From: Actinomycetota bacterium
GTDB lineage: Bacteria; Actinomycetota; Aquicultoria; Aquicultorales; Aquicultoraceae
DNA length: 38,718 nucleotides
NCBI GenBank assembly: GCA_030018005.1
Contig: JASEGT010000016.1
Location: forward strand, 1-38,718
Reading direction: 5' to 3'
A model generated the notes under the pieces. That model saw nothing but the letters and a program-made list of their open reading frames with translations, ran no database searches and was not told the origin of the DNA. The translations under genes were made by a program, and so were the position numbers. Shown here piece after piece: positions 1-38,718 of the stretch (the first letter of the stretch is position 1; each line of letters starts with the position of its first letter).

Positions 1-718
1 TCTTAAGTTTCAGCATTGATTTCCATCTAATTTTGGTGTCCTTGATAATACAAAGCCCTTCTATCTCGGCAACCAGTTTGAAACCCAATGCTCTTGTGAT
101 CCGGTAAACTTGTGAACTCTTGCTTGTCCAGGCAACCACACTATCAATAGTCTTGTCCTGAAACAATAGAAAGAGTTCTGTAAACATAAGCACAAGCGGT
201 CTTAGGCCAACCCTAGAGCTTCTTAATATGCCAAGTTCCGCAAGATAGAGAATTCGCTCATCATCATCGAACAATTTGGCGACATCTTCGCGATGGCGTT
301 GAGTCTTGAGGCCGTTGTTGCATATCTGGTCGACAACCTCTGGCTTGCCCGTTAGAGCGCCCCACAAGAAGCCAATCGTCACGCCATTGTTTTTCAAGGA
401 AAAACAAAAACCCTCATTGCTTGAGTTAATATCAATCTCATTGACTAGGCGTGATTTTAGGTTATCTGTCGCGTAGCACTCGGTAAGCGGGCCGCCGCAT
501 TCGCATATCTTGAACAGCACCAAGTTAAGAGGATACGTCTTCCCGCATCTTTCGCACCTAAAGCCCTCGCCCCAAATGACGTTACCTTGACCATCGCGCT
601 CATCCGAGCCAAAAACCTCGCGATAGGTTCTTATAAGACTTTGAAAATCGGCATCTTCGTTCAGAACAGACGTTTTTGTGATTCTGGTAACGTTCAATTT
701 ATTGTTGGGCTGTTTCAT
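1..718 (-). CDS. GNAT-like acetyltransferase with zinc ribbon (3' end cut by window edge)
   Basis: An open frame of 239 codons runs leftward from ATG 716-718 to the window edge without a stop, so the C-terminus is missing. An AAAGGG-like ribosome site lies just upstream. Four cysteines at about residues 55, 58, 72 and 74 (CERC and CEC) form a probable zinc ribbon. The second half looks like a GNAT fold: a helix-turn region LGILRSSRVGLRPL near residues 160-175, where acetyl-CoA would bind, and then VAWTSKSSQVYRITRALGF, which resembles the last conserved strand and helix of GNAT enzymes. Substrate is unknown. The GNAT assignment is by pattern only. No neighbour suggests a function, and codon use looks slightly more AT-rich than in the housekeeping genes to the right. 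Confidence 0.65.
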   Translation of the reverse strand, partial: MKQPNNKLNVTRITKTSVLNEDADFQSLIRTYREVFGSDERDGQGNVIWGEGFRCERCGKTYPLNLVLFKICECGGPLTECYATDNLKSRLVNEIDINSSNEGFCFSLKNNGVTIGFLWGALTGKPEVVDQICNNGLKTQRHREDVAKLFDDDERILYLAELGILRSSRVGLRPLVLMFTELFLLFQDKTIDSVVAWTSKSSQVYRITRALGFKLVAEIEGLCIIKDTKIRWKSMLKLK

Positions 719-1140
719 TGATAAACCCTTTTGTAAGCGCTTGATATATAGACTAGCTACTATTAAAACATATTATCGCGCGGATGGAAAGATTTGCCAG
801 GCCTAGTATTACAAGATGAGCAAGCGTTTTCACGATAAGCTCTGTTTATCGCCGCATAATTACGCAATCGAAAAAGATTTTCTGGCTGTTGCTGCCAGAT
901 GGCCGAAAGCTCGAAACAGGCGAATATTAAGACCGCTAGCGTTTGTGGACAGTAAGCGCAAAGCGGATAAGCGGGCTGTTGCGCCAGCAGAAACTGGCAT
1001 AGAGTAGGGGGCGAAAGATCCCACATGAAAGAAGGAGCCCTCAAAATGGCCGAGCCATGCAGGGCGGTCGTAGGACAGTTTGTAGCGCAGAGCATGTCCC
1101 CATCGTAGCTGAAATTTGAAAGATCGCAGCATAGCTCATT
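719..1140. other. no supported gene (422 bases)
   Basis: Several short overlapping open frames exist on both strands, but none has a convincing ribosome site or a recognisable protein. No RNA gene or clear terminator was seen. Confidence 0.4.
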
Positions 1141-1551
1141 TTAAGCGACAACCTCATCTATTTCAACTTGTATAGGGTTAAGGGCATTGATGAGGACGGA
1201 GCATCCGGCATCAGTCAACTCCGCGGAACTATTATCAACGCAAGTCTGAGATTTGACCTCTTTCTGACGGTTTAAAACTGCCCTCCAACGCTTATGGCCG
1301 AAATTGCGAGAGAGAATCGACAAGGTGTTGAAGAAAGCCTCATGTTTCTGCGGCTTGATTGTGATGTCCACGAGGACGACGCTGACCTCTGGGTCGCCGC
1401 GTTGGTCATCGAAGGCGCCGCTTAAGCTTCTATCTATCGCGAACTGGAAGTTGCCGTCATGGCAGCTCTCATCGGGCCGGCAGGCGTTGTATTCGACCGT
1501 GTAGAGACCATCCGGCGCCGACGGGTCCATAGCCAGGGTAAGTTTGTTCAC
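1141..1551 (-). CDS. hypothetical protein, 136 aa
   Basis: I do not recognise this protein. It starts at GTG 1549-1551 with an AGAAGGG ribosome site 7 bases upstream and an in-frame TAG 30 bases before the start, which fixes the N-terminus. It is soluble, acidic and has no signal peptide or membrane segment. Four cysteines (two near the N-terminus in ACRPDESCHDG, two in the C-terminal third) do not form an obvious metal site. The middle (VSVVLVDITI) looks like a beta strand of a small alpha/beta domain. It is divergent from the secreted protein at 1708, with about 155 bases between them that could hold promoters for both. A real gene is supported mainly by the ribosome site and the length. 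Confidence 0.5.
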   Translation of the reverse strand: MNKLTLAMDPSAPDGLYTVEYNACRPDESCHDGNFQFAIDRSLSGAFDDQRGDPEVSVVLVDITIKPQKHEAFFNTLSILSRNFGHKRWRAVLNRQKEVKSQTCVDNSSAELTDAGCSVLINALNPIQVEIDEVVA

Positions 1552-1707
1552 GTCGAAACCCTTCTGCCGGTCCGTCAGCTATTACTACACGCCATAGTAA
1601 TTCGCGACCGACTATGATATATTGGGGTTAAATAGCGCGGCTCGCCGGCAACAAATACACGTCGACGAGGCGAGAGTCGTCCCATGTCCGGTATTAGGAG
1701 GATGTAC

Positions 1708-2580
1708 GTGAACAAGACGCTTATACTGTTTCTCATTGTGATGATGGCCGTTTTCGCGGTCGCGCCTGCGGCTGCGTTAGCCGCACCAATCCCTGAGGAG
1801 CTGCACATATCACTGTGGCCCGAGTATGATGACAACCAGATTCTCTTCCTGCAAGGGATTCGATTTCCCGACAACATGCCGCTGCCGATAGAGGTCAAGA
1901 TGGCGGTTCCAAAGGGTATGACTGTGGTTTGGGTTGGTGAGCTTTTAGGCGGCGAGGCGGCTCAGGACATCGAGGCGACGCACACGACCAATCCCAAGGA
2001 CGACTACGACGAGGTCGTCTTTACGCTTACCAAGAGCCGCATAGGCCAGCTAGAGGCGCAATGGGCGGGCTTGAAAATCGACGGCAAAGCGAGAGAGATA
2101 AACCTCGAATGGGTTCAGCGGTATGAGGCACAGCTGGTCACCTTCGACTTCAGGGTACCTACACAGGCATCGGAGATCGAGATGACGCCCCCGGCAAGTA
2201 TGCCCGGAGGGTCGACCAAGGGTCAGGAGTTTATCTCGGTGGCCCCGATGAAGCTTGCCGTAGGGCAAAAGCAGAACTTTGCGATTAAATATCAGCGGAG
2301 CACCAACGCTCCATCGGTATCCGAGCTACTGGCCCAGCAGCAGCCTGGGGCACCGGCGGGCACATCATCGACATCGAGCGCCGCGATAGCCGCCATCGTT
2401 TTCGCGGTAATAGCGGTCGCCATGCTTACTGTCTACAAGATGCACAACGGGCGGCCGGTCACACAAGACGAGCCAAAACAGCAGTGGACGACTGCGCGCA
2501 AAAAGCCGGCTCGGGACAGGGAAGAGACATGCCCAAGTGAGCTGAGCGATGACGATGAGCAAGGCCCCTTCTTTGATTAG
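1708..2580 (+). CDS. secreted, C-terminally membrane-anchored protein of unknown function
   Basis: The frame is open from ATG 1684, but AGGAGG at 1696-1701 sits 6 bases before GTG 1708, so GTG 1708 is the likely start, giving 290 residues. The first 26 residues are a signal peptide (hydrophobic core LILFLIVMMAVFAVAPAAALA, cleavage near Ala-Ala-Pro). An extracytoplasmic region of about 190 residues, predicted mainly beta, follows. A low-complexity Gln/Ala/Ser/Thr linker leads to one transmembrane helix at about residues 225-243 and a charged cytoplasmic tail ending in an acidic cluster. This is the topology of a type I surface protein. I do not recognise the extracellular domain and assign no function. 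Confidence 0.75.
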   Translation: MNKTLILFLIVMMAVFAVAPAAALAAPIPEELHISLWPEYDDNQILFLQGIRFPDNMPLPIEVKMAVPKGMTVVWVGELLGGEAAQDIEATHTTNPKDDYDEVVFTLTKSRIGQLEAQWAGLKIDGKAREINLEWVQRYEAQLVTFDFRVPTQASEIEMTPPASMPGGSTKGQEFISVAPMKLAVGQKQNFAIKYQRSTNAPSVSELLAQQQPGAPAGTSSTSSAAIAAIVFAVIAVAMLTVYKMHNGRPVTQDEPKQQWTTARKKPARDREETCPSELSDDDEQGPFFD

Positions 2581-2926
2581 CGCAGTGAAGGCACGCTCGA
2601 AATAATTCCCGAATAATTTCGAATCTCGACAAGAAGTCGGCCCGTGCGCTATTCACCCGGATAGCGCACATAGTGGCGGCATCGAGCTTCGCAAACAACG
2701 CAGTCATACTTTCTGTGGTTTAATATGCGCCTGTTCATGGATATACATATATCACAGGCTTTGTATTTAGCGATGCGATGAACGTCCCCGACATGCCCTG
2801 ATATCCCATATATTACCAGCCGTTACCTGCGCAAATAACCCCAGCTAAGCGCTAAAGTATCCTACTCGCTCGCCGATATAGAAGGAAGTCACGAACGAAA
2901 GCTGACAAAACCATAAGGAGATATCG
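2581..2926. other. intergenic, nothing recognised (346 bases)
   Basis: Only short open frames on the opposite strand are present, none with a good ribosome site. The AAGGAG at 2915-2920 belongs to the next gene. No clear terminator or promoter was identified. Confidence 0.4.
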
Positions 2927-4894
2927 GTGAAGAAGATCGTTTCCATCACCGCAATCGCTCTAGTCATCACCGTAGCAACATTCTTAGTCTACCAATTTAT
3001 GTTTTTACAACGTCCGGCTCGAGTGCTGGCCGAAATCGGCGAAGCCGTCGGAGCCATACAGAGCGGCGAGGCGAATTTCTCGCTCGTCGTTTACGCTGAC
3101 GGCATTCACGTTTTAGACGAATCCGGCTCGGCTAAGTGGACCGGCAAGCCCGAAGATGTGGCCGGTTTCATCGATGCCAAATCGAACGACACGTTGGGAC
3201 CGGATGACCGGGCTTCCTTCGACGTCACGGTGAAAACGCCGGAGCAGCAAAGAACGGTGCTCAAAACGCAAATCGGCGACACGGTCTATTTAAAAGACGC
3301 GGACTCGGGTGAGAAGTGGATAAAGTATCCGCAAAACGAGGTCATCGCAGCCGCAACGGAATTTCCGGGGTGGCGCTACGCTAACGCGCTTTTAAAAGCT
3401 ACCGACCATCTTGAAGACTACAAAAACGCGAAGGAGTTGACTACGGTAACCGTCGGTGACCGGAAGCTGACTCAGGTGCGCCTGGAACTAAAACGCAAGG
3501 AATGGCTCGCATCTGTCGCATCTAAATCCGTAAAAGATGACCAATTCGGGCTCGAAGACGCCAATGTCGAGACGCTGGTCTGGATAGACCCGGCGACATC
3601 GCTTCCGGTCAAGACCGAAGTTAAGTTTACGATGACCAAGGCGCAAAACGTATCCTGTGTCTTAACTATGGACTACACGGGTTTCAATCAGAATTATCAG
3701 ATTGCCGCGCCCCCGGCGGAGCAGGTCTTTACCGAGGAAGAATTTGCCCGGTTCAATGATTTCGCGAGGGACCTTGCTGACGCCGAGAGCAACGTCGAGC
3801 ACCGTGCTTATAGCAAGGCGCTTACGACATTGACGCGGCTCGAGCAGAACGAGCCGAGCAACGTCCGCGTCCTAGAGCTGATGGCGATAGCATACTTCGG
3901 TACGCGCGATGTGCGCGCCGCCGCGCTATATATCGAAAAAGTGCTGAGCTACAACGCCAATTCCTCCGACGCTTACCGAGTCAAGAGCGACTTGCGCCTA
4001 AGGGAGGCAAACGCGCTAAAGAACGATATAATGCGCAGGGCGATTTTGGAGGTCGAATCTACGGCTACATTTGTCGCAAGGCCCGATGTGGACTGGACCG
4101 ATGAAATAGCCTTCGAGCAATCGACCGTCTTAAGCAAGGCAACCTATCAGGATGCGGTTGCCTTATTATCAGAAGACTACCGGGAAGAACTCGACTCTCT
4201 CAACCCGATGTTCTGGGAGGCCTTAAGACACGCTCTCAAAGCGACGAGGCTCAACCCGCTCTCGGCCGATGCCCAGATTTCGCTCGGCTGTGCATACTTA
4301 GAGCTCGGCAACGAAGCAAGTGCCGCCGATTCATTCGAAAAAGCGGTTGAGATTAAGCCGTCACTGACAGAATCCGATTTTATGCGCGGACTCATATATT
4401 ATTCGCGCTCGAATCCCGTCAAGGGAGCGCGCCTTATTAAGAAGGCGTCATCCGCGGATGTCGATTCACGATACGAAGAGGTCGCCAAGGCTTTGTTCAG
4501 GCATATCAGCGAGGCCAAGATACCAGAGACTCCCGAGGAAATTCTCCAGGAATTGGCAAGCTCATCTAGCGCTCAGCAATTGGACACGGCGCTTCTCGAC
4601 AAGAGCAGGCCCGTATTATTGATGTTTTTCAGCGACGACTGCGCGGTATCGCAGGAAATCGCCGATGACATAAAAGCCATGAAAGACCGGTACGCGAGCG
4701 ATGTCGAGTTTATCGTCGTCGACATAGACAGCGGCGGAGCTGATATAACTCAGCTCTTAGTGACCTATAAGTTTGAGGTTACGCCGGCGTTGTTTATGAT
4801 GAGTGCTTCCGGCAAGAGGCTTCACGAGCACGATGGTTACATCGATACTAAAGTATTGGAGCAGTGGATTAAAAATGCTATTCCCAGGCAATAA
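2927..4894 (+). CDS. membrane-anchored lipoprotein-like / TPR / thioredoxin-like fusion
   Basis: The start is GTG 2927, with AAGGAG 6 bases upstream; the protein is 655 residues. Residues 1-25 form an uncleaved signal anchor (no lipobox Cys was seen). Residues about 30-270 resemble the LolA/LppX-type half-barrel of outer-surface lipoproteins (VYLKDADSGEKWIKYP, VWIDPATSLPVKTEVKF). Residues about 285-545 contain TPR-like helices, clearest at LNPLSADAQISLGCAYLELG. Residues about 555-655 look like a thioredoxin fold (PVLLMFFSDDC, cis-proline in FEVTPALFMM). The active site is C572-A-V-S575, so only the first of the two thioredoxin cysteines remains. Role is unknown; a cell-surface chaperone or redox scaffold is a guess. 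The domain reading is by eye. Confidence 0.7.
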   Translation: MKKIVSITAIALVITVATFLVYQFMFLQRPARVLAEIGEAVGAIQSGEANFSLVVYADGIHVLDESGSAKWTGKPEDVAGFIDAKSNDTLGPDDRASFDVTVKTPEQQRTVLKTQIGDTVYLKDADSGEKWIKYPQNEVIAAATEFPGWRYANALLKATDHLEDYKNAKELTTVTVGDRKLTQVRLELKRKEWLASVASKSVKDDQFGLEDANVETLVWIDPATSLPVKTEVKFTMTKAQNVSCVLTMDYTGFNQNYQIAAPPAEQVFTEEEFARFNDFARDLADAESNVEHRAYSKALTTLTRLEQNEPSNVRVLELMAIAYFGTRDVRAAALYIEKVLSYNANSSDAYRVKSDLRLREANALKNDIMRRAILEVESTATFVARPDVDWTDEIAFEQSTVLSKATYQDAVALLSEDYREELDSLNPMFWEALRHALKATRLNPLSADAQISLGCAYLELGNEASAADSFEKAVEIKPSLTESDFMRGLIYYSRSNPVKGARLIKKASSADVDSRYEEVAKALFRHISEAKIPETPEEILQELASSSSAQQLDTALLDKSRPVLLMFFSDDCAVSQEIADDIKAMKDRYASDVEFIVVDIDSGGADITQLLVTYKFEVTPALFMMSASGKRLHEHDGYIDTKVLEQWIKNAIPRQ

Positions 4895-5103
4895 CAACGT
4901 GCATGTATCAAACAGTAACCAGTACCACGAAACAGTCATAGTGCGGCGCAATGCTTCGTCCAGGCAGTCGACGCTTGTGACCAACCGGGAAAAATGTATC
5001 ATCTGCCCGGTAGACTTCCGGCTTTGCGAATTCGGGCCGTGCAGGTATAGTTGGCCGTCAAGGTCGTTGAGTTGACGTTGTCGACTATCTCACACGCGTA
5101 GTG
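4895..5103. other. intergenic stretch before terminator; possible cysteine-rich relic
   Basis: One forward frame through 4980-5045 encodes a cluster of four cysteines ending in Gly-Pro-Cys-Arg, but it has no ribosome site and overlaps the preceding gene in another frame. Nothing else was recognised. Confidence 0.25.
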
Positions 5104-5149
5104 ACCGGCTGCGTGGACAACAAAGTCCACACAGCCGGTTTTGCTTTTT
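5104..5149 (+). terminator. intrinsic terminator
   Basis: ACCGGCTGCGTGGAC pairs with GTCCACACAGCCGGT around the loop AACAAA (5119-5124), with one mismatch, and is followed by TTTTGCTTTTT. It would end transcription of the fusion gene upstream and insulate the rsbW/sigB operon. Confidence 0.85.
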
Positions 5150-5343
5150 GTCATAAGTTCTATGGTAATGAAAAGCCTGCATATGATAGAATTTCATTCA
5201 GCCAATCAGACCCAAGCCGTTCGCGATGACTAAACGAATATAGAAAGCCGCATGCCGGGGTTTGAGTGCGGTCTGGATTTTAAGGAAAAGGGAATGTCGC
5301 TCGAAATCGGGGCGCATTCTATTATTTGAGGTGATAAGCGAAG

Positions 5344-5721
5344 ATGACGATTATCGACAGGGTAGAGATGAATGTCCCGGCACGCAGGGAATACGCGCGG
5401 CTCATACGGTTAGCTATAGCCGGAATCGCAAGCCGCATGAATTTCACGGTCGATTCGCTGGAGGACCTTAAGATGGCCATCGATGAAGCGTACGTTATCG
5501 CTTTGGACGATCCCGCACAAGAGGTCTTCAACGTCGCATTCGTGATCCACCCGGATCGCTTGGAGATACTCGTACCCGGTCTGGGAAGTGCCGAGTCTCT
5601 CGAGGATGAGTTGTTGCAGAAATTCGGATTTTCGATTCTCAACTCCGTCATGGACAAGGTAGAGTGGACGCGCGTCGATGCGAGAACCAGGAATCTACTC
5701 ATGGTCAAGTTCGTAGTTTAG
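5344..5721 (+). CDS. rsbW: RsbW-like anti-sigma factor with degenerate ATP site
   Basis: Starts at ATG 5344 after GAGGTGATAAGCGAAG; 125 residues. The first half aligns closely with RsbW/SpoIIAB (VPARREYARLIRLAIAGIASRM, then DSLEDLKMAIDEA), the GHKL-fold kinases that hold a SigB/SigF-type sigma factor inactive. The N-box should read SEACTNAV but is DEAYVIAL, so the Mg-ATP-binding Asn is Ile. The DxGxG-type box is LVPGLGS, with the Asp gone, and the ATP lid is largely missing, which explains the length below the usual 140-160. The C-terminal G2 region survives only as KFGFSILNSVMDKVEW. The sigma factor follows 97 bases downstream. Sigma binding is plausible. ATP binding and phosphorylation of an anti-anti-sigma protein are doubtful. 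Confidence 0.8.
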   Translation: MTIIDRVEMNVPARREYARLIRLAIAGIASRMNFTVDSLEDLKMAIDEAYVIALDDPAQEVFNVAFVIHPDRLEILVPGLGSAESLEDELLQKFGFSILNSVMDKVEWTRVDARTRNLLMVKFVV

Positions 5722-5751
5722 ATAAAGTGTGCGAAACGATGCAAGATGCCC

Positions 5752-5801
5752 TATGCGCAGGGCTGAGGCTTGGCTTCGGCAGCGCATATGTTTATTTTAT
5801 T
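5752..5801 (+). terminator. stem-loop with T-rich tail between rsbW-like gene and sigma gene
   Basis: TATGCGC (5752-5758) pairs with GCGCATA (5782-5788). Inside it GCTGAGGC pairs with GCTTCGGC around TTG, allowing G-U pairs. The tail TGTTTATTTTATT leads directly into the ribosome site of the sigma gene at 5802. It may be a partial terminator or attenuator setting the anti-sigma to sigma ratio. Confidence 0.5.
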
Positions 5802-5818
5802 GAGGAGGCGCGGTAGTT

Positions 5819-6619
5819 TTGGCCGGCTCGCAAGAGGGAAAAAAACGTAAAAACAGTAAGGCTTTAGCTTGGGACAAAACGCATACGTTAGAGCTTTTCA
5901 TAGAGTATGGAAAGAGTAAATCACCCGAGATCAGGGATGAACTCGTGTCGATGTATATAAACCTCGTGGAGTATCTGGCAAGGCGCTTCAAGAACCGGGG
6001 TGAGCCTGTAGAGGACTTGATACAGGTCGGGACTATCGGCTTGATAAAGGCGATTGATAGGTTCGATGTCGAAAGGGCAGTGGAGTTTACGACATATGCG
6101 ACCCCGACTATCGTGGGTGAGATAAAGCGCTACTTTAGAGATAAGGGATGGGCCGTGAAAGTGCCCCGGCGCCTCCAAGAGCTAAACCTTCTGGTTACGC
6201 ATGCCGTAAACGCGCTGACTCAAGATTTAAGGAGGTCGCCGACGGTCGCCGAGATAGCGGCGCACCTTAACGTCACCTCGGAGCAGGTGATTGAAGCGAT
6301 GGAAACCAGCGAGGTCTACAGCTTTGTCTCTCTGGACCGGGATTTGTCCTCTGATACCGATGATAGTTTTTCGCTTTTAGAGTATATTGGTGAAGATGAC
6401 AAGGAACTCATCGGCATCGAGGATAGAACGTGCCTGGCTGACGCACTCAAGGAATTAAGCAAGCAAGAGCAAAGGATATTATACCTGCGCTTCTTTCGCG
6501 GTCTGACACAGACGGAGATAGCGCAGCAGCTCGGTATATCACAGATGCATGTTTCTAGACTCCTCAGGCGTACGCTTGAGGTTTTGAGGGAGAAAATGCT
6601 GCGTGACCGGGAGGCGTAG
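5819..6619 (+). CDS. sigB: SigB/SigF-type RNA polymerase sigma factor
   Basis: Starts at TTG 5819 with GAGGAGG at 5802-5808 (10-base spacing, slightly long); no in-frame ATG or GTG precedes it. The 266 residues match the sigma-70 group 3 family (SigB/SigF/SigG). Region 2 contains DLIQVGTIGLIKAIDRFD and FTTYATPTIVGEIKRYFRD, used for core binding and -10 recognition. Region 3 starts near PTVAEIAAHLNV. Region 4 contains LTQTEIAQQLGISQMHVSRL, the helix-turn-helix for the -35 element. All regions are present and normal in length. The RsbW-like gene upstream is the expected regulator. Regulon is unknown; general stress or sporulation-like control is the family norm, and the two SpoIIE-type phosphatases further along fit partner switching. 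Confidence 0.92.
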   Translation: MAGSQEGKKRKNSKALAWDKTHTLELFIEYGKSKSPEIRDELVSMYINLVEYLARRFKNRGEPVEDLIQVGTIGLIKAIDRFDVERAVEFTTYATPTIVGEIKRYFRDKGWAVKVPRRLQELNLLVTHAVNALTQDLRRSPTVAEIAAHLNVTSEQVIEAMETSEVYSFVSLDRDLSSDTDDSFSLLEYIGEDDKELIGIEDRTCLADALKELSKQEQRILYLRFFRGLTQTEIAQQLGISQMHVSRLLRRTLEVLREKMLRDREA

Positions 6620-7720
6620 TTGAAAACCGAAAACGGGCTCGAACGCGTCAAAAGCGTTGGAATAGTCGCGTGGACATGCGTCGGTGTGATAGTCATGATA
6701 GGGGTCGCTCTCTACGTTTTGAGCAGTCTGCGTGCGGTCATAATGCCGTTTTTGTATGCTATGGCAATCGTCTACATACTGCGCCCGGTCGTCAACTACC
6801 TGGACGATAAAGGTATGCCCCGAATCCTCGCTCTCCTTCTCACATATCTGGGAATAATCGTCGCGCTCACGCTTTCGAGCACGTATGTCGGACCAATTCT
6901 CTACCGGGAGAGCAATAGTCTTATCTCGAAAATCCCCGAATATATAGCCAACGTCGGCCTGTATATAAACGATTATATCGCCGGCCATCACTACCTTAAG
7001 GGCTCGGGCGTGACTCGCTTCATCGTTGGCATGCAGAACTCCATAACATCGTTAGCGCAGCGTGCGGCGCTATATGTGCCGACCTTTACAGTCAACCTAT
7101 TCGGCGGGGTGCTCAACCTTATCCTTGCGCCGATCATCGCGTTTTATGTCCTCAAAGACTTCAGTGTCTTGCGTAAGACGATAAGTGAGATGATGCCCGA
7201 GAGACACCGCGTCGAGGGGATGCAGATAATAAGGAAAATCGATTGCATCGTCGGCGGTTTTCTTAAAGGACAAGCCATGGTCGCGCTTACGGTCGGTGTC
7301 TTGTCCGGCGTCAGTTTGTGGTTAATCGGCGTGGACTATGCGATACTCCTCGGATTCATTATCGGTTTCTTCAATATTATCCCGTATTTAGGCCCGATTT
7401 TGGGGGGTGCTCCGGCGGTGCTTATCGCCCTGGGAACCTCATGGCAGCTTGCGCTTATCACAGTCCTCGTCCTCATCGCGGTGCAGCAGTTCGACAGCAT
7501 CATAATATCCCCCAGGATAATGAGTCAGCAGGTAAACCTCCATCCTGTCGTGGTCATTTTCGCGATTTTGGCCGGTGGCACGCTCTTCGGATTCATAGGG
7601 ATGCTGGTCACTATACCGATTGCCGCAGTCGGCAAAGCGCTCTACCTCCATTTCCGGGAACGCAATAACGGGCCGGGTGGCGGTGAGCTTGCCGCATGTC
7701 CGGTAGATTCTAAGACATAA
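6620..7720 (+). CDS. AI-2E family transporter-like membrane protein
   Basis: Starts at TTG 6620 immediately after the sigma stop codon, with GGGAGG 5 bases upstream, so it is translationally coupled to it. The 366 residues contain an N-terminal pair of helices (VGIVAWTCVGVIVMIGVALYV and following), a soluble stretch of about 130 residues, and a C-terminal hydrophobic block. That block carries the family signatures LNLILAPIIAFYVLKD and GFFNIIPYLGPILGGAPAV. This is the AI-2E/PerM family (TqsA, YdbI-like). Members have been linked to autoinducer-2 or solute export and to sodium/proton exchange, so the substrate cannot be inferred. A short hydrophilic tail follows the last helix. Cotranscription with a stress sigma factor is the only context. 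Confidence 0.88.
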   Translation: MKTENGLERVKSVGIVAWTCVGVIVMIGVALYVLSSLRAVIMPFLYAMAIVYILRPVVNYLDDKGMPRILALLLTYLGIIVALTLSSTYVGPILYRESNSLISKIPEYIANVGLYINDYIAGHHYLKGSGVTRFIVGMQNSITSLAQRAALYVPTFTVNLFGGVLNLILAPIIAFYVLKDFSVLRKTISEMMPERHRVEGMQIIRKIDCIVGGFLKGQAMVALTVGVLSGVSLWLIGVDYAILLGFIIGFFNIIPYLGPILGGAPAVLIALGTSWQLALITVLVLIAVQQFDSIIISPRIMSQQVNLHPVVVIFAILAGGTLFGFIGMLVTIPIAAVGKALYLHFRERNNGPGGGELAACPVDSKT

Positions 7721-7722
7721 GT

Positions 7723-7753
7723 TTGGCAAAATCGGCGCTAAATGCCCTATAAT
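7723..7753 (+). promoter_or_regulatory. probable sigma-A promoter of alaS operon
   Basis: TATAAT at 7748-7753 is a perfect -10 box. TTGGCA at 7723-7728 is a possible -35 box with a 19-base spacer, wider than ideal. Confidence 0.45.
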
Positions 7754-7809
7754 GATAGGGAGAAAAAATCCCGCAATCGATGCGTTGCCTTTGAAGGGTG
7801 ATATAAATT

Positions 7810-10443
7810 ATGAAGTCAGACGAAATAAGAAAGAAGTTCTTAGCGTTTTTTGAGAGCAAGGGACACAAGGTCTTGCCGAGTTCGTCGTTGGTCCCGGATG
7901 ACCCCACCCTGCTGCTTACGGCGGCGGGGATGGTCCAGTTTAAGCCGGTCTTTCTCGGCGAGAAGAAGGTCGACTATACTCGGGCCGTAACGGTTCAGAA
8001 ATGCCTGCGCACGACGGATATCGAAAACGTCGGTAAAACGGCGCGGCACTTAACCTTTTTTGAGATGCTCGGCAACTTTTCGTTCGGCGACTATTTCAAG
8101 AAGGAAGCCATCAGATGGGGATGGGAATTCGTGACCGAGCAACTGCAACTCCCGGTGGAGAACCTTTATGTCACGGTCTACCAAGACGATGATGAGGCTT
8201 TCGCGATATGGCGCGACGAGATGGGTCTTGCCGAGGACCGTATTTTCAGGATGGGTGACGAGGACAATTTCTGGTCGGCTGGGCCTACCGGACCGTGCGG
8301 CCCTTGCTCCGAGATAATGTATGACCTCGGGCCGGATTGCGGGTGCGCGGACGGATGCTGCAGCGTCGGTTGTGACTGCGACCGTTACCTGGAGATATGG
8401 AATCTAGTGTTCATGGAATCTAATCGGGACGATGAGGGTAACCTTCATCCGCTCCCGAAGAAGAACATCGACACCGGAGCCGGGCTTGAGCGTATCGCCA
8501 GGGTGCTCCAAAACACGCAAACCAATTTCGAGACCGATACGCTCAAAGCGATTGTCGACAAGGTCGCCATGTTGACGGGAACTCCATACGGGGCATCCCC
8601 GCAAAAGGACATTTCAATCAAGGTAATCGTCGACCATAGCAGGGCTTTGACCTTTATGGTAAACGACGGGGTATTGCCGTCGAACGAAGGACGCGGTTAT
8701 GTCTTAAGGAGGCTTCTGAGGAGGGCAATCTTGCATGCGCGCCTGCTCGGGCTGGAGACTCCCTTTATAGAGCAGGTCGTCGATACCGTGGTGGAGACGA
8801 TGAAGAACGCCTATCCCGAGCTGGCGGACAACGCCGCGTTTATACGGCGAATCGCCGGACATGAAGAAGTGCGGTTTATGGAGACTCTGAAACAGGGACT
8901 CAACATGCTCGAACAAGCTATCGAGCTGGCGCAACAAGAGAAACGCGATACGCTTAGCGGGGATTTCGTTTTCCGGCTCTATGATACATTTGGTTTCCCG
9001 CTCGAGTTGACGGTCGAGATAGCGGAAGAGCACGACATATCGGTCGACAAGGAGACCTTTGTCGGATTGATGAAAGAGCAGCGAGAGCGCGCCAGGGCTT
9101 CCTGGGCCGGTGAAAAAGAGTCGGTTGACCGAGAAGTCTATGAAGAGGTAAAAGAGGAGTTCGGCAAGACCGAGTTCCTCGGCTACGAGGTCGACGAGGC
9201 GCAGGCTGTGATTAAGGCGATAATCAAACTCAACGTGGTCGCTACCGAAGCGTCCGAAGGCGACGAAGTGGAGATAGTCCTTGACCGAACGCCGTTCTAC
9301 GCAGAGAAAGGCGGCCAGGTCGGAGACAAGGGCATTATAAAGAGCGAAACGGGTGAGGTGACCATTGGCGATGCGCGGGAACCCGTGGAGGGAGTCGTTG
9401 TTCACGTAGGAAAGGTGACCAGGGGAACGATAAGTATAGACCAGGCTATCAGGCTCGAGGTCGCATTAGAGCGGCGCCTATCGATAAAGAGAAACCATAC
9501 TGCGACCCACCTGCTCCAATGGGCGCTTCGCCTCGTACTCGGAGAGCATGTCAAGCAAGCGGGCTCACTCGTCGAGCCGGACCGGCTCCGCTTCGACTTA
9601 ACGCATTTCTCCGCCATATCAAGGGAGCAGCTTCGTAAAGTAGAAGAACTGGTAAATGCTAAGATTTTTGAGAACCACCCGGTGCGGGCGTTCGTAACAT
9701 CGTACGACTTCGCGCGCGAGAGCGGCGCAACGGCACTCTTCGATGAGAAATACGGCGATTTCGTCCGCCTGCTCGAGGTCGGTAATTTCAGCCGGGAGCT
9801 ATGCGGCGGGACCCATGTCGGCAATACGAGCGAGATAGGCTTGTTTAAGATAACCAGCGAGGGCAGCGTTGGTGCCAACACGCGCCGGATAGAGGCGGTC
9901 ACCAATGGCGCCGCTCTGCGTTACCTATACAAAGAGGAGAACGAGCTTTATGAGGTTGCGAGCATCCTCAAGACCGACACCGACAAAGTAGCGGATAAGG
10001 TCACGATGCTTGTCAAGACGATTAGAGACCAGGCTCAGCAGTTGGGGTCGGTTAAGAAAAGCTCGGTCGGGGAGCAAATAAGCGAGATAATCTCGCGGGC
10101 CAAGCTATTTAAGGAGACGAAAGTCATCGTCGAGAAGGTCGAGGCAACGGATATGGATAACCTTCGTATCTATGCCGACCTGGTTCGCGAAAAGGCCGGT
10201 TCGTCGGTGATGCTTCTTGCAAGCGCCGTTGACGGCAAAGTTCTTCTGCTTGCGGCGGCGACGCCTGACAAGGTCAAAAGCGGCTTTAGCGCCGGTAATC
10301 TGATAAAAAAGGTAGCGCCGCTGGTGGGCGGAGGGGGCGGCGGAAGGCCGGACCTCGCTCAAGCCGGCGGCAAAGACCCGGAAGGTATCGAGAAGGCGCT
10401 CGCAGAAGGCCTTAAAGAGATAGAGGGAATGTTGTCGAAATAA
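7810..10443 (+). CDS. alaS: alanine--tRNA ligase
   Basis: 877 residues, the normal full length; ATG 7810 follows GAAGGGTG. It charges tRNA-Ala and clears mischarged Ser/Gly-tRNA-Ala in the cytoplasm. The class II core is at residues 1 to about 250 (MKSDEIRKKFLAFFESKGH, NFSFGDYFKKEAIRWGWEF, TGAGLERIA). The editing domain carries HTATHLLQ near residue 565 and CGGTHV near 665, the zinc-binding His and Cys residues. The glycine-rich C-Ala domain is at the end (VGGGGGGRPDLAQAGG). A cysteine-rich insert (DCGCADGCCSVGCDCDR) near residue 180 is in the catalytic domain, at the position where many bacterial AlaRS carry a shorter CGxGCDCDR motif. It overlaps ruvX by one base, in the common alaS-ruvX-mltG order. 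Confidence 0.98.
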   Translation: MKSDEIRKKFLAFFESKGHKVLPSSSLVPDDPTLLLTAAGMVQFKPVFLGEKKVDYTRAVTVQKCLRTTDIENVGKTARHLTFFEMLGNFSFGDYFKKEAIRWGWEFVTEQLQLPVENLYVTVYQDDDEAFAIWRDEMGLAEDRIFRMGDEDNFWSAGPTGPCGPCSEIMYDLGPDCGCADGCCSVGCDCDRYLEIWNLVFMESNRDDEGNLHPLPKKNIDTGAGLERIARVLQNTQTNFETDTLKAIVDKVAMLTGTPYGASPQKDISIKVIVDHSRALTFMVNDGVLPSNEGRGYVLRRLLRRAILHARLLGLETPFIEQVVDTVVETMKNAYPELADNAAFIRRIAGHEEVRFMETLKQGLNMLEQAIELAQQEKRDTLSGDFVFRLYDTFGFPLELTVEIAEEHDISVDKETFVGLMKEQRERARASWAGEKESVDREVYEEVKEEFGKTEFLGYEVDEAQAVIKAIIKLNVVATEASEGDEVEIVLDRTPFYAEKGGQVGDKGIIKSETGEVTIGDAREPVEGVVVHVGKVTRGTISIDQAIRLEVALERRLSIKRNHTATHLLQWALRLVLGEHVKQAGSLVEPDRLRFDLTHFSAISREQLRKVEELVNAKIFENHPVRAFVTSYDFARESGATALFDEKYGDFVRLLEVGNFSRELCGGTHVGNTSEIGLFKITSEGSVGANTRRIEAVTNGAALRYLYKEENELYEVASILKTDTDKVADKVTMLVKTIRDQAQQLGSVKKSSVGEQISEIISRAKLFKETKVIVEKVEATDMDNLRIYADLVREKAGSSVMLLASAVDGKVLLLAAATPDKVKSGFSAGNLIKKVAPLVGGGGGGRPDLAQAGGKDPEGIEKALAEGLKEIEGMLSK

Positions 10444-10904
10444 TGCGCGTCTTGGGCATAGATTTCGGAGAACGGCGAATTGGGCTGGCGATGTCCGACC
10501 CTGCGGGGCGAATGGCGTTGCCACTCGAGACCGTTGTTAGGGGGGCGGATGACGCTCATCTGGCGTACATCCGGAAGCTGTGCGAGGAGTATGGTGTCGG
10601 CGAGGTGGTCATAGGCCTGCCGCTTTCCTTGAGGGGAGAGGTCGGGCCACAGGCCGAGGCGACCTTGGTCTTCGCCGAGAAGCTAAAGGAATTTGTGGGC
10701 GTGCCGGTGCGCACCTGGGACGAGCGGATGACGACGCTTTCGGCGTCACGGGCGCTGGCTGAAGCCAATGTGAGCAGAAAGAAGAGAAAAGAAGTTGTAG
10801 ACAAGGTCGCGGCCACACTCATACTTCAGGCATATTTAGACTCAAAAGAAACGGGGGCTCAAAGAAACTGGGAACAGGAAAACACGCAGCAAAAGCAGGA
10901 ATAG
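10443..10904 (+). CDS. ruvX: RuvX/YqgF putative Holliday junction resolvase, rRNA-processing nuclease
   Basis: ATG 10443 shares one base with the alaS stop codon, so the two are coupled. The 153 residues show the RNase H-fold family motifs: MRVLGIDFGERRIGLAMSDP at the N-terminus, with the first catalytic Asp (D7), EVVIGLPLSLRGEVGPQA in the middle, and WDERMTT followed by DKVAATLILQAYLD at the end. Family members are proposed Holliday junction resolvases and, in E. coli, a factor in 16S rRNA 5' processing. The last 20 or so residues (KETGAQRNWEQENTQQKQE) extend beyond the usual end and overlap the region that should encode the N-terminus of MltG. Confidence 0.95.
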   Translation: MRVLGIDFGERRIGLAMSDPAGRMALPLETVVRGADDAHLAYIRKLCEEYGVGEVVIGLPLSLRGEVGPQAEATLVFAEKLKEFVGVPVRTWDERMTTLSASRALAEANVSRKKRKEVVDKVAATLILQAYLDSKETGAQRNWEQENTQQKQE

Positions 10905-10939
10905 TTAAGAAAATCATAGCAACAATATCGCTAATAGTC

Positions 10940-11929
10940 GTGATAGCAGTCGTTGCGTTTGCGGCAACGTATTCGTTGAGCGCGGGAAATAAAAGCGAGA
11001 AGGTGGAGCAAAAAGCTGTCACTGTCGAGATACAGGAAGGTATGACGGCGACCGCGATAGCCGACCTTCTTGAGGATAAGAAAGTCGTCAAAAACGCGCT
11101 CGTCTTCAGGCTTCTAGTAAGGCAGCGGGGCGTCGGCACTGATTTCAAGCCCGGCAAATACGAATTTAAGACGGGCATGGACAACGAGGTCGTAATTGGC
11201 CAACTCGTAAAGGGCCCGTCGATAAGATATGTAAAGTTGACAATCCCCGAAGGCTGGACGGCAAATCAGATTGCCGAGCGCGTAGCGTCGCGCACCGAGT
11301 TGATAAAGGAAGAGTACCTCTCGGCCGTAAATGAGCGGCTCATCCTCGTAGAGTATGAATTCTTGAGAAAGAACGGGGCTCCCACGACCAGCCTGGAGGG
11401 CTATCTTTACCCCGATACCTTCAGCATCCAGGAAGATATTACCGCGCAAGAGCTTATCAATATGCAGCTGGGACGCTTTGAAGAGATGACAGCTCATCTC
11501 AACTGGGACAATGCGCAAGCATACGGCAGAACCCAATACGAGATTCTGGTCATCGCATCGATGATTGAGCGCGAGACGAGAGTCGACGATGAGCGGGCGC
11601 TGGTAGCGTCGGTAATATATAATCGCATTGCGCAGGGGATGCCGCTTCAAATCGATGCAACGGTCCAGTATGCGCTGCCGGTTTGGAAAGACCAGCTCAC
11701 GCTGGACGATCTAAAAATAGACTCTCCCTACAACACTTATCAGAACAAAGGTCTGCCGCCCGGCCCTATCTGCAACCCGAGCGCCGCATCTATTGAAGCC
11801 GCGCTTAATCCCACCGGCGATCCATACCTGTATTACGTTCTCGCGCCGGACAACTCGGGCCGACATGTCTTTACGAAGACCTACGACGAGTTCCTGAACG
11901 CGAAGAATCAGTATAAAGCGAGCCAGTAA
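10940..11929 (+). CDS. mltG: endolytic murein transglycosylase MltG
   Basis: 329 residues from GTG 10940. MltG is a membrane-anchored enzyme that cuts nascent peptidoglycan strands and sets their length. The LysM-like part is near residues 25-80 (IQEGMTATAIADLLEDKKVV). The catalytic domain holds EGYLYPDTF, the catalytic Glu in ILVIASMIERET, NRIAQGMPLQIDATVQYAL, and SPYNTYQNKGLPPGPICNPS. The start is uncertain. GTG 10940 lies inside the hydrophobic segment and has no ribosome site, while the open frame continues upstream and encodes a Lys-rich stretch (KHAAKAGIVKKI) before IIATISLIVVIAVVAFAATY, a perfect signal anchor. The true start is probably upstream and non-canonical, for example CTG 10868 inside the ruvX 3' end, for which no good ribosome site is visible either. 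Confidence 0.93.
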   Translation: MIAVVAFAATYSLSAGNKSEKVEQKAVTVEIQEGMTATAIADLLEDKKVVKNALVFRLLVRQRGVGTDFKPGKYEFKTGMDNEVVIGQLVKGPSIRYVKLTIPEGWTANQIAERVASRTELIKEEYLSAVNERLILVEYEFLRKNGAPTTSLEGYLYPDTFSIQEDITAQELINMQLGRFEEMTAHLNWDNAQAYGRTQYEILVIASMIERETRVDDERALVASVIYNRIAQGMPLQIDATVQYALPVWKDQLTLDDLKIDSPYNTYQNKGLPPGPICNPSAASIEAALNPTGDPYLYYVLAPDNSGRHVFTKTYDEFLNAKNQYKASQ

Positions 11930-11976
11930 TATTCTACTTTAGGGAACAAGCATCTACTAGCCTGCTTCTAAGTTTG

Positions 11977-12002
11977 GCGCGGGAGATACCAGGTACTCGC
12001 GC
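11977..12002. terminator. stem-loop between convergent mltG and flavin-reductase genes
   Basis: GCGC (11977-11980) pairs with GCGC (11999-12002), and GAG-A-TAC pairs with GTA-CTC around CAG, with a two-base and a one-base bulge. No strong T tract follows on either strand, so it is a weak terminator candidate. Confidence 0.35.
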
Positions 12003-12035
12003 GTTTGCTCTAACCAAAGGCGTTGGCCTAAGGCT

Positions 12036-12581
12036 CTAAAGAAACGTGCCTAACTCCTCGCCGAGGGCGAAGTACCGCCCATGAAAGAGATAGAGCGGGG
12101 TTCCGGGGTTGAGGTCGTGATAGGCCGTGACCTGCGCGATGTACAGGCTGTGCAACCCGATATCGGTTGCGCTCTCGATTTTGCATTCGAGCGCGGTCAC
12201 AGCGCCTGTTACAAGCGGACAAGAAGTAGCTTCTCCCGGGATAGTCTCGATTGCAAACTCCTCGAACTTGTCAATTTTATTCCCGCTGCTCCGGCCTATT
12301 TTCTTAGCCAGGTCCATCAAGCTTGCCGGGATGATATTTAGAGCCAGTTCGCCGCCGGCGCCGGCGAGTTTGCCGGTCTGGGAGTGCTTGCTGAGCGACA
12401 CGCTCACGAGCGGCGGTTTAAACGATATGCCCGCGACCATATTGGCGGTCATTATGCCGCGTTCTCCATCATGCGCGGATGTAACCAGAAAGACGGGGCT
12501 TCCTATTGCGCCCATCGCTTTTCTACCGGAAAATGTTTGAGTCATAACACCCCCCACTTCTACTATTATCCTTATCCCCAT
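12036..12581 (-). CDS. flavin reductase-like (FMN-binding split-barrel) domain protein
   Basis: 181 residues from ATG 12579-12581, preceded by AGGAG at a short 3-base spacing. A second candidate, ATG 12543-12545, has GGGGGGTG just upstream and gives 169 residues (MTQTFSGRKAMGAIGSP), which fits the family N-terminus better; either may be used. Motifs of the flavin reductase-like/FMN-binding split barrel are visible: SPVFLVTSAHDGERGIMTA, SFKPPLVSVSLSKHSQTGKL, ELALNIIPASL and a terminal GRYFALGE. Relatives reduce or bind FMN and supply reduced flavin to partner enzymes, or act in rubredoxin:oxygen-type redox. Partner and substrate are not indicated. It is convergent with mltG and probably monocistronic. 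Confidence 0.85.
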   Translation of the reverse strand: MGIRIIVEVGGVMTQTFSGRKAMGAIGSPVFLVTSAHDGERGIMTANMVAGISFKPPLVSVSLSKHSQTGKLAGAGGELALNIIPASLMDLAKKIGRSSGNKIDKFEEFAIETIPGEATSCPLVTGAVTALECKIESATDIGLHSLYIAQVTAYHDLNPGTPLYLFHGRYFALGEELGTFL

Positions 12582-12711
12582 TATCTCCTGAAATTACGAC
12601 CACCTGTAGAGCAATCGCTTAAATTATATATAAGGTGTAATATTCGACCCGCTGCTGGCAGGAATATCGCAAGCAATCGCTAATTCATCCTAAAGAGGAA
12701 ACTTTATAGCG

Positions 12712-12747
12712 ATAGCTCGTTGATTTAACGATATTTTAACGAGCTAT
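12712..12747. repeat. perfect 10-bp inverted repeat in intergenic region
   Basis: ATAGCTCGTT (12712-12721) and AACGAGCTAT (12738-12747) are perfect reverse complements 16 bases apart. No T tract follows. It could be an operator or an RNA hairpin. The rest of the 332-base gap (12582-12913) holds only the candidate promoter listed next. Confidence 0.6.
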
Positions 12748-12824
12748 AGTTATGCTTGGTTGCATTGGGTGTAAACATCCATAATTTAGGGCATATAGGG
12801 GGGTGTCGCTTAATAATCGAAGGT

Positions 12825-12853
12825 TTGCCCTCAGTATCGACGCTCCCTATTTA
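12825..12853 (+). promoter_or_regulatory. possible promoter of the DUF4013 gene
   Basis: TTGCCC at 12825-12830 and TATTTA at 12848-12853 are separated by exactly 17 bases, about 60 bases before the start codon. Confidence 0.4.
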
Positions 12854-12913
12854 AAGCAGCATCGAAGCACGATTCGAGCGAAAGACGCGGCCCTAACAAG
12901 AAAGGAGTAGGTC

Positions 12914-13537
12914 ATGAATTATTCGCAGGCATTTTCTTATGTTTTACAAGACCCGAACTGGTTGAAGAAAGTCCTCATCGGAGGCTTATTGTTGCTCTTC
13001 TCGTTTCTGCTCGTCCCGGCCATCCCGCTTATGGGATATTACGTGCGAGTTCTGCAAAATGTAGCTCGAGGCGTCGACCCGGTCCTGCCGGAGTGGGATG
13101 ATTGGAGCGGCTTCTTTACGACCGGCGTCAAAATGTTGATAGTGGCATTGGCTTATGGGCTGGCCGTCGCTATTATAGTCGGAATCATCCAGAACATAAG
13201 TACCGCGCTGGGCAGCATTTTTAATATTCTCTATTACTTTGTCATCCCGGTTGTAGCGATGCAGTTTTCCCGAAACGAGGAGATAGGCGACGCGTTCAAG
13301 TTCAACGAGATGATAGAGCTGGCCAAAGCAAACCCGAGCGACTATGTCGTCTCGGTCTTGCTCGCGTTCGTGGCATCGCTTTTGGCGTTTGTGGGTCTGA
13401 TAGGCCTGTTGATAGGCGCCGCGTTTACGCTCTTCTACGCGATGCTGGTCAACGCGGGTATCTTTGGACAATATCTGCGCCTCTATGGCGGCGAAGCCGC
13501 GTCAGAGAACCTATCACCGGCTTCACCGCAGGTATAG
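12914..13537 (+). CDS. DUF4013 family membrane protein
   Basis: 207 residues from ATG 12914 with AAAGGAG upstream. It matches the DUF4013 pattern: an amphipathic N-terminus (NYSQAFSYVLQDPNWLKKVLIGGLLLL), then PLMGYYVRVLQNVARG and LPEWDDWSGFFTTGVKMLIV, and a repeat of such membrane segments (about five helices in all). The family is found in bacteria and archaea and has no known activity. A soluble stretch near residues 120-145 (FSRNEEIGDAFKFNEMIELAK) is typical. It has its own promoter candidate and terminator and is therefore probably monocistronic. Nothing connects it to the thiamine operon that follows. Confidence 0.85.
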   Translation: MNYSQAFSYVLQDPNWLKKVLIGGLLLLFSFLLVPAIPLMGYYVRVLQNVARGVDPVLPEWDDWSGFFTTGVKMLIVALAYGLAVAIIVGIIQNISTALGSIFNILYYFVIPVVAMQFSRNEEIGDAFKFNEMIELAKANPSDYVVSVLLAFVASLLAFVGLIGLLIGAAFTLFYAMLVNAGIFGQYLRLYGGEAASENLSPASPQV

Positions 13538-13546
13538 TTGAGCGTC

Positions 13547-13580
13547 GAGCGTGGAAAGTATTGCTCGTCCACGCTCTTTT
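13547..13580 (+). terminator. intrinsic terminator of the DUF4013 gene
   Basis: GAGCGTGGA (13547-13555) pairs perfectly with TCCACGCTC (13568-13576), followed by TTTT. The T tract is short but the stem is strong. Confidence 0.75.
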
Positions 13581-13610
13581 GGTTATGATACTTGTTACAT
13601 AATTGCATAA

Positions 13611-13735
13611 TATGAGGCGGGAGCTGCTTATCGGCGGCTGAGAGGTGAAGGACGACTTCACGACCGTTTGAACCTGAATAACGGCCGAAACGTTGAGGCG
13701 AGGTCGTTTCTGGGTAATGCCAGCGAAGGGATAGC
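13611..13735 (+). promoter_or_regulatory. TPP riboswitch (THI element)
   Basis: The conserved TPP aptamer core is present in order: GGCGGGAGCTGC, CTGAGA at 13638-13643, TTTGAACCTGA at 13667-13677, then CTGGGTAATGCCAGCGAAGG at 13710-13729. These are the pyrimidine- and pyrophosphate-sensing arms. The variable P3-side region between them is somewhat extended. It lies upstream of thiM and should lower thiamine operon expression when TPP is plentiful. Boundaries are approximate. Confidence 0.95.
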
Positions 13736-13746
13736 ATGATAGGCTT

Positions 13747-13789
13747 GAAGCCGTACCCCTGTTGGTATGGCTTCTATTTTGTTGTGTTT
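13747..13789 (+). terminator. riboswitch-controlled attenuator hairpin
   Basis: GAAGCCGTACC pairs with GGTATGGCTTC (13764-13774), 11 pairs including one G-U, around a 6-base loop, and is followed by TATTTTGTTGTGTTT. It is placed just after the TPP aptamer and before the thiM ribosome site, as expected for ligand-dependent termination. An anti-terminator pairing partner was not mapped. Confidence 0.75.
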
Positions 13790-13826
13790 CTAACAATACC
13801 AGGTTTTTAAAAATAGGAGGAAGATG

Positions 13827-14645
13827 ATGGAGACATTTGTAAAAGAACTCGCGGACGACTTGGTCAAAATAAGGGAGCAGAAGCCGCTGATCCACCACAT
13901 TACGAATTTTGTCGTGATGAACGAGACTGCTAACATGACGCTGTGCCTCGGCGCTCTACCGGTGATGGCGCACGCGCGCGAGGAAGTCGAAGAAATGGTA
14001 GGGTTTGCGGGAGCGCTCGTGCTCAATATCGGCACGCTCACCCCGGAGCTGATTGAGTCTATGATAATAGCCGGAAAGAAAGCCAATGAGCTCGGCGTTC
14101 CGGTCGTGCTCGACCCGGTGGGAGCCGGGGCGACCGCGCTCAGGACCGATGCCGTGAAGTCGCTGCTAAAAGAAGTGAATATGGCGGTTATTCGAGGCAA
14201 TAGCGCTGAAATCGGTATCTTGGCGGGCGCCGGTGGCGAGATAAAGGGCGTCGAGGCTATTGGAAAGAACGAGCATATTGTGGACGCAGCGCGATCCCTG
14301 GCCCAGAGCGAAGGCTGTGTCGTAAGCGTTACGGGCGCCGAGGACATCATCACCGACGGCGAAAGAATAGCTTTTGTGCGAAACGGCGACGCGATGATGG
14401 CGACTATTACAGGCACCGGCTGCATGTCGACGACGATTACCGCCGGTTTTACGGCGGTTCAAAACGACTATTTCAAGGCGGCGACGGGTGCGTTGGTAGC
14501 CTTCGGCATCGCGGGGGAAAAGGCCGCGGCCTCAACCCAGGGAAAACCGGGCAGCTTCCACGCCGTCCTCTACGACGAGGTTTATGCGCTCGATGCCGAC
14601 GCGATTATAAAGGGGGCGAACCTCGAGATTGAGCTTCCGGTTTAG
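13827..14645 (+). CDS. thiM: hydroxyethylthiazole kinase
   Basis: 272 residues. AGGAGG at 13815-13820 is 6 bases before ATG 13827 but only 3 before ATG 13824, so 13827 is preferred. ThiM phosphorylates 4-methyl-5-(2-hydroxyethyl)thiazole, the salvage route to the thiazole half of thiamine. Family motifs: KPLIHHITNFVVMNETANMTLCLGA (residues about 17-41), ALPVMAHAREE, LVLNIGTL, VVLDPVGAGAT and RGNSAEI. The ribokinase-like catalytic loop is ITGTGCMSTT. It is the first gene of the thi operon behind the TPP riboswitch, and no thiG, thiS or thiH is seen in the operon. Confidence 0.97.
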   Translation: METFVKELADDLVKIREQKPLIHHITNFVVMNETANMTLCLGALPVMAHAREEVEEMVGFAGALVLNIGTLTPELIESMIIAGKKANELGVPVVLDPVGAGATALRTDAVKSLLKEVNMAVIRGNSAEIGILAGAGGEIKGVEAIGKNEHIVDAARSLAQSEGCVVSVTGAEDIITDGERIAFVRNGDAMMATITGTGCMSTTITAGFTAVQNDYFKAATGALVAFGIAGEKAAASTQGKPGSFHAVLYDEVYALDADAIIKGANLEIELPV

Positions 14646-15285
14646 CTTCAAAGAGCGAGTGGGCCTGTATGTGGTTACCGCCGACTATCTAGAGCGAACC
14701 CACATCGCGATGGCCGAGGCGGCGGTAGCCGGTGGTGCCGGTACCATACAATACCGTGAGAAGAAGGCCTCGAGTCGCGTGATGCTGGAGACGGCGATGA
14801 GCTTGCGCGCTATAACGGTGGCTTCGGGAGCGCTCCTTATCATCAACGACCGGGTCGATATAGCGCTCGCGGTCGATGCCGACGGCGTCCATCTCGGGCA
14901 AGACGACATGCCCTGCCGGGCCGCGCGCGAGGTATTGGGCGATGGATATATAATAGGCATATCGGCGACCAATCTCGACGAGGCCATCGAGGCCGCTCAA
15001 GACGGCGCCGACTATATCGGGCTCGGCCCCATATATCCTACGATGAGCAAGGATGATGCCGCGCCCGCTATGGGTATAGAAGGACTGGTGAAGGTCGTGG
15101 CGGCTGTGAGCGTGCCGGTGGTTGCTATCGGGGGTCTTACCACCGATAATATTGGAGGAGTCATAGCGGCCGGAGCTGGCGGCATAGCGACTATTTCGGC
15201 GATAGCGGGAGCGGTAGATATGGAAAACGAGGCCAAGCTCCTGAACGATATGATAGAGCGATTTAAGAAAGAACGCATGATTTGA
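14629..15285 (+). CDS. thiE: thiamine-phosphate synthase
   Basis: 218 residues if TTG 14629 is used, which overlaps the end of thiM by 17 bases. GTG 14659 ([10 protein letters not shown]) is an alternative start with only weak ribosome sites for either. ThiE joins hydroxymethylpyrimidine pyrophosphate and thiazole phosphate, releasing pyrophosphate. The TIM-barrel motifs are complete: [13 protein letters not shown] near residue 40, [27 protein letters not shown] in the middle, [13 protein letters not shown], then [27 protein letters not shown] for the phosphate site at the end. It is translationally coupled between thiM and thiC. Confidence 0.96.
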
Positions 15286-15292
15286 GGTTTGT

Positions 15293-16594
15293 ATGGCGAC
15301 GATTATAGATGATTTGAAAGCGGGACGTGTTTCTGAAGTCGTGGCGGCGGTCGCAATAGAGGAAGGCTTGGCTCAAGAGCTGTTGGTAGAGAGACTTCTA
15401 GGGGGCACCGTGGTGATACCGATGAATGTCAATCGGCACGACGCCAAGGGCGTCGGCGTCGGCGAAGGACTTCGAACCAAGGTAAACGCCAATATCGGCA
15501 CCTCCGAGGAGTACCCGTATATAGATGAGGAGCTTGAGAAGCTGTCGGCGGCGATAAACGCGGGCGCCGACACGGTCATGGATTTGAGCACGGGCGGGCC
15601 GCTCGTCGAGATACGCAAGGCCATCATCGAGAGGTGCCCCCTTCCCATTGGGACGGTTCCCATCTATCAGGCCGCGGTTTTAGCGAAGGCAAGGCACGGC
15701 ACGATTGTCGATATGACCGCCGAAGATGTCTTCGAGGTGATAGAGGAGCAGGCCCGCGAAGGCGTCGATTTCATGACGGTCCACTCGGGAATAACCTGGA
15801 AGAGCCTAGATGCTTTGGAGCAGCAAGGACGAGTCACCGATATCGTCAGTCGCGGCGGCGCGTTGACGGTCGGCTGGATGATTCACAACCAGAAGGAAAA
15901 CCCACTATATGAGATGTACGATCGCCTCCTCGAAATCGCGCGCGAGCATGATGTAACGCTCAGTCTCGGGGACGGGCTAAGGCCCGGGTGTCTCGCGGAC
16001 GCGTCGGACAGGGCGCAAATCCAAGAGCTGCTGGTCCTTGGTGAGCTGGTAGACCGCGCACGAGCTGTAAATGTGCAGGTGATGGTCGAGGGGCCGGGAC
16101 ACATGCCTTTCGACCAGATTGCCGCCAACATGAGGCTTGAAAAAGAGATATGCAAAGGGGCTCCGTTCTACGTGCTCGGGCCGCTCGTCACCGATGTCGC
16201 TCCGGGTTACGACCACATAACGGCGGCTATCGGGGGGACGATGGCGGCGGTGTCGGGAGCCGATTTCTTATGCTACGTCACACCGAGAGAGCACCTCGGT
16301 CTGCCCACCACCGAAGATGTCCACGAGGGCGTGATCGCATCGAGAATCGCGGCGCACGCCGCGGACATCGTCAAAGGGGTCAAAGGTGCGGCGGATTGGG
16401 ATTTGTCGATGGCGAAAGCCCGCAAAGCGCTCGACTGGAACGAGCAAATACGGCTCGCCATCGACCCCGTCAAAGCGGCTCGGGCTCACGGAGAGCGCAA
16501 AGCGGCCGACATCGAGGGCTGCACGATGTGCGGTGATTTTTGCGCGATGAAAATCGTAGCGGAGCATCTCGGAACGCGAAGCGAGTCTTGTTGA
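15293..16594 (+). CDS. thiC: phosphomethylpyrimidine synthase ThiC, short form
   Basis: 433 residues from ATG 15293, GAGGT upstream, 7 bases after thiE. ThiC is a radical-SAM-type enzyme converting aminoimidazole ribotide to hydroxymethylpyrimidine phosphate. It lacks the roughly 200-residue N-terminal region of the E. coli type enzyme, as in other short ThiC. Conserved parts: [82 protein letters not shown]. The C-terminal cluster motif reads C-T-M-C-G-D-F-C, that is CX2CX3C, one residue shorter than the E. coli CX2CX4C. It ends at TGA 16592-16594, overlapping the start of thiL. Confidence 0.97.
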
Positions 16595-17592
16595 TGAAAG
16601 TAAAGGATATCGGTGAGTTCGCGCTCATCGAGCGTATCGCGCAGATAGTAGAGCAGGCGGATGAGCGGGTTATTTTGACGATCGGCGATGACACGGCCGT
16701 AGTCAAGAAGAGCGGGCTCGATTATACGCTTTTAACCACCGACCTTATGGTCGAGGACGTCCATTTCACGTTGACGTCGATAACTCCCTATCAGCTGGGT
16801 TATAAGTCCATCGCGGTAAATATCAGCGATATCGCAGCGATGGGAGGACTTCCGCGTTACGCGGTCGTATCTCTAGCGTTGCCTCCCGAAACGGAGGTGG
16901 CCTATGTCGAGGACCTCTATCGCGGCATGGCCGAAGTATCGCGCGCTAACGATGTGCGAATCGTCGGCGGCGATGTCACCAGGTCGGAGAAGTTAATTAT
17001 AAATGTCGCCCTGATGGGCGAGGTCGAAGAGGAGAAATTGAGTCGTAGGAGCGATGCTCAGATCGGCGACATCATAATGGTCACCGGAGAGCTTGGCGCC
17101 TCGGCAGCGGGCTTGCGCCTGGTGCTCCACCCGGATATCGAGCAGAAGGTCAAGAACGCCGCTGCCTTAAGGAAGGCGCATTTTCAACCCGAGCCGCAGG
17201 TAAAAGCGGGAAGGATTCTGTCAGCGCTCAGGGTCAACGCGATGGAGGACATAAGCGACGGGCTGGCCAGCGAAGTCGCGCATATATGCGAGGCCAGCGG
17301 CGTGGGCGCGCGCATCTACTTGAACAAGGTTCCGATTGCGGCGGGTGTCGACAGTGTGGTAGCTCTCACCGGTGAGCGCGCCATCGATTTGGCGCTGAGC
17401 GGAGGCGAGGACTATGGACTGGTCTTCACGTTATCGCCGCAGCTTCAGGGAGCGGTAGAAAACGCTTTTGTCGAAGCCGGCCTAAAGGTGACGGCGGTAG
17501 GCGAGGTCTTAGAGAGTCCGCACGGTATAACCGTTATAGACTGGGACGGCAGTGAAAGCCCGATGCGGCAATCAGGATATACACATTTCTAG
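16594..17592 (+). CDS. thiL: thiamine-monophosphate kinase
   Basis: 332 residues from ATG 16594, which shares one base with the thiC stop codon (TGATG), giving coupled translation; the open frame extends further upstream inside thiC but lacks a better start. ThiL phosphorylates thiamine monophosphate to the active cofactor TPP, the last step. PurM-like family motifs: LTIGDDTAVV, TTDLMVEDVHFTL, GYKSIAVNISDIAAMGG, VRIVGGDVTRSEKL for the Mg/ATP side, MEDISDGLASEVAHICEASG and LSGGEDYGLVF. All are intact. The C-terminus ends six bases before the possible ATG of thiD. Confidence 0.96.
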   Translation: MKVKDIGEFALIERIAQIVEQADERVILTIGDDTAVVKKSGLDYTLLTTDLMVEDVHFTLTSITPYQLGYKSIAVNISDIAAMGGLPRYAVVSLALPPETEVAYVEDLYRGMAEVSRANDVRIVGGDVTRSEKLIINVALMGEVEEEKLSRRSDAQIGDIIMVTGELGASAAGLRLVLHPDIEQKVKNAAALRKAHFQPEPQVKAGRILSALRVNAMEDISDGLASEVAHICEASGVGARIYLNKVPIAAGVDSVVALTGERAIDLALSGGEDYGLVFTLSPQLQGAVENAFVEAGLKVTAVGEVLESPHGITVIDWDGSESPMRQSGYTHF

Positions 17593-17599
17593 GATGGTC

Positions 17600-18469
17600 A
17601 TGATGGAGTTGAAGAAGGTCTTAGCTATAGGGGGCTCCGACCCGAGCGGAGGTGCCGGCATTCAAGCCGATATGCTTGCGCTGACGGAGTGCGCGACCTA
17701 TCCTTATACGGCGATAGCCGCAGTTACCGCCCAAAACAGCACCGGCGTGGTCGCTTTCGAAGTGCTCTGCTCAAGCATCGTCCGCTCTCAAGTAGATGCC
17801 ATTATCGCGGATACGAGTATCGACGGGATAAAGACCGGGATGCTGGGCAGTTCCGAGAATATCATGGAGGCCGCGAGAATCATCAGCGAGAATCCCGACG
17901 TAAAATCGGTCATCGACCCCGTGATCCGTGCGACCGACGGCAGGCTTTTGACCTCGGAGGCCGCGACGGCGGTCTTAAAAAAAAGACTTTTGCCAAAAGC
18001 GTTTATGGTGACCCCCAATATCGATGAGGCGGCGCTCCTCTCGGGCGTAGCCATCAAGAGCGAAGACGACCTTTTTCAGGCGGCTGAGATAATAAAAGAT
18101 ACCGGAGTCGAATGGGTGCTCATCAAAGGAGGGCACTTGTCGGGACCGGTCTCGGTCGACCTTTTATATGACGGAACGGACGAGTATTATTACGAGGCGT
18201 TAAGAATAGAGAGGGGCAACGTTCGGGGTACCGGCTGCATGACGGCTTCGGCGATATGCGCGTATCTGGCGCATGGGCTGGAGGCATATGACGCTGTAGA
18301 CAGGGCTAAGGTCTATGTGTTAAAGAAAATCAAGGGCGCGGCGCTGCTGGGCAAAGGCAGCCCTCAGGCGGTGCCTTTGCCCATATCGGACGCTTCGAAG
18401 CGCGACATAGAAACTGCGATGGACGATTCGGTTAGAAGGAGTGACGACGTTGAAGATAGGGCTGATTAG
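17600..18469 (+). CDS. thiD: hydroxymethylpyrimidine/phosphomethylpyrimidine kinase
   Basis: About 289 residues. AGGATGG at 17591-17597 overlaps the thiL stop codon; three in-frame ATGs follow (17594, 17600, 17603) and 17600 or 17603 has the best spacing. ThiD makes HMP pyrophosphate from HMP or HMP phosphate. Motifs: LAIGGSDPSGGAGIQADM at the N-terminus, AVTAQNSTGV, IKTGMLGS, VIDPVI, VTPNIDEAALLSG, VLIKGGHL and the catalytic loop VRGTGCMTASAICAYLAHG. A conserved ribokinase fold with no domain fused to the C-terminus (no ThiE or TenA fusion). It overlaps the phosphodiesterase gene by 20 bases. Confidence 0.96.
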   Translation: MMELKKVLAIGGSDPSGGAGIQADMLALTECATYPYTAIAAVTAQNSTGVVAFEVLCSSIVRSQVDAIIADTSIDGIKTGMLGSSENIMEAARIISENPDVKSVIDPVIRATDGRLLTSEAATAVLKKRLLPKAFMVTPNIDEAALLSGVAIKSEDDLFQAAEIIKDTGVEWVLIKGGHLSGPVSVDLLYDGTDEYYYEALRIERGNVRGTGCMTASAICAYLAHGLEAYDAVDRAKVYVLKKIKGAALLGKGSPQAVPLPISDASKRDIETAMDDSVRRSDDVEDRAD

Positions 18470-19004
18470 CGACACGCACGGCTATATCGACGCATGGGAG
18501 AAGGCTGAAAAGGTCTTCGAAGGCGCCGACCTCGTGATACATATGGGGGATATTCTGGGGAGCGGGCCCTTCAACCCGCGCTACGAAGAGTACAATCCGA
18601 TGAAGCTCGCGCATGCGTTGAACAGCGCGCCTTTTCCTATGGTCTTCGCGCAGGGAAATTGCGACGCGCAAGTCGATACCATCGCTCTCGAGTACCCCAT
18701 ACAAGCGCCCTATGCGCTCGTCTACTCCGGAGGTCTCTCGTTGATGGCCACACACGGCCATACACACCGCGAAGCCGACCTGCTCGAACTTGGCGGTAAG
18801 TACAATCTGGATATTGTTGCGCTCGGCCATACGCATGTGATTCGCCTGGAGAAGCGCGGCGATTTGCTGATTGTAAATCCCGGGAGTGCGGCCCTTCCCA
18901 AAGGGGACGAGGATTTTCCGACTGTGGGGCTGGTAGAGGACGGGTTCGTTAGAATCGTATCGCTGGTCGATGGTTCGGAAGTCAGGTCGCTCGCTGTCGG
19001 ATAA
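18450..19004 (+). CDS. YfcE/MJ0936-type metallophosphoesterase
   Basis: 184 residues. AAGGAG at 18436-18441 is 8 bases before TTG 18450, giving the typical N-terminus (M)KIGLISDTHG; the frame also has GTG 18441, but that lies on the ribosome site. The calcineurin-like fold motifs are present: ISDTHGY, VIHMGDI, AQGNCDAQ, THGHTH and ALGHTHV, supplying the Asp, His and Asn ligands of the two-metal centre. Relatives hydrolyse phosphodiesters, and the substrate is unknown. It is the last gene of the thi operon, overlapping thiD by 20 bases. A role in thiamine phosphate turnover would be a guess. Confidence 0.92.
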   Translation: MKIGLISDTHGYIDAWEKAEKVFEGADLVIHMGDILGSGPFNPRYEEYNPMKLAHALNSAPFPMVFAQGNCDAQVDTIALEYPIQAPYALVYSGGLSLMATHGHTHREADLLELGGKYNLDIVALGHTHVIRLEKRGDLLIVNPGSAALPKGDEDFPTVGLVEDGFVRIVSLVDGSEVRSLAVG

Positions 19005-19035
19005 AATAAAAAACCCGGCCTTTTTTAAGACCGGG
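19004..19035 (-). terminator. terminator of rpmB (minus strand)
   Basis: On the minus strand CCCGGTC pairs with GGCCGGG (19014-19020 / 19029-19035) including one G-U pair, and is followed by TTTTTTATTTT. Read on the plus strand the stem has a C-A mismatch and no T tract, so it serves rpmB better than the thi operon. Confidence 0.75.
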
Positions 19036-19052
19036 AAAGCATTTTCATCTCG

Positions 19053-19244
19053 CTAAACCGCGCGAACCACCTTATTAGCCTTCATGCACTTGGTGCAGAC
19101 GTAGACGTTCTGCGGAGAGCCGTCGATGACTGCGCGTACTTTCTGGACGTTTGCGTTAAACCGGCGCTTTGTAACGCGGTGTGAATGGCTTATGTTATTA
19201 CCGCTCATGGGCCCTTTACCGCATATAACACATTTCCTGGCCAT
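19053..19244 (-). CDS. rpmB: 50S ribosomal protein L28
   Basis: 63 residues from ATG 19242-19244, preceded by GAGGAG; the open frame continues upstream to 19352, but that extension lacks a ribosome site and family similarity. L28 sits in the large ribosomal subunit. Motifs: MARKCVICGKGPMSGN at the N-terminus, SHSHRVTKRRFNANVQKVR, then VYVCTKCMKAN. Two CxxC pairs (CVIC and CTKC) give the zinc-binding C+ form of L28. It is transcribed alone, divergent from DUF1858-fakA, an arrangement seen in many Gram-positive bacteria. Confidence 0.98.
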   Translation of the reverse strand: MARKCVICGKGPMSGNNISHSHRVTKRRFNANVQKVRAVIDGSPQNVYVCTKCMKANKVVRAV

Positions 19245-19281
19245 GTCTATCTCCTCTTCAGAATAAATTAAACAAGAACCA

Positions 19282-19310
19282 ATACTATCATTTATTCCCC
19301 TTAATGGCAA
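19282..19310 (-). promoter_or_regulatory. promoter of rpmB
   Basis: On the minus strand TTGCCA (19310-19305) and TAGTAT (19287-19282) are separated by exactly 17 bases, about 35 bases before the rpmB start codon. Confidence 0.7.
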
Positions 19311-19407
19311 TATATTTGCCACAAATTCGGTTTTCCGCCAAGTCGTGTCCAATTACGCAGTTGTTGTGACGCGTGTGCGGAAGTTCGGCAAAAACGGAGA
19401 GAACTTA

Positions 19408-19416
19408 TGTTATAAT
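19408..19416 (+). promoter_or_regulatory. extended -10 promoter of the DUF1858-fakA operon
   Basis: TGTTATAAT at 19408-19416 is a perfect TGnTATAAT extended -10 element, with no convincing -35 needed. It is 65 bases before the first start codon. Confidence 0.6.
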
Positions 19417-19480
19417 TTGCAGATAATACTAACTTAAACCGTGACGGAGTAAGTGGAAGGTTTCTTCGGATGGAGGAGAT

Positions 19481-19684
19481 ATGCGGTTTTCAAAGGACAT
19501 GCTCATCGAAGATGCTCTGATGGCTCACCCTAAGGCCATGGACGTGTTTATAAAATACGATATGGTATGCGTCGGTTGCCTGGCCTCATCCGTGGAGAGC
19601 CTCGAAAACGGCGCTAACATGCACAATGTAAGCATCGAAGACCTTATCGCGGAACTCAATGGATTGGTCGTAGATGAAGGCTAG
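19481..19684 (+). CDS. DUF1858 small redox-disulfide protein
   Basis: 67 residues from ATG 19481 after GGAGGAG. It matches the DUF1858 / hybrid-cluster-protein-associated redox-disulfide family: an N-terminal helix (SKDMLIEDALMAHPKAMDVFIKYDM), the CxxC motif CVGC at about residues 31-34, and a conserved ending (HNVSIEDLIAELN). Related domains occur with hybrid cluster protein and in some sulfur-relay systems, and the CxxC is a presumed redox or metal site. It overlaps fakA by 11 bases, so it is cotranslated with fatty acid kinase. Whether it acts there is unknown. Confidence 0.85.
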   Translation: MRFSKDMLIEDALMAHPKAMDVFIKYDMVCVGCLASSVESLENGANMHNVSIEDLIAELNGLVVDEG

Positions 19685-21293
19685 CCTGCGGGACCAACTG
19701 CCCGAAACCATAACCAAGAGCGACATCGCATTCCTGGTGAACGCCTCTTTGGCTGCTCTCATTAAATATCAAGACGAAATAAACCGCCTCAACGTCTATC
19801 CGGTTCCCGATGGGGACACGGGCACTAACATGGTGCTCACCATGAAAACCGTCCGGGACGAAACCGTAAAAGCAGGCGACGCGACCATTGCGGAATTGGC
19901 TAAAGTAATAACCTATGGGTCGTTGATGGGCGCGCGCGGGAATTCGGGCGTGATTTTGTCGCAGATAATCAGAGGTATCTGCGAGAGCATCGCAAACCAC
20001 GAAGAACTCACCGCGGACGTGATTATCGAAGCGCTCGATAACGGCGCGTCGGCCGCTTATGGGGCCGTAAAGAAGCCGGTCGAGGGCACGATGTTGACGG
20101 TTATAAGGGACATGGCGAACGCGGGTATGCGCCTCCACGGCAAGAACTTGCACCCGGCGGACCTTTGTTCTTACATTATCGAGGAGGGCAAGAGGTCGGT
20201 CGAGCGCACTCCCGAGTTGCTGCCCATACTTAAAGAATCGGGCGTTGTCGATGCCGGCGGCTACGGCCTGCTTATTATGGCCAAGGGAATCTTGTCCGCT
20301 CAGAAAGGCATCAAGCTCGAGAACGGTATAGCCGACGAGAAGGACCAGCTTACGATAGTCGATGAGAGCATAGAGTTCACATATTGCACCGAATTTATTT
20401 TAAAGAGCGAGGGTATCGATTTAGACGAGGTCGAAATCGAGATGGAGAAATACGGAGACTCGGTGCTGGTAGTCGGCACACGCAAGTTGACTAAGATACA
20501 TGTCCACACCAACGATCCTGGAGCGGTCGTGCAAATCGCGACCGGGCTGGGAACGATATCCGAGGTTCAGATAAACAACATCATCGAACAGTCGAAAGTG
20601 CGTACCGAATCGTTGAAGGAAGAGGGCGCTCTAGTCCAGGAGCAAGGCATAGGCATCATTGCGGTCGCCGGTGGGGAAGGCGTCAAAGAGATTCTGTCGA
20701 ACCTCGGCGTACATGCGATTGTCGATGGCGGCCAAAGCATGAATCCGAGCACGGCCGACCTGGTCGCAGCCGTAAACGAACTTCGCCGCGCCGAAGTCAT
20801 AATTCTACCCAACAACAAAAACATCATTATGGCGGCCCAACAGGTCGACGGATTGACCGATAAGACGGTCAGAGTGGTTGCGACCACGTCAATACCGGAA
20901 GCGTTCGGGGTAATGCTGGCCTTTGACGAATCCGCTTCAATCGACCAAAACATCGAGGCGATGACCATCGAATGCGATGAAGTGAAGACGGGTGAGGTGA
21001 CATACGCCGTGCGCGATACGAAGAACGGAGACATCAAGAAAGGTGAGACCATAGGTCTATACGCCGGCGACATCAAAGCCTCCGGCGGCGACGTTCTCGC
21101 GACGACGATGACGCTCCTCGAAGCGATGATAGACGATGAGAGCGAAATAGCGACGATTCTCGCGGGCGATACCATAGACGCCGACCAAATAGACGAGCTT
21201 ACGAAGATGTTCGAGGAGCGGTTCCCCGACGTCGAGCTCGACATTCACTATGGCGGCCAGCCCGTTTACTACTTTCTTATCGGCATAGAATAA
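19674..21293 (+). CDS. fakA: fatty acid kinase catalytic subunit FakA (DAK2/YloV family)
   Basis: 539 residues from ATG 19674, overlapping the DUF1858 gene by 11 bases. The N-terminal DAK2 ATP-binding domain has NRLNVYPVPDGDTGTNMVLTM, with the Asp residues that bind two Mg ions and ATP, and GSLMGARGNSGVILSQI. The middle domain includes SIEFTYCTEFILKSEG and KIHVHTNDPG. The C-terminal half has IIAVAGGEGVKEILSNLG and LPNNKNIIMAAQQ. Full length and domain order match FakA, which phosphorylates fatty acids held by FakB (a DegV protein) so they enter phospholipids. A DegV gene follows directly, which supports this over the dihydroxyacetone kinase reading. Confidence 0.93.
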   Translation: MKASLRDQLPETITKSDIAFLVNASLAALIKYQDEINRLNVYPVPDGDTGTNMVLTMKTVRDETVKAGDATIAELAKVITYGSLMGARGNSGVILSQIIRGICESIANHEELTADVIIEALDNGASAAYGAVKKPVEGTMLTVIRDMANAGMRLHGKNLHPADLCSYIIEEGKRSVERTPELLPILKESGVVDAGGYGLLIMAKGILSAQKGIKLENGIADEKDQLTIVDESIEFTYCTEFILKSEGIDLDEVEIEMEKYGDSVLVVGTRKLTKIHVHTNDPGAVVQIATGLGTISEVQINNIIEQSKVRTESLKEEGALVQEQGIGIIAVAGGEGVKEILSNLGVHAIVDGGQSMNPSTADLVAAVNELRRAEVIILPNNKNIIMAAQQVDGLTDKTVRVVATTSIPEAFGVMLAFDESASIDQNIEAMTIECDEVKTGEVTYAVRDTKNGDIKKGETIGLYAGDIKASGGDVLATTMTLLEAMIDDESEIATILAGDTIDADQIDELTKMFEERFPDVELDIHYGGQPVYYFLIGIE

Positions 21294-21390
21294 ATCCGCC
21301 ACGGCGGCGTTTACAAGAAGACCAGCTATAATCTTGCCATGTCGTGACGCTCTATTAACTGCAGGCCTACATTCAAGTGCGAGGTGGTCT

Positions 21391-22230
21391 ATGACTAAGA
21401 TTGCGATTGTTACGGATAGCACAGCCGATATGGCGCTCACCTACTATGACGAGAACGATGTGACGATGGTACCGCTCATGGTCCGTTTTGGAGAAGAGGC
21501 CTACAAGGACTGGGTGGAGATGCCGCCCGAGAGATTCTACCCGATGTTGCGCGCGTCGGACATCCTTCCCAAGACATCTCAACCGTCGGTCCAGGAGTTT
21601 ATAGATGCCTACTCGAAATATGAGGGCTACGATCATATCTTTTCGATACACCTCTCCGGGCACCTTAGCGGGACGATTCAATCGGCCGACATAGCGAGCC
21701 GGAACGTCGATGTCCCGGTGACGGTCGTAGATAGCAAGCTGGCAAGCGGCGGCACGGCTTTTATTGTCAACGAGGCGGTCATAGCGCGAGACGCCGGCAA
21801 AGATGTGGCGGAGATAGCGGCTTTAATAGAAGGGCTCGTCAGGGATACGAGGCTGCTCTTTTGCGTAGACACCCTCAAATATCTGGAGATGGGCGGGCGC
21901 ATCGGCAAAGCGCAAGCGTTGGCAGGCTCCATTTTGAATATCAAACCGATACTCACGCTCGATGACGGCATGGTTGTCCCGTTTAAGAAGGTCAAAGGAC
22001 GCAAGAAGATATTCAAAGAGCTCGTTGAACTTCTTAGTGCTCAGAGCGCGGAGCGTCTCTCTATCGGGATTCTCCACGCGGACGCGCCGGAAGCCGCGCG
22101 CGAGCTCGAGACGCACATCAAGGATGCGGGCATAGCACACGACCTGGTCCTTTCGACGCAAATCGGCAGCGTAATCGGTACTTATGTCGGGCCGGGCACT
22201 TTCGGCATGATATATCATCCCCACGGCTAA
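21391..22230 (+). CDS. fakB: DegV family fatty-acid-binding protein (FakB)
   Basis: 279 residues from ATG 21391 with GAGGTGG upstream; the open frame runs back to 21334 but without a ribosome site. DegV/FakB proteins bind a single fatty acid and present it to FakA for phosphorylation. Motifs: KIAIVTDSTADM, LPKTSQPSVQEF, SIHLSGHLSGTIQSA for lipid carboxylate contact, VVDSKLASGGTAFIVNEA, FCVDTLKYLEMGGRIGKAQAL, LNIKPILTLDDGMVVP and the C-terminal IGTYVGPGTFGMIYHP. It follows fakA by 97 bases in the same direction. The chain length preferred cannot be told from sequence. Confidence 0.93.
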   Translation: MTKIAIVTDSTADMALTYYDENDVTMVPLMVRFGEEAYKDWVEMPPERFYPMLRASDILPKTSQPSVQEFIDAYSKYEGYDHIFSIHLSGHLSGTIQSADIASRNVDVPVTVVDSKLASGGTAFIVNEAVIARDAGKDVAEIAALIEGLVRDTRLLFCVDTLKYLEMGGRIGKAQALAGSILNIKPILTLDDGMVVPFKKVKGRKKIFKELVELLSAQSAERLSIGILHADAPEAARELETHIKDAGIAHDLVLSTQIGSVIGTYVGPGTFGMIYHPHG

Positions 22231-22282
22231 GAGGAGCGATTTCAGCCCTCCGTTTAACCTGACTTTTAAGGATTATCTAATA

Positions 22283-24370
22283 TTGAGCCAGATTCCATCG
22301 CTTAACGAGCCCGTAATAAAGGTAAAATTCGTCGGTTCCGCGATTGCCCAGAGCCTGAACAAACTGGGTATCGAAACCGTCGGCGACCTCTTGTTCCATT
22401 TTCCCCATAGGTACCTGGACCTCTCGAAGATGAAGAAGATAAGCGAGGTCCAAAGCGGTGAGCAGGTTACGGTTGTCGGGGAGGTACGCGAGGTCAACAA
22501 GAAGCGCGTCCGAACCGGCATGCGCATAGTCGAAGTCTCGCTCTTCGACGGGAGCGGGTACATTAAGGGAGTTTGGTTCAACCAGGATTATATCGCGACC
22601 CGCCTCAAAGAAGGGATGCAAGTCTCCTTTAGCGGGAAGGTGAATTATAAGTTCAACCAGTATCAAATGGATAACCCGATGTACGATATTGTCGGCGAGG
22701 CCAAAAGCGAGCCGATTCACTCGGGTTGCATAGTGCCGGTACACCCGGCGACAAAAAACGTCACTCCCAATATCATGCGGCGGATACTCAAAAACGCGCT
22801 CGACGAATACGGCGATGTCGCAGAGACTCTCCCGCAGGCTCTCATCACAAAAAAAGAGCTGCTGCCACGTGCGGAGGCCCTTCGCGAAATACATTTCCCG
22901 ACCGAACGCGAGCTTCTTCTGCAGGCCCGACATCGCTTTATCTTCGAGGAGCTCTTTTTGATGCAGGCGGGGTTGGCGGCGCGCAAGAAACGAATCGAAA
23001 GCGATTTAAAGGGCGTCGCACACGCATGCGACGGCGAACTTACGGCAGCGCTAACGCGAAGCCTGCCGTTTGAACTCACCGGCGACCAGCTAGACGCGAT
23101 TCGAGAGATTCAAGGCGACATGGAGCGCACCGGTCCGATGAACCGGCTGCTCCAGGGTGAGGTCGGTTCCGGAAAGACTATCGTCGCCCTCTTTGCGCTG
23201 CTGACAGCCATTCAAAGCGGGTATCAAGCAACGATGATGGCGCCGACCGAGGTTCTAGCCGTCCAACACTACGACAAGATAAAGGATATAGTAGAGGAAC
23301 TCGGCGTAAAAACCGCCCTGCTCATCGGGTCGATGCCGCAGAAAGAACGCGAAGCGTTGCGAGACGGCATCCAGGCGGGCGATATCGATCTCATAATCGG
23401 AACTCACGCGATAATCCAAAACGACGTCGACTTCAAGATGCTGGGGCTCGCCATCATCGACGAGCAGCACCGGTTCGGTGTGGAGCAGCGGATGTACCTC
23501 AAAGAAAAGGGCTACCACCCCGACATCCTGATAATGAGCGCTACCCCGATACCGAGAACGCTTTCACTGACGCTCTATGGGGATTTGGATGTCACGATCA
23601 TAAAAGAACTCCCCGGGGGCCGGGAGCCGGGCGCGCACGTCGACACCCTGTTCTGCCGCGCCGATAAGCGCGAGCAGGCCTACGAAAAGGTACGGCGAGA
23701 GGTAGCCGATGGGCACCAGGCATATATCGTCTGCCCTCTTATCGAGGAATCGGATAAGATCGAAGTAAGGGCTGTAATGCAGGAGGCGGAGCACCTGCAA
23801 ACGCAAATATTTCCGGATTTGAGAGTCGGCCTGATTCACGGCCGGTTGAAATCGGGCGAGAAGCAGGAGGTCATGGCCGCATTTGCCCGGGGCGAGCTTG
23901 ACATCTTGATATCGACGACCGTCATCGAGGTCGGCATAGATGTCGCAAACGCTACGGTCATGTTGATAGAGGATGCCGAGCGCTTCGGGCTCGCGCAGCT
24001 TCATCAGCTGAGAGGGCGCATCGGCCGGAGCGGTCTCAAATCTTACTGCATCCTCTTCGGTGAGCCGACGACGGATGAGGGAAAACAGCGTATAAATGCC
24101 ATCCGCACGATCAAGGACGGATTTAAACTGGCCGAGGCGGACCTGCAGATTCGCGGCGAAGGGCAGCTCTTCGGCACACGGCAATCGGGTTTGCCGGACT
24201 TGCGCATTGCCAAGCTAACGCGCGACTACGAGATACTGACAGATGCCCGGCGCGAGGCTTTTTCAATCGTCGATAACGACCCGGCGCTGGCTAAGCCCGA
24301 GCACAGGCTCCTGCGTGAAGAGATAAGGACGCGCTTCGCTCACAACCTAGACTGGCTGTTCCAGGCTTAG
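22283..24370 (+). CDS. recG: ATP-dependent DNA helicase RecG
   Basis: 695 residues from TTG 22283 with AAGGA about 10 bases upstream. RecG reverses stalled replication forks and branch-migrates Holliday junctions. The N-terminal wedge/OB part has IETVGDLLFHFPHRYLDL and GEQVTVVGEVREV (residues about 30-70). The superfamily 2 motor has Walker A GEVGSGKT near residue 293, DEQH near 393, SATPIPRTL, FPDLRVGLIHGRLKSGEK and the final QLHQLRGRIGRSG and IRGEGQLFGTRQSG. The length is normal. It is in the widespread fakA-recG-rsmD-coaD arrangement. Confidence 0.97.
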   Translation: MSQIPSLNEPVIKVKFVGSAIAQSLNKLGIETVGDLLFHFPHRYLDLSKMKKISEVQSGEQVTVVGEVREVNKKRVRTGMRIVEVSLFDGSGYIKGVWFNQDYIATRLKEGMQVSFSGKVNYKFNQYQMDNPMYDIVGEAKSEPIHSGCIVPVHPATKNVTPNIMRRILKNALDEYGDVAETLPQALITKKELLPRAEALREIHFPTERELLLQARHRFIFEELFLMQAGLAARKKRIESDLKGVAHACDGELTAALTRSLPFELTGDQLDAIREIQGDMERTGPMNRLLQGEVGSGKTIVALFALLTAIQSGYQATMMAPTEVLAVQHYDKIKDIVEELGVKTALLIGSMPQKEREALRDGIQAGDIDLIIGTHAIIQNDVDFKMLGLAIIDEQHRFGVEQRMYLKEKGYHPDILIMSATPIPRTLSLTLYGDLDVTIIKELPGGREPGAHVDTLFCRADKREQAYEKVRREVADGHQAYIVCPLIEESDKIEVRAVMQEAEHLQTQIFPDLRVGLIHGRLKSGEKQEVMAAFARGELDILISTTVIEVGIDVANATVMLIEDAERFGLAQLHQLRGRIGRSGLKSYCILFGEPTTDEGKQRINAIRTIKDGFKLAEADLQIRGEGQLFGTRQSGLPDLRIAKLTRDYEILTDARREAFSIVDNDPALAKPEHRLLREEIRTRFAHNLDWLFQA

Positions 24371-24422
24371 AGACGCGTCGAGTGTACAATAATAATGATA
24401 ATCATAGACTGCGAGCAATATC

Positions 24423-24983
24423 ATGCGAGTGATTTCAGGAAGTGCGAAAGGAACAAAACTTCGAACTGCCAAGGGACTGGATATTCGCCCGACAGCGGAC
24501 CGGGTCAAGGAATCGCTTTTCAATATAATCGGCGACGCTACGCGCGAGGCGCTTGTCCTCGACCTCTTCGCGGGAACCGGCGCGCTCGGCATAGAATCGC
24601 TCAGTCGCGGGGCGAAATTCGCCTACTTCGTCGATTCGAGCCGGATTTCGACAGAGATAATCGAGAAGAATTTGGAACTCACGAAATTAGCAGCTAGAGC
24701 GAGCGTGTTGAAGCAAGATGTCGAGGATGCGCTAAATCGACTTAATAAGCAAGGGGTCAGATTTGATTTGATTTTTCTTGACCCTCCTTATAGAATTAGC
24801 GTATCCTTTTTAGATGCAATCCTAAGTAAGCTTGCATCGGATTTACTATGTGATGATGGCTTACTTGTCCTGGAGCATTCGGCAAAAATCGGTTCCGGCG
24901 AAGTGGCGGGTTTGCGAATTAGTTCGACCAGGACTTATGGAGATACGGCTATTACGTTCTATTACAGGAAAGGCGACAGATGA
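24423..24983 (+). CDS. rsmD: 16S rRNA (guanine(966)-N(2))-methyltransferase RsmD
   Basis: 186 residues from ATG 24423. RsmD methylates N2 of G966 in 16S rRNA during 30S assembly, using S-adenosylmethionine. Motifs: MRVISGSAKGTKLRT at the N-terminus, RPTADRVKESLFNII, the SAM-binding LVLDLFAGTGALGIESLSRGA, and the catalytic N6/N2 motif LIFLDPPY. The second half (residues about 95-150) is noticeably more AT-rich than the first. It overlaps coaD by four bases (ATGA). Confidence 0.96.
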   Translation: MRVISGSAKGTKLRTAKGLDIRPTADRVKESLFNIIGDATREALVLDLFAGTGALGIESLSRGAKFAYFVDSSRISTEIIEKNLELTKLAARASVLKQDVEDALNRLNKQGVRFDLIFLDPPYRISVSFLDAILSKLASDLLCDDGLLVLEHSAKIGSGEVAGLRISSTRTYGDTAITFYYRKGDR

Positions 24984-25456
24984 CGATTGCTGTTGTGCCG
25001 GGGAGCTTTGACCCTATAACGGCAGGCCACATCGATATCATCAAGCGTGCAAAAGATTTATACGAGCGCGTGATCGTCGGGGTAGTAATAAATCCAGGCA
25101 AGAAACCTCTCTTTAGCCTCGAAGAAAGAGTGGACATGGTCAAGGATGCGGTCTCCTGGGACCCGACCATAGTCGTAGATTCGTTTACGGGCTTGTTGGT
25201 CGATTTTGTCGAGCTGCACAATGCGAAGGTAATTGTAAGGGGATTGAGAGCCGTCTCGGATTTCGAACACGAATTCCAGATGGCTCAATTAAATAGAAGG
25301 TTGAACGCAAGAATAGAGACGGTCTTTATGATGGCGAGCCCCGAGTACGCCTATCTCAGCTCCAGCATCATCAAAGAGATTGCGATGTACGATGGCAACG
25401 TAAAAGGACTTGTCTCGCCCAATGTCGAAGCATCATTACGCAGAGCGCTGGCATAA
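24980..25456 (+). CDS. coaD: phosphopantetheine adenylyltransferase
   Basis: 158 residues, ATG 24980 in the ATGA overlap with rsmD. CoaD transfers AMP from ATP to 4'-phosphopantetheine, the penultimate step of coenzyme A synthesis, as a hexamer. The nucleotidyltransferase signature is GSFDPITAGHIDIIKRA with the GH of the HxGH motif, then INPGKKPLFSLEERVDMV, VIVRGLRAVSDFEHEFQMAQLNR and the final MASPEYAYLSSSIIKEIA. Full length and typical; coupled to rsmD as in most bacteria of this order. Confidence 0.98.
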   Translation: MTIAVVPGSFDPITAGHIDIIKRAKDLYERVIVGVVINPGKKPLFSLEERVDMVKDAVSWDPTIVVDSFTGLLVDFVELHNAKVIVRGLRAVSDFEHEFQMAQLNRRLNARIETVFMMASPEYAYLSSSIIKEIAMYDGNVKGLVSPNVEASLRRALA

Positions 25457-25478
25457 GCCACGGGAGGTAGTAGAATAG

Positions 25479-25931
25479 ATGGATATACTGGGCCTTATTG
25501 ATCGGCTGGAGGATATAATAGCCAACGGGCGTAAGGTTCCTTTATCGGGGTCGGTCGTTCTTCAAGAGCAAAGAATGTACGAGATAATCGACGAACTTCG
25601 CGCCGCCCTTCCGGAGGAACTCAAAACAGCACGTTGGATTGTGAAGGAACGGCAGGAGATGATCGATGAGGCCGACAAAGAAGCCGAGCGGGTCATAGAC
25701 GAAGCAAGGCTGCGAGCCGAAGAGATGCTAAAAGAGAAAGAAATCGTAAGACTGGCGGAGCGGAGGGCGAACGACATCATCGAAGCGGCGCAGGCACGAG
25801 AACGGGAGATAAGGCTCGGAGCCGAAGATTACGCGGATGAGATGCTGGCGAACCTCGAAGTAAACCTGGGGAAGCTACTGACTGCGGTCCAGCGGGGGCG
25901 CGACAGATTGCAGGGCAGACTGGAACGATAA
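25479..25931 (+). CDS. coiled-coil protein related to DivIVA/ATP-synthase-stalk-like proteins
   Basis: 150 residues from ATG 25479, with GGGAGG about 11 bases upstream. The first 60 residues (MDILGLIDRLEDIIANGRKV, then EQRMYEIIDELRAALP) resemble the start of DivIVA-related coiled-coil proteins. From about residue 45 it is one long Glu/Arg/Ala-rich heptad region, TARWIVKERQEMIDEADKEAERVIDEA and onwards, to the end. Such proteins follow coaD in many actinobacteria and clostridia and are annotated as ATPase-like or DivIVA-like. No enzymatic motif is present. A structural, possibly membrane-associated or cell-division role is inferred. Confidence 0.8.
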   Translation: MDILGLIDRLEDIIANGRKVPLSGSVVLQEQRMYEIIDELRAALPEELKTARWIVKERQEMIDEADKEAERVIDEARLRAEEMLKEKEIVRLAERRANDIIEAAQAREREIRLGAEDYADEMLANLEVNLGKLLTAVQRGRDRLQGRLER

Positions 25932-25977
25932 GTAAGCAAACATCATTTTACGTGATTATTTTCGAGCGCATAGCATA

Positions 25978-26009
25978 AGTTCTTGTGATTCCACCACAAG
26001 GACTTTTTT
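25978..26009 (+). terminator. intrinsic terminator
   Basis: AGTTCTTGTG (25978-25987) pairs with CACAAGGACT (25995-26004), 10 pairs including one G-U, and is followed by TTTTT. It ends the DUF1858-fakA-recG-rsmD-coaD-coiled-coil operon. Confidence 0.88.
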
Positions 26010-26107
26010 ATGAATCGAAGTGTCGTGACCGCCGATCATGTATGGCCGATGCTGATATTGGTGATAATAGGGATAGGGACCTCGCGATTGAGAAGGCAGG
26101 GATATAG

Positions 26108-26638
26108 ATGAACAGAGTCATTCTTGACGTAAAAGATATTTTGGGAGATGTCGGCGCAGAAAAGAGTTATAGCTTCGAGCGCGACTTTAACCCGATCATA
26201 TCGGAGACGACGAAGCTCGCATTTAGCAAGCCGGTCAATTTCGATATAATAATCGAGAATACGGGGCGCGGCGTTCGCGTGAAAGGCCGCATCTCTTCGG
26301 CGGTGTTTCTTGAGTGCAGCCGCTGTCTCAACGAGTTCGAGTTTCCTGTCGAGTGGGAGATAGATGAGGTGTTCGTGACCGAAACGATGCCCGGTGAAGA
26401 TGTCTACACAATAGACGAGACACGGATAGACCTCGGGCCACCGGCAGAGGAAGCATTTGTCCTTGCCGTACCGATGAAACCGCTCTGCCATGACGCCTGC
26501 GCCGGTCTCTGTCCGGTATGCGGCGAGCCGCTCGACGAGCACCACAGGGCACACGAGGAAGAAAAAGTCGACGCCAGGATGGAAGCCTTACGGCAGCTTC
26601 TCGAAGATAAAGGCGGGGAAAGTGCGAGAAAAGCTTAA
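26108..26638 (+). CDS. yceD: DUF177 / YceD family protein
   Basis: 176 residues from ATG 26108 with GAAGGCAGGG upstream. DUF177 proteins are linked to 23S rRNA accumulation or ribosome assembly. Two cysteine motifs are seen: CSRC near residue 75 (ISSAVFLECSRCLNEFEFPV) and CHDACAGLCPVCGEPL near 130-145, a probable zinc site of the C-terminal half. The family is normally followed by rpmF, but here rpmF is absent and a tandem repeat, a hairpin and opposite-strand genes follow. It is transcribed apart from the coaD operon behind its own terminator-separated leader. Confidence 0.9.
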   Translation: MNRVILDVKDILGDVGAEKSYSFERDFNPIISETTKLAFSKPVNFDIIIENTGRGVRVKGRISSAVFLECSRCLNEFEFPVEWEIDEVFVTETMPGEDVYTIDETRIDLGPPAEEAFVLAVPMKPLCHDACAGLCPVCGEPLDEHHRAHEEEKVDARMEALRQLLEDKGGESARKA

Positions 26639-26639
26639 G

Positions 26640-26661
26640 TGTAATGGCTGTGTAATGGCTG
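26640..26661. repeat. tandem 11-bp repeat downstream of DUF177
   Basis: TGTAATGGCTG occurs twice in perfect tandem (26640-26650 and 26651-26661), starting two bases after the DUF177 stop codon. Confidence 0.7.
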
Positions 26662-26700
26662 TGCGCTCGGGGGTTCGAATACTGGTGCCCCAGCGACAAG

Positions 26701-26727
26701 AAGCCCTGCCTTGGATAGCAGGGCTTT
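26701..26727 (+). terminator. hairpin with short T tract after DUF177
   Basis: AAGCCCTGC (26701-26709) and GCAGGGCTT (26718-26726) form a perfect 9-bp stem with loop CTTGGATA. Only TTT follows, then AAACCTG, so termination strength is moderate. It may serve both DUF177 and, as a reverse-strand hairpin, the gene at 26750. Confidence 0.6.
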
Positions 26728-26749
26728 AAACCTGTTTATATCGCTCTTC

Positions 26750-27160
26750 TTATGCTGCCTTCTTCCGCACGATAACATCTGGTCTTACGTCCGGCTCTAA
26801 TTGAAGGCCTTCCACGTACTTGTTATACAAGCTACCCGCACTAATAGAATTGATTAGTTTCTCGATCTTCGCATCATCATAGCCCAACTGCTTCAACATA
26901 GCAGTATCGAAATTAATTCAGTAGGAGCACTGGTTAGTCACATCTACGGCCAAGTTGAAGAGGTAGTAGGCCTCCTTGCCCCAGTACTCTTCATCTTGCT
27001 TTATACCTTCCAATGCCGCCTTCATGTTCTCAGGATTATGGGCTAGTGCTTTAAAGACATTGGGCACAAAATCTAAGCCAAAATGTTGCTTGACCTCATT
27101 ATACACGGCTCTAACTTCGGCAGTTGCTTCGTTTTCCTCGATAAGATGAATTGTTGTCAA
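26750..27160 (-). CDS. AhpD-like / carboxymuconolactone decarboxylase-family protein, probable selenoprotein (UGA = Sec)
   Basis: Start: TTG 27158-27160 with GGGGAGGTGA just upstream (7 bases after GGAGG); the frame is also open from ATG 27242-27244, but that lies within the promoter. After 80 residues comes an in-frame TGA (26918-26920), then 55 more codons to TAA 26750-26752, giving 136 residues. The N-terminal part has VPNVFKALAHNPENMKAALE and VDVTNQCSY, the carboxymuconolactone decarboxylase/AhpD pattern. The family's redox site is C-x-x-C; here it is Cys78-Ser-Tyr-UGA81, followed by INFDTAMLKQLGYDDAKIEK, clearly the continuing family sequence. The UGA therefore replaces the second redox Cys, as in known CxxU AhpD-like selenoproteins. 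The usual His four residues further on is Asp. The alternative is a nonsense mutation in a pseudogene, but no other lesion is present. Peroxidase or thiol-redox activity is inferred. Confidence 0.75.
26887..26905 (-). promoter_or_regulatory. candidate SECIS hairpin after the UGA codon
   Basis: On the minus strand ACTGCT (26905-26900) and AGCAGT (26892-26887) form a 6-bp stem with loop ATGTTGA. It begins 12 bases after the UGA, so the loop is 18 bases from it, within the range usual for bacterial SECIS elements. The loop does not begin with the expected G, so the fit is imperfect. Confidence 0.45.
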
Positions 27161-27214
27161 CTCGTCACCTCCCCTCTGTACAAGCTGATGGTTTATACCC
27201 GGCGGTTTTGATCT

Positions 27215-27244
27215 TATAAACGCTTTTGAGTAAGAAGAGTTCAA
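27215..27244 (-). promoter_or_regulatory. promoter of the candidate selenoprotein gene
   Basis: On the minus strand TTGAAC (27244-27239) and TTTATA (27220-27215) are 18 bases apart. Transcription would begin near 27208, about 48 bases before TTG 27160 and downstream of ATG 27244, which supports the TTG start. Confidence 0.6.
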
Positions 27245-27385
27245 TTAATTTTATTTAGTGAAAGCAGATTCGAACATCGTTCAATTGCCACCCCGGTAAT
27301 ATGTTGACCCCCTAATTAATAGTAACGACAAGCCATTTACTATTCGTCTGAAAGTTCTGATATCCGTTTCGGATATATGCAATAA

Positions 27386-27414
27386 TTGTGATAATCGAGA
27401 CTAAACAATATATA
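27386..27414 (+). promoter_or_regulatory. promoter of the PAS/GAF/SpoIIE phosphatase gene
   Basis: TTGTGA at 27386-27391 and TATATA at 27409-27414 are separated by exactly 17 bases. Confidence 0.6.
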
Positions 27415-27524
27415 GCACGTGTCGAAATTGAAGCAGGCCTATGGAATTCGGTAATATAAGAACAAAGAAAGCCGCCGGAACTTACGGCTAAGATGATAAG
27501 CGATGGATAGTTTGGGGGACTAGC

Positions 27525-29501
27525 TTGGAAAGGTTAGAATACATATTTGAGACCCTCGTTGATGGCATCATTATTATGGACCGAAATGGCTATATTAAGT
27601 TTGCCAATAAAGGGACAGAGAAAATCCTTGGCCTGAAGCGAAGCGAGATCATCGGTCGAACATGCAACGAACTTCCATGTAAGATCACCACTTTGGGTGG
27701 AGAACCCCTTTCCTCAGAAATGCTTCCATTTTCTCAGGCGATAAGAACCGGTAAGCCGGTTTTCGACAGAGAGCTTTCTATTGAGCGTGTTGATGATAGC
27801 CGGGCGATCATATCGGTAAACGCTGCGCCGTTTACCGATGAGTCGGGAGATATTACAGGTATCGTTATATCGCTTAGAGATATATCCGAGCGCAAACAGG
27901 CCGAAGAGGCACTGAAGAAGAGTGAAAAGCAGTTGCGCGATATCACCTCGGTGTTGGGGGAGGGAGTATACGTCCTCGACAAAGATGGGCACCTCACTTT
28001 TATGAATCCCGCGGCAGAGTCGCTTTTACGCTGGATCGAGGCCGAGTTATACGGCAAGGATGTGCATGAAGCGATCCACTACCAGAGGGCAGATGGCGCG
28101 AGGTTTCGCGCCGAGGAGTGCCCAGTGCTCGAAATTATAAGTTCGGGAGGAGTTTACCGCACTGACGACGATGTCTTTACCCGAAAAGATGGCAGCATAT
28201 TCCCAGTAGCTTACGTCACTACGCCCATCATAGAAAACGGGCAAGTCGTTGCTTCTGTTACGACGTTTCAAGATATCACTGAGCGTAAAAGGGCAGAGAG
28301 GTTGCGCGATGCTCTTAACGATATCAACGCCGCTGTAAATTCAACGCTTGAATTCGACGAGATAATGAAAAGAGTCGTTGTGGAGGCCTGCGAAGCAATT
28401 GTTTGCGAAACAACAGCGATAACCATGCGTGAAGATGACTACTGGGTGGTAAGATACGCTCACGGATTTGCGCGAGAGATAATCGGCGTAAAGCTAACCG
28501 ATGAGGAAGCACCGCATTTGACTTTAGCTGCAAGAACCAACAAACCAATCGCTATTGACCACGCTTATAGTGATGAACGAGTCGATCGAGAAGTGATGGC
28601 GAAATACGACATCAGCTCTACCCTGGTCGTTCCCTTAATGGTAAAAGAAAATGTTATGGGCGTCCTCTCCTTCAACCATCACTCCGCTGCCGTTGCTTTT
28701 AAAGAAGTCGATGTTGATTTTGCAAGCAAGCTCGGCTTATCATTATCGCTTGCCATTGAAAACGCCCGGCTTTACGCAGGTCAGCGAAGAATTGCCGATA
28801 CCCTACAGGAGGCGCTGCTTACGATGCCAGAAAGAATAGAAGGCATTGATTTTGGCTACCTCTATCTCGCTACAACGGATACCTCAAGGGTTGGGGGGGA
28901 TTTTTACGATGTCATTGAGCTTGATCATGATAGGGTTGGCCTGGTCGTGGGCGACGTTTCCGGCCATGGCCTAGAGGCGGCAACCTTAACCGCACTTGTT
29001 AAAAGCACTATCAGGGCCTATGCCTATGATAATTCGTCGCCGGCCATAATTATGGCCAAGACCAACGAAGCGATTATAAAAGCGTCTGCTCCAGAATTAT
29101 TTATCACCGTGTTCTTCGGTACCTTAGACACGAAATCCGGGGTTCTTACCTACTGCAGCGCGGGGCATCCTCCTGCAATAGTTAAAAGAAAAACTTCTAA
29201 AGCCTTTTTTCTTACTACGAATTCTCCAGCCATCGGGGCTTTTAGGGGTCTAACTTATCTCGATAACCAGGAGACCCTTAAAAAAGGTGATGCTTTAATT
29301 ATTTATACCGATGGGGTAATTGAAGCCAGATGCGACAACGAGTTCTTTGGCGACGAGCGGCTAATAAAACTTATTGACGGCTTAAAGCCAACATCAGCCA
29401 AAGAAATCCCACAAGCGATTTTTAATGAGGTTGCAGACTGTACTGGCGGGATACTATCGGATGATGTGGCTATTCTCGCTGTTCGCCTAGAGGGCGATTA
29501 A
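27525..29501 (+). CDS. PAS-PAS-GAF-SpoIIE sensor serine phosphatase
   Basis: 658 residues from TTG 27525 with GGGGGA upstream. Two PAS domains come first (residues about 1-120, DRNGYIKFANKGTEKILGLKR; about 125-255, DKDGHLTFMNPAAESLLRW), each ending in a PAC-like ITERKRAE or ISERKQAE. A GAF domain is at about 265-415 (NSTLEFDEIMKRVVVEACEAI, LVVPLMVKENVMGVLSF). The C-terminal 220 residues are a SpoIIE/RsbU-type PP2C domain with GGDFYDVIELD, GDVSGHGLEAA, CSAGHPPAIV and YTDGVIEA, the metal-binding Asp residues included. It is soluble with no membrane segment. Relatives dephosphorylate anti-anti-sigma proteins and so release SigB. The signal is unknown, and no target gene is adjacent. Confidence 0.94.
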   Translation: MERLEYIFETLVDGIIIMDRNGYIKFANKGTEKILGLKRSEIIGRTCNELPCKITTLGGEPLSSEMLPFSQAIRTGKPVFDRELSIERVDDSRAIISVNAAPFTDESGDITGIVISLRDISERKQAEEALKKSEKQLRDITSVLGEGVYVLDKDGHLTFMNPAAESLLRWIEAELYGKDVHEAIHYQRADGARFRAEECPVLEIISSGGVYRTDDDVFTRKDGSIFPVAYVTTPIIENGQVVASVTTFQDITERKRAERLRDALNDINAAVNSTLEFDEIMKRVVVEACEAIVCETTAITMREDDYWVVRYAHGFAREIIGVKLTDEEAPHLTLAARTNKPIAIDHAYSDERVDREVMAKYDISSTLVVPLMVKENVMGVLSFNHHSAAVAFKEVDVDFASKLGLSLSLAIENARLYAGQRRIADTLQEALLTMPERIEGIDFGYLYLATTDTSRVGGDFYDVIELDHDRVGLVVGDVSGHGLEAATLTALVKSTIRAYAYDNSSPAIIMAKTNEAIIKASAPELFITVFFGTLDTKSGVLTYCSAGHPPAIVKRKTSKAFFLTTNSPAIGAFRGLTYLDNQETLKKGDALIIYTDGVIEARCDNEFFGDERLIKLIDGLKPTSAKEIPQAIFNEVADCTGGILSDDVAILAVRLEGD

Positions 29502-29532
29502 ACGCTCCTGATGTTAATGCTGGCATTTATTA

Positions 29533-29574
29533 GGTGCCAGGCACAAAAACATGCCTGGACACAGACTTGGCACC
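29533..29574. repeat. nested inverted repeat downstream of the sensor phosphatase
   Basis: GGTGCCA (29533-29539) is the perfect complement of TGGCACC (29568-29574), and within it CCAGGCA (29537-29543) pairs with TGCCTGG (29552-29558) as an alternative fold. The region lies between convergent genes. GGTGCCAGGCAC-like sequences recur as dispersed repeats in many bacteria, so it may be a repetitive element or a terminator hairpin. Confidence 0.55.
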
Positions 29575-29591
29575 ATGAGGAAGTTAAATGT

Positions 29592-29753
29592 TCAAGCTGC
29601 TTTCTTCTCAGACAAAGTCCTTACCTCGTCCATTAGCTTTTTCAATTGGTCCATTACCTGATCGAGCTTTTTATTTGCTTCATCCAACCTGTCTTCAATG
29701 TCCGGATGACGGTGCGCCTCGTACCCATGTTCACGCTGTTCGTGATGCATCAT
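29592..29753 (-). CDS. small His-rich coiled-coil protein, 53 aa
   Basis: A short gene: ATG 29751-29753 with a perfect AGGAGG 6 bases upstream, then 53 codons to TGA 29592-29594. The start MMHHEQREHGYEAHRHP carries five His in the first 16 residues, a possible metal site. From about residue 20 it is a continuous amphipathic helix (DRLDEANKKLDQVMDQLKKL) with heptad-like spacing of Leu, Val and Met. I do not recognise a family. It is convergent with the sensor phosphatase at 27525 and lies in front of the gap leading to the second phosphatase. A dimeric metal-binding or anchoring protein is a guess. Confidence 0.8.
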   Translation of the reverse strand: MMHHEQREHGYEAHRHPDIEDRLDEANKKLDQVMDQLKKLMDEVRTLSEKKAA

Positions 29754-30211
29754 AATTCACCTCCTGTCTTCGTATACCCCGAACTTCAATATTTGAACGG
29801 CCGCAATTCGCTCCTATTATATTTTCTTTAAGTCGAATTGCCGCCCTTGCAAAGAAGCTAGGGGGGTATATTGTCTAAAATATCATCGCAAGTCAGCGGC
29901 ATACTTTGCAGGCTATTCCAGCAACTCTAGGTTTGAATTGTGTTCACTGAGGACAGCAAAATATCCAGGTCTTCATAAAAGAACCCTTCATGTAAGACGT
30001 TGAAGGTTTCTTTTATATGGTAGTCGTATATGTAGCCATGAGGCTCGCAGGAAGCAGGGCAATCCCTAACGCCAAACTAAGAAAACGTTTCTTGACAAGC
30101 CGATAATTTTATTATTTTGCCGGCGCATTTATCCCTCTTTTGTTCTTATTTTAGTATAAACGGCATGGAAGTCTAGTAAATTGCCTGCATGACGGCCCCC
30201 CCACGTTATAG
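29754..30211. other. intergenic, 458 bases, with one imperfect hairpin
   Basis: No gene was found. An imperfect 13-bp inverted repeat (29977-29989 with 30002-30014; AAAAGAACCCTTC and GAAGGTTTCTTTT, one mismatch) encloses a 12-base loop and has A and T runs at its outer ends, so it could terminate transcription in both directions. The remainder is AT-rich with nothing recognisable. Confidence 0.5.
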
Positions 30212-31267
30212 TTACAACCCTTCTCGCTTGATAGCGGCGATGATGATGTCGTCAAACGGCATCTTCTTACTTTCAGAAACCGTTTTTTGGTAGATAATCT
30301 TAACGATATCATGGGGGCCGGAATGCGTATTCGCGTATAGAACGTCTTCCAACCGCTCGTATGGCATATCTCTGAAGTTCTCGCTGTCGGTAACGCCGTC
30401 GGTAAAAGCAAGAAACATGTCGCCCATCAAAAAGGGCGCCGACTGCGTTTCGATTATAAGCTCCGGTTCGATACCTATCGGCAATACCTCTTTGCTGACG
30501 AGCCTTTTAATTGTGTCGGTCTGGCTTGAGTATAGGAGCGGGGTTTCGTGCCCTGCGTTTACAAAATCAATGCTCTCGTCACCGAAGAGACAACAAAAGA
30601 GCGTGATGAACATACTCTCGGATAGTGTCGAGTAGATATGAGTATTAACTCTTTTGACCAGCTCGGTCAAGTCGTCTGTGTGCTCAAGCGCTTCGATGAT
30701 GTTCTGGTGAAGCATCGCTGAGAAGAGAGCGGCTGAAACGCTTTTCCCTGAGATATCCGCTATGCAGAAAAAGAGTCTATCACCAACGCTCCCGATGTGG
30801 TAATAATCCCCGCCGAGTTCTCTGGCAAATACGAGTTTGTGCGCGATAGAAAGATCTTTGTGCCGATCGGGGAAGAGAGTAAAAACTGATGCATGGATGC
30901 GCTGGGCGATTTCAAGGTCGTAACTTCTTTTTTCTTCAAACTCTCGAATTACCCTAAGCTGAACTATTAATCGGCCAATGAGCAAGGCTGTGAGCGTAAA
31001 TACCAGAAAGTGCAGGGTGACGTCGAGGCTGAGGCTGATGCCGCTTGCGGCCCCAAACCGGAAATGAAAAATAAGTTCGGCTAAGGCGGCCGTGACGGCG
31101 ACAAAGAGGCCGTATGCAAGGCTAACATAGACGGTAGCAGCGACAATAGGAACGAGATAAAGAATAGTAACATCGGGAGAAAATCCTACGACCGCATCGG
31201 CCAGGCCAATTGCTATCGCAGCTAGAAGCGAGCTTATAGCAATTATTGTTCTGATTAGCCTTGACAT
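30212..31267 (-). CDS. membrane-anchored SpoIIE-type PP2C phosphatase
   Basis: 351 residues. The frame opens at TTG 31286-31288, but GGGGAGGG lies inside it, so ATG 31265-31267 (12 bases further) is the likely start. The N-terminal 110 or so residues form about five membrane helices (IRTIIAISSLLAAIAIGLADAVVGF; TILYLVPIVAATVYVSLAYGLFV; LHFLVFTLTALLIGRLIVQL), resembling MASE-type integral sensors. A helical linker (IREFEEKRSYDLEIAQRIHASVFT) leads to the SpoIIE/RsbU phosphatase: ARELGGDYYHIGSVGD, CIADISGKSVSAA, FVNAGHETPLLY, AFTDGVTDS and FDDIIIA. One position differs from the family (GGDYYH for GGDFYD). It probably dephosphorylates an anti-anti-sigma factor in response to a membrane signal. It is the second such phosphatase in 4 kb. 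Confidence 0.92.
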   Translation of the reverse strand: MSRLIRTIIAISSLLAAIAIGLADAVVGFSPDVTILYLVPIVAATVYVSLAYGLFVAVTAALAELIFHFRFGAASGISLSLDVTLHFLVFTLTALLIGRLIVQLRVIREFEEKRSYDLEIAQRIHASVFTLFPDRHKDLSIAHKLVFARELGGDYYHIGSVGDRLFFCIADISGKSVSAALFSAMLHQNIIEALEHTDDLTELVKRVNTHIYSTLSESMFITLFCCLFGDESIDFVNAGHETPLLYSSQTDTIKRLVSKEVLPIGIEPELIIETQSAPFLMGDMFLAFTDGVTDSENFRDMPYERLEDVLYANTHSGPHDIVKIIYQKTVSESKKMPFDDIIIAAIKREGL

Positions 31268-31626
31268 ATAAAGAGCAGCCCTCCCCAAAATTCTACAACG
31301 CTATATAAATGTATTCCCCTTAGGGCGTTTTCTTATAGGGCGACCGGTAAATGTATTTCGGGTGCCGGTTTTACGAACTAACATTAATCGTTGACGTTCG
31401 TGTGACAAAATCGACCCAGTATGGATGAATTCTTTTGCTGCGTTAATCCAGCCTCCAAATCAAGCTTATACTAAAAGCTTCGATCGTATGCTTATCAAGC
31501 AGTCAGACAGGGTATTAACAAAGAAGCACGCTTCACAGTTCTTCATGCCGTTTAAATATGCTGGAATAGGGAATAGCCAGACCTATGGATATCAAGTGAA
31601 GGTGTCACTTTAAGGAGTGGATTTAC
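31268..31626. other. intergenic between divergent genes, nothing recognised (359 bases)
   Basis: It separates the minus-strand phosphatase from the plus-strand GAPDH gene and must hold promoters for both, but no clear -35/-10 pair was found. A short forward frame at 31425-31613 has no ribosome site. Confidence 0.4.
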
Positions 31627-32805
31627 ATGGCGGGAGAAAAAGTAAACGTCGGCGTAAACGGCTACGGTGTTATCGGCAAGCGTGTGGCTGATGCGGTCGC
31701 GAAGCAAGACGATATGCAACTCGTGGGTGTTTCCGATATCGTTTACGATTACCGAATCAGGGTTGCCGCTGAGCGGGGATATTCCATTTATGCATCCGTG
31801 GCGGACAAACGCTCCACAATGGAGCAGGCCAACATCCCGGTTGTCGGCACGCTCGATGAATTGCTCGGCAAGGTAGACGTAATAGTGGATTGTACGCCAA
31901 AAGGAATAGGCGCCAAAAACAAGGCCATCTACGAAAAAGCCGGCGTCAAAGCCATATTCCAGGGCGGCGAAGAACACGAGCTAACCGGAATGTCGTTTAC
32001 CGCACAGGTCAATTATGCCGAGGCGCTAAATAAGCAGTATGCGCGAGTTGTCTCCTGCAATACTACCGGGCTTTGCCGGGTACTGAACGCTCTCTACAAG
32101 CAAGCATGGGTCAAACGGGCGCGCGCCGTTCTTATGCGCAGGAGTACCGACCCCTGGGAGAGCCATCGGAGCGGCATGATCAACACGGCGATTCCCGAGA
32201 CAAAAGTGCCCAGCCATCAGGGTCCCGATGCCCAAACGGTAATTAAGAACCTCGATATTACGACGATGGCGGGCGCCGGCCCCTATAACCTGAGCCACCT
32301 GCATTACGCGATGGTCGAGACCACCAAGCCCGTTAGCCTGGAGGAACTGCGCCATGCGCTCTGGGAAGAGCCCCGCATCGCCTTTGTTCACTCAAGCAAC
32401 GGTTTGGTTGCGTTAAACTCGGTAGTCGAGCTTATGCGCGACCTGGGGCGACCCAGAAACGATATGTGGGAAGTCGCCGTCTGGGAAGACGCGTTGGCCG
32501 TTGATGAGCGCGAGGTCTATCTCGCTTTTCAAGTTCACAATGAGGCAGTCACCATCCCCGAGAGCGTCGATGCCATCCGTGCGTTAACGGGTATCGTTCA
32601 CAACGACATGGAGTCAATTGAGATGACTAACAGGGCTCTTGGTATAGTGAAGAGCTTTTTGCCAAAAACAATGCGCGAAGAGGTAAGGCATGAGGTGATG
32701 GGGAGAGACCTTGAAGAGGCGCGTCGCGATTTCATGGAGGAGGGCTTTAAGGGCTCAGAGGAGCCGACCAAGGCGGAGCCGACAAAAGGGCAGCGCATCG
32801 CTTAA
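31627..32805 (+). CDS. gap: class II (archaeal-type) glyceraldehyde-3-phosphate dehydrogenase
   Basis: 392 residues from ATG 31627, AAGGAG upstream. Class II GAPDH, of archaeal type, oxidises glyceraldehyde-3-phosphate with NAD(P) and phosphate; it is unrelated in detail to the common bacterial GapA. Rossmann motif VNVGVNGYGVIGKRVADAV at residues about 5-22, DVIVDCTPKGIGAKN, then YARVVSCNTTGLCRVLNALY with the catalytic Cys at about residue 144. MRRSTDPWESHRS and SSNGLVALNSVVELMRDLGR follow. Archaeal enzymes are about 335-340 residues; here the last 45 or so residues (FLPKTMREEVRHEVMGRDLE and a Lys/Glu/Pro tail with PTKAEPTKG) are an extension. It lies about 1.4 kb upstream of pfkA and before GH65, a small glycolytic group. 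Transfer from archaea is plausible but not shown. Confidence 0.93.
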   Translation: MAGEKVNVGVNGYGVIGKRVADAVAKQDDMQLVGVSDIVYDYRIRVAAERGYSIYASVADKRSTMEQANIPVVGTLDELLGKVDVIVDCTPKGIGAKNKAIYEKAGVKAIFQGGEEHELTGMSFTAQVNYAEALNKQYARVVSCNTTGLCRVLNALYKQAWVKRARAVLMRRSTDPWESHRSGMINTAIPETKVPSHQGPDAQTVIKNLDITTMAGAGPYNLSHLHYAMVETTKPVSLEELRHALWEEPRIAFVHSSNGLVALNSVVELMRDLGRPRNDMWEVAVWEDALAVDEREVYLAFQVHNEAVTIPESVDAIRALTGIVHNDMESIEMTNRALGIVKSFLPKTMREEVRHEVMGRDLEEARRDFMEEGFKGSEEPTKAEPTKGQRIA

Positions 32806-32896
32806 TCCCCGCCGCCCTTGCTGCAGGCGAGCATGTGCTTGTCTTGCCAGACAGATTGAGCACGGCGTAGAACCGTTAAAGTGCGGGCGGAGGGAC

Positions 32897-33061
32897 TTGC
32901 AAGCGAAGGCAGGACGGTCGTATATATGGCGAGAGATAGGCGAGGCAGAGCCATGTGATTGGCAGGGTTTGGGGCTTTATAAGTGTACGCCCATTACCGA
33001 AGAAGAATACAATTTAAAATTTAATGATGAAACCAAAAATGAATCTGGGATGGAGGAATGA
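32897..33061 (+). CDS. possible small ORF upstream of the DUF2231 gene
   Basis: A forward frame ends at TGA 33059-33061, overlapping the start of the next gene by one codon; TTG 32897 is preceded by GGAGGG, but only 2 bases away, so the start is uncertain. The product would be 54 residues, with an unusual polar ending (YKCTPITEEEYNLKFNDE). The frame stays open back into gap. Weakly supported; it may be a spurious frame. Confidence 0.25.
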   Translation: MQAKAGRSYIWREIGEAEPCDWQGLGLYKCTPITEEEYNLKFNDETKNESGMEE

Positions 33062-33528
33062 TGAGCTCTCCCATACCGCCCTCCATACCGTCCTCCGGCA
33101 GCACTAAAATAAAATACAAAATACACTGGCATGTACTCCTCGTTCATTTCCCCATCGCTTCTTTCCTGGGGTCTTTCACATTTATGAGCCTGCATTTGCT
33201 TACGAGGAACAGTTGTTTTGATTTGGCGGCTTACGTCAGTCTAATAGCCGGCGCCATTGTTATGCTGCCTACCGCAATGACCGGCTGGATTACCTGGAAA
33301 AATCGCTATAAAGGGTTTACGGGCAAGCTATTTCTCAACAAGATCCGGATTTCGTTCGGGATGATCGTTCTCAGCATTGTGCTGGTGATTTACCAGACCG
33401 TCTTTCCCTTTGATTTCCTCGATGTTTGGCACCGCCTCAACCATTCCCTCTACTTTGGCGGGGTGACGCTGCTGATGATGGGAGCAGTTGCTGAGGGCTA
33501 CTATGGCGGACGTCTGCACCACAGGTAA
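33061..33528 (+). CDS. DUF2231 membrane protein
   Basis: 155 residues. GGAGG is at 33052-33056, so ATG 33061 (4-base spacing) is preferred over ATG 33058. The family motif HWHVLLVHFPIASFLGSFTFMSL lies near residues 20-45, followed by LAAYVSLIAGAIVMLPTAMTGWITW and two more membrane helices, four in all. Conserved His and Trp residues (HVLLVHFP, TGWITW, HRLNHSLY) are typical of DUF2231, whose members may bind heme or take part in redox, although no function is established. It is followed closely by a small helical gene in the same direction. Confidence 0.85.
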   Translation: MSSPIPPSIPSSGSTKIKYKIHWHVLLVHFPIASFLGSFTFMSLHLLTRNSCFDLAAYVSLIAGAIVMLPTAMTGWITWKNRYKGFTGKLFLNKIRISFGMIVLSIVLVIYQTVFPFDFLDVWHRLNHSLYFGGVTLLMMGAVAEGYYGGRLHHR

Positions 33529-33544
33529 TCGGAGAGGAGCTTTA

Positions 33545-33781
33545 ATGCTAAAAAACAAAAGCCTTCTAAAAGATCTTCGAAACGTTATCGAGCATGTGAC
33601 GGCAACGATTGTGATGAATGAGAGCGAGGAGGAATTTTATCGCCGCTCTGGAGAGGCTACGACTCAAGAAGACGCTAAAGCCATCTTACTGGAAATAGCA
33701 GACGATCTTGCTAAAAGCAGCCTTCGGCTGGAGACACATATAGACAAGCTACGGCAGACGCTCTTGGAGTTGGAGAGTTAA
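33545..33781 (+). CDS. small helical protein, ferritin-like fragment
   Basis: 78 residues from ATG 33545 with GGAGAGGAG upstream, 16 bases after the DUF2231 gene, so probably in one operon. The sequence (RNVIEHVTATIVMNESEEEFYRRSG, then AKAILLEIADDLAKSSLRLETHIDKL) resembles one half of a rubrerythrin/ferritin-like four-helix bundle, with two helices. Only part of the metal-ligand pattern is present (EEFY, but the usual ExxH on the second helix is changed), so metal binding is doubtful. It could be an orphan two-helix protein that dimerises. The assignment is tentative. Confidence 0.55.
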   Translation: MLKNKSLLKDLRNVIEHVTATIVMNESEEEFYRRSGEATTQEDAKAILLEIADDLAKSSLRLETHIDKLRQTLLELES

Positions 33782-33873
33782 AACGGAACAGCCAAAGCAT
33801 GAAATGCCGGGCTTGGATTTGCTTACTATGTTGAAAATAGAAATCAACTTCAACCTTTTATGGGGGGCTTTTT

Positions 33874-34062
33874 ATGATGATGTGGTTTTGGATCCTTGCC
33901 ATCGCAGGCGGAGCTTATGCTGTCGCTGAACTAAATCGGCGAGGACGTCCTCAAGAGCAGGAGAAAAAGCCTGGAGCATTAGAAATCCTTCAGGAGCGCT
34001 ATGCGAAAGGTGAGATTGGCGAGGAAGAGTATAAAAGTAAGAAACGCGACCTGGCGAGCTAG
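33874..34062 (+). CDS. SHOCT domain small membrane protein
   Basis: 62 residues from ATG 33874, GGGGGG upstream. A single hydrophobic helix (MMWFWILAIAGGAYAVAEL) at the N-terminus is followed by a polar Arg/Gln/Glu linker and the C-terminal SHOCT helix pair ALEILQERYAKGEIGEEEYKSKKRDL, with the signature LxxRYAkGEIxxeEY. SHOCT domains are short helical oligomerisation segments often found at the ends of membrane proteins. No function is known for such stand-alone proteins. Confidence 0.85.
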   Translation: MMMWFWILAIAGGAYAVAELNRRGRPQEQEKKPGALEILQERYAKGEIGEEEYKSKKRDLAS

Positions 34063-34170
34063 TCGTTAACGGTAAATCATGGGTGAATAAATGGTTGCCG
34101 GCGGGCACGTGGATTGTTTACCGATAAGCTGTTTAAACGGCATTAATTATAATTGCCGATTAGTCCGGGT

Positions 34171-34190
34171 TACATTTGATTACATTTGAT
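34171..34190. repeat. tandem 10-bp repeat before pfkA
   Basis: TACATTTGAT occurs twice in perfect tandem just before the pfkA ribosome site (GAGGGC at 34192-34197). A TATAAT sits at 34148-34153 without a clear -35 box. Confidence 0.6.
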
Positions 34191-34202
34191 CGAGGGCACC
34201 GC

Positions 34203-35174
34203 ATGAAACGTGTAGCCGTTGTCACTAGTGGGGGCGATGCGCCCGGCATGAACGCCGCCGTGCGCGCAATAGTTAGGGTCGGTATAGATGCCGGGCTGGA
34301 AGTATTCGGAATTCGCAGGGGCTATATGGGCTTGATCGAGGGTGACATGATTCGCCTGACAGCCCGCGATGTAAGCGGCATCCTGCAACTTGGAGGTACC
34401 TATTTGGGCACCGCGCGCAGTGAAGAATTCAAGACGGAACCGGCTCAGAGAAGGTCCATTAAAAACCTTGCGAAGATGGGCGTAGAAGGGCTTGTGGTAA
34501 TAGGTGGCAATGGCTCGCAGAAGGGCGCACACGCGCTGTGGAGGCTTGGCTTTCCAGTAGTGGGAGTTGCCTCAACCGTAGACAATGATCTTTATGGGTC
34601 GGATATCACAATAGGGGTGGATACGGCGCTCAACATAATCATCGAATCGGTTGACCGCATAAAAACGACGGCCGAATCGCATCACCGGGCCTTCTTGATT
34701 GAAGTGATGGGAAGGGATTATGGTTTCCTGGCGCTAATGGCGGGTATTGCCGGAGGGGCCGAGGTAGTTATTACTCCAGAGTTTGAAATGGAGCCTCCAA
34801 ATGTCGCTGAGGAGTTGCGCTTGGCCCATGAGCATGGCAAAAGGTTTGCCCTCGTAATAACCACCGATGGCGCGAAAAACAACGCTGAGACAATCGAAAG
34901 GTACTTCAAAGAGCACGAGCAAGAAATTGGATTTGAATGGAGAGTGACTATACTTGGGCACGTGCAACGTGGCGGCTCACCCACCGCTTTCGACCGCCTT
35001 CTCGCCACGCGGCTCGGTGCGGCAGCGATCGATCTTTTACAACGAGAAGACACGGGAAAGCTTGTGGGTTGGGCCAATGGAAAAGTTGCATACGCACCTC
35101 TCGACATTGTGGCTACGCACAACAAGACGTTAGACGCGGAAATGCGGCGTTTGAGTGAAGTGCTTAACAGGTGA
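34203..35174 (+). CDS. pfkA: ATP-dependent 6-phosphofructokinase
   Basis: 323 residues from ATG 34203 (the frame is open back to 34176). It phosphorylates fructose-6-phosphate in glycolysis. The family A motifs are intact at E. coli-like numbering: TSGGDAPGMNAAVRAIVR (8-25), STVDNDLYGSDITIG with T125, D127 and D129, VMGRDYGFLAL, VVITPEFE, and the effector-site-like VTILGHVQRGGSPTAFDRLLATRLG at about 251-275. The glycine loop reads IGGNGSQKGA, so Asn103 replaces the Asp103 of the E. coli enzyme, which helps hold Mg-ATP, while Gly104, a mark of ATP rather than pyrophosphate use, is kept. It lies 20 bases before the GH65 gene. Confidence 0.93.
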   Translation: MKRVAVVTSGGDAPGMNAAVRAIVRVGIDAGLEVFGIRRGYMGLIEGDMIRLTARDVSGILQLGGTYLGTARSEEFKTEPAQRRSIKNLAKMGVEGLVVIGGNGSQKGAHALWRLGFPVVGVASTVDNDLYGSDITIGVDTALNIIIESVDRIKTTAESHHRAFLIEVMGRDYGFLALMAGIAGGAEVVITPEFEMEPPNVAEELRLAHEHGKRFALVITTDGAKNNAETIERYFKEHEQEIGFEWRVTILGHVQRGGSPTAFDRLLATRLGAAAIDLLQREDTGKLVGWANGKVAYAPLDIVATHNKTLDAEMRRLSEVLNR

Positions 35175-35194
35175 TGTTGGCGAAGGGACAACGG

Positions 35195-37514
35195 ATGAAG
35201 AAAATATATTCACCCACTGATAATCCTGCCTTCCTGCTCATTGAAGAAGGATATAATCCACTGCGAGAGAGAGATCGAGTCGCTGTTTACGGTCGGTAAC
35301 GGGTATCTCGGTACGCGTGGCTCTCTTGAAGAGCAGGGGTCGGTGTCTAACCCCGCCACGCTGGTCGCAGGCGTCTACGGCAAAACAAAGGCTGACGCAA
35401 CCGAAGAGCTGGCTGTAGTGCCGGACTGGCTGCTTACCCGAATCTACGTCGAGGGCGAAGAACTTACATTGACGCGCGAAAGCATCCTTGAACACCGGCG
35501 CATCCTCGACCTGAAGAGAGCGGTTCTTATTCGCGAGTGGCGTCATCGTAACGATAAAGGTCGGATAACTACTATAAAATACCTGCGCTTTGCATCGCTC
35601 GCCGACCGGCATCTCATGGTATTAAGACTAGTCGTTATCCCGGAAAACTACCGTGCGCAGATTAGGGTTGAAACCGGCATCAAGCCATGTCAAAAATGCA
35701 GCCCTGTACTTACGATTGTCGAGTCGGGGGCGCTTGAAGATAAGGGCGTTTTTGTCGAGTCGAGAACCCAATTTAGCGATATTGTCATTGCCGAGGCTCA
35801 AGTAAGCCGATTTGCGGGAGGGTCGATAACACCGGGCTATCGCACTCATAATGAGCAATCGATTCCCATTGAAGAATGGACATGGCAAGCGGAGATCGGT
35901 CAATCGGCAACAATCGAGAAGTTTGTAAGCATATATACTTCGAGGGATACCGACCGTCCGGGACCGGCCGCTCGCAAACATGTTAAAGGGCTTGCCGACC
36001 AGAAACTCGATGATATTTTAGGCAAACACGTAGATGCTTGGGCGCATCGTTGGAGTACGTCGTTGATTGCGGTCCAAGGGGATCATGATGCGCAAAAGTG
36101 GATTAATTTTGCGACTTACCACCTCATCATCGCGGCTAATCCGATTGATGAGCACAGCTCGATTAGTGCTAGAGCACTTACCGGCACGGTTTACAAAGGG
36201 CACATTTTTTGGGATACGGAGATGTTTATTCTGCCGTTTTTTATTTACACGCACCCGGAATGCGCCCGGGCTATGCTCATGTACCGCTACCATACTTTAC
36301 CGGCGGCTCGAAAAAAAGCGGCAGAGATGGGGTATGAAGGTGCTCTCTACGCATGGGAGTCCGCGATGAACGGCGATGAGATGACGCCTCCCTTTGTGCC
36401 GGCGCCGACAGGAGAAATCATCCCCATACTCTCGGGCAAGCTGGAGCAGCACATAAATGCCGCCGTCGCCTACGGAGCATGGTCGTACTGGAATGCCACG
36501 CAGGATGTTGATTTCCTAGTCACCGGCGGGGTTGAAATATTAGCTGAGACAGCCCGCTTTTGGGCCAGTCGAGTCGAGGAACGGGACGGTGTCTATCATA
36601 TAAACGACGTCGAGGGCCCGGACGAATACCACGAAGGCGTAGATGACAACATGTATACCAACATGATGGCGGCTTGGAATTTAAAACGAGCGGTTGAGGC
36701 TATCGACTATGTTGAGGAATTCTATCCTGATATCTGGTCAAAGCTTCAAAACCATATAGAGCTGGCTATGACGGAAACAGAGTGCTGGGTTGAAATCGCC
36801 GACAATATCTATAAAGACGTCATACATAGCGGCAACCTTATTGAGCAGTTCGACGGGTACTTCGATCTTCAGGACATCGACGTCGCCGACTACGAGCCCC
36901 GAACTGCCGCGCTCGATGTTATTCTCGGGCGGGAGAAGACCGCGGCATCACAGCTTGTTAAGCAGGCCGATGTCGTGATGCTCCTGTACCTTATGGAAGA
37001 CGAGTTTACCGAAAAGATGCTCAGAGACAACTTTGAATATTACGACCGGCGCACGGCACATGGCAGCTCACTGTGCCCGAGCATCTATGGTCTCGTTGCC
37101 GCTCGCCTCGGCCTAATGGAGACATCGATTCGCTATTTTCGCCAGGCCGGTACGATAGACCTGGCAAACAACATGGGTAATGCCTCAGGTGGTGTGCATG
37201 CGGCAGCGCTTGGAGGTCTATGGCAGCAGGTTATTATGGGCTTTGCGGGAGTCAGGGTTAAGAAAGAAGGCGTATATCTTTATCCCAGCATGCCTGATTC
37301 GTGGAACCACCTTACATTTTCGCTTCGATGGCGAAACCAACTGCTCCATTTTGACGTGGAACGGGAGAAGCACATAACCGTTACCGTTGAGGGCGACCGA
37401 GAAGTAGGCGCCGGAATATACAACCGTCCTCTTGGGCTGCTGGCGCCGGGAAGGACTTACAGGGCTATCTGGGACGGCGTTACTTGGCAGGGATTTAATG
37501 AACAAAAGGCATGA
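35195..37514 (+). CDS. GH65 family disaccharide phosphorylase (trehalose/maltose/kojibiose type), frameshifted near the N-terminus
   Basis: From ATG 35195 (AAGGGA upstream) the first 24 codons read MKKIYSPTDNPAFLLIEEGY and NPLR, typical of GH65 N-termini. They run into (GA)5 at 35265-35274, after which the family sequence continues in another frame as REIESLFTVGNGYLGTRGSL. One extra GA in the tract would restore a 773-residue protein, reading PLREREIESLFTV. TTG 35241 in the second frame lacks a ribosome site. Later motifs: GHIFWDTEMFILPFF, DVEGPDEYHEGVDDNMYTNM with the catalytic Glu, HGSSLCPSIYGL for phosphate binding, GNASGGVHAAALGGLW. GH65 enzymes split alpha-glucosides with phosphate to give beta-glucose-1-phosphate; the substrate is not deducible. 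It sits between pfkA and a Usp gene. Confidence 0.92.
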
Positions 37515-37515
37515 T

Positions 37516-38352
37516 ATGAAAGATAAGCCGGCGATTGTCATACCGCTTGATGGTTCAATAACCGCAACCGCTGCCCTCGGCGCAGCTCAAGCTGTGGCAA
37601 ACCTTATTGAGGGTGTACTTCATATTGTGCATACAACTGAAAGGCCGTTGCCTGAAGACCAGCTCCTTAAAACCCTGAACATCGATTCACTGCAGGTCAA
37701 ATGTTTTGTTCTGCATCAGATTAGCGGTGATGCAGTCGATGCGATCTTGAAATTTGCCCTAAGTATCGAAGCAAAAATGATTATCATGTCAAGTCATGGT
37801 CACACCTATAATCCCCAGCATTTAGTAGGGGGGACGGCGATAGGTATCATACAGCATGCCGCTATGCCGGTGATGGTCATCCGTCCGGGCATAAAAAAGT
37901 TGCCGGATCTTTCATGGACGCCTGCCAGAATGCTGCTGCCATTGGAGGGTGCGCCGGAAGTTGCCGCAATTGAGCAGATATTCAGCTTGGCAAAACTGAT
38001 GGGTGTCGACATAGATGTGCTGCACATTGTTTTTGTCGGAGCGGAGCAACCTTCGGAAGCCGGAGCCCTTACCAGCCCCAAATACATCGATTATCCACAG
38101 TACGATTGGCCGGCATGGGCTGAGGAGTTCATAAGCCGGTTTGGCGCACATCGACCACTAGAGGTTAAACTACGGCTGTTTCACCGGGAAGGGCGTCCTG
38201 CCGACGTAATGCTGGGGTTTGCCCTTGAAAATAACGAAGATCTTATTGCTCTGAGTTGGCATGGGCACCTGGAAAAGGAACGCGCCGCGGTTGTTAAGGG
38301 AATCCTGCAAAGAACCGAGTTACCGATCTTGCTGATGAGGTCAGAGGAATAG
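37516..38352 (+). CDS. tandem universal stress protein (UspA) family
   Basis: 278 residues from ATG 37516, one base after the GH65 stop codon, with AAAAGG upstream (37504-37509); ATG 37498, inside the GH65 end, is also possible. Two Usp domains are fused. The first has AIVIPLDGSITATAALGAAQ and IIMSSHGHTYNPQHLVGGTAIGIIQHAAMPVMVIRPG, with a G-x-x-x-G-(9x)-G-like ATP-loop pattern. The second starts MLLPLEGAPEVAAIEQI and ends ALSWHGHLEKERAAVVKGILQRTELPILLM, without clear ATP-loop glycines. Usp proteins help survival under stress or energy limitation. It is probably cotranscribed with GH65. Confidence 0.9.
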   Translation: MKDKPAIVIPLDGSITATAALGAAQAVANLIEGVLHIVHTTERPLPEDQLLKTLNIDSLQVKCFVLHQISGDAVDAILKFALSIEAKMIIMSSHGHTYNPQHLVGGTAIGIIQHAAMPVMVIRPGIKKLPDLSWTPARMLLPLEGAPEVAAIEQIFSLAKLMGVDIDVLHIVFVGAEQPSEAGALTSPKYIDYPQYDWPAWAEEFISRFGAHRPLEVKLRLFHREGRPADVMLGFALENNEDLIALSWHGHLEKERAAVVKGILQRTELPILLMRSEE

Positions 38353-38353
38353 T

Positions 38354-38388
38354 TTCGCACCTTTATTGACAGCAAAGGTGTGCGCGAA
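38354..38388 (+). terminator. inverted repeat after the Usp gene
   Basis: CACCTTT (38358-38364) pairs with AAAGGTG (38374-38380), with outer TTCG (38354-38357) and CGAA (38385-38388). No T tract follows, so it is a weak terminator candidate. Confidence 0.35.
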
Positions 38389-38501
38389 TAGACACACATC
38401 CTGCGTACGTAATGCAAGTCATTTTGGGTATAAAGTATCCATCCTCATATACAAAAGGATAGATACGTGTAAGGCAAAGCCCTTGCGTAAAGGAGGATAA
38501 A

Positions 38502-38718
38502 TTGAGCACCGATTTTGCAGGTACGGATCTGCGAGACCTGATTGCGTTCCAGACCGAGGCGGTCTCGTCCCATTACGATTTGCCTCCACAATTCTTTGCC
38601 GGCTTTCTGGGGCCGCGCATGGCGTACTCATGCGCTTACTTTACCGACGAGAGCAACAGCTTGGCAGAAGCAGAAGAAAATAAATTGCTCCTTACCGCAA
38701 AAAAACTCGACCTAAAAG
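38502..38718 (+). CDS. cfa: cyclopropane-fatty-acyl-phospholipid synthase family protein (5' end, cut by window edge)
   Basis: TTG 38502 with AAAGGAGG upstream opens a frame of 72 codons to the window edge. The sequence (TEAVSSHYDLPPQFFAGFLG, then PRMAYSCAYFTDES, SLAEAEENKLLLTAKKLDLK) matches the start of the SAM-dependent domain of cyclopropane fatty acid synthases. These methylate the double bond of unsaturated phospholipid acyl chains; related enzymes use mycolate or other lipids. The family's short N-terminal domain is missing here, so it belongs to the class that begins directly with the methyltransferase core. Function is inferred from 72 residues only. Confidence 0.85.
   Translation, partial: MSTDFAGTDLRDLIAFQTEAVSSHYDLPPQFFAGFLGPRMAYSCAYFTDESNSLAEAEENKLLLTAKKLDLK

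Follow-up and report, generated by a model that had tools for sequence, protein, structure and literature searches.

A gene for an AhpD-like protein on the minus strand of the window (the whole stretch of DNA analyzed here, 38,718 nucleotides from an Actinomycetota bacterium) carries an in-frame UGA at codon 81, which is most likely read as selenocysteine (Sec). A CxxU AhpD-like selenoprotein had been the sequence-only reading of this gene, and as a candidate defined by sequence it is now supported by an intact frame, the Sec machinery of the genome, a Sec/Cys pair with the closest homologue, nucleotide constraint around the UGA, and purifying selection past it.

Gene Frame and Flanking Signals

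The gene consists of 136 codons, read directly on the minus strand from a TTG start at 27160 to a TAA at 26752-26750. Codon 81 is TGA (the complement of 26918-26920) in the context Cys78-Ser-Tyr80-UGA81, and is followed by 55 sense codons up to the TAA in a frame with no other lesion. The coordinates, Cys78, in-frame UGA, and Asp of the sequence-only reading are all correct as judged from the frame; its location lacked only the strand. The ribosome-binding site is strong, and a terminator-like repeat, which is absent from the list of the automatic scan, lies 3′ of the stop codon. The closest homologue, L019, likewise has AGGGAGG before a TTG start and a similar inverted repeat 3′ of its stop codon. 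The features are as follows:

27165..27174, minus strand: ribosome-binding site GGGGAGGTGA, 4 nt 5′ of the TTG (read directly)
26750..27160, minus strand: AhpD-like gene, with the UGA predicted to be read through as Sec (frame read directly; 72%-identical full-length homologue L019)
26882..26947, minus strand: nucleotide-constrained block around the UGA, codons 72-93 (no synonymous change vs L019)
26918..26920, minus strand: UGA codon 81, predicted Sec, second position of the CxxC/CxxU pair (read directly, and from the homologue column)
26887..26905, minus strand: SECIS-like hairpin ACUGCU-AUGUUGA-AGCAGU, nt 16-34 if the U of the UGA is nt 1 (predicted by folding)
26701..26726, minus strand: terminator-like inverted repeat AAGCCCTGC/GCAGGGCTT, 3′ of the TAA (read by eye)

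Translation table 11 closes the frame at the UGA to give 80 residues, and a standard gene finder or annotation would cut the gene off there. That the gene simply encodes an 80-residue protein ending at the UGA is nevertheless hardly credible, as the 3′ part, which contains the latter half of the AhpD core, is under purifying selection and is present in the three homologues L019, L022, and L023, and the terminator-like repeat sits 3′ of the TAA rather than of the UGA.

Rfam gave no match anywhere in the window, and a suspected tRNA or att remnant ("ggttcgaat" near 26670) was rejected when ARAGORN found no tRNA. No further convincing selenoprotein emerged from a scan for U-near-C motifs that covered the window and ten other stretches of sequence; the Sec of selD was found separately.

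The Genome Encodes the Selenocysteine Machinery

A Sec-containing product would require SelA, SelB, SelD, and tRNA-Sec, as the sequence-only reading had pointed out, and all four are present. The genes lie together on a single contig (C48) of the draft assembly, which has 128 contigs and a completeness of 99.4%. The matches for selA (E 8.7e-188) and selB (E 5.2e-114) are strong, and ARAGORN confirms a tRNA-SeC with the anticodon tca. The selD frame itself carries one in-frame TGA, in the context FATKSG-U-AAKMGPGD, which is a usual Sec site of SelD. The gene selA is present in 28 of the 36 genomes of this actinobacterial class, and in nearly all of the good ones (24 of 26). To this class the AhpD-like gene adds a probable selenoprotein.

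The UGA Column in Homologues

The closest homologue, L019, is full length and 72% identical; it comes from the MAG Kmv33 (Actinomycetota, G010), which belongs to the same family and another genus. Its codon 81 is TGT (Cys). Aligning homologues at the UGA column, as had been proposed, therefore pairs the predicted Sec with Cys at this codon, with homology on both sides of the UGA. A more distant homologue, L023 (34% identical), also has Cys in this column, and L022 (49% identical) has Asn. The L022 gene (match 1501-1905, minus strand, in G011) is otherwise intact and reads C-G-Y-N, with Asn replacing the second redox cysteine, which suggests that its lineage tolerates the loss of the CxxC pair. 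No UGA-bearing ortholog of the gene was found among the 36 genomes of the class and 396 genomes of the phylum, and the latter search gave no ortholog outside the class. Among viral contigs, 71 pattern hits included none confirmed as a UGA ortholog, and the plasmid search likewise gave no UGA ortholog, only CMD proteins of ∼31% identity that are mostly rhizobial.

The UGA might also stem from a sequencing or assembly error at a codon that is truly TGT or TGC. The assembly is a draft in 128 contigs, but an error would have to strike by chance the 1 codon of 136 at which a UGA makes biological sense, in a frame that has no other irregularity, and we consider this explanation very improbable.

Nucleotide Constraint and Selection around the UGA

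Codons 72-93 of the window gene and L019 comprise 20 consecutive identical degenerate codons with 0 synonymous changes. When the synonymous changes between the two genes are shuffled over codons, a run of this kind has p 0.0008, or 0.0006 when shuffling is kept within degeneracy classes. Elsewhere synonymous sites are near saturation, with a proportion different of 0.77 for codons 2-70 and 0.67 for codons 94-136. On this comparison, the freeze is constraint on the nucleotides themselves, centred on the UGA. The block reaches ∼9 codons 5′ of the UGA, a part that a downstream SECIS does not explain; it may reflect a longer element or recombination between the lineages over the codons 72-93 stretch.

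Past the UGA, dN/dS lies between about 0.13 (codons 94-136) and 0.19 (codons 82-136), and amino acid changes number 3 on the window branch vs 5 on the G010 branch, with no excess on the window branch. These values indicate purifying selection on the part of the gene that follows the UGA. In addition, a Cys version of the gene could acquire a stop by 60 different single-base changes, of which just 2 put TGA on a CxxC cysteine. Taken with the Cys column in L019 and the lack of synonymous change in the flanks, this argues that a UGA at codon 81 is more than chance.

These results are hard to reconcile with a recent nonsense mutation of the Cys codon, by which a dispensable gene would be turning into a pseudogene that yields only a truncated, inactive 80-residue product. 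A single base separates TGT from TGA, and 5′ of the UGA, amino acid changes number 9 on the window branch vs 3 on the G010 branch, both of which fit this explanation. Yet the placement of the stop, the absence of another lesion, the synonymous freeze centred on codon 81, the constraint on the 3′ sequence, and a SECIS-like hairpin favored in the window gene and not in its Cys homologue all weigh against it, and we regard it as unlikely.

Decayed Relatives and Genomic Place

What favors a nonsense mutation most is the fate of the gene in related genomes. Two sister genera hold broken relics: the G006 copy (L025/L030, G006:C31) has frameshifts and extra stops, and the G005 copy (L026, G005:C27) is a 3′ fragment only. 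Three genomes of the same genus give no match to the gene at all. Its genomic place is not conserved either. The decayed and absent copies and this non-conserved place show that the gene is dispensable in its family and has died at least once. Homologues with frameshifts or stops in relatives had been named beforehand as evidence that would count against Sec; this holds in part, for G006 and G005. The copy in the window, however, has no lesion besides the UGA, and its 3′ part evolves as a working gene would.

A conserved operon around the gene was considered and rejected, for the gene that comes after yceD in the three same-genus genomes is rpmF, not the AhpD-like gene. At 26600-26750 of the window, the AhpD-like gene takes the place of rpmF, which does not adjoin yceD there, and the locus has thus been rearranged relative to the same-genus genomes.

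A SECIS-like Hairpin 3′ of the UGA

In the predicted hairpin, the stem begins 12 nt past the UGA and the loop at nt 22. The pair probability is ∼0.8 in a 120-nt context and 0.06 in L019, where another fold is favored. A published bSECIS model asks for a loop of 3-9 nt, a stem of 4-16 bp, a loop located 16-37 nt after the UGA, a G in the first two loop positions, and an MFE ≤ -7.5 (PMC13188914). With a stem of 6 and a loop of 7, the hairpin falls within these limits, as does its distance. Its G is third in the loop rather than first or second, a position that would shift only if an A.A mismatch and a U.G pair were formed. Its energy is -6.4 kcal/mol alone and -8.1 for 58 nt, against the model limit of -7.5. 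An equally good hairpin is found at ∼5% of the codon positions of genes in the window and in 12% of synonymous recodings, and the 58-nt segment past the UGA folds no better than shuffles (not significant). The distance between the UGA and the hairpin is close to that of other AhpD-like genes of Actinomycetota in which a CxxU aligns. We therefore describe the hairpin as SECIS-like, a predicted element with an approximate fit to the bSECIS model that is a weak sign alone.

Protein Family and Active Site

Profile searches were run with the read-through translation, in which Cys replaced Sec. TIGR01926 matches with an E of 2.4e-11 and 43.8 bits, below the family cutoff of 81.8 bits; TIGR00778 and PF02627 also match weakly and below cutoff, and the NF053654 profile gives E 0.0005 and 19.8 bits vs a cutoff of 310. 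The best solved relative, found with a profile of four homologues, is the AhpD-core protein 2OUW (E 5e-17), on which C78 and U81 align with the CxxC pair. The predicted structure is all-helical with a mean pLDDT of 71, low at 78-81 and after 115, and its Foldseek neighbors are AhpD proteins and haloacid dehalogenases with weak E-values. The protein thus has the CxxC (here CxxU) core helix pair and the AhpD fold of the AhpD-like (CMD) family, as seen from the 2OUW match and a fold model of modest confidence.

The proton relay of M. tuberculosis AhpD consists of Glu118, Cys130, His132, Cys133, and His137 (PMC3141380). In the alignment to 2OUW, Tyr66 and Asp85 occupy the positions of the relay Glu and His, and the window protein accordingly lacks the Glu118 and His137 that mark AhpD proper. 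The Asp had been thought to make this variant distinct. Asp85 is real, but it is common to the two closest homologues, including the Cys-containing L019, which makes it a subfamily trait; Tyr66 is shared with the closest one.

Proposed Mode of Action

We infer Sec insertion, a SECIS role for the hairpin, and redox chemistry as follows. UGA81 would be decoded as Sec by the SelB and tRNA-Sec of the cell, directed by the hairpin just 3′ of the codon, to give a 136-residue AhpD-like redox protein with the active site Cys78-Ser-Tyr-Sec81. The selenol would stand in for the second of the two AhpD CxxC cysteines and would work together with Cys78 in peroxide or disulfide reduction. The low pKa of a selenol could make the missing Glu/His relay unimportant; the Cys homologue L019 is without that relay too.

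Sec decoding is favored on the strength of the 2 in 60 stops, the freeze of codons 72-93, selection on the 3′ part, the hairpin, and the aligned CxxU genes in the phylum. Set against it are the missing second UGA ortholog, the decayed copies in G006 and G005, the absence from same-genus genomes, the Asn of L022, the approximate hairpin, and the upstream freeze.

With two intact close sequences, either Sec or Cys may be ancestral in this pair. The ancestor may have had Sec together with a cis element spanning codons 72-93, and the G010 lineage would then have changed recently to Cys by one base, losing the fold while keeping the sequence almost intact; this would imply an insertion signal that reaches 5′ of the UGA. 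A frozen sequence with a disfavored hairpin in the Cys gene fits such a loss of Sec in G010, a history that we put forward tentatively and consider rather doubtful. SECIS remnants have been reported in Cys homologues (PMC1794560).

Comparison with Known Systems

Other UGA-bearing relatives occur in the phylum. NF053654-type genes, which are paralogous to the window gene, carry C-x-F-UGA in the aligned column, with stable hairpins as well. YciW/AhpD-like genes of this type and their relatives (L062-L068, L072, L073) are found in several Actinomycetota genomes with a stable hairpin after the UGA, for example CGCUGC-CGUGA-GCAGCG, and some fall outside the curated NF053654 cutoff. Two genomes of the same family hold a CMD-domain gene with two in-frame UGAs (L074, G004:C38; L075, G007:C52, minus strand), one as CQP-UGA at the aligned column in the AhpD core and the other at the C terminus, shortly before the stop, as EC-UGA-TP or DC-UGA-TP. 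By its sequence, this gene resembles the double selenoproteins MduS/MbdU/ArsM-AhpD (NF045649, NF045648, NF041537) and may be a short relative of them, although it scores far below their cutoffs.

Marine surveys have described CxxU AhpD-like selenoproteins (PMC1088965, PMC2398784), and a TIGR01926-type CxxU AhpD-like selenoprotein has been listed with the example MCB9421940.1 (PMC13188914). The window gene is a divergent further case of these and not a new kind. It shares the family match and the CxxU motif with the TIGR01926-type selenoprotein, with MCB9421940.1 compared by description only, and differs in being below cutoff and shorter and in its relay positions, where Asp replaces His and Tyr replaces Glu. 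With the YciW-related (seleno)protein of NF053654 it shares a CxxU in the aligned CMD core, and the hairpin loop of those genes begins ∼nt 21 after the UGA; they encode a longer protein with a C-x-F-U motif and have a more stable hairpin with a 3-5 nt loop. The AhpD and AhpD-core proteins (M. tuberculosis AhpD, PA0269, 2OUW) share the CxxC core with it, but both their two-cysteine pair and their Glu/His proton relay (PMC3141380) are changed or missing in the window protein. Compared with L019, codons 72-93 are nearly identical as DNA, and the homologue differs in having TGT at codon 81 and in not favoring the SECIS-like fold. This Sec/Cys pair with its frozen cis region is the notable detail of the window gene, and the two genes offer a natural pair for studying the benefit of Sec in an AhpD-like enzyme without the usual relay, and SECIS decay.
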